NCBI GenBank assembly: GCA_029859645.1
Contig: JAOUCS010000016.1
Coordinates: 1 to 43,154, forward strand
Direction: 5' to 3'
Origin: Lysobacterales bacterium
GTDB taxonomy: Bacteria; Pseudomonadota; Gammaproteobacteria; Xanthomonadales; SZUA-36
Length of the DNA: 43,154 nt
Position 1 is the stretch's first letter. Every line of letters begins with the position of its first letter. Positions 1 to 43,154 of this stretch are shown here, in pieces. The translations under genes and the position numbers were made by a program. The notes under the pieces are model-generated. The model did no database searches, had not been told where the DNA came from, and was given only the letters and a program-made list of their open reading frames with translations.

Positions 1-833
1 GGGATGCCCTGGTTCGCTGCGTTTCATCGGTGCTCAGTCAGCAAACCCCCGTCAGGATCACGGTCACTGACAATGCATCCACCGATGACAGCATGAAACA
101 ACTGCAGAGCGCATTTGCGGGTTCTGCCCAGGTTAAGCTGATTGCCAATGATACAAACCTTGGCTTTGCGCGGGCGGTGAACGCCGCTGTCAGCCGGATC
201 GGTGAAGCCGCACGGTACCTTTTGATTCTGAATCCGGATTGCGAACTGTTGACCGGGTCGTTGCCACTGCTGGTTGCCGCGCTTGACCAGGACACCGGCG
301 CGGCGATCGCCGGTCCGGCGGTGGTTGATCGCCAGGGCCAGCCGATGAAGGGGACGATGCGTCGTTTTCCAAACCCCTGGAATGCGTTTCTGACCTTTTC
401 CGGGCTATGGCGCATGGGCCGGTTTTTTCCAGCCTTCCAGGGTGTCGATGGTTCGACCCGTTTGCCCGCGACGACGGTCGAGGCCGAAGCGGTGTCAGGC
501 GCCTGCATGCTGCTGCGGGCTGATCTTTTTCATCAAGTTAATGGACTGGATGAGTCTTATGGCCTGCATTGCGAGGACCTGGACCTGATGTTCCGGCTGC
601 GCGAAAGAGGTTATCACTGCCTGCTGGTGCCCGCGGCACAGGTCTTCCATCAGCAGGGCCTGTCCAGCAGCAGCCGGCCCGTTTGGGTGCATTGGCAGAA
701 GCATCTCGGGATGCAGCGATTTTTCCTGAAGTTTCAGGCATCCCGGCACGTGTTTCCCATGCGCTGGCTGGTGCTGGCAGGAATCTGGATTCGATTCGCC
801 CTGACCCTGCCACTTGTGTTGATCAGGAGTTGA
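1..833 (+). CDS. Glycosyltransferase family 2 (rhamnosyltransferase-like), 5' end outside the window
   Basis: Transfers a sugar from a nucleotide-sugar donor during surface polysaccharide synthesis, probably at the cytoplasmic face of the inner membrane. The reading frame is open from base 3 and enters from upstream, so the GTG at 30 is an internal valine and not the start. Visible GT-A features are the nucleotide-binding DNASTDDS stretch, the NPDC segment in place of the metal-binding DxD, a VSGACMLLRAD segment, and the catalytic-base region LHCEDLDLMFRLRERGY. The C-terminus has a hydrophobic stretch (WLVLAGIWIRFALTLPLVLI) that may anchor it to the membrane. The next gene starts 8 bases after the stop, which suggests an operon. 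Family assignment is firm; the acceptor and donor sugars cannot be read from sequence. Confidence 0.88.
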   Translation, partial: DALVRCVSSVLSQQTPVRITVTDNASTDDSMKQLQSAFAGSAQVKLIANDTNLGFARAVNAAVSRIGEAARYLLILNPDCELLTGSLPLLVAALDQDTGAAIAGPAVVDRQGQPMKGTMRRFPNPWNAFLTFSGLWRMGRFFPAFQGVDGSTRLPATTVEAEAVSGACMLLRADLFHQVNGLDESYGLHCEDLDLMFRLRERGYHCLLVPAAQVFHQQGLSSSSRPVWVHWQKHLGMQRFFLKFQASRHVFPMRWLVLAGIWIRFALTLPLVLIRS

Positions 834-841
834 GAGGCGCC

Positions 842-1729
842 ATGTCTGCAACGGTGATGGTAACGGGCGCCAGCAGCCAATTGGGCGTGTTTTTGCTACC
901 CCGATTGCAGGCCGCCGGTTTCAGCATACAGGCAATGAGTCGTAAGGTAACGGCCGGTCCGGTCAAGGTTTCAGGGGCAGTGCAATGGTGTTCAGCCGAT
1001 ACGCGCGCTGCGCCTGCGGGTGTCGATGCGCTGGTGTCCTGCGGCCCGCTTTCGCTGGCCGTGGAACTGGCCGGTCAAAGTAAGAGCATACAACGGCTGG
1101 TAGCGTTCAGCACTACCAGCGTGCTGTCCAAGGCAGATTCCGGAAACCGGGCTGAAAGTCGGCAGATGATATCCCTGCTTGCCGATGAGAAGCGCTTGCA
1201 GGCAGTCTGCAATCAACGCGGAATCAGCCTTTTACTGCTGCGCCCAACACTGATCTATGGCTGTGGCCTGGATCAGAACATCAGCCTGCTGGCCCGCTTT
1301 GGCAAGCGGTTCGGGTTTATCCCGGTGGCGGGAAAAGCCGCCGGCCTCAGGCAGCCTGTGCATGCAGACGACCTGGCCGCACTGGCTGTCAACGCATTGC
1401 TCATCGAGCCGGCCGTAGACCTGGCGAGTGCGGCTGGCGGCGGCAGCACACTGACCTACCGTGAAATGGTCCACCGGCTCGCAGCCAGCCTGCCAGGAGT
1501 TCGTCCGGTTTCGATTCCAGCCGGAGTATTTGGCGCTGTGGCCGCCCTGGCATCCCTGCTACCGGGTTTTCGCGGCGTAAACGCTGAAATGGTGCGTCGC
1601 CAGGCCACCGACCTGGTGTTCGATGACCACGCAGTCCGTGTCGCCCTGGATTATGATCCCAGGCCTTTCCGGCCCGGTCCGGCGGATTTCTCAGTTCCGG
1701 CCGAGGCCGGCAAGCTGCAGCTAGGCTGA
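842..1729 (+). CDS. NAD(P)-dependent epimerase/dehydratase, extended/atypical SDR
   Basis: A 295-residue Rossmann-fold protein, probably acting on a nucleotide sugar for the same polysaccharide as the upstream glycosyltransferase. The ATG at 842 is chosen because the protein then starts [15 protein letters not shown], placing the TGxxxxxG dinucleotide-binding loop at residues 8-15. The open frame further upstream overlaps the glycosyltransferase and is spurious. An RPTLIYG segment and a following HADDLA segment are typical of the extended SDR family. The usual YxxxK catalytic pair is not intact: the aligned region reads LADEK, keeping the lysine but not the tyrosine, so activity may be altered. 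The 3' end overlaps the convergent ettA gene by 9 bp. Confidence 0.8.
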
Positions 1730-3394
1730 CAACGGACGATATTTGACCCGGTGCGGTGTGGCCGCGTCATCACCGATCCGTCGGCGCAGGTCAGTCTCGT
1801 ATTCCGAGTAGTTACCCTCGAACCATTCCACCTGGCTGTCACCCTCGAAGGCCAGCATGTGGGTTGCGATGCGGTCCAGAAACCAGCGGTCATGAGAGAT
1901 CACGACAGCAGAACCGGGAAACTCCAGCAGCGCTTCTTCCAGCGCCCGCAGTGTTTCAACGTCCAGGTCATTGGTCGGTTCATCGAGTAACAGCACATTG
2001 CCGCCCGAGCGCAGCAGCTTCGCCAGGTGTACCCGGTTGCGCTCGCCACCGGACAGGTCCTTGACCCGTTTTTGCTGATCGGAGCCGCGGAAATTGAAAC
2101 GCCCGACATACGCACGGGATTGAGTTTTGTAGTTGCCTACCTGGATGATCTCTTCGCCGTCCGCAATTTCTTCCCAGACGCTACGCTCACCATCAAGGCT
2201 GTCACGGCTTTGGTCTACGTAAGCCAGGTCAACGGTAGGGCCAATGGTGATACGGCCGCTGTCGGGCTTCTCCTCGCCGGTCAGCATCCGAAACAGGGTC
2301 GATTTTCCGGCTCCGTTACCACCGATCACGCCCACAATGGCCCCGGGCGGGATGCTGAAACTGAGGTCGTCAATCAGCAGGCGGTCATCAAACCCCTTGC
2401 TGAGGTTTTCAATCTCGATGACCTGGTTGCCCAGCCGGGGGCCCGGAGGAATGAATATTTCGTGGGTTTCGTTTCGCAGTTGATGGCTTTGCGAACTCAG
2501 CTCTTCGAAACGCTGCAGTCGCGCCTTGCTCTTGGCGCGACGGCCCTTGGGGTTGGAGCGAACCCACTCCAGTTCCGCCTGCATGGACCGTTGCCTGGCG
2601 CGCTCGCGCCCTTCTTCCTGCTGCAGGCGCGCTTCTTTCTGCTCCAGCCAGGAAGAGTAATTGCCTTTCCACGGGATGCCGTAACCGCGATCCAGTTCCA
2701 GGATCCATTCTGCTGCATTGTCCAGGAAGTAGCGGTCGTGCGTAATGGCGACTACCGTGCCAGGGAATTCAGTCAGGAAACGCTCCAGCCAGCCGACGGA
2801 CTCCGCATCGAGGTGGTTGGTGGGTTCGTCCAGCAGCAACATGTCCGGGCTGGACAGCAGCAACCGGCAGAGGGCAACACGCCTTCGCTCACCCCCGGAC
2901 AGGTGGCTGATCGAAGCGTCCCAGTCGGGCAGTCGCAGCGCATCCGCCGCCACTTCCAGCGTGCGTTCCAGTTCCCAACCGTTGGCATTCTCGATGGCTT
3001 CCTGCAGTTTTGCCTGCTCAGCCAGCAGGTTGTTCATCGCCTCGTCATCCATCGGCTCGGCGAACTGCATGCTGATTTCATCGAACTGCTTGAGCAGGTC
3101 GCGGACTTCACTGACCCCTTCTTCGACTACTTGGCGGACCGTTTTACTGTCATCCAGTTCAGGTTCCTGTGGCAGGTATCCAATACGCGTGCCGGGCTGC
3201 GGCCGGGCCTCTCCCTCGAAATCAGGATCAGCACCCGCCATAATACGCAGCACGGTAGATTTGCCGGCGCCATTGAGGCCCAATAATCCAATTTTCGCAC
3301 CGGGGTAGAAGGACAACGAAATGTCCTTGATGATGGTGCGGTTGGGCGGGACGATCTTGCTTACCCCGATCATTGTATAGATAAACTGGGCCAT
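1721..3394 (-). CDS. ettA: Energy-dependent translational throttle protein EttA (ABC-F)
   Basis: An ABC-F ATPase that binds the ribosomal E site and gates entry into elongation according to the ATP/ADP ratio; it is cytosolic and not a transporter. The 557 residues match the family length (about 555). Two ABC domains are present. The first has Walker A GLNGAGKS at residues 39-46, signature LSGGERRRV and Walker [12 protein letters not shown]. The second has [17 protein letters not shown] and [11 protein letters not shown]. Between them is the basic helical linker ([20 protein letters not shown]) that contacts P-site tRNA in this family. The MAQFIYTM start is typical of EttA and is preceded by a GGAA Shine-Dalgarno element. 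It is transcribed alone, divergent from glyA. Confidence 0.96.
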
Positions 3395-3429
3395 GGCGGA
3401 TTCCGATGCTGTGCTGATTTCCGTGGCGA

Positions 3430-3458
3430 ATTATGCGCGATGACGTGCGCCGGGTCCA
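3430..3458 (-). promoter_or_regulatory. Candidate sigma70 promoter of ettA
   Basis: On the minus strand a TGGACC -35-like hexamer (3458-3453) and a CATAAT -10 (3435-3430) are separated by 17 bp, about 35 bp upstream of the ettA start codon. The -10 matches consensus at five of six positions and the -35 at four. This is sequence resemblance only. Confidence 0.4.
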
Positions 3459-3512
3459 GAATCCCCGACCATGAAATTTCGTTCCGGCACGCCCCGTTTG
3501 CATGGTTAAAAA

Positions 3513-3521
3513 TGTTAGAAT
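3513..3521 (+). promoter_or_regulatory. Candidate extended -10 promoter of glyA
   Basis: TGTTAGAAT is an extended -10 element: TG, one base, then TAGAAT, five of six to consensus. It lies about 30 bp before the preferred glyA start at 3553. It sits downstream of the in-frame ATG at 3502, so a transcript starting near 3528 would exclude that ATG. No good -35 is seen at the usual spacing, as is common for extended -10 promoters. Confidence 0.45.
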
Positions 3522-3552
3522 TGAAAGCTTGCCACAGGACACGGGACCAGGA

Positions 3553-4809
3553 ATGTTTGACCAGACTTTTCGCATACGCGGATACGATGATGAATTGGCC
3601 GATGCCATTGACGCGGAACGCACCCGGCAGGAAGAGCATATTGAACTGATTGCGTCGGAAAACTACGCCAGCCCGCGCGTTCTGGAGGCCCAGGGCTCTG
3701 TGCTGACCAACAAGTATGCCGAAGGTTACCCTGGCAGGCGCTACTACGGAGGTTGCGAGTTTGTCGACCAGGCAGAGGAACTCGCCAGGGCGCGGGCCAA
3801 GGAACTTTTTGGCGCCAATTACGCCAATGTGCAGCCCCATTCCGGTTCGCAGGCGAACGCGGCCGTTTATCTTGCCCTGATCAATCCCGGCGACACCATC
3901 CTCGGGATGAGCCTGAATGAAGGCGGCCACCTGACGCACGGCAGCCCGGTCAACTTTTCGGGCAAACTCTTCAACGCCGTCCAGTATGGCATCAATATCG
4001 AGACCGGCATGATCGATTACGAGATCATTGCCCGTTTGGCAAAAAAACACCGCCCGAAATTGTTGATCGGCGGGTTTTCGGCATATTCCCGGGAAATAGA
4101 CTGGGCAAAGATGCGTGAGATTGCCGATTCCGTCGGCGCCTGGTTCCTGGTGGACATGGCTCACGTGGCAGGCCTGGTGGCCGCCGGTTGTTATCCCAGT
4201 CCGTTGCCGCACGCACACGTCGTCACTTCAACCACGCACAAGACCCTGCGTGGGCCTCGCGGTGGTGTAATACTTGCCAATGCAGACGAAGAAATGGTCA
4301 AGGCCCTCAACTCGGTTGTTTTCCCGGGAACGCAAGGTGGGCCGCTGATGCACGCAATCGCCGCCAAGGCTGTTGCTTTCAAAGAAGCACTGGATCCGGA
4401 TTTCAGGCTATACCAGCGTGATGTTATCGATAATGCGCGTGCGATGACGGCAGTGATCATGGAACGGGGTTACAAGATCGTCTCTGGCGGCACTGATAAC
4501 CACCTGTTCCTGGTGGACCTCATCGGCCGGGAATTTACCGGTAAGGACGCAGAGGAATCTCTGGGCCGCGCATTCATCACCGTCAACAAGAACACGGTTC
4601 CGGGGGAGCCGCGCTCACCTTTCGTCACCAGTGGCCTGCGCATGGGTACGCCAGCCGTTACCACGCGGGGTTTCACGGTTTCCGACTGCCAGGAACTGGC
4701 CGGCATCATCTGTGATGTACTCGATAACGTGGGTGTTGGCGAAGTCGAGCAGCAGGCCAAGGCGGCTGCACTCAAATTGTGTGGCAAACATCCCGTTTAT
4801 TCGGACTAG
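3553..4809 (+). CDS. glyA: Serine hydroxymethyltransferase
   Basis: A PLP enzyme that interconverts serine plus tetrahydrofolate with glycine plus 5,10-methylene-tetrahydrofolate, the main source of one-carbon units; it is a cytosolic homodimer or tetramer. From the ATG at 3553, preceded by AGGA, the protein is 418 residues, the normal length, and begins [19 protein letters not shown]. An in-frame ATG at 3502 would add 17 residues but lies upstream of the likely -10. [11 protein letters not shown] near the N-terminus, the [15 protein letters not shown] segment and the PLP-binding lysine K230 in [13 protein letters not shown] are all present. It is the first gene of a nine-gene operon, with nrdR following after 4 bp. 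Confidence 0.97.
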
Positions 4810-4813
4810 CCTG

Positions 4814-5314
4814 ATGTGGTGTCCTTTTTGCAGGCATGAAAATACCCGGGTGGTGGATTCCCGGCTGACCCGCGATGGAATGCAAATCAGGCGCCGCCGC
4901 CAGTGCGAAAGTTGTGCCGCACGTTTCAATACTTACGAGGCGCCAGAGTTGAAGGCGCCGCGAATCATCAAAGCGGATGGCGCGAGGGAGGCGTTTTCCG
5001 AAGGCAAGTTACGCGAAGGCATGTTGCGGGCACTGGAGAAACGGCCCGTGGAGACCAGGGAAGTAGAGCGGACCATCCGTTCATTGCTGCGTGAGATTTC
5101 CACGGTCGAGGATTCAGAGATTCCCAGCTCATTGCTCGGCGAATGGGTGATGCGTGAATTGAGTAAGCTCGACCAGGTCGCTTACGTTCGCTTCGCATCT
5201 GTTTACAAGCGTTTCGAGGACGTCCAGGCGTTCCGTGATGTGATTGAAAGCCTCGAGCGGGATGCGCCTGGCGATGATGATAGCCGGCAGATATCGCTGC
5301 TGGACAAAAAGTGA
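4814..5314 (+). CDS. nrdR: Transcriptional repressor NrdR
   Basis: An ATP/dATP-sensing repressor of ribonucleotide reductase genes that binds NrdR boxes through an N-terminal zinc ribbon. The 166-residue product starts MWCPFCRHENTRVVDSR and shows the four zinc cysteines as CPFC and CESC (residues 3-6 and about 31-34), followed by the ATP-cone domain (RIIKADGAREAFSEGKL). The C-terminal tail after VIESLERD is slightly longer than in the about 150-residue enterobacterial form. Its ATG lies 4 bp after glyA and its stop overlaps the ribD GTG by 4 bp. The glyA-nrdR-ribD order is the normal gammaproteobacterial context. No nrd gene is in the window, so its targets are elsewhere. Confidence 0.96.
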   Translation: MWCPFCRHENTRVVDSRLTRDGMQIRRRRQCESCAARFNTYEAPELKAPRIIKADGAREAFSEGKLREGMLRALEKRPVETREVERTIRSLLREISTVEDSEIPSSLLGEWVMRELSKLDQVAYVRFASVYKRFEDVQAFRDVIESLERDAPGDDDSRQISLLDKK

Positions 5315-6399
5315 CTTTTTCAGGATTTGACCACGCATGCATGGCCCGTGCTTTCCGACTGGCGCGGCGGGGTTTGTACACGACGGACCCCAATCCCAGG
5401 GTAGGTTGCGTGATTGCTGATTCAGAACACGTCATCGGCAGTGGCTGGCACCGGCTGGCTGGCGGCCCACATGCGGAAATAGAAGCCCTGCAACAGGCAG
5501 GTCCGGCGGCTCGCGGAAACACGGCCTATATCACCCTTGAACCCTGCAGTCACCATGGACGCACAGCGCCATGTACCCAGGCATTGCTCGCTGCCGGTAT
5601 TTCCCGTGTCGTCATTGCCGGTTCAGATCCCAATCCACAGGTCAACGGTAAAGGACTGTCCCGGCTGACCGATGCCGGCGGGACGGTGGAGCATGGTCTG
5701 ATGGCGCAGGAGGCAGAGTCGCTCAACCCGGGTTTCCTGATGCGAATGAGGTCAGGGCGTCCCTGGGTACGAATCAAAATAGCTATCAGCCTGGACGGAC
5801 GAACGGCTTTGCAAAGCGGTGAAAGCCAATGGATCAGCAGCGAAGCCTCGCGCCGCGATGTCCAGCGCTGGCGAGCCCGGTCTTCGGCAATCCTCACGGG
5901 TATAGGTACGGTGCTGGCGGACAACCCCGCAATGAACGCCCGCCTGGACCGGGAGGTTTTGCAACCCGTCCGGATCATTGCTGACAGCCGCTGGCGTACG
6001 CCACCGGACTGCCGCATGCTGACAACGGAAGGAGACGTAGTGATTGCCGGCAGCGAGGACGTTCCCATTCCCCCCGCACTGGCGGCGAGCCGGGCCCGCT
6101 GCCTGCCACTGCCGGTCAGTGAGGAGGGTATTGAGCTTGCTGCGCTGCTGGCTGAGCTGTCGCAGATGGAAATCAACGAGGTCCAGGTCGAGGCGGGCTC
6201 ACGCCTGGCCGGCGCCCTGCTCAAAACGCAACTGGCGGATGAATTGCTGATCTACCAGGCACCGGTATTGCTGGGCAGCGGGGGCGCCGGGCCTTTCGAG
6301 TTTGGTCCGCTTGAATCCATGACTGAACGAACGCATTTAAAGATCCTGGAAACTTTACACATGGGTTCTGATCTGCGAATACGATTACAACCCGAATAA
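5311..6399 (+). CDS. ribD: Bifunctional riboflavin deaminase/reductase RibD
   Basis: Catalyses two consecutive riboflavin steps: deamination of the GTP-derived diaminopyrimidine, then NADPH-dependent reduction of the ribosyl side chain. The 362 residues contain an N-terminal cytidine-deaminase-like domain with zinc site H54-A-E56 and PCSHHGRTAPC (C79, C88). The C-terminal reductase domain begins around residue 150 with IKIAISLDGRTAL and SGESQWISS. The GTG at 5311 overlaps the nrdR stop (GTGA); an ATG at 5341 is a possible alternative start but would remove family-conserved N-terminal residues. Translational coupling to nrdR is likely. Confidence 0.95.
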   Translation: MTFSGFDHACMARAFRLARRGLYTTDPNPRVGCVIADSEHVIGSGWHRLAGGPHAEIEALQQAGPAARGNTAYITLEPCSHHGRTAPCTQALLAAGISRVVIAGSDPNPQVNGKGLSRLTDAGGTVEHGLMAQEAESLNPGFLMRMRSGRPWVRIKIAISLDGRTALQSGESQWISSEASRRDVQRWRARSSAILTGIGTVLADNPAMNARLDREVLQPVRIIADSRWRTPPDCRMLTTEGDVVIAGSEDVPIPPALAASRARCLPLPVSEEGIELAALLAELSQMEINEVQVEAGSRLAGALLKTQLADELLIYQAPVLLGSGGAGPFEFGPLESMTERTHLKILETLHMGSDLRIRLQPE

Positions 6400-6410
6400 A
6401 GGCATTGACC

Positions 6411-7025
6411 ATGTTTACCGGAATTGTCGAGAGTACAGGTGTTCTGCAGGAAAAAACCCCGATTGGCGGGGACTGGCGCCTGCGGTTCCAGTGCAGCGAA
6501 TTGGAATTGCAGAAAGCGCGTCCGGGTGACAGCATCTCGGTGGCAGGTGCGTGCCTGACCATGCTGGAACCGGATGAATACGGTTTCTGCGCCGATGTGT
6601 CCTCCGAGACACTCAGTCTGACCACGTTGGGGCAGTTGCAAGTGGGCCAGGCTGTAAACCTTGAACTCGCCATGGGGCTGGACGCGCGACTCGGTGGCCA
6701 CATGGTGACCGGACATGTCGACGGCAAGGCAAGATTGCTGTCGCGCCGGCAAGATGCGCGCTCAGAGCGTTTCGAATTCGAAGTGCCCGTTCACCTGTCG
6801 CGTTATATCGCCAAAAAAGGGTCTGCCTGCCTGGATGGCGTCAGTCTCACGGTCAACGAAGTCTCCGACCATTCATTTTCTGTGTGCCTGATTCCACACA
6901 CGCTCGAAGTGACGACCCTGGGCCAATTGTCGCCTGGTGACGAAGTAAACCTTGAGGTCGACCTGATTGCCAGGTATCTCGAGCGCCTGATGATGTCGGT
7001 TGAAAGCGAACAGGCCCAGGACTAG
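6411..7025 (+). CDS. ribE: Riboflavin synthase alpha subunit
   Basis: Dismutates two 6,7-dimethyl-8-ribityllumazine molecules into riboflavin and the pyrimidinedione precursor, the last step of the pathway; called ribC in E. coli and ribE elsewhere. The 204-residue protein starts at the invariant MFTGIVE motif (ATG 6411), so the in-frame TTG six bases upstream is rejected. Two lumazine-binding repeats are visible, each with its hallmark (SISVAGACLTM and GSACLDGVSLTVNEV). It lies between ribD (11 bp gap) and ribBX (3 bp gap). Confidence 0.96.
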   Translation: MFTGIVESTGVLQEKTPIGGDWRLRFQCSELELQKARPGDSISVAGACLTMLEPDEYGFCADVSSETLSLTTLGQLQVGQAVNLELAMGLDARLGGHMVTGHVDGKARLLSRRQDARSERFEFEVPVHLSRYIAKKGSACLDGVSLTVNEVSDHSFSVCLIPHTLEVTTLGQLSPGDEVNLEVDLIARYLERLMMSVESEQAQD

Positions 7026-7028
7026 ACG

Positions 7029-8171
7029 ATGACTTCAGCAACCAAATTTAACAGCATTCCGGAACTGCTCGATGAACTCAGGGCAGGTCGGATGATCGTC
7101 CTGATGGACGACGAGGAGCGCGAAAACGAGGGGGACCTCGTAATGGCGGCTTCCAAGGTACGTCCCGAAGATATCAATTTCATGGCGCGCTTCGGTAGGG
7201 GGCTGATCTGCCTGCCGCTGACGCGGGAGCGATGCAGGCAGTTGCAGTTGCCGCTGATGGTCAATGAAAACCAGGCGCGGTTTGCGACCAACTTTACCGT
7301 ATCCATCGAGGCGGCGGAGGGTATAACCACAGGCATCTCGGCCTATGACCGCGCGCACACGATTCGCACCGCGGTCCTGCCCGACGCAGAGTTTGGCGAC
7401 CTGTCCCAACCCGGTCATGTATTTCCCTTGATGTCCCAGCCGGGTGGTGTGCTGGCGCGGGCGGGGCACACGGAGGCCAGCGTCGACCTGGCCATGCTTG
7501 CAGGGCTCGAACCGGCGGCTGTGCTGGTGGAGATTCTCAACGAAGACGGCAGTATGGCGAGGCGCCCTCAGCTCGAGAAATTCGCTCGCGAGCATGGACT
7601 GAAAATCGGTACCATTGCCGATCTGATCCGCTACCGGATGGAAACCGAGAAATCGGTCGAACACGTGTCATCCCATGAAGTCAAGACGGACTTCGGACCC
7701 TTCATGCTCCATACCTACCGTGACTTGATCGAAAACCGGCTGCATCTGGCGTTGATGCGCGGACAGGTGGATCCCGCGCAGGCATTTCTCGTCCGGGTTC
7801 ACGTGCAGAATCCGCTCAGCGATGTCCTGTCTATCCACCGTTCTGATTTTGGCATGCCGCTGAGGGCGGCACTTGCGCGTATCGATGCAGAAGGCAATGG
7901 GTTGGTGCTGGTACTGGGGGGTAACAAGGACGATGAAGAGATCCTCCGGCAGATTCAGCAAAAACCGGCACCCGCGATCGAAGCCAGCGGCGACAACCGG
8001 CGCTCCCGCGAGTTGCGAACCTATGGTATCGGCGCGCAGATCATTGCGGACCTGGGTATCCGCAAAATGAAGGTCATGAGCGCACCCTGGAAGCTGACTG
8101 GGCTGGCAGGTTTCGGGTTGGAAGTGGAAGAATACATTGGGCCATCGGAAGACGGGGCATCATCAGCATGA
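7029..8171 (+). CDS. ribBX: RibBX: DHBP synthase with a degenerate GTP cyclohydrolase II domain
   Basis: The N-terminal half (about residues 1-205) is 3,4-dihydroxy-2-butanone 4-phosphate synthase, which makes the four-carbon riboflavin precursor from ribulose 5-phosphate. Its acidic signature [10 protein letters not shown] (27-36) and the HTEASVDLA segment are intact. The C-terminal half resembles GTP cyclohydrolase II in length and fold pattern, but the three zinc cysteines expected in the CxTGDxxxSxRCDC motif are N261, S272 and F274, and other motif positions are also changed. It therefore cannot be a normal zinc-dependent cyclohydrolase. Such DHBPS fusions, annotated RibBX, are known in Proteobacteria. 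A separate active ribA must exist outside the window. The stop overlaps the ribH ATG by 4 bp. Confidence 0.93.
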
Positions 8172-8656
8172 AAGACATCACCCCCGGCGTGCTGGGGAAA
8201 AACATGAACATCGCGGTCATCGCCGGCCGCTTCAACCGCTTTATCGTGGATGAGCTGGTTGCGGGGGCCAGGGATGCGCTGGCAAGGCAGGACATTGCGG
8301 AGTCGAGCCAGGTACTTGTGTGGGCGCCCGGCGCCTTCGAGTTACCGGTGCTGGCAAAGCAGCTGGCTTCGTCCGGTAAATACGATGCGATCATTGCTCT
8401 CGGCGCGGTGGTGCGAGGCGGGACGCCGCATTTTGATTTTGTGGCGGGTGAATGTGCGAGTGGGCTGACCCGGGTTGCCCTGGATCACGGTATTCCGGTG
8501 ACCTTTGGCGTGTTGACGACCGATACGGTCGAGCAGGCCCTGGAACGTGCTGGCACAGGCGCAGGAAACAAGGGTTTTGATGCGGCCATGACAGCGATAG
8601 AAATGGTCGAAACCCTGCGCTCGGTTAAAGCTCATTTAGAAGGTTTACCGGCCTGA
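8168..8656 (+). CDS. ribH: 6,7-dimethyl-8-ribityllumazine synthase
   Basis: Condenses the pyrimidine and four-carbon branches to lumazine and assembles into a 60-mer or pentamer. The 162-residue length is typical. Substrate-binding motifs are visible: ARF-type AGRFN at 19-23, the WAPGAFELP segment and [16 protein letters not shown] with the catalytic histidine at residue 88; [13 protein letters not shown] matches the C-terminal active-site helix. The ATG overlaps the ribBX stop (ATGA) and the stop overlaps the nusB ATG by one base, indicating coupled translation. Confidence 0.97.
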
Positions 8657-9105
8657 TGACCGATTCAAAGCGATTCGAGCCCCGCAGAAGGGCAAGGCGC
8701 CGGGCTTTACAGGCTCTGTACCAGTGGCAAATGACCGGCCAGGAACCCCGCGAGATCCTTAAGCAGTTTCAGGCCGCTCAGGATATGACGGGCGTGGACG
8801 AGGCCCACTTCGAAAATCTGCTGCTGGGCGTCAGTTCAGGTAGTGAAGCCCTGGATAATGAACTTCGCCCGTTCCTGGATCGGCCCGTGGAGCAAGTCGA
8901 CCTGATGGAGCATGTCGTGCTTCGGATCGGCGCCTTTGAAATGCTCAACTGCCCCGAATCACCGTTCAGGGTGGTGCTGGATGAGTGCGTCGACCTGGCG
9001 CACCGGTTCGGCTCGGAGCAGGGGCATGCTTTCATCAACGCGGTGCTGGACAAAGCAGCCAGAAAGTGGCGGCCTGTTGAAACAGGTAATCCAGAAGCGC
9101 CCTAG
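8656..9105 (+). CDS. nusB: Transcription antitermination factor NusB
   Basis: An RNA-binding factor that, with NusE (S10), recognises boxA and promotes antitermination of rRNA operons. The 149-residue all-helical protein begins with the basic RRRARRRALQALYQWQMTG segment typical of NusB and ends with the HAFINAVLDKAARKWR helix. ribH-nusB is a standard gammaproteobacterial pair. thiL starts 4 bp after its stop. Confidence 0.96.
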   Translation: MTDSKRFEPRRRARRRALQALYQWQMTGQEPREILKQFQAAQDMTGVDEAHFENLLLGVSSGSEALDNELRPFLDRPVEQVDLMEHVVLRIGAFEMLNCPESPFRVVLDECVDLAHRFGSEQGHAFINAVLDKAARKWRPVETGNPEAP

Positions 9106-9109
9106 CACC

Positions 9110-10087
9110 ATGTCGGAATTCGACCTGATCGCCAGCCTGCAGCGGATAATTTGTCTGCCTGCGGATATCGTGGAAGCAGGCTGTCGTGTGGGCATCGGAG
9201 ACGACAGCGCAGTCCTTGAGGTTCCACCCGGCCATGAACTCATTGTGTGCACCGACACACTGGTCGAAGGTGTGCATTTTCCATCCGGTACACGGCCGGA
9301 GGCGATAGGCCACAAAGCCCTGGCAGTCAATCTCAGTGACCTTGCTGCAATGGGAGCAAGACCCACGTTCTTTTTTCTGGCCCTGACCCTTCCGGCGGCC
9401 GATCCTGCCTGGCTGGAAGCATTTTCGCGCGGCATGGCAAGCCTGGCCCGCCAGTCCCGGATACAACTGGCAGGCGGTGATACGACATCCGGACCGCTAA
9501 GCGTCACGATTACGGCCATGGGAGTAGTGGAAAAAGGCAGGGCGCTGCTTCGTTCCGGGGCCAGGCCGGGTGATAAAATTGTGGTTTCCGGTATTCCCGG
9601 GGCGGCGGCCAGGGCCTTGCAGTTGATAAAAAATGAAGAAGCGCCAGATCCGCCTGACCGGGCCGCGTTGGAATTTCCTGTGCCCCGCCTGGGGCTGGGC
9701 CAGGCGCTGCTGGGAAAGGCCACAGCCTGCATTGATCTATCTGACGGGCTGGCAGCCGATCTCGGCCACGTACTGCACCAGTCGGGCGCAGGAGCGTTGA
9801 TTGAGCTTGACCGGTTACCCAGGTCAAACAGCCTGGAAGCACTGCCGGATGAAGCCCGGTGGCCGTTGCAGTTGGCCGGCGGTGATGATTATGAATTATG
9901 TTTCACTGTTTCGCCGTCAGTCGTTCCGGATCTGCCGGCGATTGCGAATTCATGCGGTGTTGAATTAGCGGTTGTGGGAACAGTTGTCAGGCAGCCCGGT
10001 CTGAAATTTGCAAGGGCCGATGGCAGCCTGTTTGGGTTGGCATCCAGCGGGTATGAGCATTTCAGCGGCCAGGAGAACTCGACTTGA
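9110..10087 (+). CDS. thiL: Thiamine-monophosphate kinase
   Basis: Phosphorylates thiamine monophosphate to the diphosphate coenzyme using ATP. The start MSEFDLIASL (ATG 9110) gives 325 residues, the family norm; a longer upstream frame overlapping nusB is spurious. Family features are the VGIGDDSAVL metal-binding loop near residue 31, the CTDTLVEGVHF segment, GGDTTSG, and the late GGDDYEL motif. The stop overlaps the TTG start of pgpA. Confidence 0.95.
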   Translation: MSEFDLIASLQRIICLPADIVEAGCRVGIGDDSAVLEVPPGHELIVCTDTLVEGVHFPSGTRPEAIGHKALAVNLSDLAAMGARPTFFFLALTLPAADPAWLEAFSRGMASLARQSRIQLAGGDTTSGPLSVTITAMGVVEKGRALLRSGARPGDKIVVSGIPGAAARALQLIKNEEAPDPPDRAALEFPVPRLGLGQALLGKATACIDLSDGLAADLGHVLHQSGAGALIELDRLPRSNSLEALPDEARWPLQLAGGDDYELCFTVSPSVVPDLPAIANSCGVELAVVGTVVRQPGLKFARADGSLFGLASSGYEHFSGQENST

Positions 10088-10578
10088 ATCGATTGCTTGA
10101 ATCGGATCCGGCACTGCGAGAGGTTGCACTTCGCACCCTACCAGGATTCCTGGCGTTTGGCTTTGGCTCCGGGCTGGCACGGTTTGCACCCGGAACGATG
10201 GGTACCCTGGCCGCCATTCCCTTTGCTCTCCTCCTCATAACGCTTCCACCCGCCGGTTTCTGGCTGGTTTTGACTGGAGCATTCCTGCTGGGGGTCAAGA
10301 TCTGTGACAGCAGCAGCAAACGTCTGGGGCAACACGATCCCGGAGGAATTGTGTGGGACGAAATGGTGGCCTACTGGCTGACAGTGGCCTTCATTCCGCT
10401 TACCTGGCAGTGGTGGCTGCTGGCCTTCGTCCTGTTCCGGTTTTTTGATATCGTCAAGCCGTGGCCTATTCGCCGGGTGGAAAAAATGTTTGGAGGCGGT
10501 CTTGGTATCATGCTCGATGATATCTTTGCGGCCGGTTATGCCATGGGGCTCATGTTTTTATTGCAGAGGTTGCTCTGA
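10084..10578 (+). CDS. pgpA: Phosphatidylglycerophosphatase A
   Basis: An inner-membrane phosphatase that converts phosphatidylglycerophosphate to phosphatidylglycerol. The 164-residue protein shows the PgpA hallmarks FGSGLARFAPGTMGTL near residue 27, the DEMVAYW segment and FRFFDIVKPWPI, with several hydrophobic helices. The start is a TTG overlapping the thiL stop (TTGA), with an AGGAG about 10 bp upstream. It is the last gene of the glyA operon and abuts the convergent yraN gene with no spacer. Confidence 0.94.
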   Translation: MNRLLESDPALREVALRTLPGFLAFGFGSGLARFAPGTMGTLAAIPFALLLITLPPAGFWLVLTGAFLLGVKICDSSSKRLGQHDPGGIVWDEMVAYWLTVAFIPLTWQWWLLAFVLFRFFDIVKPWPIRRVEKMFGGGLGIMLDDIFAAGYAMGLMFLLQRLL

Positions 10579-10944
10579 TCAGTCCGTTTCAAATGCGTTC
10601 TGAATCCAGTCGAACATCGTTCTGCCTTCTTGCAAGCCGATGGAGATGACATCGAACCTGCAGGTTTGTTGAAACCTGTCGGGGTGACAGGCAAGAAAAC
10701 GGCGAGCTGCGCGGATAATCCGCTGTTGCTTGGCTCGGGTCACGCTGTGTGACCCGCCACCCCAGGTATCGTGTTTCCGGAATCGCACCTCTGCAAATAC
10801 GAGGGTTTCGCCGTCCAGCATGATCAGGTCGATTTCACCCACGCGGGCAAGGTAGTTGCGTTGCAATGTCCGCAAACCTTGCTGATGCAGAAAAGTCTCC
10901 GCAGCCTGTTCCCAGTGACTACCGCGTTGACGGGTCGTCTGCAC
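10579..10944 (-). CDS. yraN: YraN / UPF0102 family endonuclease-like protein
   Basis: A 121-residue protein of the UPF0102 family, whose fold resembles Holliday-junction resolvase-type nucleases; its role is not firmly established. Conserved elements are GSHWEQAAETFL near the N-terminus, the NYLARVGEIDLIMLDGETLVFAEVR core (the E-x-D-L-I and E-V-R motif of the nuclease fold) and FDVISI near the end. The start is a GTG at 10944. It overlaps the 3' end of lpoA by 26 bp, the usual lpoA-yraN order, and its stop touches that of pgpA. Confidence 0.92.
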   Translation of the reverse strand: MQTTRQRGSHWEQAAETFLHQQGLRTLQRNYLARVGEIDLIMLDGETLVFAEVRFRKHDTWGGGSHSVTRAKQQRIIRAARRFLACHPDRFQQTCRFDVISIGLQEGRTMFDWIQNAFETD

Positions 10945-12855
10945 GTTTCTGGCGCACCTCCTGCGCCTCGGGGCTTTTCAGGGTGATCGGCACGCCGCGG
11001 CTGAATTCCGCCCAGGCGGGTTCCCGTTGCAGCATGTCGCTACGGACAGAATGGTAGTAACCCGATTGACCCGGAAATTTGAAACCAGGGTCTTTTTTCA
11101 TCAATTCCAGCCATGGCAGGAGATTCCACGCATCCTGGCCCAATGCGAAGAGTGAGCCAAGGGTGCCCTTTCTGATGCTGGCCAATTCCGGAATGTCTTC
11201 CTTCCTGGGGTGCGACAGTTGCCAGGGCGTCGCGGGGAAGCGAAATCCATTCAAGTCCTGATTACGGGAAGGATTGGGCTGCCCGCTATAAATGCGGGCC
11301 GTTGCATACACCGGGATATTTCCTGCATCGTGAAACTTGAGCTGCGGCCGGATCAGCCTTGCCTGGGTCTGTTCGCGGCCAGGAAAATGACGTCGATATC
11401 CTGCCGGCGAACGGGTTCGAACTCGAGGGTCATTTGCAGTGTGTTCTGCAGTCTTTGTTTGCGGGCCTTGCTCTCATCGATTTTCAGTATTCGCTCCAGG
11501 TCTGAACTGTGATCATTCTGCGACGGGAGATAGCGGGCCGCAGCTATGATTTGCCGCTCATCCTGTAGGAATTCTGCTTCGAATGCATAGGCCATTCTCT
11601 CGCCCCAGGCATCTTCCGACGCCAGCACCATGGCCCGTTGGTAACCTGCGCCAGCGGCATGTTCCGCGATCGCGCGGGCTTCATCGTCCTGGGACAAGGA
11701 GAGCGCGGACACCTGTCCTGCCAGGACAGAAGGCGCCACGAATCCTTCGGGTAAGTCATTGAGCGCCAGCATCGGCGTTGCCATTCCTGCAAGGCTTAGC
11801 ATGGCCTCCACCGACTCTTTGCGAAGCGGCCCGATAATCAGGTCCGCACCGGCATCCAGCGCGTTGAAATAGGCGGCAATGGCTGATTGCTCATCATCAC
11901 CCGTTGTGAAAAACTGAATCTCGGAACCACCGGAGTTCTCGAGGTAAGCACTCATGATGCCGTCCCGGATAGCATCCCCGGCTGCCTGTAGCCGGCCTGT
12001 CTGCGGCAGCAGTACCGCCACCTTGCGCGGCGGAGAGAAAAGCTGTCGATAGCTCAGCCAGGTTTCGAGCGCCTGCTGTTCAGTCAGTAAGTGATAAGGC
12101 TGGCGCGCCTTCCAGTCGCTGACGGCTTCGGCCACGCCTTCGGGAACGACCAGGTATTCCCGGATGACCCGTGTCAGGTCCAGCCAGCCGGTCAGGTTGC
12201 GATCTCCCCTGGGATTTTCGGCCCGGATCGCCAATTCACTGGAAGAGACGCTCTCCAGGGAGTGGACCAGTTCCACCGCCCGGTCGGGATCATAGAATCG
12301 CATGGCGTCACTGAGCTTTGCGGCGGCGCCGATATCACGTGACCCGGGGCTGGCGAGCTGCTGCATAAGGCGCGAGTAAAGTGCTTCATAGCGCTTGCTG
12401 GAGCTCGACGGCAGCCCCTGCCGGGCTTGCCTCAACAGGGTTTCTGCCTCGTCAGGACGGCCGCTCCGCAGCGCCAGGTCCGCCAATACCAGGTCCAGTC
12501 GGGACTGATCGGAGCGGGACAATGTTTCACGGTCGAGCCAGCGAAGCTCGTCCTGGGCATTGTTCGGTTTTCCGGCCAGCAGCCAGGCGTCCGCAGCCCT
12601 GACCCGGAGGCCCGATGCGGATTCGGCATTCGCCTCCAGCGCCTCTTTCTGCCAGGCCCTGGCGGCCTGCTGATACTGGCCTTTTGCGAAAGCGGATTCG
12701 GCAGTGGTGATGTCGGGTTGCGGCTGCCAGGTCTGGCTGGTACCGGCGCACGCGGAGATCATCAACGCGAGCACTAGCGGCCAGGTGCGCAATAACGCGT
12801 GGGTGATGATGGCTTTTGTGCCCGTGGTTGGGTGCTGATGGATGGTCGTCGTCAT
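10919..12855 (-). pseudogene. lpoA: LpoA-like penicillin-binding protein activator, interrupted by a one-base frameshift
   Basis: LpoA is an outer-membrane lipoprotein that stimulates PBP1A. From ATG 12855 the protein has a signal peptide ending in the lipobox ISAC, a TPR-like N-domain (about residues 40-250) and a periplasmic-binding-protein-like domain (KVAVLLPQTGRLQAAGDAIRDG onward). The frame stops at 11353 just after IFLAANR. The missing C-terminus continues in another frame as QARLIRPQLKFHDAGNIPVYATA and runs to 10919. Re-aligning needs one extra base at the CCC run (plus strand GGG 11365-11367), suggesting a C lost from a CCCC run. The restored protein would be about 645 residues, close to the family's about 680. 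It may be a sequencing error, a real mutation or recoding. An upstream ATG at 12897 is an alternative start. Confidence 0.85.
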
Positions 12856-12911
12856 GGCAGCAGAAATGATACCGCAATGCGGCGTTGTTTGATTCATAAT
12901 AATATGCCCCT

Positions 12912-13736
12912 ATGACTGATGCCCGGCTCTACGTGGTGGCCACTCCCATTGGCAACCTGGAAGATATCACCCTGCGCGCCCTGGAAGTGCTTGGAGGGGT
13001 TGACGTCATAGCAGCCGAAGACACCCGCCGCACCCGTATCCTTCTGACCAGGCATCAGCTGGACAAGCCAATGGTTTCTTTGCAGGAGCACAACGAAGAG
13101 CAAAAAGCGCCGCGGTTGGTTGAGCGTCTGGCTGGAGGCGAATCCATAGCACTGGTATCCGATGCAGGGACACCTTTGCTGTCTGATCCCGGGTATCGCT
13201 TCGTCGCACTCGCGGCGCAAGCGGGTATTGAAGTGGTTGCGGTCCCTGGCCCCAGCGCCATCACGGCTGCTCTCTCGATCAGCGGACTGCCGACGGACCG
13301 ATTTACCTTCGAAGGATTCTTACCAGCACGCCATATCGCAAGGGTGAAGACGCTCGAGCGTTTACGCCTGGAAACACGAACGATGGTGTTCTTCGAGTCC
13401 AGCCACCGCATCCGTGAAAGTCTTTCAGACCTGGCGGATGTATTAGGCGCCGATCGGCCCCTGGCGGTCTGCCGGGAAATGACCAAGCAGTTCGAAACCG
13501 TTCTGCGCGGCTCCCTGTCGGAAGTGATGGACCGGGTCGAGAGTGATTCCAACCAGTCCAGGGGTGAATTCGTGCTGGTAGTAGCCGGTAATGAACCACA
13601 GCAACAGGATAAACTGTCCGATGCAGTGTTGCTGGCACAATCCTTGCTGGAGTTCCTGCCCGCCAGCCAGGCTGCCCGGGTCGCTGCCCGCGTGCACGAG
13701 GTGTCGCGGCGTGAGGTTTACTCGGCGCTGGATTAA
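12912..13736 (+). CDS. rsmI: 16S rRNA (cytidine(1402)-2'-O)-methyltransferase RsmI
   Basis: Methylates the ribose of C1402 in the decoding centre of 16S rRNA using SAM. The 274 residues show the tetrapyrrole-methylase fold signatures: LYVVATPIGNLEDITLRAL at the start, AAEDTRRTRILL, ALVSDAGTPLLSDPGYR and VVAVPGPSAITAALSISGLP. It is divergent from lpoA, the same arrangement as in other gammaproteobacteria, with 56 bp between the two preferred start codons. Confidence 0.97.
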   Translation: MTDARLYVVATPIGNLEDITLRALEVLGGVDVIAAEDTRRTRILLTRHQLDKPMVSLQEHNEEQKAPRLVERLAGGESIALVSDAGTPLLSDPGYRFVALAAQAGIEVVAVPGPSAITAALSISGLPTDRFTFEGFLPARHIARVKTLERLRLETRTMVFFESSHRIRESLSDLADVLGADRPLAVCREMTKQFETVLRGSLSEVMDRVESDSNQSRGEFVLVVAGNEPQQQDKLSDAVLLAQSLLEFLPASQAARVAARVHEVSRREVYSALD

Positions 13737-13758
13737 GCACCGCTTGTAAAGGTTGTTC

Positions 13759-13764
13759 TATGAT
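13759..13764 (+). promoter_or_regulatory. Candidate -10 element upstream of rnpB
   Basis: TATGAT lies about 30 bp before the 5' helix of RNase P RNA and 22 bp after the rsmI stop. No convincing -35 is present at 16-18 bp, so this is only a candidate and would imply a short trimmed leader. Confidence 0.25.
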
Positions 13765-13794
13765 TCTGTGGCCGAGTGCGCGAAAATGAACCTG

Positions 13795-14160
13795 GGAGCC
13801 GGCCAGGCAATCGCCCCGTTCCAGTCTTCGGACTGACACGGGGAGGAAAGTCCGGGCTCCACAGGGCAGGGTGCCAGGTAACCCCTGGGGGGCGTGAGCC
13901 TACGGAAAGTGCAACAGAAAAGATACCGCCCCCGGATCGTTTCGGCGTGAAGGAGGTAAGGGTGAAATGGTGCGGTAAGAGCGCACCGCGCAGGTGGTAA
14001 CACGCTGCGGCATGGTAAACCCCACCCGGAGCAAGACCAAATAGGAAAGCAATACCGTGGCCCGCGGTGCTTTCGGGTAGGTTGCTCGAGGCTGCCGGTG
14101 ACGGTGGTCCCAGATGAATGATTGTCCGCGACAGAACCCGGCTTATCGGCCGGCTCCCCC
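13795..14160 (+). ncRNA. rnpB: RNase P RNA, bacterial class A
   Basis: The catalytic RNA of ribonuclease P, which removes 5' leaders of tRNA precursors. Universally conserved blocks are present in order: GAGGAAAGTCCGGGCTCC at 13843-13860, the CAGGGTGCCAGGTAAC segment near 13866, GGGTGAAATGGTGCGGTAAGAGCGCACC, the GAGCAAGACCAAATAGG block near 14030, and AGATGAATGATTG...GACAGAACCCGGCTTATCGG at about 14112-14149. The terminal P1 helix is closed by GGAGCCGGCC (13795-13804) pairing with GGCCGGCTCC (14148-14157), which sets the ends to within a few bases. It lies between rsmI and the integron-like block. Confidence 0.97.
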
Positions 14161-14162
14161 TT

Positions 14163-14185
14163 ATTTCCCCCCGGCGGCGGGAAAT
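14163..14185 (+). terminator. Possible stem-loop after rnpB
   Basis: ATTTCCC (14163-14169) and GGGAAAT (14179-14185) form a perfect 7-bp stem with a GC-rich 9-base loop directly behind rnpB. There is no T-tract after it, so it is at best an atypical terminator. The rest of the stretch up to 14250 shows no gene and no clear attC site. Confidence 0.35.
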
Positions 14186-14250
14186 GACTTGTCGTTACTT
14201 ACCGGATGTGCTTCAACTTCATGTGATGCGCCGGATCCATTCAACAAACC

Positions 14251-14820
14251 CTACCAATATGCTGGATCATCCAAAGCCGTCACGCATGAGGCGCGGCCGT
14301 ATTTTACCTCTAAAGGCCCTCCGCCAAGCGATTGGCCGAGCCATCCTTCAGGTTGCGAGAGTTTATAAGGGGGTTGAATTACTTCCGTTGAGAGCGGATG
14401 AAACCCAACTTTCGAGTAGAAAGAAGGGTCCCCATATGTAACGACATAGCTTACGCCCTGGCTGGTCATCTCGCGAAGCCCATGAGTAATCAGCGCTTGT
14501 CCTACTCCTGATCGCTGGTTGGCGCTGCGGACCGCGACTGGCGATAAAATAAATGCATTGAACGGCTCATCGAAGGAAAGTCGACTGAATAATATCGCAC
14601 CCAGCATTTGATTTTCGTCCACTGCGGCAAAACCGTACACATCATTGCTACCGGTGCATATGACAAGATCAGTCGCCAATCGGCTGACCAGGATACCTTC
14701 ATCTTCATCTGCAGACTCTGAGAACACTGAATAAAATAATGCTGCGATCTCAGAAGAATGCCTGGGTTCCAGAGGTCTCCACATCGTCTGAAGTGATTTG
14801 TCAGGCTGCGACCTACGCAT
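14251..14820 (-). CDS. GNAT-family N-acetyltransferase (YhbS-like), cassette 5
   Basis: A 189-residue (or 177-residue from the ATG at 14784) acetyl-CoA-dependent acetyltransferase. The acetyl-CoA loop region reads SPVAVRSANQRSGVGQALITHGL, matching the Q/RxxGxG/A motif A, followed by VTYGDPSFYSKVGFHPLS, typical of the YhbS-like subgroup. The substrate cannot be predicted. The ATG at 14820 lies only 23 bases inside the cassette boundary (attC R' at 14843), as is common for cassette genes; no good Shine-Dalgarno is seen for either start. It is the most distal cassette and has no recognisable attC after its stop. Confidence 0.82.
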   Translation of the reverse strand: MRRSQPDKSLQTMWRPLEPRHSSEIAALFYSVFSESADEDEGILVSRLATDLVICTGSNDVYGFAAVDENQMLGAILFSRLSFDEPFNAFILSPVAVRSANQRSGVGQALITHGLREMTSQGVSYVVTYGDPSFYSKVGFHPLSTEVIQPPYKLSQPEGWLGQSLGGGPLEVKYGRASCVTALDDPAYW

Positions 14821-14842
14821 ATGTGTAATCCACGGTTGGCGC

Positions 14843-14968
14843 CACTAACACCCAAAGCAAAAACAAAACCCAAATATGACCGGTGAACACATTGTAATCC
14901 TTGAACAATCTGCGCCAGCTGTGACCAACCACGAAGTGACCGGAACGAACTTGAACGACTTATTATGT
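14843..14968 (-). repeat. attC-like site 4 (after the one-TM cassette), divergent
   Basis: On the minus strand the site begins ACATAAT AAGTCGTTCAAG (14968 downward). This nearly matches the R''-L'' arm of attC site 1 (CATAACAAGTCGTTCAAG) but with AAT in place of the invariant AAC. It ends at the R' core GTTAGTG (14849-14843), preceded by GCTTTGGGT as the L' arm. It is about 126 bp, longer than the other three, and lacks their shared 19-bp arm. It is less certain than sites 1-3. Confidence 0.6.
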
Positions 14969-14986
14969 GTAGTGGCTGTCATTGTC

Positions 14987-15289
14987 TCAGTCTGTATTTG
15001 CTTCAATAACAATTTGGTTCTGATCCAACTCAACTACACATCTGTATTGTCCAAAATTGTAAGCGCTATCGACGTAAATTCTATTTGTGGTGGAGAGGGT
15101 TTCTCTTTTGTATCTCAAAAAATTACCTGTATCGAGTTGGGTGATTACGCTTTGCTCAGTTACGCCTGGTCCAAAATTTGAACATAGAAATACAATCTCT
15201 TTTCTGGCTTCATTCCACACAAAACCAAACACTATCACAGCGACAAGTACTCCTGCTCCTGTGCTTGCTAAGAGTAATCGCCGCTTCAA
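14987..15289 (-). CDS. Small one-TM protein of unknown function, cassette 4
   Basis: Not recognised. The start is placed at TTG 15289 because a strong GGGAGG lies 8 bases upstream; this gives 100 residues. A GTG at 15367 in the same frame would add 26 residues but falls inside attC site 3. The product starts with basic residues (KRR), then a hydrophobic segment (about residues 4-24, LLLASTGAGVLVAVIVFGFVW), then a polar domain of about 75 residues containing two cysteines and ending ELDQNQIVIEANTD. It is probably anchored in the inner membrane with the C-terminal domain in the periplasm, though an uncleaved signal sequence is also possible. Confidence 0.65.
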   Translation of the reverse strand: MKRRLLLASTGAGVLVAVIVFGFVWNEARKEIVFLCSNFGPGVTEQSVITQLDTGNFLRYKRETLSTTNRIYVDSAYNFGQYRCVVELDQNQIVIEANTD

Positions 15290-15365
15290 AATACTGCCTC
15301 CCTGGATTGACTCAAGACTATTTCGCCGATTCGGTATCCTCGTTAACCAGAAGGTGCTTGCAGAC

Positions 15366-15449
15366 ACATAACGTTTTAGTTAAGCGGCAGCCACTGAGTG
15401 GCTGTCCGGTGGAGGTGCGCAGCGCTGCAACCAGCTTTAACGGTTTACT
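15366..15449 (-). repeat. attC site 3 (after the cupin cassette)
   Basis: On the minus strand it runs from AGTAAAC (15449-15443, R'') to GTTATGT (15372-15366, R'). The plus-strand arm TAACGTTTTAGTTAAGCGG at 15369-15387 is identical to sites 1 and 2. The centre holds the perfect inverted repeat CAGCCAC-TGA-GTGGCTG, which would form the hairpin stem of a folded attC. The cupin stop codon lies at the R'' edge, as is usual for cassette genes. Confidence 0.8.
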
Positions 15450-15924
15450 ATGCATCACCAAATGGCTCACCGTCTGCGATATTGTAAATTTTAATAGCTG
15501 TTCCGATCCGTACCATCCGCTTCCCCAATTCAGGAAAATCAGCGATTTCATGTTCCAGGTGTTCCCCACCCATCATGTATATGAGCTCTCCGTCAAAAGG
15601 GTTCGTCATGTTGTGAGCAACAGACGGCGTCGGGAAAGCAACGAAGTCTCCTGGGGCGAGTTCGTACTCTTCACCATCGATCTGGGCAACGCCTCGACCG
15701 GAGAGAATATAAATCCATTCTTCCTCCCGATGGTGCAAGTGATATGCAAAAGACTCCTTGCCGGGAGAAATACGGACCAAACTGACTCCCGTTCGGCTCA
15801 GCCCTGAAATACCACTCAAATGAGTGCCGGTGATCTCAGATTTTGGGTTCCACGGGTGAGAAAAGGTTTTTTCACCACGTTTGATGGCGTTGGCACGTAG
15901 GAGATGCGGATACTTATCACTCAT
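15448..15924 (-). CDS. Cupin-domain protein, cassette 3
   Basis: A 158-residue single-domain cupin. The two cupin motifs are visible: H-x-H-x-x-x-E-x-x-Y-x-L-x-G as YHLHHREEEWIYILSGRG (metal-binding H, H and E) and the second motif around PGDFVAFPTPSVAHNMTN with its histidine. The metal ligands are kept, so it may be an active isomerase, dioxygenase or sugar-binding protein; the substrate cannot be told. The start ATG at 15924 has a TGAGG Shine-Dalgarno 8 bases upstream and lies about 34 bases inside the cassette boundary. Confidence 0.85.
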   Translation of the reverse strand: MSDKYPHLLRANAIKRGEKTFSHPWNPKSEITGTHLSGISGLSRTGVSLVRISPGKESFAYHLHHREEEWIYILSGRGVAQIDGEEYELAPGDFVAFPTPSVAHNMTNPFDGELIYMMGGEHLEHEIADFPELGKRMVRIGTAIKIYNIADGEPFGDA

Positions 15925-15957
15925 TTATTAACCTCAAGAAGTCATGCGTCACTTGTT

Positions 15958-16046
15958 GCATAACGTTTTAGTTAAGCGGAGCGTGCATAGCATGCGTCAG
16001 GTGAAGCCAGTTTGCCGCCGGAACGTACTTAAACGCTTTGTTAACT
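15958..16046 (-). repeat. attC site 2 (after the toxin-antitoxin cassette)
   Basis: On the minus strand it runs from AGTTAAC (16046-16040, R'') through AAAGCGTTTAAG (L'') to CTTAACTAAAAC and GTTATGC (15964-15958, R'). It contains the shared 19-bp arm at 15961-15979 on the plus strand. The TAA stop of the RelE-like toxin (16043-16041) lies within R'', so the cassette gene ends inside its own recombination site. Confidence 0.85.
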
Positions 16047-16304
16047 GGTTCTATACACATTTCTTCGATGGCCTAACTTCACAACAACAACTATCAACTC
16101 AGCATTCCGAATCTCATACAGAATTCGGTATACACCCTGTCTGATGCGATATTTCTCCTGACCAGAGAGTTTTTCTACACCATTCGGCCGGGGATCTGAT
16201 CTTAAGGCTTCAATGCGCTTCAAAATCTTTGCGACATCCTTTTTTGGAATTTGGTGCAGGTCTTTTGCAACTGACCGCTTGAATATGACCTCAAAGCTTC
16301 CCAT
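16041..16304 (-). CDS. RelE/ParE-superfamily toxin, cassette 2
   Basis: An 87-residue toxin expected to be an mRNA interferase or gyrase poison of the RelE/ParE fold. The sequence shows the typical layout: FEVIFKRSVAKDLHQIPK at the N-terminus, LSGQEKYRIRQGVYRILYEI in the core and VVVVKLGHRRNVYR at the end, with basic residues in the RelE-like positions. It overlaps the upstream antitoxin by 14 bp and is co-translated with it. Toxin-antitoxin cassettes are well known in chromosomal integrons, where they are thought to stabilise the array. Confidence 0.9.
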   Translation of the reverse strand: MGSFEVIFKRSVAKDLHQIPKKDVAKILKRIEALRSDPRPNGVEKLSGQEKYRIRQGVYRILYEIRNAELIVVVVKLGHRRNVYRTS

Positions 16305-16524
16305 GAGCCTTTAGATCATTCAGCAACTCTTCATAAGTAATTGTGGGCTCGTTAATTCTGTTTCCAAAGGTCTCTAAGTCTTCCTGGTCTTCCTGCAAAA
16401 CGTTGCGAACAGCCTCGTTAACAAGATCTGATACTGATCTGTGGGTAAAGGCGGCCTTCAAGCGCAAGGCTTGGTGAACCTCAGGTTCAAAATAGACTGT
16501 GGATCGTTTTGATGAATTGCTCAT
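16291..16524 (-). CDS. Ribbon-helix-helix antitoxin, cassette 2
   Basis: A 77-residue antitoxin paired with the RelE-like toxin. The N-terminus (STVYFEPEVHQALRLKAAFTHRSVSDLVNEAVRNVL) is a ribbon-helix-helix DNA-binding domain and the acidic C-terminus (DQEDLETF...YEELLNDLKAHGKL) is the expected toxin-neutralising segment. ATG 16524 is preferred because GGAGG lies 9-10 bases upstream; a longer frame to 16545 would place its start in front of that Shine-Dalgarno. Two palindromes upstream (16552-16580) are likely autoregulatory operators. Confidence 0.87.
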   Translation of the reverse strand: MSNSSKRSTVYFEPEVHQALRLKAAFTHRSVSDLVNEAVRNVLQEDQEDLETFGNRINEPTITYEELLNDLKAHGKL

Positions 16525-16551
16525 AGACTTTTCCTCCACAAACAACCTTAA

Positions 16552-16580
16552 CGCTATAGCGTCATAACGTCAAGACGTTA
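16552..16580. promoter_or_regulatory. Twin palindromes upstream of the antitoxin, likely operators and promoter
   Basis: CGCTATAGCG (16552-16561) is a perfect 10-bp palindrome, and TAACGTC-AA-GACGTTA (16565-16580) is a perfect 7+2+7 inverted repeat. Both lie 28-56 bp upstream of the antitoxin ATG. On the minus strand TTTAAC and TATAGC, separated by 18 bp, overlap them and could be -35 and -10. This matches the usual autorepression of RHH antitoxins and suggests that the cassette carries its own promoter. Confidence 0.6.
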
Positions 16581-16589
16581 AACCTATAC

Positions 16590-16667
16590 AGTTAACGTTT
16601 TAGTTAAGCGGCCACGCGAAGCGTGGTCCGGTGAGCGAAGCGAACGTACTTGAACGACTTGTTATGT
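16590..16667 (-). repeat. attC site 1 (after the two-TM cassette)
   Basis: On the minus strand it reads ACATAAC (16667-16661, R''), AAGTCGTTCAAG (L''), a hairpin region with the inverted repeat CCACGC-TTC-GCGTGG, then CTTAACTAAAAC (L') and GTTAACT (16596-16590, R'). The 78-bp length and the arm sequences closely resemble those of the classical aadA cassette attC (TAACAATTCGTTCAAG and CTTAACTCAAGCGTTAG, from memory). The shared arm is at 16593-16611 on the plus strand. Confidence 0.88.
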
Positions 16668-16671
16668 TGTT

Positions 16672-16902
16672 TCATGAATCATCCGAGCGGTGTACTGATC
16701 CTTGAACATCCAGGTCTTTCTTCTTAGGCCAAAAATGATCATAGGCGAGGAAAAAAAAGAGCGAAACAATCAACCCAATTGGCACCGCCAAGAATTTGAC
16801 AAAAAATGCACTAGCCCAATCACCAAGAAGAAGATCTACAGCCATGTATAACAAGAGCCCTGCTACAACCGCCCCTGCAACTATCGAAAGAACATACTTC
16901 AC
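16672..16902 (-). CDS. Small two-TM membrane protein of unknown function, cassette 1
   Basis: Not recognised. The 76 residues form two hydrophobic helices (about residues 4-24, VLSIVAGAVVAGLLLYMAVDL, and 35-53, VKFLAVPIGLIVSLFFFLA) followed by a charged tail (YDHFWPKKKDLDVQGSVHRSDDS), probably cytoplasmic. The start is GTG 16902, only 14 bases from the attI-like junction, and no Shine-Dalgarno is visible, so expression may be weak or use another start. It is the cassette next to attI, normally the most recently inserted and best expressed from an integron promoter. Confidence 0.65.
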   Translation of the reverse strand: MKYVLSIVAGAVVAGLLLYMAVDLLLGDWASAFFVKFLAVPIGLIVSLFFFLAYDHFWPKKKDLDVQGSVHRSDDS

Positions 16903-16916
16903 TGTGACAAAAGCAA

Positions 16917-16923
16917 CATAACG
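16917..16923 (-). other. attI/first-cassette recombination junction
   Basis: GTTATGT on the minus strand matches the G^TTRRRY crossover core and the R' of the internal attC sites, and sits just outside the first cassette gene. The interval 16924-17156 between it and the integrase remnant would be the attI and promoter region. It contains no gene, and no convincing Pc promoter or LexA box was found in it. Confidence 0.55.
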
Positions 16924-17156
16924 TCAATTATGTGGAAAAAGGTAATGTAACACGTACAAATTCAGGATTTAATGCCATCACCTCTTGATTTCTCCTTTCC
17001 CGCCAATGGCTTGCATGAATTTGTGTGTAAAAGCAAATGGAGCCAATGTCCGTGTAATCACTCAAAATGCCTACCAGGGGAACCTGCTTTTGCTCTCATG
17101 AACTGGGAAATGGTTTGCGTATCCTCTCTGGTTCTTCCAATTTAGTAGGCAACCAT

Positions 17157-17354
17157 ATGACCAGGCCCAGGCTTCTGGACCAGATGCGACATTCCATTCG
17201 CTTACGCCAGTATAGCCATGATACGGAGCGTGCCTACTTGCACTGGGTCAAGCGCTTCATTCTCTTCCATTCCTTCGCCACCCACCTGCTGGAAACCGGC
17301 ACGGATATCCAGACCATCCAGTACAGGGAAGTGCTGTATGATCGGCCCCGTTAA
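17157..17354 (+). pseudogene. intI: Integron integrase remnant (internal and C-terminal deletions)
   Basis: From ATG 17157 (AGTAGG 7 bases upstream) the frame encodes PRLLDQMRHSIRLRQYSHDT, then ERAYLHWVKRFILFH, the N-terminal SAM-like domain of IntI-type integrases. The sequence then jumps directly to SFATHLLETGTDIQTIQ, the catalytic HxxR-region helix normally more than 200 residues later. The fusion point shares the histidine of FH and of RHSFATH, suggesting deletion between short repeats. After IQTIQ the family sequence (ELLGH...TTMIYTHV with the catalytic Tyr) is replaced by YREVLYDRPR and a stop. The product lacks most catalytic residues and cannot recombine DNA. Confidence 0.85.
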
Positions 17355-17543
17355 TACTGGCTGAATGCGAGGAGAGCCCCGCAGGGGCCGCTGAGCCGGA
17401 GCAGGCCCCAGCCCGGCCTTCCCCTGGCCGCCCCGCCGCGGAGAAAACTTTCTCGCCCCCAGAAAGCCACATTGCGGTCTGAGCGCTGCCACTCCCTTCG
17501 TATGTAATAAAAAGCGGATTTCAAATCTAAGTCGTTGTCGTGC
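17355..17543. other. GC-rich non-coding patch between the integrase remnant and the dcw promoter
   Basis: No gene is supported here. Bases 17375-17460 are strongly GC-rich, unlike the AT-rich cassettes, and contain short palindromes: CCCC-GCA-GGGG and GAGAAA-AC-TTTCTC (17441-17454). It may be the truncated end of whatever recombination removed the integrase 3' end, or the original upstream region of mraZ. Confidence 0.4.
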
Positions 17544-17572
17544 TTGACATTCGCTTCCGAAATCACTATCGT
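17544..17572 (+). promoter_or_regulatory. Sigma70-like promoter of the dcw operon
   Basis: TTGACA (17544-17549), a perfect -35, is followed after 17 bp by TATCGT (17567-17572), four of six to the -10 consensus. A start near 17579 would fall at the edge of the MraZ-box repeats, 45 bp before mraZ. This is the expected position of the main mraZ promoter. Confidence 0.7.
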
Positions 17573-17580
17573 GCACTTTA

Positions 17581-17617
17581 GTGGGAATTTGTGGTAAAAA
17601 GTGAAATATTAGTGGGG
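17581..17617 (+). promoter_or_regulatory. MraZ-box repeats (autoregulatory operator)
   Basis: Direct repeats occur at 10-bp spacing: GTGGGAATTT (17581), GTGGTAAAAA (17591), GTGAAATATT (17601), then GTGGGG (17612). MraZ is known to bind TGGGN-type direct repeats separated by 5 bases upstream of its own gene. The last repeat doubles as the mraZ ribosome-binding site, so MraZ binding could affect initiation directly. Confidence 0.7.
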
Positions 17618-17622
17618 ATGCA

Positions 17623-18075
17623 GTGTTTTTTGGAGAGACCGCAATCAATTTGGACGCTAAAGGGCGTCTGGCCATACCGATGCGCTACCGGGATGCAATC
17701 CAGGAGCGGAGTGGCGGGCAGTTGGTTCTCACCTATAGTGCATTCGACAACGGCGCTTTATACCTCTATCCAAAAGAAGAATGGGAAAGGGTGCGTGACG
17801 AAGTGACGGGATTGAGCACATTCAACCCGGGTCATCGCAGCCTGCAAAGAAAACTGGTGGGGAGTGCCAGTACAGTTGAGCCGGACGGCAACGGAAGGAT
17901 TCAATTACCGCAGACGTTGCGGCAAGTAGCAGGACTCGAAAAGAAGGTCGTACTGCTTGGAATGGGCACCCGATTCGAGATCTGGAACGAAACGGTTCTG
18001 AATCAAAAACGGGTAGAGGAAGAACGCAGTCTTGACGAAGCTGCATCAGAAGAAATGACCCGCCTGGTTTTATAG
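17623..18075 (+). CDS. mraZ: Transcriptional regulator MraZ
   Basis: An AbrB-like DNA-binding protein that represses the dcw operon by binding repeats in front of its own gene. The 150-residue product begins MFFGETAINLDAKGRLAIPMRYRD and repeats the DxxGR-type motif (EPDGNGRIQLPQTLR) in the second half, as expected for the two tandem SpoVT-AbrB domains. The start is GTG 17623, with GGGG 7 bases upstream. It is the first dcw gene, with rsmH following after 37 bp. Confidence 0.95.
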   Translation: MFFGETAINLDAKGRLAIPMRYRDAIQERSGGQLVLTYSAFDNGALYLYPKEEWERVRDEVTGLSTFNPGHRSLQRKLVGSASTVEPDGNGRIQLPQTLRQVAGLEKKVVLLGMGTRFEIWNETVLNQKRVEEERSLDEAASEEMTRLVL

Positions 18076-18112
18076 GCGGGGGCAAGACAGCCAGAGGTGC
18101 GCAACGGAGTAG

Positions 18113-19042
18113 ATGGGCGAATACCAACACCGGCCGGTTTTACTGGAAGAAGCGGTGGAAGCGCTCAACATCCGGCCCGACGGGAAATATCTCGACGGAA
18201 CCTTTGGTAGAGGAGGGCATAGCAGGGCGATTCTGGCCTGTTTGTCCGATGAAGGCTGCTTAATGGCCCTGGACAGGGACCCGGAAGCGATAGCTGCCGG
18301 GAAGGAACTAGAAAAGGATGATTTTCGATTTTCCATAGTCCAGGGCAACTTTGCAGATTTGGAACGCTACGTCCGTGAATGGGGCGTTGAAGAAGGCCTC
18401 GATGGCATTTTGCTTGATCTGGGTGTTTCTTCACCGCAACTGGACGATCCGGAGCGCGGTTTCTCCTTTATGGGGGACGGTCCACTGGATATGCGTATGA
18501 ACCCATTACAGGGTGAGTCGGCCAAAGAGTGGTTGGCCGAAGCGCCGGAACGGGAATTGACCCGCGTGTTTTGGGAGTTCGGAGAGGAGCGCCATGCGCG
18601 CAGGATTGCCCGGAGCATCGTGATGGCCCGGCAAAAGCAGCGGCTTGAAACAACAGGTCAATTGGCGAGATTGATCGAGAACACAATAGGTCGCCGGGAA
18701 AAAAACAAACATCCAGCAACACGATGTTTTCAGGCAATCCGGATTTTTATAAATGATGAACTGGCTCACCTGGTAACAGGTTTGGCTACAGCAATAGAGT
18801 TGTTGCGCCCGGGAGGAAGGCTGGTAGTAATCAGTTTTCATTCCCTCGAGGACCGCCTGGTCAAGCGGACGATAAAAGAAGCCGTACGACCAGGACAGGT
18901 CCGGAAAAACATACCGCAGCACCCCGATGCTAAGCCTGTATTGAAGCCGATTGGAAAAGTCATCAAAGCCTCTGACTCCGAACTCTCCGTCAATCCCCGT
19001 GCACGAAGCGCTGTCATGAGGGTTGCGGAGAAACTCGGTTGA
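18113..19042 (+). CDS. rsmH: 16S rRNA (cytosine(1402)-N4)-methyltransferase RsmH
   Basis: Methylates N4 of C1402 in 16S rRNA, the same nucleotide that RsmI, also encoded in this window, methylates on the ribose. The 309 residues carry HRPVLLEEAVEAL, the SAM-binding LDGTFGRGGHS, LDLGVSSPQLDDPERGFSF and the C-terminal VISFHSLEDRLVKRT and NPRARSAVMRVAEK motifs. ATG 18113 has a GGAG just upstream. Its stop overlaps the ftsL TTG. Confidence 0.97.
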   Translation: MGEYQHRPVLLEEAVEALNIRPDGKYLDGTFGRGGHSRAILACLSDEGCLMALDRDPEAIAAGKELEKDDFRFSIVQGNFADLERYVREWGVEEGLDGILLDLGVSSPQLDDPERGFSFMGDGPLDMRMNPLQGESAKEWLAEAPERELTRVFWEFGEERHARRIARSIVMARQKQRLETTGQLARLIENTIGRREKNKHPATRCFQAIRIFINDELAHLVTGLATAIELLRPGGRLVVISFHSLEDRLVKRTIKEAVRPGQVRKNIPQHPDAKPVLKPIGKVIKASDSELSVNPRARSAVMRVAEKLG

Positions 19043-19311
19043 ATGCACGTTTAATTGTCTTGTTGATTGCTCTCTCGGCTGTGATAAGCAGCGCGCTGGG
19101 AGTGGTTTATACGCGACATGAAAGTCGCCGTGCCTCGGTAGAACTGGGCTTGCTCGAAGATCAGCGGGATGAACATATCGCCGAGTGGAGCCGCCTGCAG
19201 CTGGAACAGGCCTGGCTGGCGGACGCCAGTCACGTCGAGAGCAAGGCACGCGAACACCTGGGAATGGAAGCGCCTGAAAAGGCTGTAATCCTGGTGGTGA
19301 AGAAACCATGA
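19039..19311 (+). CDS. ftsL: Cell division protein FtsL
   Basis: A bitopic divisome protein that forms a complex with FtsB and FtsQ and activates FtsWI. The 90 residues comprise a short cytoplasmic tip, one TM helix (about residues 4-22, RLIVLLIALSAVISSALGVVY) and a heptad-containing periplasmic coiled coil (VELGLLEDQRDEHIAEWSRLQLEQ). The start is TTG 19039, overlapping the rsmH stop (TTGA); no better start exists. Assignment rests on the topology and its position between rsmH and ftsI. Confidence 0.9.
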   Translation: MNARLIVLLIALSAVISSALGVVYTRHESRRASVELGLLEDQRDEHIAEWSRLQLEQAWLADASHVESKAREHLGMEAPEKAVILVVKKP

Positions 19312-21017
19312 GCCACGCAGAACAGTGCAAAGCGCCGGTTAGCAGGCTTTACGCTTTCCTGCTGATCTTTCTGCTCTGCTCAATTGCATTGGTGGCCAGG
19401 GCGGTCAATCTTCAGGTCGTTGATACTGAGTTCCTGCAGGACCAGGGTGAAGCCCGTTACCTGCGGGAAGTGGTGGTTCCGACGCGCCGCGGAAACATCC
19501 TGGATCGAAACGGCGAACCGCTGGCGGTCAGCACGCCGGTAGATTCAGTCTGGGTTAATCCCAAGATGTTGCTGCAGTCGCCTGAAGACATTAAGCCGCT
19601 TGCGGATGTGCTGGCGGTGGATGCCGACGAGATCGAACGTCGGCTGACGCAGCGTTCCACTCGTGAATTTGTCTGGTTACGGCGCAGGTTGCACCCCGAC
19701 GTGGCCGCGCAAATCAAGGCGCTTAAATTACATGGCGTATTCCTCCAGAAGGAGTACCGCCGTTTTTACCCGGCCGGAGAAGTCACCTCGCACGTGATTG
19801 GTTTTACCAATATCGACGACGTGGGACAGGAAGGTCTGGAATTGGCTTACAACGACTGGCTTCAGGGCAAGCCGGGCAAGAAACGGATCATCCGGGACCG
19901 GCTGGGACGCACAGTTGAGCATGTCGAGATGGTTCGCGAATCCGTGCCCGGGCATGACCTGAGCCTGACCATAGACCGCCGCCTGCAGTACCTCGCATAC
20001 CGTGAGCTGAAGCGCACCGTGCTTAAACACGGTGCGCGCTCCGGTAGCGTTGTACTGCTGGATGTGAAAACCGGCGAGGTGCTGGCCATGGTCAACCAGC
20101 CGTCCTATAACCCGAACCACGCAAATATGGACAGCGAGGGGCTGAGGAACCGGGCGGTGACGGATGTCTTCGAACCCGGTTCCGTGATGAAACCGTTTGC
20201 CGTGGCTTCGGCCCTTGAGACGGGCCGCTGGACGCCGACTACGCCGATCGATACGACGCCCGGGCGAATCAATATCTCGGGTCACACCATCAGCGATCAC
20301 CATAATTACGGCCCGATCGATGTCACCCGGCTGATCACCAAGTCTTCCAATGTTGCAGCGACAAAAATCGCGCTCGACCTCGAGCCGGAGCATATGTGGA
20401 ATACCTATGACCGGTTTGGCTTCGGGGACGTGACAGGGACCGGGTTTCCGGGCGAATCCGCTGGTGTGCTGCGCAACCACCGCCGCTGGCGTCGGGTGGA
20501 GCAGGCGACGCTGTCCTATGGCTACGGTATCTCTGTCACCGTGCTGCAGTTGGCCGAGGCTTTTGCGGCGCTTGCTGATGACGGCCGCCTGCGACGGCCC
20601 AGCCTGGTCATGGGGGCGACCAATCCGCCAACCTCCATACTGGACCCCACCATTGCCCGGCAGGTTTCTGCAATGCTGGAAACCGTCACCGGTCCCGAAG
20701 GCACCGGCAAGCAGGCCCGGGTCGAGAATTACCGCGTATCCGGTAAAACGGGGACGTCGCGCAAGGCAAGTGCATCCGGATACGCTTCAAGATACATCGC
20801 GACTTTTGCCGGATTTGCACCCTCCAGCGACCCCAGGGTCGCGGGTGTTGTGGTTATCAATGATCCCTCCGGCAAAGTCTATTACGGCGGGCTGGTCGCT
20901 GCCCCGTTGTTCTCAGACGTCATGACCGGTGCTCTGCGCTTGCTGAATGTGCCGCCGGATAATTACGAAGGCATGGTGGTGCAGGCTGCCGACATCCAGC
21001 CAGGGAGCGGTCAATGA
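19308..21017 (+). CDS. ftsI: Peptidoglycan D,D-transpeptidase FtsI (PBP3)
   Basis: A class B penicillin-binding protein that crosslinks septal peptidoglycan together with FtsW. The 569 residues contain an N-terminal TM helix (LYAFLLIFLLCSIALVARAV), the PTRRGNILDRNGEPLA dimerisation-domain motif, and the transpeptidase triad: active-site S292-V-M-K295, S346-S-N348 and K480-T-G482. It overlaps ftsL and murE by 4 bp each. Confidence 0.97.
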   Translation: MSHAEQCKAPVSRLYAFLLIFLLCSIALVARAVNLQVVDTEFLQDQGEARYLREVVVPTRRGNILDRNGEPLAVSTPVDSVWVNPKMLLQSPEDIKPLADVLAVDADEIERRLTQRSTREFVWLRRRLHPDVAAQIKALKLHGVFLQKEYRRFYPAGEVTSHVIGFTNIDDVGQEGLELAYNDWLQGKPGKKRIIRDRLGRTVEHVEMVRESVPGHDLSLTIDRRLQYLAYRELKRTVLKHGARSGSVVLLDVKTGEVLAMVNQPSYNPNHANMDSEGLRNRAVTDVFEPGSVMKPFAVASALETGRWTPTTPIDTTPGRINISGHTISDHHNYGPIDVTRLITKSSNVAATKIALDLEPEHMWNTYDRFGFGDVTGTGFPGESAGVLRNHRRWRRVEQATLSYGYGISVTVLQLAEAFAALADDGRLRRPSLVMGATNPPTSILDPTIARQVSAMLETVTGPEGTGKQARVENYRVSGKTGTSRKASASGYASRYIATFAGFAPSSDPRVAGVVVINDPSGKVYYGGLVAAPLFSDVMTGALRLLNVPPDNYEGMVVQAADIQPGSGQ

Positions 21018-22477
21018 GCTGTCCCATGAGTGTCCAGACTTTACTTGAGGGTTGGTGCGATTCGGTCCCTGACCTGGTCATTACAGGCATCGCGCTTGAT
21101 TCGCGATGCGTGATGCCCGGCAACGCGTTTCTCGCGGTGGCCGGCGCCGCTACCCATGGCATGTCTTACGCGGGTGAGGCCGTCGCCCGCGGCGCGGCCG
21201 TCATCATCCATGATGGACTGGCAGTCTCTCCGCTGGTGGATGTGCCTTTGGTGCATGTCTCCGGCTTGGGAGGGCTCCTGTCCAGTATCGGTGCGCGGTT
21301 TTACCACTCGCCCTCAGACCACCTGCTGATCGCAGGTGTGACAGGCACCAACGGCAAGACATCCACGGCTCACTATCTCGCCCAGTCCTGGCAGAGGACC
21401 AGTGGCGACGCGGGCATTATCGGTACCATCGGGTATGGCCCGCTGGGGTCACTAAAACCCGCAAACATGACTACACCGGACCCGGTTTCATTACAGGCCA
21501 TGTTGTCAGACTGTATTGACCAGGGCGTGGAAAAATTGTCCATGGAGGTATCGTCTCACGCGCTCGACCAGGGTCGTTGTGATGATGTTGCGTTCGATGC
21601 GGCGGTGTTCACCAACCTCAGCCGGGATCACCTGGACTATCACGGAACAATGGAAGCCTATGCCGCCGCCAAGCGCCGCTTGTTTGTAGACGCACATCCC
21701 AGGTTTGCCGTGGTCAATGTCGATGACGCATTTGGCAAGACCCTGGCTGCTGAAATCGGCAATGGTACGCAGGTATTCACTTATGGCACCAACGGTTCTA
21801 GCGAATTGCGAGGATCAATCCTGCAGATGGACTCCCTGGGCATGACCCTGAAGCTTATTTCGCCCTGGGGTGACGCTGAAGTACGCAGCGGCTTGCTGGG
21901 CGCGTTCAACCTGTCCAACCTGTTGGCAGCTGCGGGCACACTGGCCTTGCTGGGCATGCCCTGGAGCCAGGTGACGCACCAGTTGGAGATGATGCGCGCA
22001 GTGCCGGGACGGATGCACTGTTTCGGTGGAGAAACGGCCCAGCCAGTGGTGGTTGTGGACTACGCGCACACGCCTGACGCCTTGCAACAGGCGTTGCAGG
22101 CCCTGCGATCACATTTGCACGGCCGCCTGGTGTGCGTGTTCGGCTGTGGTGGCGATCGCGACAGTGGCAAAAGACCGATGATGGCGCAGATTGCGGAAGC
22201 GCTGTCCGACCGGGTGGTTCTGACTACCGACAATCCCCGCGGGGAAGAGCCCGCTGCCATTATCGGTGACATGCTGGCTGGACTGGATCGCCCGGATGAA
22301 GCCATGGTGATTGAAGACCGGGCTTCGGCAATCCGCCACGCGGTGCTGGCCAGCCGTCCCGGGGATATCGTATTGATCGCGGGTAAAGGGCATGAGGGCT
22401 GGCAGGAACTGAATGGCCGGAAAATACCGTTCAGCGATGAAGCCGCCGTTAATGCAGCCCTGGAGGAAGCGGCATGA
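21014..22477 (+). CDS. murE: UDP-MurNAc-L-Ala-D-Glu:meso-DAP ligase MurE
   Basis: Adds the third stem-peptide residue in the cytoplasm using ATP. The 487 residues hold the Mur-ligase ATP loop GVTGTNGKTSTAHYLA, the MTTPD segment, the carbamylated-lysine region and the DNPR tetrapeptide (D406-R409) that specifies meso-diaminopimelate rather than lysine. The latter predicts A1gamma-type Gram-negative peptidoglycan. Confidence 0.97.
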   Translation: MSCPMSVQTLLEGWCDSVPDLVITGIALDSRCVMPGNAFLAVAGAATHGMSYAGEAVARGAAVIIHDGLAVSPLVDVPLVHVSGLGGLLSSIGARFYHSPSDHLLIAGVTGTNGKTSTAHYLAQSWQRTSGDAGIIGTIGYGPLGSLKPANMTTPDPVSLQAMLSDCIDQGVEKLSMEVSSHALDQGRCDDVAFDAAVFTNLSRDHLDYHGTMEAYAAAKRRLFVDAHPRFAVVNVDDAFGKTLAAEIGNGTQVFTYGTNGSSELRGSILQMDSLGMTLKLISPWGDAEVRSGLLGAFNLSNLLAAAGTLALLGMPWSQVTHQLEMMRAVPGRMHCFGGETAQPVVVVDYAHTPDALQQALQALRSHLHGRLVCVFGCGGDRDSGKRPMMAQIAEALSDRVVLTTDNPRGEEPAAIIGDMLAGLDRPDEAMVIEDRASAIRHAVLASRPGDIVLIAGKGHEGWQELNGRKIPFSDEAAVNAALEEAA

Positions 22478-23823
22478 TCCGGCTGCAGCTGAGTGACCTC
22501 GCGGCCTGCCTTGGTTGTCCGATGCCTGCCAATGACGTGGCCGTCGAAAATATCGCAACGGACAGTCGTAGAGTGCATCACGCCACACTGTTCGCCGCGT
22601 TGCCCGGGAACAATGTCGACGGCCATGATTTTGCAGCTTCCGCAGTTGACCTGGGGGCTTCAGCCCTGCTGCTGAGCCGCACCCTGGACCTGGATGTTCC
22701 CCAGCTGGTCGTTGACGATGTTTTGTTGGCGCTCGGTAGAATTGCGTTGCTGCTGCGTGAACGCCTCGATCCGGCAGTTATTGGAATCACCGGCAGTAAT
22801 GGCAAAACCACGGTCAAGGAAATGGTTGCCAGCATTTTGAGCACCGACGCCGCCGTTCTGGCTACACGAGGGAATTACAACAACGAACTGGGTGTTCCAT
22901 TGAGCCTGTTCGAGCTGGAAGCACAGCATCGCTACGCGGTGCTTGAAATGGGTGCAAGCAAGGCAGGTGACATTGCCTATCTCTGTGGCATTGCCAGGCC
23001 TGATATCGGCCTGATTACCAACATCGGGCCTGCCCACCTGCAAGGTTTCGGCACCGAGAAGGGGGTCGCGCTGGCCAAGGGCGAGATGTATAGCGCATTG
23101 CCAGCCGATGGCTGCGCGATAATCAATGCCGACGAGCCCTGGGCGGATATGTGGCGGGAAATGAACTCAGCCGGGCGTGTGCTGAGCTTTGGCAGCAAGC
23201 CGGAGTGCGATATCCAGCTGACCGGGCGGGACACGCAACCCCGGATCAGGATGCCGGGCGGCGAATTCAACTTGCGGCTGGCGTTACCCGGACTGCACAA
23301 CCAGATGAATGCGGCCGCTGCTGCCGCTGTTGCTGTTTCGCTCGGAATCGATACAGGTGCTATCGAGCAGGGTCTGCAGGCCGTCAAGCCGGTTCCCGGT
23401 CGACTGAACCTGATCCGCACAACCGCCGGCTGGAAGGTCATCGACGATACCTACAACGCTAACCCGGCATCGCTTTACTCAGCCTTACAGGTGTTGGCCC
23501 AGATGCAGGGAACGCCCTGGCTGGTGCTCGGTGATATGAAAGAGCTGGGACATGACAGCCGCAAGATGCACCGTGAGGTGGGTGAGGCCGCCAAGGCTAT
23601 GGGCGTTGGCAGATTGTTCACCACCGGCGAATTGTCCCGCTTCACCGCGGAAGCCTTTGGGGAAGGTGCCGAGCACTTTGAAGACCGTGGCGAGCTTGCC
23701 AAGGCTCTGCTTTCTCAACTCAGGCCAGGAACCACTTGCCTGGTAAAAGGTTCGCGCTCCATGGGGATGGAGGCCATTGTCCAGGCGATCACGGATGCCG
23801 ATGGCATGAGAGAGGCGAGCTGA
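22474..23823 (+). CDS. murF: UDP-MurNAc-tripeptide D-Ala-D-Ala ligase MurF
   Basis: Completes the UDP-MurNAc-pentapeptide by adding the D-Ala-D-Ala made by Ddl. The 449 residues contain [18 protein letters not shown] (ATP loop), [15 protein letters not shown], the [11 protein letters not shown] segment and the C-terminal [17 protein letters not shown] motif diagnostic of MurF. It overlaps murE by 4 bp and mraY by 1 bp. Confidence 0.97.
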
Positions 23824-24905
23824 TGCTTTACTGGCTGACCCAGCAACTGACCGATATCAATTCCGGGTTTGCAGTTTTTGGGTACATCACGCTGCGGTCC
23901 ATCCTGGGTGCGCTGACAGCCTTGCTGATTTCACTGTTACTCGGACCCTGGTTCATTCGCAGACTGGTGCAGCAACAGGTCGGCCAGCCGATACGCAAGC
24001 TCGGGCCCGAAAGTCATTTTTCCAAGGCGGGAACGCCGACCATGGGCGGCGCGCTGATTCTGTTTTCGATCGTTACCGCCACCTTGTTGTGGGCGGATCT
24101 GTCTAACCGTTATGTCTGGGTTGTGATCGTTGTGACACTGGTTTTTGGTGTGATCGGCTGGATCGATGATTACCGTAAACTGGTGTTGCAGGATTCCGAG
24201 GGTCTGCCAGCGCGATGGAAATACCTCGGCCAATCGGTTGGGGGGCTCGCTGCTGCGGTGTTTCTGTACTGGACCGCTGATGTTCCGGAAGCCACCGAAC
24301 TGATCGTTCCGTTCTTCAAGGACGTCGCCATCCCGCTGGGCGTCTTCTATATCGTGACCACGTATTTCATGGTTGTCGGTTTTTCCAATGCCGTCAACCT
24401 GACGGATGGCCTGGACGGCCTCGCCATCATGCCCTCGGTATTTGTGGCCGCTGCGCTGGGGATTTTTGCGTATGTCGCAGGCCATGCGGTTTTCTCCGAT
24501 TACCTGGCGCTGCCATTTTTGCCGGGCTCGGGCGAACTGGCCATATATTGTGGTGCCCTGGCAGGCGCCGGCCTGGGCTTTCTGTGGTTCAACACGTACC
24601 CGGCGCAGATCTTCATGGGCGATATCGGCGCGCTGGCCGTGGGAGCGGCATTGGGACTGATCGCTGTCATTGTCAGGCAGGAACTCGTTTTCATCGTGAT
24701 GGCGGGTGTCTTTGTGATGGAGACTGTTTCAGTGATTCTGCAGGTGGCGTCGTTCAAATTGACCGGCAAGCGGATCTTCAGGATGGCCCACGTTCATCAT
24801 CATTTCGAATTGAAAGGCTGGCCCGAACCCCGGGTGATTGTCCGATTCTGGATCATTTCAGTCATTCTTGTACTGGCCGGACTGGCCACGTTGAAGATCA
24901 GGTGA
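23823..24905 (+). CDS. mraY: Phospho-MurNAc-pentapeptide transferase MraY
   Basis: Transfers phospho-MurNAc-pentapeptide to undecaprenyl phosphate, forming lipid I at the inner membrane. From ATG 23823 the protein is 360 residues, identical in length to the E. coli enzyme, with about ten TM helices. Signatures are [11 protein letters not shown], the catalytic-region [21 protein letters not shown], and [20 protein letters not shown]. The frame extends upstream into murF but the 1-base overlap start (TGATG) fits the family. The next gene is ftsW, not murD. Confidence 0.97.
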
Positions 24906-24915
24906 CGATGTTTCC

Positions 24916-26142
24916 ATGAGAAAAATGACCGCAGCGATGAAGTCCGCAGGGAGCAAAAGCCAGGCATACCAGGCCGGTTCCATGCCCACCCCGGTCAGGC
25001 CGGATACCTGGGTTCTGCTGCCGGCACTGCTGTTGCTTTCAATCGGGGTCATCATGGTAGGCTCGGCCTCGATCGCGATAGCTGAAGGGCATGGCGCCAG
25101 TCCTTATCACTACCTGTTAAGACACCTGGTTTTCATCGCGGCGGGTGTGACGCTGGCCTTGTCACTGAGAATCATCCCGATAGCGTTCCTTGAGCGAATC
25201 AGTCGCCCGATGCTGGCGATGTCGGTATTACTTCTGCTGGTGGTGCTGATTCCGGGTGTTGGGCACACGGTCAACGGAAGCACCCGCTGGATCCGGTTGG
25301 GTTTTGTAAATTTCCAAGTGGTGGAGGCCGTCAAGCTGATGGTGATCATCTACCTCGCCGGCTACCTGGCGCGCAAAGCGCAGCTGGTCCAATCCAGGTT
25401 TTTCGATACGTTCAAGCCTCTGATCTTCGCCGGCCTGCTTTCAGCCATATTGCTGGTGCAACCCGATATGGGCAGCGCCGCGGTGATAACCGCCATCGTG
25501 GCCGGCATGGTCTGGTTGGCGGGTGCTGCATGGCGGCACATTTTTGTGCTGGGCATGCTGACCTTGCCTGCTTTTGCATTTGCCGCCATGGAGCCTTACC
25601 GGCTGCGCCGCATCGTCAGCTTCATGGATCCCTGGGCTGATCCCTATGCCAGCGGGTTTCAGTTGACCCAGGCGCTGATCGCCGTCGGGCGCGGAGAACT
25701 TTTCGGTGTTGGAATCGGTGCCAGCATCCAGAAGCTTTTTTACCTTCCGGAGGCGCATACCGATTTTATTTTTGCAGTACTGGCCGAGGAATTCGGTCTT
25801 GCCGGCGTGATCGCCGTGCTGGCGCTGTTTCTCCTGTTGGTCACGCGCATCATGGTGATCGGCATCATGGCGCACCGCAATGAAAGGCCATTTGCGGGTT
25901 TTGTGGCTTATGGCATTGGTTTGTGGCTCGGTTTGCAGGCGATGGTCAGTGTTGGCGTCAACCTGGGTGTATTGCCCACCAAGGGACTGACCCTGCCACT
26001 GATAAGCTCCGGTGGCAGCAGCATGCTGATGACGCTGGTCGCGATCGGCATCGTGTTGCGAATCAAATACGAAATTGACCGCGAGAATGTCACGTATTTC
26101 CGCAAGAAAACCCCGTCCCTGGGAGCAGTCAATGAGCGCTGA
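24916..26142 (+). CDS. ftsW: Septal peptidoglycan glycosyltransferase FtsW (SEDS)
   Basis: A polytopic SEDS polymerase that extends glycan strands from lipid II at the septum with FtsI. The 408 residues form about ten TM helices after a 30-residue cytoplasmic N-terminus. Recognisable elements are LLLLSIGVIMVGSASIAIAE, GSTRWIRLG, the AHTDFIFAVLAEEFGL segment with the SEDS catalytic aspartate, and GVLPTKGLTLPLISSGGSSM. It starts 10 bp after mraY and overlaps murG by 11 bp. Confidence 0.96.
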   Translation: MRKMTAAMKSAGSKSQAYQAGSMPTPVRPDTWVLLPALLLLSIGVIMVGSASIAIAEGHGASPYHYLLRHLVFIAAGVTLALSLRIIPIAFLERISRPMLAMSVLLLLVVLIPGVGHTVNGSTRWIRLGFVNFQVVEAVKLMVIIYLAGYLARKAQLVQSRFFDTFKPLIFAGLLSAILLVQPDMGSAAVITAIVAGMVWLAGAAWRHIFVLGMLTLPAFAFAAMEPYRLRRIVSFMDPWADPYASGFQLTQALIAVGRGELFGVGIGASIQKLFYLPEAHTDFIFAVLAEEFGLAGVIAVLALFLLLVTRIMVIGIMAHRNERPFAGFVAYGIGLWLGLQAMVSVGVNLGVLPTKGLTLPLISSGGSSMLMTLVAIGIVLRIKYEIDRENVTYFRKKTPSLGAVNER

Positions 26143-27220
26143 GCAACGCGGAGTGTTGATCATGGCCGGAGGTACGGGTGGGCATATTTTCCCGGGACTG
26201 GCTGTGGCGGATGCGTTGAGCAACCGGGGTGTCAGCGTGCGCTGGCTTGGCGCCCGCGGCGGGATGGAATGCCGTACAGTCTCTGATGCCGGCTTTCCCA
26301 TTGATGTGGTCGATATTTCCGGCCTGCGCGGCAAAGGTGTGGTCCGTTGGTTGACGATCCCCTGGAAACTGCTTAGGGCAGTATTACAGGCGTTCCGGCT
26401 GCTCGGCCACCACCGACCGGCCTGCGCGGTCAGTTTCGGCGGGTATGCTGCCGGCCCGGGTGGGCTCGCGGCCCGTTTGCGTGGCATACCCCTGCTGGTT
26501 CACGAACAAAACAGGATTCCGGGGATGACCAACCGGGTGCTGTCGAAGATGGCGCAAAGCGTGCTACAGGCGTTTCCAGGCACCTGGCCAGACAGCCTTG
26601 ATACGATCAGTTGCGGCAATCCGGTCCGCAAGGCCGTTGTCGACATCACCAGGCCGGCCATCAGGATGGCGAATCGCCAGGGTGCAGTTCGGGTCCTGGT
26701 AACGGGTGGCAGCCAGGGCGCCAGGGCGCTGAACCTGCTGATACCCGGGGCATTGAGACTGCTGCCAACAGATCAGGCATTCGAAGTCAGGCACCAGGCC
26801 GGCAAGGGCAGGACCGAAGAGACAACACTTGCCTATGAAGAGTCCGGAATCCAGGTGGATATCACGGAATTCATTGATGACATGGCCGCGGCTTTGGAAT
26901 GGGCGGACCTGGTCATTTGCCGGGCCGGCGCCCTGACGGTTTCCGAGCTCGCTGCAGCCGGTGTTGCCTCCGTGCTGGTGCCGTACCCGCATGCGGTTGA
27001 TGACCACCAGACCCGGAATGCTGAGTTTCTGGTCGAGGCCGGAGCAGCCGTTGTGATGCAGGAGTCGGAAACCGGGCCAGAGTCGCTGTCAAAGGTGCTG
27101 CAGAGTCTGCTGGCGGATCGGCAAACCCTGGTGTCCATGGCTGAGAATGCACGCCGTGTCGCTGTGCCGGATGCTGCTGAGCGAGTAGCCAGCCTGTGCC
27201 GGGAGTACCAGACCGCATGA
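26132..27220 (+). CDS. murG: UDP-GlcNAc:lipid I GlcNAc transferase MurG
   Basis: A GT-B glycosyltransferase that makes lipid II on the inner face of the membrane. The start at ATG 26132 gives 362 residues beginning MSAEQRGVLIMAGGTGGHIFPGLAVA with the glycine-rich loop. Other family motifs are GGYAAGPGG, HEQNRIPGMTNR, VTGGSQGARALN and CRAGALTVSELAAAG. Upstream codons in the same frame lie within ftsW and are not used. Confidence 0.96.
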   Translation: MSAEQRGVLIMAGGTGGHIFPGLAVADALSNRGVSVRWLGARGGMECRTVSDAGFPIDVVDISGLRGKGVVRWLTIPWKLLRAVLQAFRLLGHHRPACAVSFGGYAAGPGGLAARLRGIPLLVHEQNRIPGMTNRVLSKMAQSVLQAFPGTWPDSLDTISCGNPVRKAVVDITRPAIRMANRQGAVRVLVTGGSQGARALNLLIPGALRLLPTDQAFEVRHQAGKGRTEETTLAYEESGIQVDITEFIDDMAAALEWADLVICRAGALTVSELAAAGVASVLVPYPHAVDDHQTRNAEFLVEAGAAVVMQESETGPESLSKVLQSLLADRQTLVSMAENARRVAVPDAAERVASLCREYQTA

Positions 27221-28650
27221 CCATGGCCGGTTCACATCTGCAGCCGATGCGACGTATCAACAGGGTTCACTTCGTGGGCATTGGTGGTGCCGGCATGAGC
27301 GGTATTGCCGAGGTCCTGGTCAACCAGGGATTCACCGTATCAGGTTCCGACCTGGCAGATAGCCGGGCTACCAGGCATTTACAGAAACTGGGTGCCACGG
27401 TCTTCAAGGGGCATGATGCCTCCCAGGTGGAAGGCGCCGATGTGCTGGTGGTCTCTACCGCGGTGGACAACGAGAACGCCGAGCTGCTGGCGGCCCGTGA
27501 GTTGCGAATTCCGGTCGTGCCGAGGGCGGAAATGCTGGCTGAGCTGATGCGTTTTCGACGTGGAATTGCCGTGGCGGGCACCCACGGTAAGACCACAACT
27601 ACCAGCCTGACCGCTAGCTTGCTGGCGGAGGCCGGGATGGACCCGACGTTTGTCATTGGCGGCTTACTCAATGCCTGGGGATCCAATGCGAGGCTGGGGG
27701 CCGGGCAATACCTGGTCGCCGAAGCCGACGAGAGTGATGGATCGTTCCTGTTGCTGCAGCCGGTTATCGCTCTGATTACCAATATCGACCGCGACCACCT
27801 GGAAGCATACGAAAACAGTTTTGAGAATCTCAGGAAGGCTTTCCTGGAATTCCTGCATCACCTGCCGTTCTATGGCGCCGCAATACTGTGTATCGACAAC
27901 GAGCACGTGGCGGAGATGATACCCGCTGTTACCCGCGCTGTTGTTACCTATGGCCTGTCCGAAAACGCGGACGTGCGCGCCACCGACCTGGTCCAGGACG
28001 GTCGCATGATGTACTTTCGCGCGCACCTCCCGAATCAGCAGTCTCCTCTGGAGGTCAGCCTCAACCTGCCGGGTGTCCACAATGTACGCAATGCGCTGGG
28101 CGCCATCGCCATTGCCTGGGAGCTGGGCCTCGATCTCGCGCCAATCGTTGACTGTCTGCGGAGTTTCGAAGGGATTGGCCGGCGGTTTGCCGAGGTTGGA
28201 CAGTTCCCGGTTCCAACGGGTGAAGTGATGGTGATAGAGGATTATGGCCACCACCCGTCTGAACTGGACGCAACGATTGCCGCGGCGCGGTCAGGCTGGC
28301 CGGACAAGAGAATTGTCGCGGTTTTCCAGCCTCATCGCTATACCCGGACGCGTGACCTCTTCGATGACTTTTCACAAGTGCTTGCGTCTTCGGATGTCGT
28401 GGTATTGACGGACATCTACCCGGCGGGTGAAGAATCCATCGATGGCATCGACAGCGGCGCCCTGTGCCAATCCATCCGCGCCAGGGGCCGTGTCAACCCG
28501 ATTCTCATTTCCGAGGTTAATGACATCCCTGCCGAACTGCCCGCAATGCTCGAAGATGGCGACCTGGTACTGCTTCTCGGGGCCGGCAATATCGGGCAAA
28601 TCGCGCAACGGGTGCGCGAGAATGGCTTTGTCGCGGAGGTGGTCGAATGA
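27217..28650 (+). CDS. murC: UDP-MurNAc:L-alanine ligase MurC
   Basis: Starts the stem peptide by adding L-Ala to UDP-MurNAc. The ATG at 27217 overlaps the murG stop (ATGA) and gives 477 residues; a second ATG is at 27223. Motifs are VHFVGIGGAGMSGIAEVL, the ATP loop VAGTHGKTTTTSL, EADESDGSFL and the C-terminal VIEDYGHHPSEL and FQPHRYTRTRDL. It overlaps ddlB by 4 bp; murB is not between them. Confidence 0.97.
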   Translation: MTMAGSHLQPMRRINRVHFVGIGGAGMSGIAEVLVNQGFTVSGSDLADSRATRHLQKLGATVFKGHDASQVEGADVLVVSTAVDNENAELLAARELRIPVVPRAEMLAELMRFRRGIAVAGTHGKTTTTSLTASLLAEAGMDPTFVIGGLLNAWGSNARLGAGQYLVAEADESDGSFLLLQPVIALITNIDRDHLEAYENSFENLRKAFLEFLHHLPFYGAAILCIDNEHVAEMIPAVTRAVVTYGLSENADVRATDLVQDGRMMYFRAHLPNQQSPLEVSLNLPGVHNVRNALGAIAIAWELGLDLAPIVDCLRSFEGIGRRFAEVGQFPVPTGEVMVIEDYGHHPSELDATIAAARSGWPDKRIVAVFQPHRYTRTRDLFDDFSQVLASSDVVVLTDIYPAGEESIDGIDSGALCQSIRARGRVNPILISEVNDIPAELPAMLEDGDLVLLLGAGNIGQIAQRVRENGFVAEVVE

Positions 28651-29588
28651 GCGCATTTCCTCCGGTCAGGCTGCAGGACCCGGCTGATTTTGGTCGCGTG
28701 GGGCTGGTCATCGGCGGCGACAGCGCCGAACGGGAAGTTTCGCTGGATGGCGGCAAGGCCGTTGGTTCAGCGCTGCAACGCAACGGCATTGATTACCAGG
28801 TTTTTGATGGTCCACTAGCCCTGTTCGAGGCGATCAGAGAAGGTCAGGTTGAGCGGGTCTTCAACCTGTTGCATGGACCGGACGGCGAAGACGGCTCATT
28901 GCAGGGAGCCCTGCAATTGATGAATATCCCGGTAACCGGGTCCGACCTGGCATCGTCGGCATTGACCATGGACAAGGTTCGCTCCAAGTGGGTATGGGCT
29001 CAGAATGGAATCGATTCACCCCCGTTTGAGTTTTTCGGACCGCATGATGATGGCTATGAACGTGCTTTGGACAGGTTTGGCCTGCCGCTGTTCGTTAAAC
29101 CCACCGGACTGGGATCCAGCATCGGTATATCCAAGGTAACTGAAGAGTCGGAACTGGGGCCAGCCGTGGAATTGGCCCTCAGCTACGGTTCCACCGTGAT
29201 CATCGAGGCGGGGATAGACGGTGACGAGTATTTCGCGGGCGTGCTGGGACAAAACACACTGCCCCTGATCCGGGTGGAAACTCCCCATGCATTTTACGAC
29301 TATGCAGCCAAATATGAATCAGATTCAACCCGCTATTTCTGCCCCTGTGGACTGGACAAAAAGCGAGAGGCAATGCTCAGGGGAATTTCATTCAAGGCCT
29401 ATGAAATTCTGGGCGCCTCAGGCTGGGGCAGGGTGGATTTTCTACTGGACAAGACCGGTAAGGCCTGGTTCCTGGAGGTTAATACCACGCCGGGTATGAC
29501 CGGTCATAGTCTCGTGCCGCAGGCCGCGGCCCATGTAGGGATCAGCTTCGATGAACTGGTCTGGCGCATCCTGGAGACGAGCCTGTGA
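28647..29588 (+). CDS. ddlB: D-alanine--D-alanine ligase
   Basis: An ATP-grasp ligase making the D-Ala-D-Ala dipeptide used by MurF. The 313 residues include GGDSAEREVSLDGGKAVG, LLHGPDGEDGSLQGAL, VKPTGLGSSIGISKV and the metal-binding EVNTTPGMTGHSLVPQAA. Overlaps of 4 bp with both murC and ftsQ indicate translational coupling. Confidence 0.97.
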   Translation: MSAFPPVRLQDPADFGRVGLVIGGDSAEREVSLDGGKAVGSALQRNGIDYQVFDGPLALFEAIREGQVERVFNLLHGPDGEDGSLQGALQLMNIPVTGSDLASSALTMDKVRSKWVWAQNGIDSPPFEFFGPHDDGYERALDRFGLPLFVKPTGLGSSIGISKVTEESELGPAVELALSYGSTVIIEAGIDGDEYFAGVLGQNTLPLIRVETPHAFYDYAAKYESDSTRYFCPCGLDKKREAMLRGISFKAYEILGASGWGRVDFLLDKTGKAWFLEVNTTPGMTGHSLVPQAAAHVGISFDELVWRILETSL

Positions 29589-30346
29589 ACCGTTACGCGG
29601 AAATCAATCACCAGGGTAACAGGGGTTTTGCCAGCGGCATCCTGACAGTTGTGGCCCTGTTTCTGCTTGCGCTGGGTGGTGCAGCCTGGGTAAGCATGGG
29701 CATCGTGGCAAATGACCGGTGGCCGATACGCTGGCTGGAATTGAATGGTGAGTTTCAGCGGGTCAGCGCCGAACAGCTGCGTGCCACCATTTCGCCGCTG
29801 ATCGACGAAAGTTTTTTCACCATCGACCTGCAGGAATTGAGTGAAGCCGGAGGGGGAATCTCGTGGGTTTCTTCCGTCCGGGTGCAAAAAAGTTGGCCTG
29901 ACACGGTAACGGTCACGATCAGGGAATTCACGCCCATTGCGCACTGGAACCGTGGGCAGCTTATTTCCCACGAAGGCCAGGTTTTCGCAGTTCCCGAGGC
30001 GGATGAAATCCAGGGTTTGCCCTGGCTGTACGGCCCTCAGGAGCGCCTGGATGAAGTACTGCATGCCTGGTCTGATTTCAGTGAGTTATTGGTGCCGCTG
30101 GGATTGGAAGTGCAGGGAATCAGGCTCGACAGGCGCGGTGCGTGGTCCATGCAATTGAACAACGGGACCCGCATCCAGTTGGGGCGGGAATCTGCCGGAG
30201 AACGTCTGCGCAGGTTACTGGCGAGTTGGGATTCACTGATGTTGGAGCAGCCCGCGCCACCGCAGGATGTCGATTTGAGATACACCAATGGGTTTGCGGT
30301 CATGTGGCCGCAGCAATCCGCAACCGTCAAAGGGACTGATAGCTGA
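29585..30346 (+). CDS. ftsQ: Cell division protein FtsQ
   Basis: A bitopic divisome scaffold that recruits FtsB and FtsL. The 253 residues have a short cytoplasmic N-terminus, one TM helix (about residues 19-40, ILTVVALFLLALGGAAWVSM), a POTRA domain (WPIRWLELNGEFQRVSAEQL onward) and the FtsQ beta domain. The GTG at 29585 overlaps the ddlB stop (GTGA), and the stop directly abuts ftsA. Confidence 0.94.
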   Translation: MNRYAEINHQGNRGFASGILTVVALFLLALGGAAWVSMGIVANDRWPIRWLELNGEFQRVSAEQLRATISPLIDESFFTIDLQELSEAGGGISWVSSVRVQKSWPDTVTVTIREFTPIAHWNRGQLISHEGQVFAVPEADEIQGLPWLYGPQERLDEVLHAWSDFSELLVPLGLEVQGIRLDRRGAWSMQLNNGTRIQLGRESAGERLRRLLASWDSLMLEQPAPPQDVDLRYTNGFAVMWPQQSATVKGTDS

Positions 30347-31579
30347 ATGAAGGCAAGGAAACCTGAAAAATCACTGGTCGTGGGACTTGATGTCGGAACA
30401 TCAAAGATCGTTGCTATCGTGGGCGAAAGCCAGGCCGACGGATCGGTCGAAGTCATCGGTCTTGGCTCGCACCCTTCCACGGGATTACGCCGGGGTGTCG
30501 TGGTCGATATGGCATCGACCGAGCAAGCCATCCAGCGGGCGGTCGAAGAAGCAGAATTGATGGCGGGGTGCGAAATTCACTCAGTCTACGCCGGTATTTC
30601 CGGAAGCCACATCAGGAGCCTGAATTCCGACGGTACAGTAGCGATCAAGGACAAGGAAGTTTCCGAGGGTGACGTGGACCGGGTGCTGGATGCGGCGCGG
30701 GCGGTGCCGGTGGCGGCCGATCAAAAGGTGTTGCACGTGCTGCCGCAGGAGTACGTGATTGATAACCAGGATGGTATCCGCCAACCCATTGGCATGGCAG
30801 GAGTCCGGCTGGAGGCGCATGTTCATGTCGTCACGGCTGCACTCAGTGCAACACAGAATATTGGTAAATGCGTCGCCCGCTGCGGTTTGACCGTGGATGA
30901 GTTGATCATGCAGCCGCTGGCTGCGAGCTACGCGGTGCTGACCGACGATGAAAAAGATCTTGGAGTCTGCCTCGTTGATATCGGCGCGGGGACCACTGAC
31001 ATCGCGGTATTCACAGACGGTGCGATCAGGCATACCGCCTGCATTCCAATTGCGGGCGACCAGGTGACCAACGACATCGCGGTGGCGCTTCGGACGCCAA
31101 CGCAGCACGCGGAAGATATCAAGATCAAGTATGCCTGTGCGCTGGAACAACTGGCGCGTAACGACGAAAGCATCCAGGTGCCCAGCGTGGGTGACCGGAC
31201 GTCCCGCCACCTGGCCCGGCAAACACTGGCCCAGGTGGTCGAGGCGCGGTACCGGGAGCTGTTCTCGCTGATACAGGCTGAACTTCGTCGAAGCGGATTT
31301 GAAAACATGATTGCAGCCGGTCTGGTCATGACCGGTGGCGCCTCGCGCATTGAAGGCGCCGAAGAGTTGGCGGAAGAGCTGTTTCATATGCCGGTGCGCC
31401 TGGCGACACCGCGTTACGTAACAGGTTTGTCCGATGTGGTCAGCAATGCCATACATGCTACCGGTGTGGGATTGTTGCTTTATGGAAACCAGGCAGATCC
31501 CGCCAGGGCACTGTTGAAAACTGGTGGTAGCGAAACTTTTGTAGATCGAGTCCGGAGTTGGTTCCGGGGTGAGTTTTAA
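30347..31579 (+). CDS. ftsA: Cell division protein FtsA
   Basis: An actin-like ATPase that tethers FtsZ to the membrane. The 410 residues show VVGLDVGTSKIVAIVGE (phosphate 1), the 1C subdomain, LVDIGAGTTDIAVF (phosphate 2), MTGGASRIEGAEELAEELF, and a C-terminal amphipathic helix (FVDRVRSWFRGEF) that binds the membrane. It starts on the base after the ftsQ stop. Confidence 0.97.
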   Translation: MKARKPEKSLVVGLDVGTSKIVAIVGESQADGSVEVIGLGSHPSTGLRRGVVVDMASTEQAIQRAVEEAELMAGCEIHSVYAGISGSHIRSLNSDGTVAIKDKEVSEGDVDRVLDAARAVPVAADQKVLHVLPQEYVIDNQDGIRQPIGMAGVRLEAHVHVVTAALSATQNIGKCVARCGLTVDELIMQPLAASYAVLTDDEKDLGVCLVDIGAGTTDIAVFTDGAIRHTACIPIAGDQVTNDIAVALRTPTQHAEDIKIKYACALEQLARNDESIQVPSVGDRTSRHLARQTLAQVVEARYRELFSLIQAELRRSGFENMIAAGLVMTGGASRIEGAEELAEELFHMPVRLATPRYVTGLSDVVSNAIHATGVGLLLYGNQADPARALLKTGGSETFVDRVRSWFRGEF

Positions 31580-31612
31580 CAATTATAAACGGCGAGCGAG
31601 AGGAGAAATAAA

Positions 31613-32788
31613 ATGTTCGAATTAGTAGAAAATTACACGCCCAGTGCAACAATCAAGGTTATCGGTGTGGGTGGCGGTGGCGGCAACGCTGTGGCGCAGA
31701 TGATTGACGCGAGTATTGACGGAGTGGAGTTCATTGCAGCCAATACCGATGCCCAGGCTTTGCGGCAGTTCAAAGGTAAAACCATTCTGCAGATTGGTTC
31801 CAGCGTCACCAAGGGCCTGGGTGCAGGCGCAAATCCGGAAGTCGGCCGTCAGGCGGCTCTGGAAGACCGTGACCATATCGTTGAGATGCTGGCAGGGGCT
31901 GACATGGTATTCATTACCGCCGGAATGGGCGGAGGTACCGGAACAGGAGCGGCGCCGGTCATCGCACAGGCCGCCAAGGAGCAGGGTATTCTGACGGTCG
32001 CGGTGGTCACTAAGCCTTTTCATTTTGAAGCCAGGCGGCGCATGCAGATTGCTGAAAAAGGAATCGAGGAACTTGCCGCACACGTCGATTCTTTGATCAC
32101 GATACCTAATTCCAAGTTGGGCGACGTATTGGGCGGCGAGACCTTGTTGCTCAACGCGTTTAAAGCCGCCAACGATGTCCTGCAGGGCGCGGTTCAGGGT
32201 ATTGCTGAACTGATCACCCGCCCGGGCCTGATTAATGTTGATTTCGCGGATGTACGCACCGTTATGTCCGAGATGGGCATGGCCATGATGGGCGCCGGGC
32301 AGGCGTCCGGTGATGACCGTGCCATCATGGCCGCGCAGGCTGCTATCGGCAGTCCGTTACTGGAAGACATCAATCTTTCGGGCGCCTGCGGCATCCTGGT
32401 CAACATAACGGCTGGCACCAACCTGACCATGAAAGAGTTTGAAGAGGTGGGCAGTACCGTTTCTGACCTGGCATCGGAAGATGCGACGGTGGTAATGGGT
32501 ACCGTGATCGACCCCGACCTTGGCGACGACTTGCGTGTGACTGTCGTGGCGACAGGTCTGGGAGAACCGATCCGCAGCTCACTGACTCGCGAGAAACCGA
32601 TGCGTCTGGTGGCCAACGGAACGACCGGCAGGCCGGAGCTGATCGAAGAAGCTGCACCGGTGGACAGCGGGTTTGCAATGGATGATGAGTTCAAAGTTTC
32701 CACACCCAGGGACAAGGACCTGTTCGAGAGGCAGAAGGATATCGATTACCTGGATATCCCTTCATTTCTCCGAACTCAGGCTGATTGA
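31613..32788 (+). CDS. ftsZ: Cell division protein FtsZ
   Basis: A tubulin-like GTPase that forms the division ring. The 391 residues contain the GTP-binding tubulin signature GGGTGTG (about residues 104-110), the [15 protein letters not shown] synergy (T7) loop, a short linker and the conserved C-terminal peptide [14 protein letters not shown] that binds FtsA and ZipA. The ATG has a strong AGGAG (31601-31605), the best ribosome-binding site in the cluster, consistent with high FtsZ demand. It is the last coding gene before a structured 298-bp gap. Confidence 0.98.
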
Positions 32789-32837
32789 GCAGGCCTGCTG
32801 GCGTGAGCCACCCTGCACGCCGGTTCCTGGTAGGGAA

Positions 32838-32907
32838 GTCCGGCAACCGGAGACCTCGACTCGCCGTGCCGGCCTGCACGCAGGCTGGTGTCTCCCGGTT
32901 GCCGGAC
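32838..32907 (+). repeat. Large imperfect inverted repeat between ftsZ and lpxC
   Basis: GTCCGGCAACCGG-AGA (32838-32853) is complementary to TCTCCCGGTTGCCGGAC (32891-32907) with a single bulged base, closing a 37-base loop that contains a smaller hairpin (CCTG-CACG-CAGG near 32873). CCTGCACGC also occurs at 32812 and 32873, and a 10-bp palindrome GCAGGCCTGC starts right after the ftsZ stop. The RNA would be strongly folded. No coding frame is supported here. Confidence 0.6.
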
Positions 32908-32919
32908 AGGGGCGCAACG

Positions 32920-32943
32920 ACGGCCTCGAACGATTGAGGCCGT
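32920..32943 (+). terminator. Possible ftsZ terminator hairpin
   Basis: ACGGCCTC (32920-32927) and GAGGCCGT (32936-32943) form a perfect 8-bp stem with an 8-base loop. The downstream sequence lacks a T-tract, so termination would be weak or factor-dependent. It lies downstream of the larger repeat and upstream of the lpxC promoter region. Confidence 0.45.
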
Positions 32944-33042
32944 CCATGTGACGATAATGTTATGAGCTTGTTAAGATGTTGTTAAATTACAACAAGTGTG
33001 GTCTTTTTACCGATTTTCCGGCTATGCTGACAGCACCTATTG

Positions 33043-33051
33043 TGCTAGTAT
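33043..33051 (+). promoter_or_regulatory. Candidate extended -10 promoter of lpxC
   Basis: TGCTAGTAT fits the extended -10 pattern TGnTAnnnT, 36 bp before the lpxC ATG, in an AT-rich stretch following the ftsZ hairpins. No good -35 is seen. It suggests lpxC can be transcribed independently of ftsZ. Confidence 0.45.
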
Positions 33052-33086
33052 GCCGCTGGTTTTGAGGTCCTTGCGGAGCCCCAACA

Positions 33087-34001
33087 ATGATAAATCAACG
33101 CACCCTCAAGAATGTCATTCGTGCAACCGGTGTTGGAATTCATACCGGTGAAAAAGTATTCATGACCCTGCGACCTGCCGCGGTGAACACCGGCATTATT
33201 TTTCGTCGCACGGATATGGATCCGGTGATGGAAGTTCCTGCTTTTGCGACTCATGTGGGTGATACCAGCATGAACACTTCACTGGAGCAGAATGGCGTTC
33301 GGGTTTCAACGGTCGAGCACCTGATGTCCGCTTTTGCGGGGCTGGGTATCGATAACGCCTATGTTGACCTGAGCAATGCCGAGGTTCCCATCATGGACGG
33401 CAGCGCGGGTCCGTTCGTGTTTCTTATCCAGTCCGCCGGCATCGAGGAACAGTCTGCGGCCAAGCGGTTTATTCGCATCCTGCAGCCGGTAGAAGTGCGC
33501 CTGGATGACAAATGGGCTCGTTTCGATCCATTTGACGGCTTCCGGGTTTCTTTCAAAATCAATTTCAATCACCCCGTTTTTCGTTCCCACCAGTCATTCG
33601 CCTCGGTGGATTTTTCAACCACCTCGTACCTTAAAGAAATAGCCAGGGCGCGAACGTTTGGATTCATGCGGGACATAGAAATGCTGCGTGAACGCAACCT
33701 GGTACTGGGTGGCAGCATGGATAACGCCGTAGTACTCGATGACTACAGGATCCTCAACGAGGACGGGCTTCGCTATGAAGACGAGTTCGTCAAACACAAG
33801 GTGCTGGATGCGATCGGTGATCTATACCTTCTGGGACATGGCCTGATCGGAGCTTTTTCCGGTTACAAATCCGGGCATGAATTAAACAACCTGTTGCTCA
33901 GGGAATTGCTTGAACAGCCAGCCGCCTGGGAAGAAGTGACCTTTGACGACTCCGAGGCCATTCCGGTTTCCTACGCGCACCCGGCGCATGCCAACGCCTG
34001 A
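33087..34001 (+). CDS. lpxC: UDP-3-O-acyl-GlcNAc deacetylase LpxC
   Basis: The zinc-dependent, committed step of lipid A synthesis. The 304 residues match the family length and carry the zinc ligands H78 ([12 protein letters not shown]), H237 and D241 ([10 protein letters not shown]), plus the FxxxDGSAGPF-like [11 protein letters not shown] motif. The start ATG has GGAG 9-10 bases upstream. The position after ftsZ is canonical. Confidence 0.97.
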
Positions 34002-34109
34002 ATTTCAATATTGACCTGGATTTCCTTCCCGACCTCCAAATAGGGACAATTCGGTCGATTTCTGCTATGATCCGCCGTCCGTGTGGTTGAGCTGAACAAT
34101 CAACCCCCT

Positions 34110-34529
34110 TCAGTCCTCGCTATCGCCCTCTAAGCGGGCCATTTGTTTGAGGGCTTGTTGTGCGGCGGGGGACAGACTTCTGCGCTTACGGTGTGTTTCA
34201 CGCGGTTCAACCAGAGGGGCTACGCGAATATCGATGTGTTCGATTTGCGTATAACCGGATAAATGCAGGGATTTGATGATTCCGGGCGCTTCCATGCGCA
34301 GCATGGTGGCCCAGGATGCGGAAGGAGAAATCAGGATTAAGCGGTTTTCCCTGATGGCACCTGCCTGGAAATGAGCAGCCAGCCCGGGTTCGAGGGAAGC
34401 AGCGATCAGGTGTTCGACTTTCACCAGGAGGTTGGCCTGCTGCAGCAATTTTCCGAGCGAAGCGCCGTGATCTGTGATCACATCGGAAACACGAAAGAAT
34501 TTTTTACCGGACTGAGGATGTCGAGCCAT
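34110..34529 (-). CDS. dciA: DciA-type (DUF721) helicase-operator protein
   Basis: DciA proteins load or recruit the replicative helicase DnaB in bacteria lacking DnaC/DnaI. Starting at ATG 34529 the product is 139 residues. The DUF721 core is seen as GKLLQQANLLVKVEHLIAASLEPGLAAHF, then a hydrophobic ENRLILISPSASWATMLRM segment, and a basic C-terminal tail. The longer open frame upstream overlaps the M23 gene on the other strand and is not used. The location between lpxC and secA matches the conserved context in Pseudomonas-like genomes. Confidence 0.85.
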   Translation of the reverse strand: MARHPQSGKKFFRVSDVITDHGASLGKLLQQANLLVKVEHLIAASLEPGLAAHFQAGAIRENRLILISPSASWATMLRMEAPGIIKSLHLSGYTQIEHIDIRVAPLVEPRETHRKRRSLSPAAQQALKQMARLEGDSED

Positions 34530-34533
34530 ATCT

Positions 34534-35463
34534 ATGAAGCGTACTTCAGCACAAGGCCGGATTGCCAGTTTTATGGACTTCTGGCGGATTGACGGATTGA
34601 TGGGTTTCAGGCGCACCTTATGGGTGGCGGTTGCTGTGTTCTGTGGCGGATTGATGTTTTTTCTGGGTCGCAGTACGGCGCCTGGGCCCGAAGATTTTGC
34701 CCGGCAAGTGGCAGAGTTACAGGCCGAAGTTATGCAGCAGCAAGGCAAGGTCGACCGGCTGCGGATCAGTCATCAGCGGAACGTGAACGCCCTGGCAGCC
34801 CGGCTGGCCGAGCTGCAGGCGGCCTCAACCCGGCTGGACGCATTGGGTGAACGGCTGGCTCACCTGGGACAGCTGACACTGGATGAATTCAATTTTGGCG
34901 AGCCTGCTCCGGTGGGCGGCCCGGGTAATTACCGGGAAATGGACCCAGCTTACGAGGAACACCTCGAACGGTCCGTCGCGGCGCTGGGCGATAAATTGCG
35001 CCGCCAGTCTTCCCAGCTGGATGCGCTGCAGTCGCTGATGGCTAACCGCCAGCTGGAGAATGACCTGACGCCAACCGGTTGGCCGGTCAGAAAAGGTTGG
35101 ATTTCGTCGCGATTTGGTGAGCGTAACGATCCGTTTACCGGCAAGCGCGATTATCACAACGGACTGGATTTTGCCGGCGTGCGGGGTACCGAAGTTCTGA
35201 GTGTGGCAAGTGGCGTAGTGATCTGGGCGGGCAGCCTGAATGGCTATGGTAAAACCCTGGAAATTGACCACGGCAATGGCTACCGGACCCGCTATGCGCA
35301 CAGCGATGAGCTGGTCGTTGAAGTAGGAGATCACGTGATTGCCGGACAGGTCATAGCCAAGTTGGGCAGCACCGGCAGATCCTCGGCACCTCATGTTCAT
35401 TTCGAGGTGTTGAAAGACGGCTCTCACATCAACCCGGGACGATTTGTCAGAAACCTTCGTTAA
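34534..35463 (+). CDS. M23-family (LytM) peptidoglycan endopeptidase, membrane anchored
   Basis: A periplasmic zinc endopeptidase candidate. Of 309 residues, about 27-45 form a TM anchor (TLWVAVAVFCGGLMFFLG), about 55-185 form a coiled coil rich in heptads, and 190-300 form the LytM domain. The catalytic ligands are intact: H208 and D212 (HNGLDFAG) and H287-V-H289 (PHVHFEV), so it should be active rather than an EnvC-like activator. Alternative starts are ATG 34573 and ATG 34600; none has a strong Shine-Dalgarno. It occupies the place of secM in enterobacteria, upstream of secA. Confidence 0.88.
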   Translation: MKRTSAQGRIASFMDFWRIDGLMGFRRTLWVAVAVFCGGLMFFLGRSTAPGPEDFARQVAELQAEVMQQQGKVDRLRISHQRNVNALAARLAELQAASTRLDALGERLAHLGQLTLDEFNFGEPAPVGGPGNYREMDPAYEEHLERSVAALGDKLRRQSSQLDALQSLMANRQLENDLTPTGWPVRKGWISSRFGERNDPFTGKRDYHNGLDFAGVRGTEVLSVASGVVIWAGSLNGYGKTLEIDHGNGYRTRYAHSDELVVEVGDHVIAGQVIAKLGSTGRSSAPHVHFEVLKDGSHINPGRFVRNLR

Positions 35464-35550
35464 TTCTTTTAAATCGCCAGCAATGGCTTGCAACCGTGCC
35501 TGATTGACCCCAAATAGCAATCGGCGCGAAATCACAAAGATACCCTTCAG

Positions 35551-38271
35551 ATGCTCAATAAGCTGATTACAAAAATGGTGGGCAGCCGAAACGATCGGCT
35601 GGTCAAGAAAATGGGCAAAACTGTCCAGAAAATCAATAGCCTGGAAGAGTCCACCAAGGCCCTTACCGATGAAGAACTGAAGTCGAAAACACTGGAGTTT
35701 CGTGAACGTCAGGCAGCAGGTGAGTCACTTGACGATTTGCTTCCCGAGGCATTTGCGCTGGTTCGCGAGGCTTCCTGGCGGACCATGGGATTGCGACATT
35801 ACGACGTACAGTTAATTGGCGGTATGGTCTTGCACCAGGGGCAGATCGCCGAAATGAAAACCGGTGAGGGCAAAACCCTGATGGCCACACTGGCCGTCTA
35901 TCTGAACACGCTGACTGGCAAAAGCGCCCACGTGGTGACCGTGAATGACTACCTGGCAAGGCGCGACGCGGAATGGATGAGACCTATTTACGAGGCAGTA
36001 GGCCTGACCGTGGGCATTGCTATCCCGGGTATGACGCCTGCAGCCAAGCGGGCCGCTTATGCCTGCGATGTGGTTTACGCGACCAATAACGAGCTCGGTT
36101 TCGATTACCTGCGCGATAACATGGCTTTTTCTACCGATCAGAAAGTCCAGCGGGATCGCAATTTCGCCATTGTGGACGAGGTTGACTCTATCCTGATCGA
36201 CGAAGCCAGAACGCCCCTGATTATTTCCGGCCCGGCCGATGAAACTCCCCAGCTGTATGTCCGCATCAACCAGCTTATTCCAGACCTGGAGCCGGCGGAA
36301 ATCATCAACGAAGAAGAAAATGAGTTCAGCGATGGTGATTTCACCATTGATGAAAAGCAGAAGCAGGTATACCTCACCGAAGATGGCATGGCGCATGTGG
36401 AACAACTGATGGTTAAATCCGGCCTGTTGAAAGCGGATGACAGCCTCTACAACGCCCAAAACCTGAACCTGGTGCATCACCTCAATGCCGCATTAAGAGC
36501 ACACCACCTGTTCAACAAAGACGTCGATTACATCATCAAGGACGGTGAAATCGTCATTGTCGATGAATTCACCGGCCGAACACTTGCCGGCCGCCGCTGG
36601 TCGGAGGGGCTGCACCAGGCGATCGAAGCGAAAGAGGGCGTGCCGATCCAGCGGGAAAACCAGACGCTGGCCTCGATTACTTTCCAGAACTACTTCCGCC
36701 TTTATGAAAAGCTTTCTGGAATGACCGGAACCGCCGATACGGAAGCCTATGAATTCCAGTCTATCTACGGTCTCGAAGTCGTGGTTATCCCGACCGCCAA
36801 GCCGATGATCCGAGACGACAAGGATGACCTGGTGTTTCTCAAGGTCGAGGCCAAGTACGGCGCCATCATAGATGACATCAAGGACTGCGTGGAGCGCGGT
36901 CAGCCAGTGCTGGTCGGAACGACCTCCATCGAAACTTCGGAACTGCTGGCGGGTATGCTCAAAAAGCAGAAAATCCGGCACGAAGTGCTCAATGCCAAGC
37001 AGCACGAACGCGAAGCCGCCATTGTAGCCAACGCCGGCCGGCCCGAAGCGGTGACCATCGCGACCAACATGGCTGGTCGCGGTACGGACATCGTGTTGGG
37101 TGGCAGCCTGGCGGCAGAGCTCGAGGCGCTCGGAGACGATGCCGATGACGCCAAAAAGGAATCGGTTAAGCAGGAATGGCAGAAGCGCCATGAACAGGTC
37201 GTGGAATCGGGCGGTCTGCATATCATCGGTACGGAGCGCCACGAGTCACGCCGGATCGATAACCAGTTAAGGGGCCGTTCCGGCCGACAGGGCGATCCGG
37301 GTTCTTCGCGGTTTTACCTGTCGCTGGAAGACAGCCTGATGCGGATTTTTGCTTCGGACCGCATGTCCATGCTGATGCAGCGATTTGGCATGAAAGAAGA
37401 CGAAGCCATCGAAGCCGGAATGCTGAACAGGGCCATTGAAAATGCCCAGCGCAAGGTCGAGGCTCATAACTTCGATGTCAGAAAGCACCTGCTTGACTAT
37501 GATGATGTGGCCAACGATCAACGCCGGGTCATTTATCAGCAACGCAATGAACTGATGGAGGCGGATGAGATTGCCGAGACCATCGTTGAAATGCGGCACG
37601 ATGTGTTCAATGACGTGATCAACCGCTATATTCCGGCTGGCAGTATTGACGAGCAATGGGAAATCCCGGCACTCGAAAATGCACTGAGTGGTGAGTTTGG
37701 GATCAGTTTACCCGTTTCAGACTGGCTGGAAACGGATGAAAATGTGCACGAGGAAGTACTCCGTGCGCGTATCGTCGAGGAGGTCGACCAGCATTTCCTG
37801 ACCAAGGAGGAAATGACCGGTATTGATGTCATGCGGCATTTTGAGAAAGCACTGATGCTGAATGTGCTGGATCAGCAGTGGAAAGATCACCTGGCCAGCA
37901 TGGATTATCTGCGCCAGGGCATTGGCCTGCGCGGTTATGCCCAGAAGCAGCCAATGCAGGAATACAAGCGCGAATCATATGAGATGTTCACCTCGTTGCT
38001 GGACACCATCAAGCATGAAGTCATTCGAATCCTGGCCCGCGTGCAGGTCCAGGCAGAGGAAGACGTCGAGGCGGTAGAAGCCCGGCGCAGCCAGGAAACG
38101 AAGATGGAATACCGGCACGAGCAGGCGGGTGCGGTCGCCGCTCCTGATTCCCGCGGCGCCGAAGCGGGTCATGAAACCTTCGTGAGGGAAGGGCGCAAGG
38201 TCGGCAGGAATGAACCTTGTCCTTGCGGCTCAGGTAACAAGTACAAACATTGTCACGGTAAGCTAAACTAA
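35551..38271 (+). CDS. secA: Preprotein translocase ATPase SecA
   Basis: The motor of the Sec translocon. The 906 residues contain NBD1 with MKTGEGKT (Walker A) and [20 protein letters not shown] (DEAD-like box), the preprotein crosslinking region, NBD2 with [15 protein letters not shown], the helical scaffold and a C-terminal SEC-C zinc tail ([16 protein letters not shown]) that binds SecB and lipids. No SecM-type arrest peptide is visible upstream, and the secA start has no strong Shine-Dalgarno. The stop overlaps the coaE stop on the other strand. Confidence 0.98.
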
Positions 38272-38876
38272 GCCGAACCTAGGCTCGAGTATTTCCTGTG
38301 CAGATCCTCTACCTGGCTCGCCAGCTCTGATAGCGATCCGCTGTTATCAACCACGTCGTCCGCCAATGCCAGGCGTTCCTGGCGGTCAGCCTGGGCGTCC
38401 AATATTGCCTCGGCTTGTCTGCGACTGATTTGGTCTCTGGCCATCACCCGGTCGATTTGCTGCTCTTCACTGACGTCGACGACCAATACTCGATCAACCC
38501 ACCGGTACGATCCTGATTCCGCGTACAGTGGAATGACGATGATGCAGTAGGGCGATCCTATGTGTTCCATCCGTCTCAGGACTTCCTCTGCGATCAGCGG
38601 GTGTAACAGGCCTTCCAGCAGCGCTTTCTTGTCCGGGCTGGAAAATATTTCGTTGCGCATTTTTCGACGATTAAGCCCTCCGGCCGGGTCCAGCACCTCC
38701 TGCCCGAACAATTCCGCGATACGCTCCAGTGCCGGCTGGCCGGGTTCAACCAGTTCTTTTGCGATCACATCGGTGTCGATGACCGGCACCCCCAGTTGCC
38801 TGAAGCTGTCCGAGACGGCCGTCTTTCCGGAAGCTATGCCGCCGGTCAGAACGACTGTGAAAACGCGCCTGGCCAT
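38268..38876 (-). CDS. coaE: Dephospho-CoA kinase
   Basis: Phosphorylates dephospho-CoA in the last step of CoA synthesis. The 202 residues hold the P-loop GGIASGKT (12-19), [17 protein letters not shown], the LLHPLI and VIPLYAES segments and the [29 protein letters not shown] lid/adenine region. It is downstream of pilD with a 9-bp gap, the common pilBCD-coaE arrangement. Confidence 0.97.
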
Positions 38877-38885
38877 TGGCGATGC

Positions 38886-39767
38886 CTAGCCGAAACCGCC
38901 CGACCGCGTATAGAAATCGATGACTTTCTCACCCCAGATCAGGGCTATCCATCCCGCAGCAGCGATAAACGGGCCGAATGGCATCGGCTTGTCCCGCTGC
39001 AGCTTTCCGATGCCCATCAGGACCAGGCCAACAACCGCGCCGACGACTGAGGAAAGCAAGACCACCAGGGGCAGCATTTGCCAACCCATCCAGGCGCCCA
39101 ATGCCCCTAGCAATTTGAAATCACCGTAACCCATCCCTTCTTTTCCGGTCAGCAGGCGGAACAGGTGGAAAATGGTCCATAGGATCAGGTAGCCCGCAAT
39201 TGCGCCGATAACGCTGGAAGCGAGATCCGTGTGAATTGACCAGAAACTGATCAGGATGCCGCCCCACATCAGGGGAATCGTCATGTTGTCCGGCAGCAAC
39301 TGGTGATCGATATCGATGCCCGCCATGGCGATCAGGAAGGCTGTCAGTACCAGGGCCGTCAGGCCCTGCAGGTTCGGTCCGAAATGCCCGATTGTGACAA
39401 CGAACAGAATGGCCGTAAGAAGCTCTACCAGCGGATAACGAACAGATATTCTGGACTTGCAGGCAGAACACTTTCCGCCGAGAAACAGGTAAGAGAAAAG
39501 TGGAATGTTCTGATAGGCCCTGATGCCGTGTCCGCATTTCGGGCAGTGCGAACGAGCCAGGACAATGCCACCAGGCCTCTCCGCATCCTTCGGCTCCGGT
39601 TCCAACAGCTCATGGCCCAGCAGTTCGCGGCATTGACAGCGCCAGTCATATTCCAGCAGCGGTGGAATCCTGAGGATGACGACATTCAGGAAGCTACCGA
39701 TGATGGCTCCAAAAACGAACACCCCGGCATAGAGCAGGGGTGTCGATTCAACAAAAGTCTCCAACAT
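38886..39767 (-). CDS. pilD: Prepilin peptidase / N-methyltransferase PilD
   Basis: An inner-membrane bifunctional enzyme that cleaves type IV prepilins (and type II secretion pseudopilins) and methylates the new N-terminal residue. The 293 residues include FGAIIGSFLNVVILRIP, the zinc-type tetracysteine segment (CPKC and CSAC) of the methylase domain, and the two catalytic aspartates of the aspartyl protease in AGIDIDHQLLPD and GMGYGDFK. About eight TM helices follow. It lies between pilC and coaE. Confidence 0.97.
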   Translation of the reverse strand: MLETFVESTPLLYAGVFVFGAIIGSFLNVVILRIPPLLEYDWRCQCRELLGHELLEPEPKDAERPGGIVLARSHCPKCGHGIRAYQNIPLFSYLFLGGKCSACKSRISVRYPLVELLTAILFVVTIGHFGPNLQGLTALVLTAFLIAMAGIDIDHQLLPDNMTIPLMWGGILISFWSIHTDLASSVIGAIAGYLILWTIFHLFRLLTGKEGMGYGDFKLLGALGAWMGWQMLPLVVLLSSVVGAVVGLVLMGIGKLQRDKPMPFGPFIAAAGWIALIWGEKVIDFYTRSGGFG

Positions 39768-39789
39768 GAAGCGGAACAGGCTCTGTTGT

Positions 39790-41010
39790 TTAAATAACCG
39801 CGGCCATCTTGAAGATGGGCAAGTACATGGCGATCACCATCGTGCCGACGATCACGCCGATAAACACGATGATTACCGGCTCAAGCAAGCTGCTCAGCGC
39901 ATCCACGGCGTTGCTGACTTCTTCTTCGTAGGCTTCGGCTACCTTGATCAGCATTTCGTCCAACGATCCAGCTTCCTCACCAATGGCGGCCATCTGGATC
40001 ACCATGGTGGGAAAAACACCCACTTGTTGCATGGCCATCTGCAGTTGGTGCCCCACGGCGACATTTTCACGAATATTTGCCGCGGCGAGGTCGAATACAC
40101 GGTTGCCGGTTGCGCCCGAGACGATCTTCAGGGCATCGACCAGAGGTACACCTGCCGCGAAGGTAATGGCGAGCGTCCGGCAGAAGCGGGCAATCGCAGC
40201 CTGTTCGAGAATACCTCCGATGATGGGTATTTTCAGCGAAGTCCGGTCTATCCAGTGGGCAAATTTGTTGGACCTTTTCTTGGCCATGATCAAACCGGTA
40301 ATGGCGCCCGCCACCCCGATCAATAACCACAACCCATTGGATTTCATAAAATGAGATGCACCCACGACCATCTTGGTGAAAGCAGGAAGATCAGCACCAA
40401 AGCTCTGAAAAATCCCCTCGAATTGCGGAATGACATAAATGAGCAGGATGGAAGACACTATGATGGCGACTGCGATAACGGCAGCGGGATAATAAAGCGC
40501 CTTCTTGATTTTGCCCTTGATGCTCTCTATACGTTCCTTGTGGGTTGCGATATCGTCCAGAATGGTGTCAAGCACACCCGCGCTCTCGCCGGCTTTGATC
40601 AGATTGGTGTAGAGTTCATCGAATTGAACCGGATATTGTTGCAGTGCCTCATACAGAGAGCTGCCGCTTTCGACTTCAGCGCGGATCTTGTCCACCATGG
40701 TTCGCATGCGCGGATTTTTCAGGCCGCCTGCGATAATCTGGAAGGCAGTGACCAGCGGTACACCCGATTTGAGCATGGTAGCCAATTGTCGGCTGAAAAC
40801 AGCAATATCTTTCGAGCTGATCCGGCTGCCGGCTCCCCCAAACAGGGGTTTGGGCTTCTTCTTTACGCTGATCGGGTTGATGCCCTGTCTGCGCAATTCA
40901 GCCCGAACGAGATTGGGAGTTGTGGCAATTTGCTGACCTTTTAGCTTGGTGCCACGTTTATCTCTGCCTTGCCAGAGAAATACAGTTGGTTGAATTTGTG
41001 TTGTTGCCAT
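39790..41010 (-). CDS. pilC: Type IV pilus inner-membrane platform protein PilC
   Basis: A platform protein that couples the PilB motor to pilin insertion. The 406 residues consist of two homologous GspF domains, each with GVPLVTAF/GVPLVDAL-type motifs after a cytoplasmic helical bundle (FSRQLATMLKSGVPLVTAFQ and FCRTLAITFAAGVPLVDALK), and three TM segments, the last being LEPVIIVFIGVIVGTMVIAMYLPIF. AAGGA-like Shine-Dalgarno precedes the ATG, which starts 3 bp after pilB. Confidence 0.97.
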   Translation of the reverse strand: MATTQIQPTVFLWQGRDKRGTKLKGQQIATTPNLVRAELRRQGINPISVKKKPKPLFGGAGSRISSKDIAVFSRQLATMLKSGVPLVTAFQIIAGGLKNPRMRTMVDKIRAEVESGSSLYEALQQYPVQFDELYTNLIKAGESAGVLDTILDDIATHKERIESIKGKIKKALYYPAAVIAVAIIVSSILLIYVIPQFEGIFQSFGADLPAFTKMVVGASHFMKSNGLWLLIGVAGAITGLIMAKKRSNKFAHWIDRTSLKIPIIGGILEQAAIARFCRTLAITFAAGVPLVDALKIVSGATGNRVFDLAAANIRENVAVGHQLQMAMQQVGVFPTMVIQMAAIGEEAGSLDEMLIKVAEAYEEEVSNAVDALSSLLEPVIIVFIGVIVGTMVIAMYLPIFKMAAVI

Positions 41011-41013
41011 AAC

Positions 41014-42729
41014 CTAGTCCTTGGTTACACGGTTGATTTCAATCAGATCAGTGATTCCCTTTGCAACTTTGTGCAAAGCAGATTGCCGGAGGTCGATAAT
41101 ACCTTCCTCGCGAGCCTGCTCAGCGATACGAAGTGCGTTACCCTCTTCAAGGATAATACGCGAAATATTCTCGGTAATCGGCATGACCTCGAAAATGCCG
41201 GTTCTTCCCCGGTAGCCTTCATTGCATTCACTGCACCCGCCGGGCTTATACAGAGTGAGAGCTTCCAGGTCCTGCTTGGAAAAACCGGCCTGCAATAGCG
41301 CCTCGGGCGGAAGCTCGTGTTTTTTCTTGCAGACATGCAAGGTACGAAGCAGTCTTTGCGCCACTACAAGGTTCACAGCCGAGGTGATGTTATAACTCGG
41401 AACGCCCATGTTCATAAGTCGGGTTATAGACTGCGGGGCATCATTGGTATGCAGCGTGGATAACACGAGGTGACCGGTCTGGGCTGCCTTGATGGCTATT
41501 TCTGCGGTTTCCAGGTCTCGAATCTCCCCCACCATGATCACATCAGGGTCCTGTCGTAAAAATGCCCTGAGTGCGCGGGCGAAGGTCATGCCCTGCTTGG
41601 TATTCTGCTGGACCTGGTTTATTCCATGCACGCGAATTTCAACCGGATCCTCAACGGTAGAGATATTCTTGCCCTCGTCGTTGAGTAGTTGCAGAGCGGT
41701 GTAAAGCGACACCGTCTTACCGCTACCGGTCGGACCCGTGGACAAGACCATGCCATAGGGCTTTTTAACGGCTTCGTAGTAAATCTTTTGCTGAAAATCA
41801 TCGAAACCCAGTTGTTCAATGCCCAGCTTGGTAGCCGATGAATCCAGGATACGCAACACGGTTTTTTCACCAAACAGTGTCGGGCAGGTGCTGACGCGGA
41901 AGTCGATGCTTTTGTTACGGGACAGGTTCAGCTTGATGCGGCCATCCTGGGGAACGCGTTTTTCAGCGATATCCAGCCCGGCCATGACCTTCAGGCGGGA
42001 TGAAAGCCTTCTTGACATCTGGATCGGCGGGCCGGCCACGTTTTTCAGTACACCGTCGAGGCGGTACCGTATGCGGTAGCGCGTTTCATAGGGCTCGAAG
42101 TGAATGTCCGATGCGCCCTTGCGAATCGCATCCAGCAAGACCTTGTTGATGAAACGAACGACAGGCGTTTCATCGACAGCCATTTCCGCGCCGGAATCTT
42201 CTAGACCTTCTGCTTCAACGTCAAAGCCGATGTCTTCAAGCCCTTCCTCTTCATCAAAATCGTCAAAAGCCGGGCTGGTGGCTTCCATCGCCCGTTCAAT
42301 GGCAGGCTGGATCTGGTCTGCTGAAATCAGGATGGGTTCGACATGAAACCCGGAACTGAATGCGATCTCATCAATCAATTCGTGATCGGTCGGATCAGCC
42401 ATTCCAATAAACAGCTGATTACCACGCAAGTGAAGCGGTAGCGCCTGGTGCTTTTCAATCAGCGCTTCGCTCACCAGGCTGATCGGGGCCTGGTTCAGAT
42501 CAAACGCCGAAATATCAATCAGGGGTATGCCGTATTCGTTAGCGGCAGCTGAGGCGAGGGCAGCAGGGTTGGCGACCTTGTTCTTGATCAGCCAGCCCAG
42601 GAGCGTTTTGTTCTTCTTGCTGGATTGCACACAGGCATTGTCCGCCGTGGCTTCATCCACAATACTCTCAACCACCAGTCGGCGGGCGAGTCCATTAAGG
42701 TTGCTGGTGATTTTCAACTCTGTGTTCAT
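41014..42729 (-). CDS. pilB: Type IV pilus assembly ATPase PilB
   Basis: The hexameric extension motor of type IV pili. From ATG 42729 (AAGGAG upstream) the protein is 571 residues, close to the 566 of Pseudomonas PilB. It has N-terminal GspE-N domains, then the ATPase with Walker A STGPTGSGKT, the Asp box (VEDPVEIRVHGINQVQ), Walker B (DPDVIMVGEIRDLETAE) and His box (TGHLVLSTLHTNDA). The tetracysteine zinc motif is incomplete: the first CxxC reads LHVC while the second is CSEC. An upstream in-frame codon at 42759 is unlikely because it precedes the Shine-Dalgarno. Confidence 0.96.
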   Translation of the reverse strand: MNTELKITSNLNGLARRLVVESIVDEATADNACVQSSKKNKTLLGWLIKNKVANPAALASAAANEYGIPLIDISAFDLNQAPISLVSEALIEKHQALPLHLRGNQLFIGMADPTDHELIDEIAFSSGFHVEPILISADQIQPAIERAMEATSPAFDDFDEEEGLEDIGFDVEAEGLEDSGAEMAVDETPVVRFINKVLLDAIRKGASDIHFEPYETRYRIRYRLDGVLKNVAGPPIQMSRRLSSRLKVMAGLDIAEKRVPQDGRIKLNLSRNKSIDFRVSTCPTLFGEKTVLRILDSSATKLGIEQLGFDDFQQKIYYEAVKKPYGMVLSTGPTGSGKTVSLYTALQLLNDEGKNISTVEDPVEIRVHGINQVQQNTKQGMTFARALRAFLRQDPDVIMVGEIRDLETAEIAIKAAQTGHLVLSTLHTNDAPQSITRLMNMGVPSYNITSAVNLVVAQRLLRTLHVCKKKHELPPEALLQAGFSKQDLEALTLYKPGGCSECNEGYRGRTGIFEVMPITENISRIILEEGNALRIAEQAREEGIIDLRQSALHKVAKGITDLIEINRVTKD

Positions 42730-42759
42730 CAGCGGGTCGCTCCTTCTTCCCTGGTGCAC

Positions 42760-42790
42760 ATTATACCGTTGTCTTACCTATGTATTGCAA
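42760..42790 (-). promoter_or_regulatory. Candidate promoter of pilBCD
   Basis: On the minus strand a perfect TATAAT (42765-42760) lies about 30 bp upstream of the pilB ATG. TTGCAA (42790-42785) is a -35-like hexamer at a long 19-bp spacing. This would give pilBCD-coaE a start separate from the pilin gene, which lies upstream. Confidence 0.45.
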
Positions 42791-42819
42791 GTTATTGTGC
42801 AATATGGACAATTTACGAT

Positions 42820-43154
42820 TCAATTCTTGCAGTAATCAGGCGTCAAAATATTTGGTTCACTCACCACTGCACAAGTCCAGAAAAATCCACCTGAATCAGG
42901 TATTTTTTCTCCTGTCAGACGCAGCACCGGATCAATGGATGCTCCGGAATTCTGCATGGCCAACGTTATAACCGGGGCGCTACAGAACCCACTGATATCT
43001 ATTGAGTCCAGGTACTCTGATTTTTCAAAGGGGAAAGCTGCACTTGCTTTCGCCAAAATTGTACCGTCGGGCTCGGATCTGCAAATTTCTGAAATGATGG
43101 TTTTGGCGGATTCTCCGATGGACAACACTTCAGTCACTTTGGTTCGAACGATGA
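42820..43154 (-). CDS. pilA: Type IV pilin (PilA-like), C-terminal part; N-terminus outside the window
   Basis: The frame runs off the right edge, and the GTG at 43137 is internal. The visible part starts IVRTKVTEVLSIGESAKTII, which matches the end of the pilin spine helix (typically IRSQVTEGLxLASxAKTA), followed by the globular domain with the last cysteine pair (WTCAVV and DYCKN) forming the C-terminal disulfide loop. The conserved N-terminal methylation region is not in view. Position upstream of pilB matches the pilABCD order, so it is probably the major pilin, although a minor pilin cannot be excluded. Confidence 0.85.
   Translation of the reverse strand, partial: IVRTKVTEVLSIGESAKTIISEICRSEPDGTILAKASAAFPFEKSEYLDSIDISGFCSAPVITLAMQNSGASIDPVLRLTGEKIPDSGGFFWTCAVVSEPNILTPDYCKN

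Follow-up and report, generated by a model that had tools for sequence, protein, structure and literature searches.

An in-frame integron integrase stub ending in a dispersed repeat between rnpB and mraZ of a Lysobacterales genome, and its probable origin by two deletions

Inactivation of the integrase is common among integrons: one survey gives 43% and 46% (PMC3108266), and in Xanthomonas intI inactivation is described as widespread, large deletions and truncations included (PMC12444791). Deletion of intI is among the origins proposed for CALIN (PMC8618304). Here we analyze an open reading frame (ORF) that starts at position 17157 of a 43,154-nucleotide contig from a Lysobacterales bacterium (GCA_029859645.1, JAOUCS010000016.1), the whole of which we call the window. 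We put at roughly 87% the probability that this ORF is an inactive intI stub belonging to a small chromosomal integron, the scar of two deletions in the rnpB-mraZ region.

A cassette array in the rnpB-mraZ region

The insertion has rnpB as its left neighbor (13795-14161, plus strand; Rfam RF00010, 331.9 bits) and mraZ as its right neighbor (17623-18075, plus strand; TIGR00242, 3.2e-36). An ORF at 12912-13736 was named rsmI, and we read the ORFs downstream of mraZ as a division and cell-wall cluster. The region between rnpB and mraZ comprises five minus-strand cassette-like units and, in divergent orientation, the stub ORF; the G+C content of the inserted stretch is 0.466, whereas stretches of 3.1 kb elsewhere in the window range over 0.527-0.603. 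The gene mraZ was found in 35 of the 39 family genomes, and 30 sister loci were compared, excluding those of G003, G019, G032, and G034 (G, C, and L numbers are our handles for genomes, contigs, and loci). At 23 of these 30 loci rnpB is also visible, the other seven having no recognizable rnpB on the available stretch. The gap between the two genes measures 157-694 bp at the 22 sister loci where they share a strand, versus 3461 bp here, the integron insertion is absent from all 23 loci that show both genes, and a match to attC-like site 1 was found at none of the 30. In G033 (L111) rnpB is reversed relative to mraZ, with a gap of 670 bp.

All features of the array lie on the minus strand. The first cassette gene, a 76-aa ORF (16672-16902) with no Pfam or NCBIfam family above cut-off, is followed by attC-like site 1 (16590-16670; D1 and D2 motifs, end motif, fold z -1.77) and by a toxin-antitoxin cassette (16041-16545), which comprises an RHH antitoxin (16291-16545; PF20605, 3.1e-6) and a RelE/ParE-like toxin (16041-16304; PF05016, 4.8e-10). 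Beyond these come attC-like site 2 (15958-16045; D1 and D2 motifs, end motif), a cupin gene (15448-15924; PF07883, 1e-17), attC-like site 3 (15366-15453; D1 and D2 motifs, 19-base end motif, fold z -1.72), a 126-aa ORF without a family match in Pfam (14987-15367), attC-like site 4 (14845-14968; aligned to repeat family D1, one end motif only), and a GNAT acetyltransferase gene (14251-14820; PF13527, 3.2e-6) that no NCBIfam model matched up to its cut-off. A fifth attC site was sought beyond the GNAT gene and none was recognized there. The sequence TAACGTTTTAGTTAAGCGG is common to three of the attC-like sites, with up to three mismatches, and the fourth has the other end motif in common with them. 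When the presumed recombining strands were folded as single strands, sites 1 and 3 beat most shuffles (z about -1.7), and sites 2 (z +0.60) and 4 folded no better than shuffles; attC-like sites are found between the cassettes, four by motif, with two of the four backed by folding.

The interval from the first cassette to the start of intI (16903-17156) presumably holds attI and the intI promoter. Its position fits, and on its minus strand a GTTATGTT core lies near 16922; no attI motif was found in it beyond this GTTA core. The sequence upstream of intI, scanned for a LexA box, has no perfect match and a single match with one mismatch. The stub on the plus strand adjoins the cassette genes on the minus strand in the divergent arrangement of a chromosomal integron, with the integrase present as a stub only.

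Among the relatives, IntI scores above cut-off in 14 of the 39 family genomes, and the attC end motif occurs in 6 of the 15 regions around their IntI matches, up to eight times in G026. Comparison of the host-side flank of intI in the window and 11 relatives (12 sequences) showed strong likeness between G014 and G030 and weak likeness between G022 and G026, and no other pair was alike at E 1e-20; integron sites therefore vary within the family. In our own reading of the ORFs, the host side shared by G014 and G030 consists of atp genes. Decay of intI is also seen among the relatives (L069, L070, L071, and L073), as pieces in different frames in G030, as an internal stop in G026, and as an N-terminal piece only, within the 18 kb read, in G025. 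Two tandem IntI-like genes are present in each of two genomes (G032:C85 and G034:C101). Elsewhere in the genome of the window, an isolated attC-like site carries the end motif of the array (L202:7144-7240, G000:C148); it lies roughly 230 bp upstream of what we read as a ribosomal protein S1 ORF.

Make-up of the integrase stub

From its ATG at 17157 the ORF passes through 38 codons of the IntI N-terminus (17157-17270, plus strand; TIGR02249 positions 1-33, PF13495), then 18 codons of the IntI helix that follows the catalytic Arg (17268-17321, plus strand; TIGR02249 positions 264-283), and finally ten foreign codons. TIGR02249 matches the ORF in these two stretches with a whole-protein E-value of 4.6e-13 and 49.2 bits, against a cut-off of 265, so the full-length match above the curated cut-off by which we recognize a functional integron integrase is not found in the stub. 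Searched genome-wide, the same model recovers profile positions 1-33 (E 2.5e-6) and 264-283 (E 2.9e-4) adjacent to one another in the window. PF13495 matches the stub at 1.2e-8, above its cut-off, and positions 134-152 of PF00589 match at E 0.029, under the PF00589 cut-off; at the DNA level, the helix part (17268-17321) is 85% identical over 55 nt to the intI of G014. The translation and the TIGR02249 and Pfam matches confirm the initial annotation, which had described an in-frame fusion of the IntI N-domain to the HSFATHLL helix, with a His shared by both parts (the codon at 17268-17270) and a frame that is open across both joints.

Catalytic positions were mapped via the IntI of G020 onto VchIntIA (2a3v; E 1.1e-84), in which we take R135, K160, H267, R270, H293, and Y302 to be the catalytic residues, with positions counted on the alignment. 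The stub retains the equivalents of VchIntIA residues up to 37 and of residues 271-288, and all six catalytic positions (R, K, H, R, H, Y) lie outside these kept parts: the first gap takes the catalytic Arg, Lys, His, and Arg, and the second takes the second His and the Tyr. The initial annotation had placed a second break after IQTIQ and ascribed to it the loss of the catalytic Tyr. The break is present and the Tyr is gone, but the loss covers all six catalytic residues, and the break is a fusion to an intergenic repeat rather than a plain truncation. A TIGR02249 search found no IntI above cut-off elsewhere in this 95.7% complete draft, and the array is CALIN-like in that no intact integron integrase was found in its genome.

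Two joints and a dispersed repeat

The two IntI stretches are spaced 798 bp apart, start to start, in G020, G014, and G035, versus 96 bp here, and therefore 702 bp, or 234 codons, are missing, in keeping with the earlier observation that the joined parts are normally more than 200 residues apart. Many of the genome-contig loci with both stretches have a spacing of 792-804 bp, and others differ through a shifted match start. The sequence at joint 1 is TTCCATTCC, in which base comparison with the forms found in relatives singles out CCAT (17267-17270, plus strand). On the first side of the joint, TTCCAT occurs in at least 11 of 67 other sequences, counted among the 25 commonest forms, and on the second side CGCCATTCC is the commonest form, in 6 of 67. 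Given these TTCCAT and CGCCATTCC forms, CCAT plausibly stood on both sides before the deletion. Four or more shared bases are expected at about 1.6% of random joints, and the sharing of CCAT is suggestive of an aid to the deletion; a repeat of this kind had been proposed as something to look for at the joint, and the CCAT of joint 1 may be one. The exact breakpoints and shared bases are probable placements that take relatives, rather than the ancestral intact gene, as their reference. We regard a deletion scar in the integron integrase as supported.

The tail that follows the helix, YREVLYDRPR, comes not from integrase but from half of a dispersed repeat. Relatives have LYREVL in the IntI N-domain, and displacement from there was considered as the source of YREVL and dropped, the tail DNA being dispersed repeat. 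This right half of the repeat (17307-17429, plus strand) is 81% identical over 123 bp to a copy in G003 (C334), a genome of the same genus as that of the window; a second G003 copy, in the opposite orientation, is 87% identical over 94 bp to 17307-17429, and a profile built without the window copy recovers the half at 17302-17398 (E 1e-20). When the full G003 copy is used to search the family, 9 of the 39 genomes contain the repeat at E 1e-6, and two further copies emerge in the genome of the window (C124 and C171); a search of the same genome with window positions 17320-17530 matched the window alone at E 0.01. The repeat is also present in G004, G005, G007, G008, G009, G025, and G028. Its core is about 144 bp long and contains internal palindromes (loci include L200:2140-2360, L221, and L222). 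One G003 copy has 34-base perfect inverted ends and the second also aligns across the ends, and what most copies beyond G003 have in common is mainly the core and not the ends. The window copy begins mid-core, at the 15-mer of joint 2, and the GC-rich DNA after the tail is included in the match.

This 15-mer (17307-17321, plus strand) is alike in intI and in the repeat. The window sequence agrees at 13 of 15 positions with the intI of G014 and with that of G020, and at 13 and 14 of 15 with the two G003 repeat copies. Compared directly, the intI and repeat 15-mers agree at 11-12 of 15 for G014 and G020, a likeness with a fixed-register chance of about 1e-4 to 1e-5, and at only 7-11 of 15 in the other eight relatives compared. 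From this comparison, the second break would be best placed within 17307-17321. The Q in DIQTIQ is instead R in all 67 other distinct helices, which were collected with a pattern that leaves this residue free and is not restricted to IntI. The repeat has CAG at the codon concerned, and fusion to the repeat within the 15-mer would therefore explain the odd Q.

With its frame open across both joints and its kept IntI residues apparently intact, the stub could in principle have been held open by selection, for instance as a small DNA-binding or interfering peptide from the integrase N-domain, and retention of the short product had been suggested initially. A search with the stub gave 28 matches in 17 of the 39 family genomes, with the whole query covered by the window's own match only, and the same fusion was found neither in the 15 relatives' regions nor in the 80 loci kept of 138 genome-contig loci, where joint-spanning candidates were read by eye. 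Its absence from every other family genome and kept locus leaves retention without support; moreover, the final ten codons derive from an intergenic repeat, the arginine of 67/67 helices is lost, and long chance ORFs are common at this locus, e.g., one of 157 aa on the opposite strand. We thus consider a retained protein extremely unlikely. An assembly artefact at either joint, or at both, is in our view just as unlikely; the initial annotation had cautioned against such a collapse. The genome is a draft of 255 contigs and a repeat is located at joint 2, but each IntI piece is single-copy in the genome, exact matches of the half-repeat to the two further copies found in the genome do not exceed 10 bases, which is not enough to confuse a k-mer assembler, and the flank beyond the stub continues into native mraZ upstream DNA.

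Origin of the stub and comparison with described integrons

A profile search also finds the repeat between rnpB and mraZ at 4 of the 23 integron-free sister loci, in G005, G015, G020, and G009 (L089, L104, L109, and L220, respectively). The G009 copy is strong (1.8e-21), and those of G005, G015, and G020 are weak (3e-8 to 3.3e-7), with a sizeable composition bias, notably for G015 and G020. In G015 and G020 the opposite flank of rnpB carries a second repeat copy. Because it is present in sister gaps, the repeat may be native here and older than the integron. This bears on whether a mobile miniature element brought in or bounded the integron and left the half copy as its remnant. The repeat half does lie exactly at the intI edge, the inverted ends of the one G003 copy would suit such an element, and there are known integrons in which one and the same MITE truncates both ends (PMC3934969). 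The profile, however, has one match in the whole window and none at the rnpB edge, and a repeat found in integron-free gaps may predate the integron; we therefore judge a mobile element improbable.

Our preferred reading remains the stub left by two deletions. The repeat may have stood between rnpB and mraZ before the integron arrived, and two deletions, in either order, would have made joints 1 and 2 with the help of short sequence similarity. The open frame would then be luck, with a chance of one in three at joint 1 and just ten codons to run past joint 2. A product without any catalytic residue would leave the array no longer reshuffled by its own enzyme, and with every such residue lost the array would therefore behave as frozen. 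We consider it highly improbable that the palindromic repeat, which other genera also have between rnpB and mraZ, was itself the entry point of the integron, e.g., as an off-target integrase substrate, and later the partner that removed the integrase; if this were true, such repeats would be a recurrent route for planting and then freezing integrons. Should likeness to this common intergenic repeat have aided the loss, dispersed repeats could be one of the ways in which chromosomal integrons become integrase-less arrays.

There is ample documentation of this type of integrase loss, and the stub is an unremarkable fossil of a familiar type. It adds a further case in which losing the integrase freezes the cassettes, and one in which both breakpoints can be read. 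Mildly new is the joining of intI to a dispersed repeat through a 15-mer that is similar in both. A literature search of limited reach found no comparable IntI-repeat fusion, and we make no claim that it is unpublished. As in the Xanthomonas integrons, whose integrases are lost by frameshifts, stops, or large deletions (PMC12444791), the cassettes remain; unlike those integrons, which are mostly downstream of ilvD, the present one occupies the rnpB-mraZ gap and has a stub that terminates in a dispersed repeat. Like CALIN, it is an attC-like array without a working integrase, whereas CALIN are defined as attC clusters lacking an integrase (PMC8618304) and a recognizable integrase stub is still present here. 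Finally, it resembles the MITE-truncated class 1 integrons of Acinetobacter in being cut off by a small repeat element; those integrons carry the same 439-bp MITE at both ends (PMC3934969), whereas here half of an unrelated-looking repeat stands at one end.
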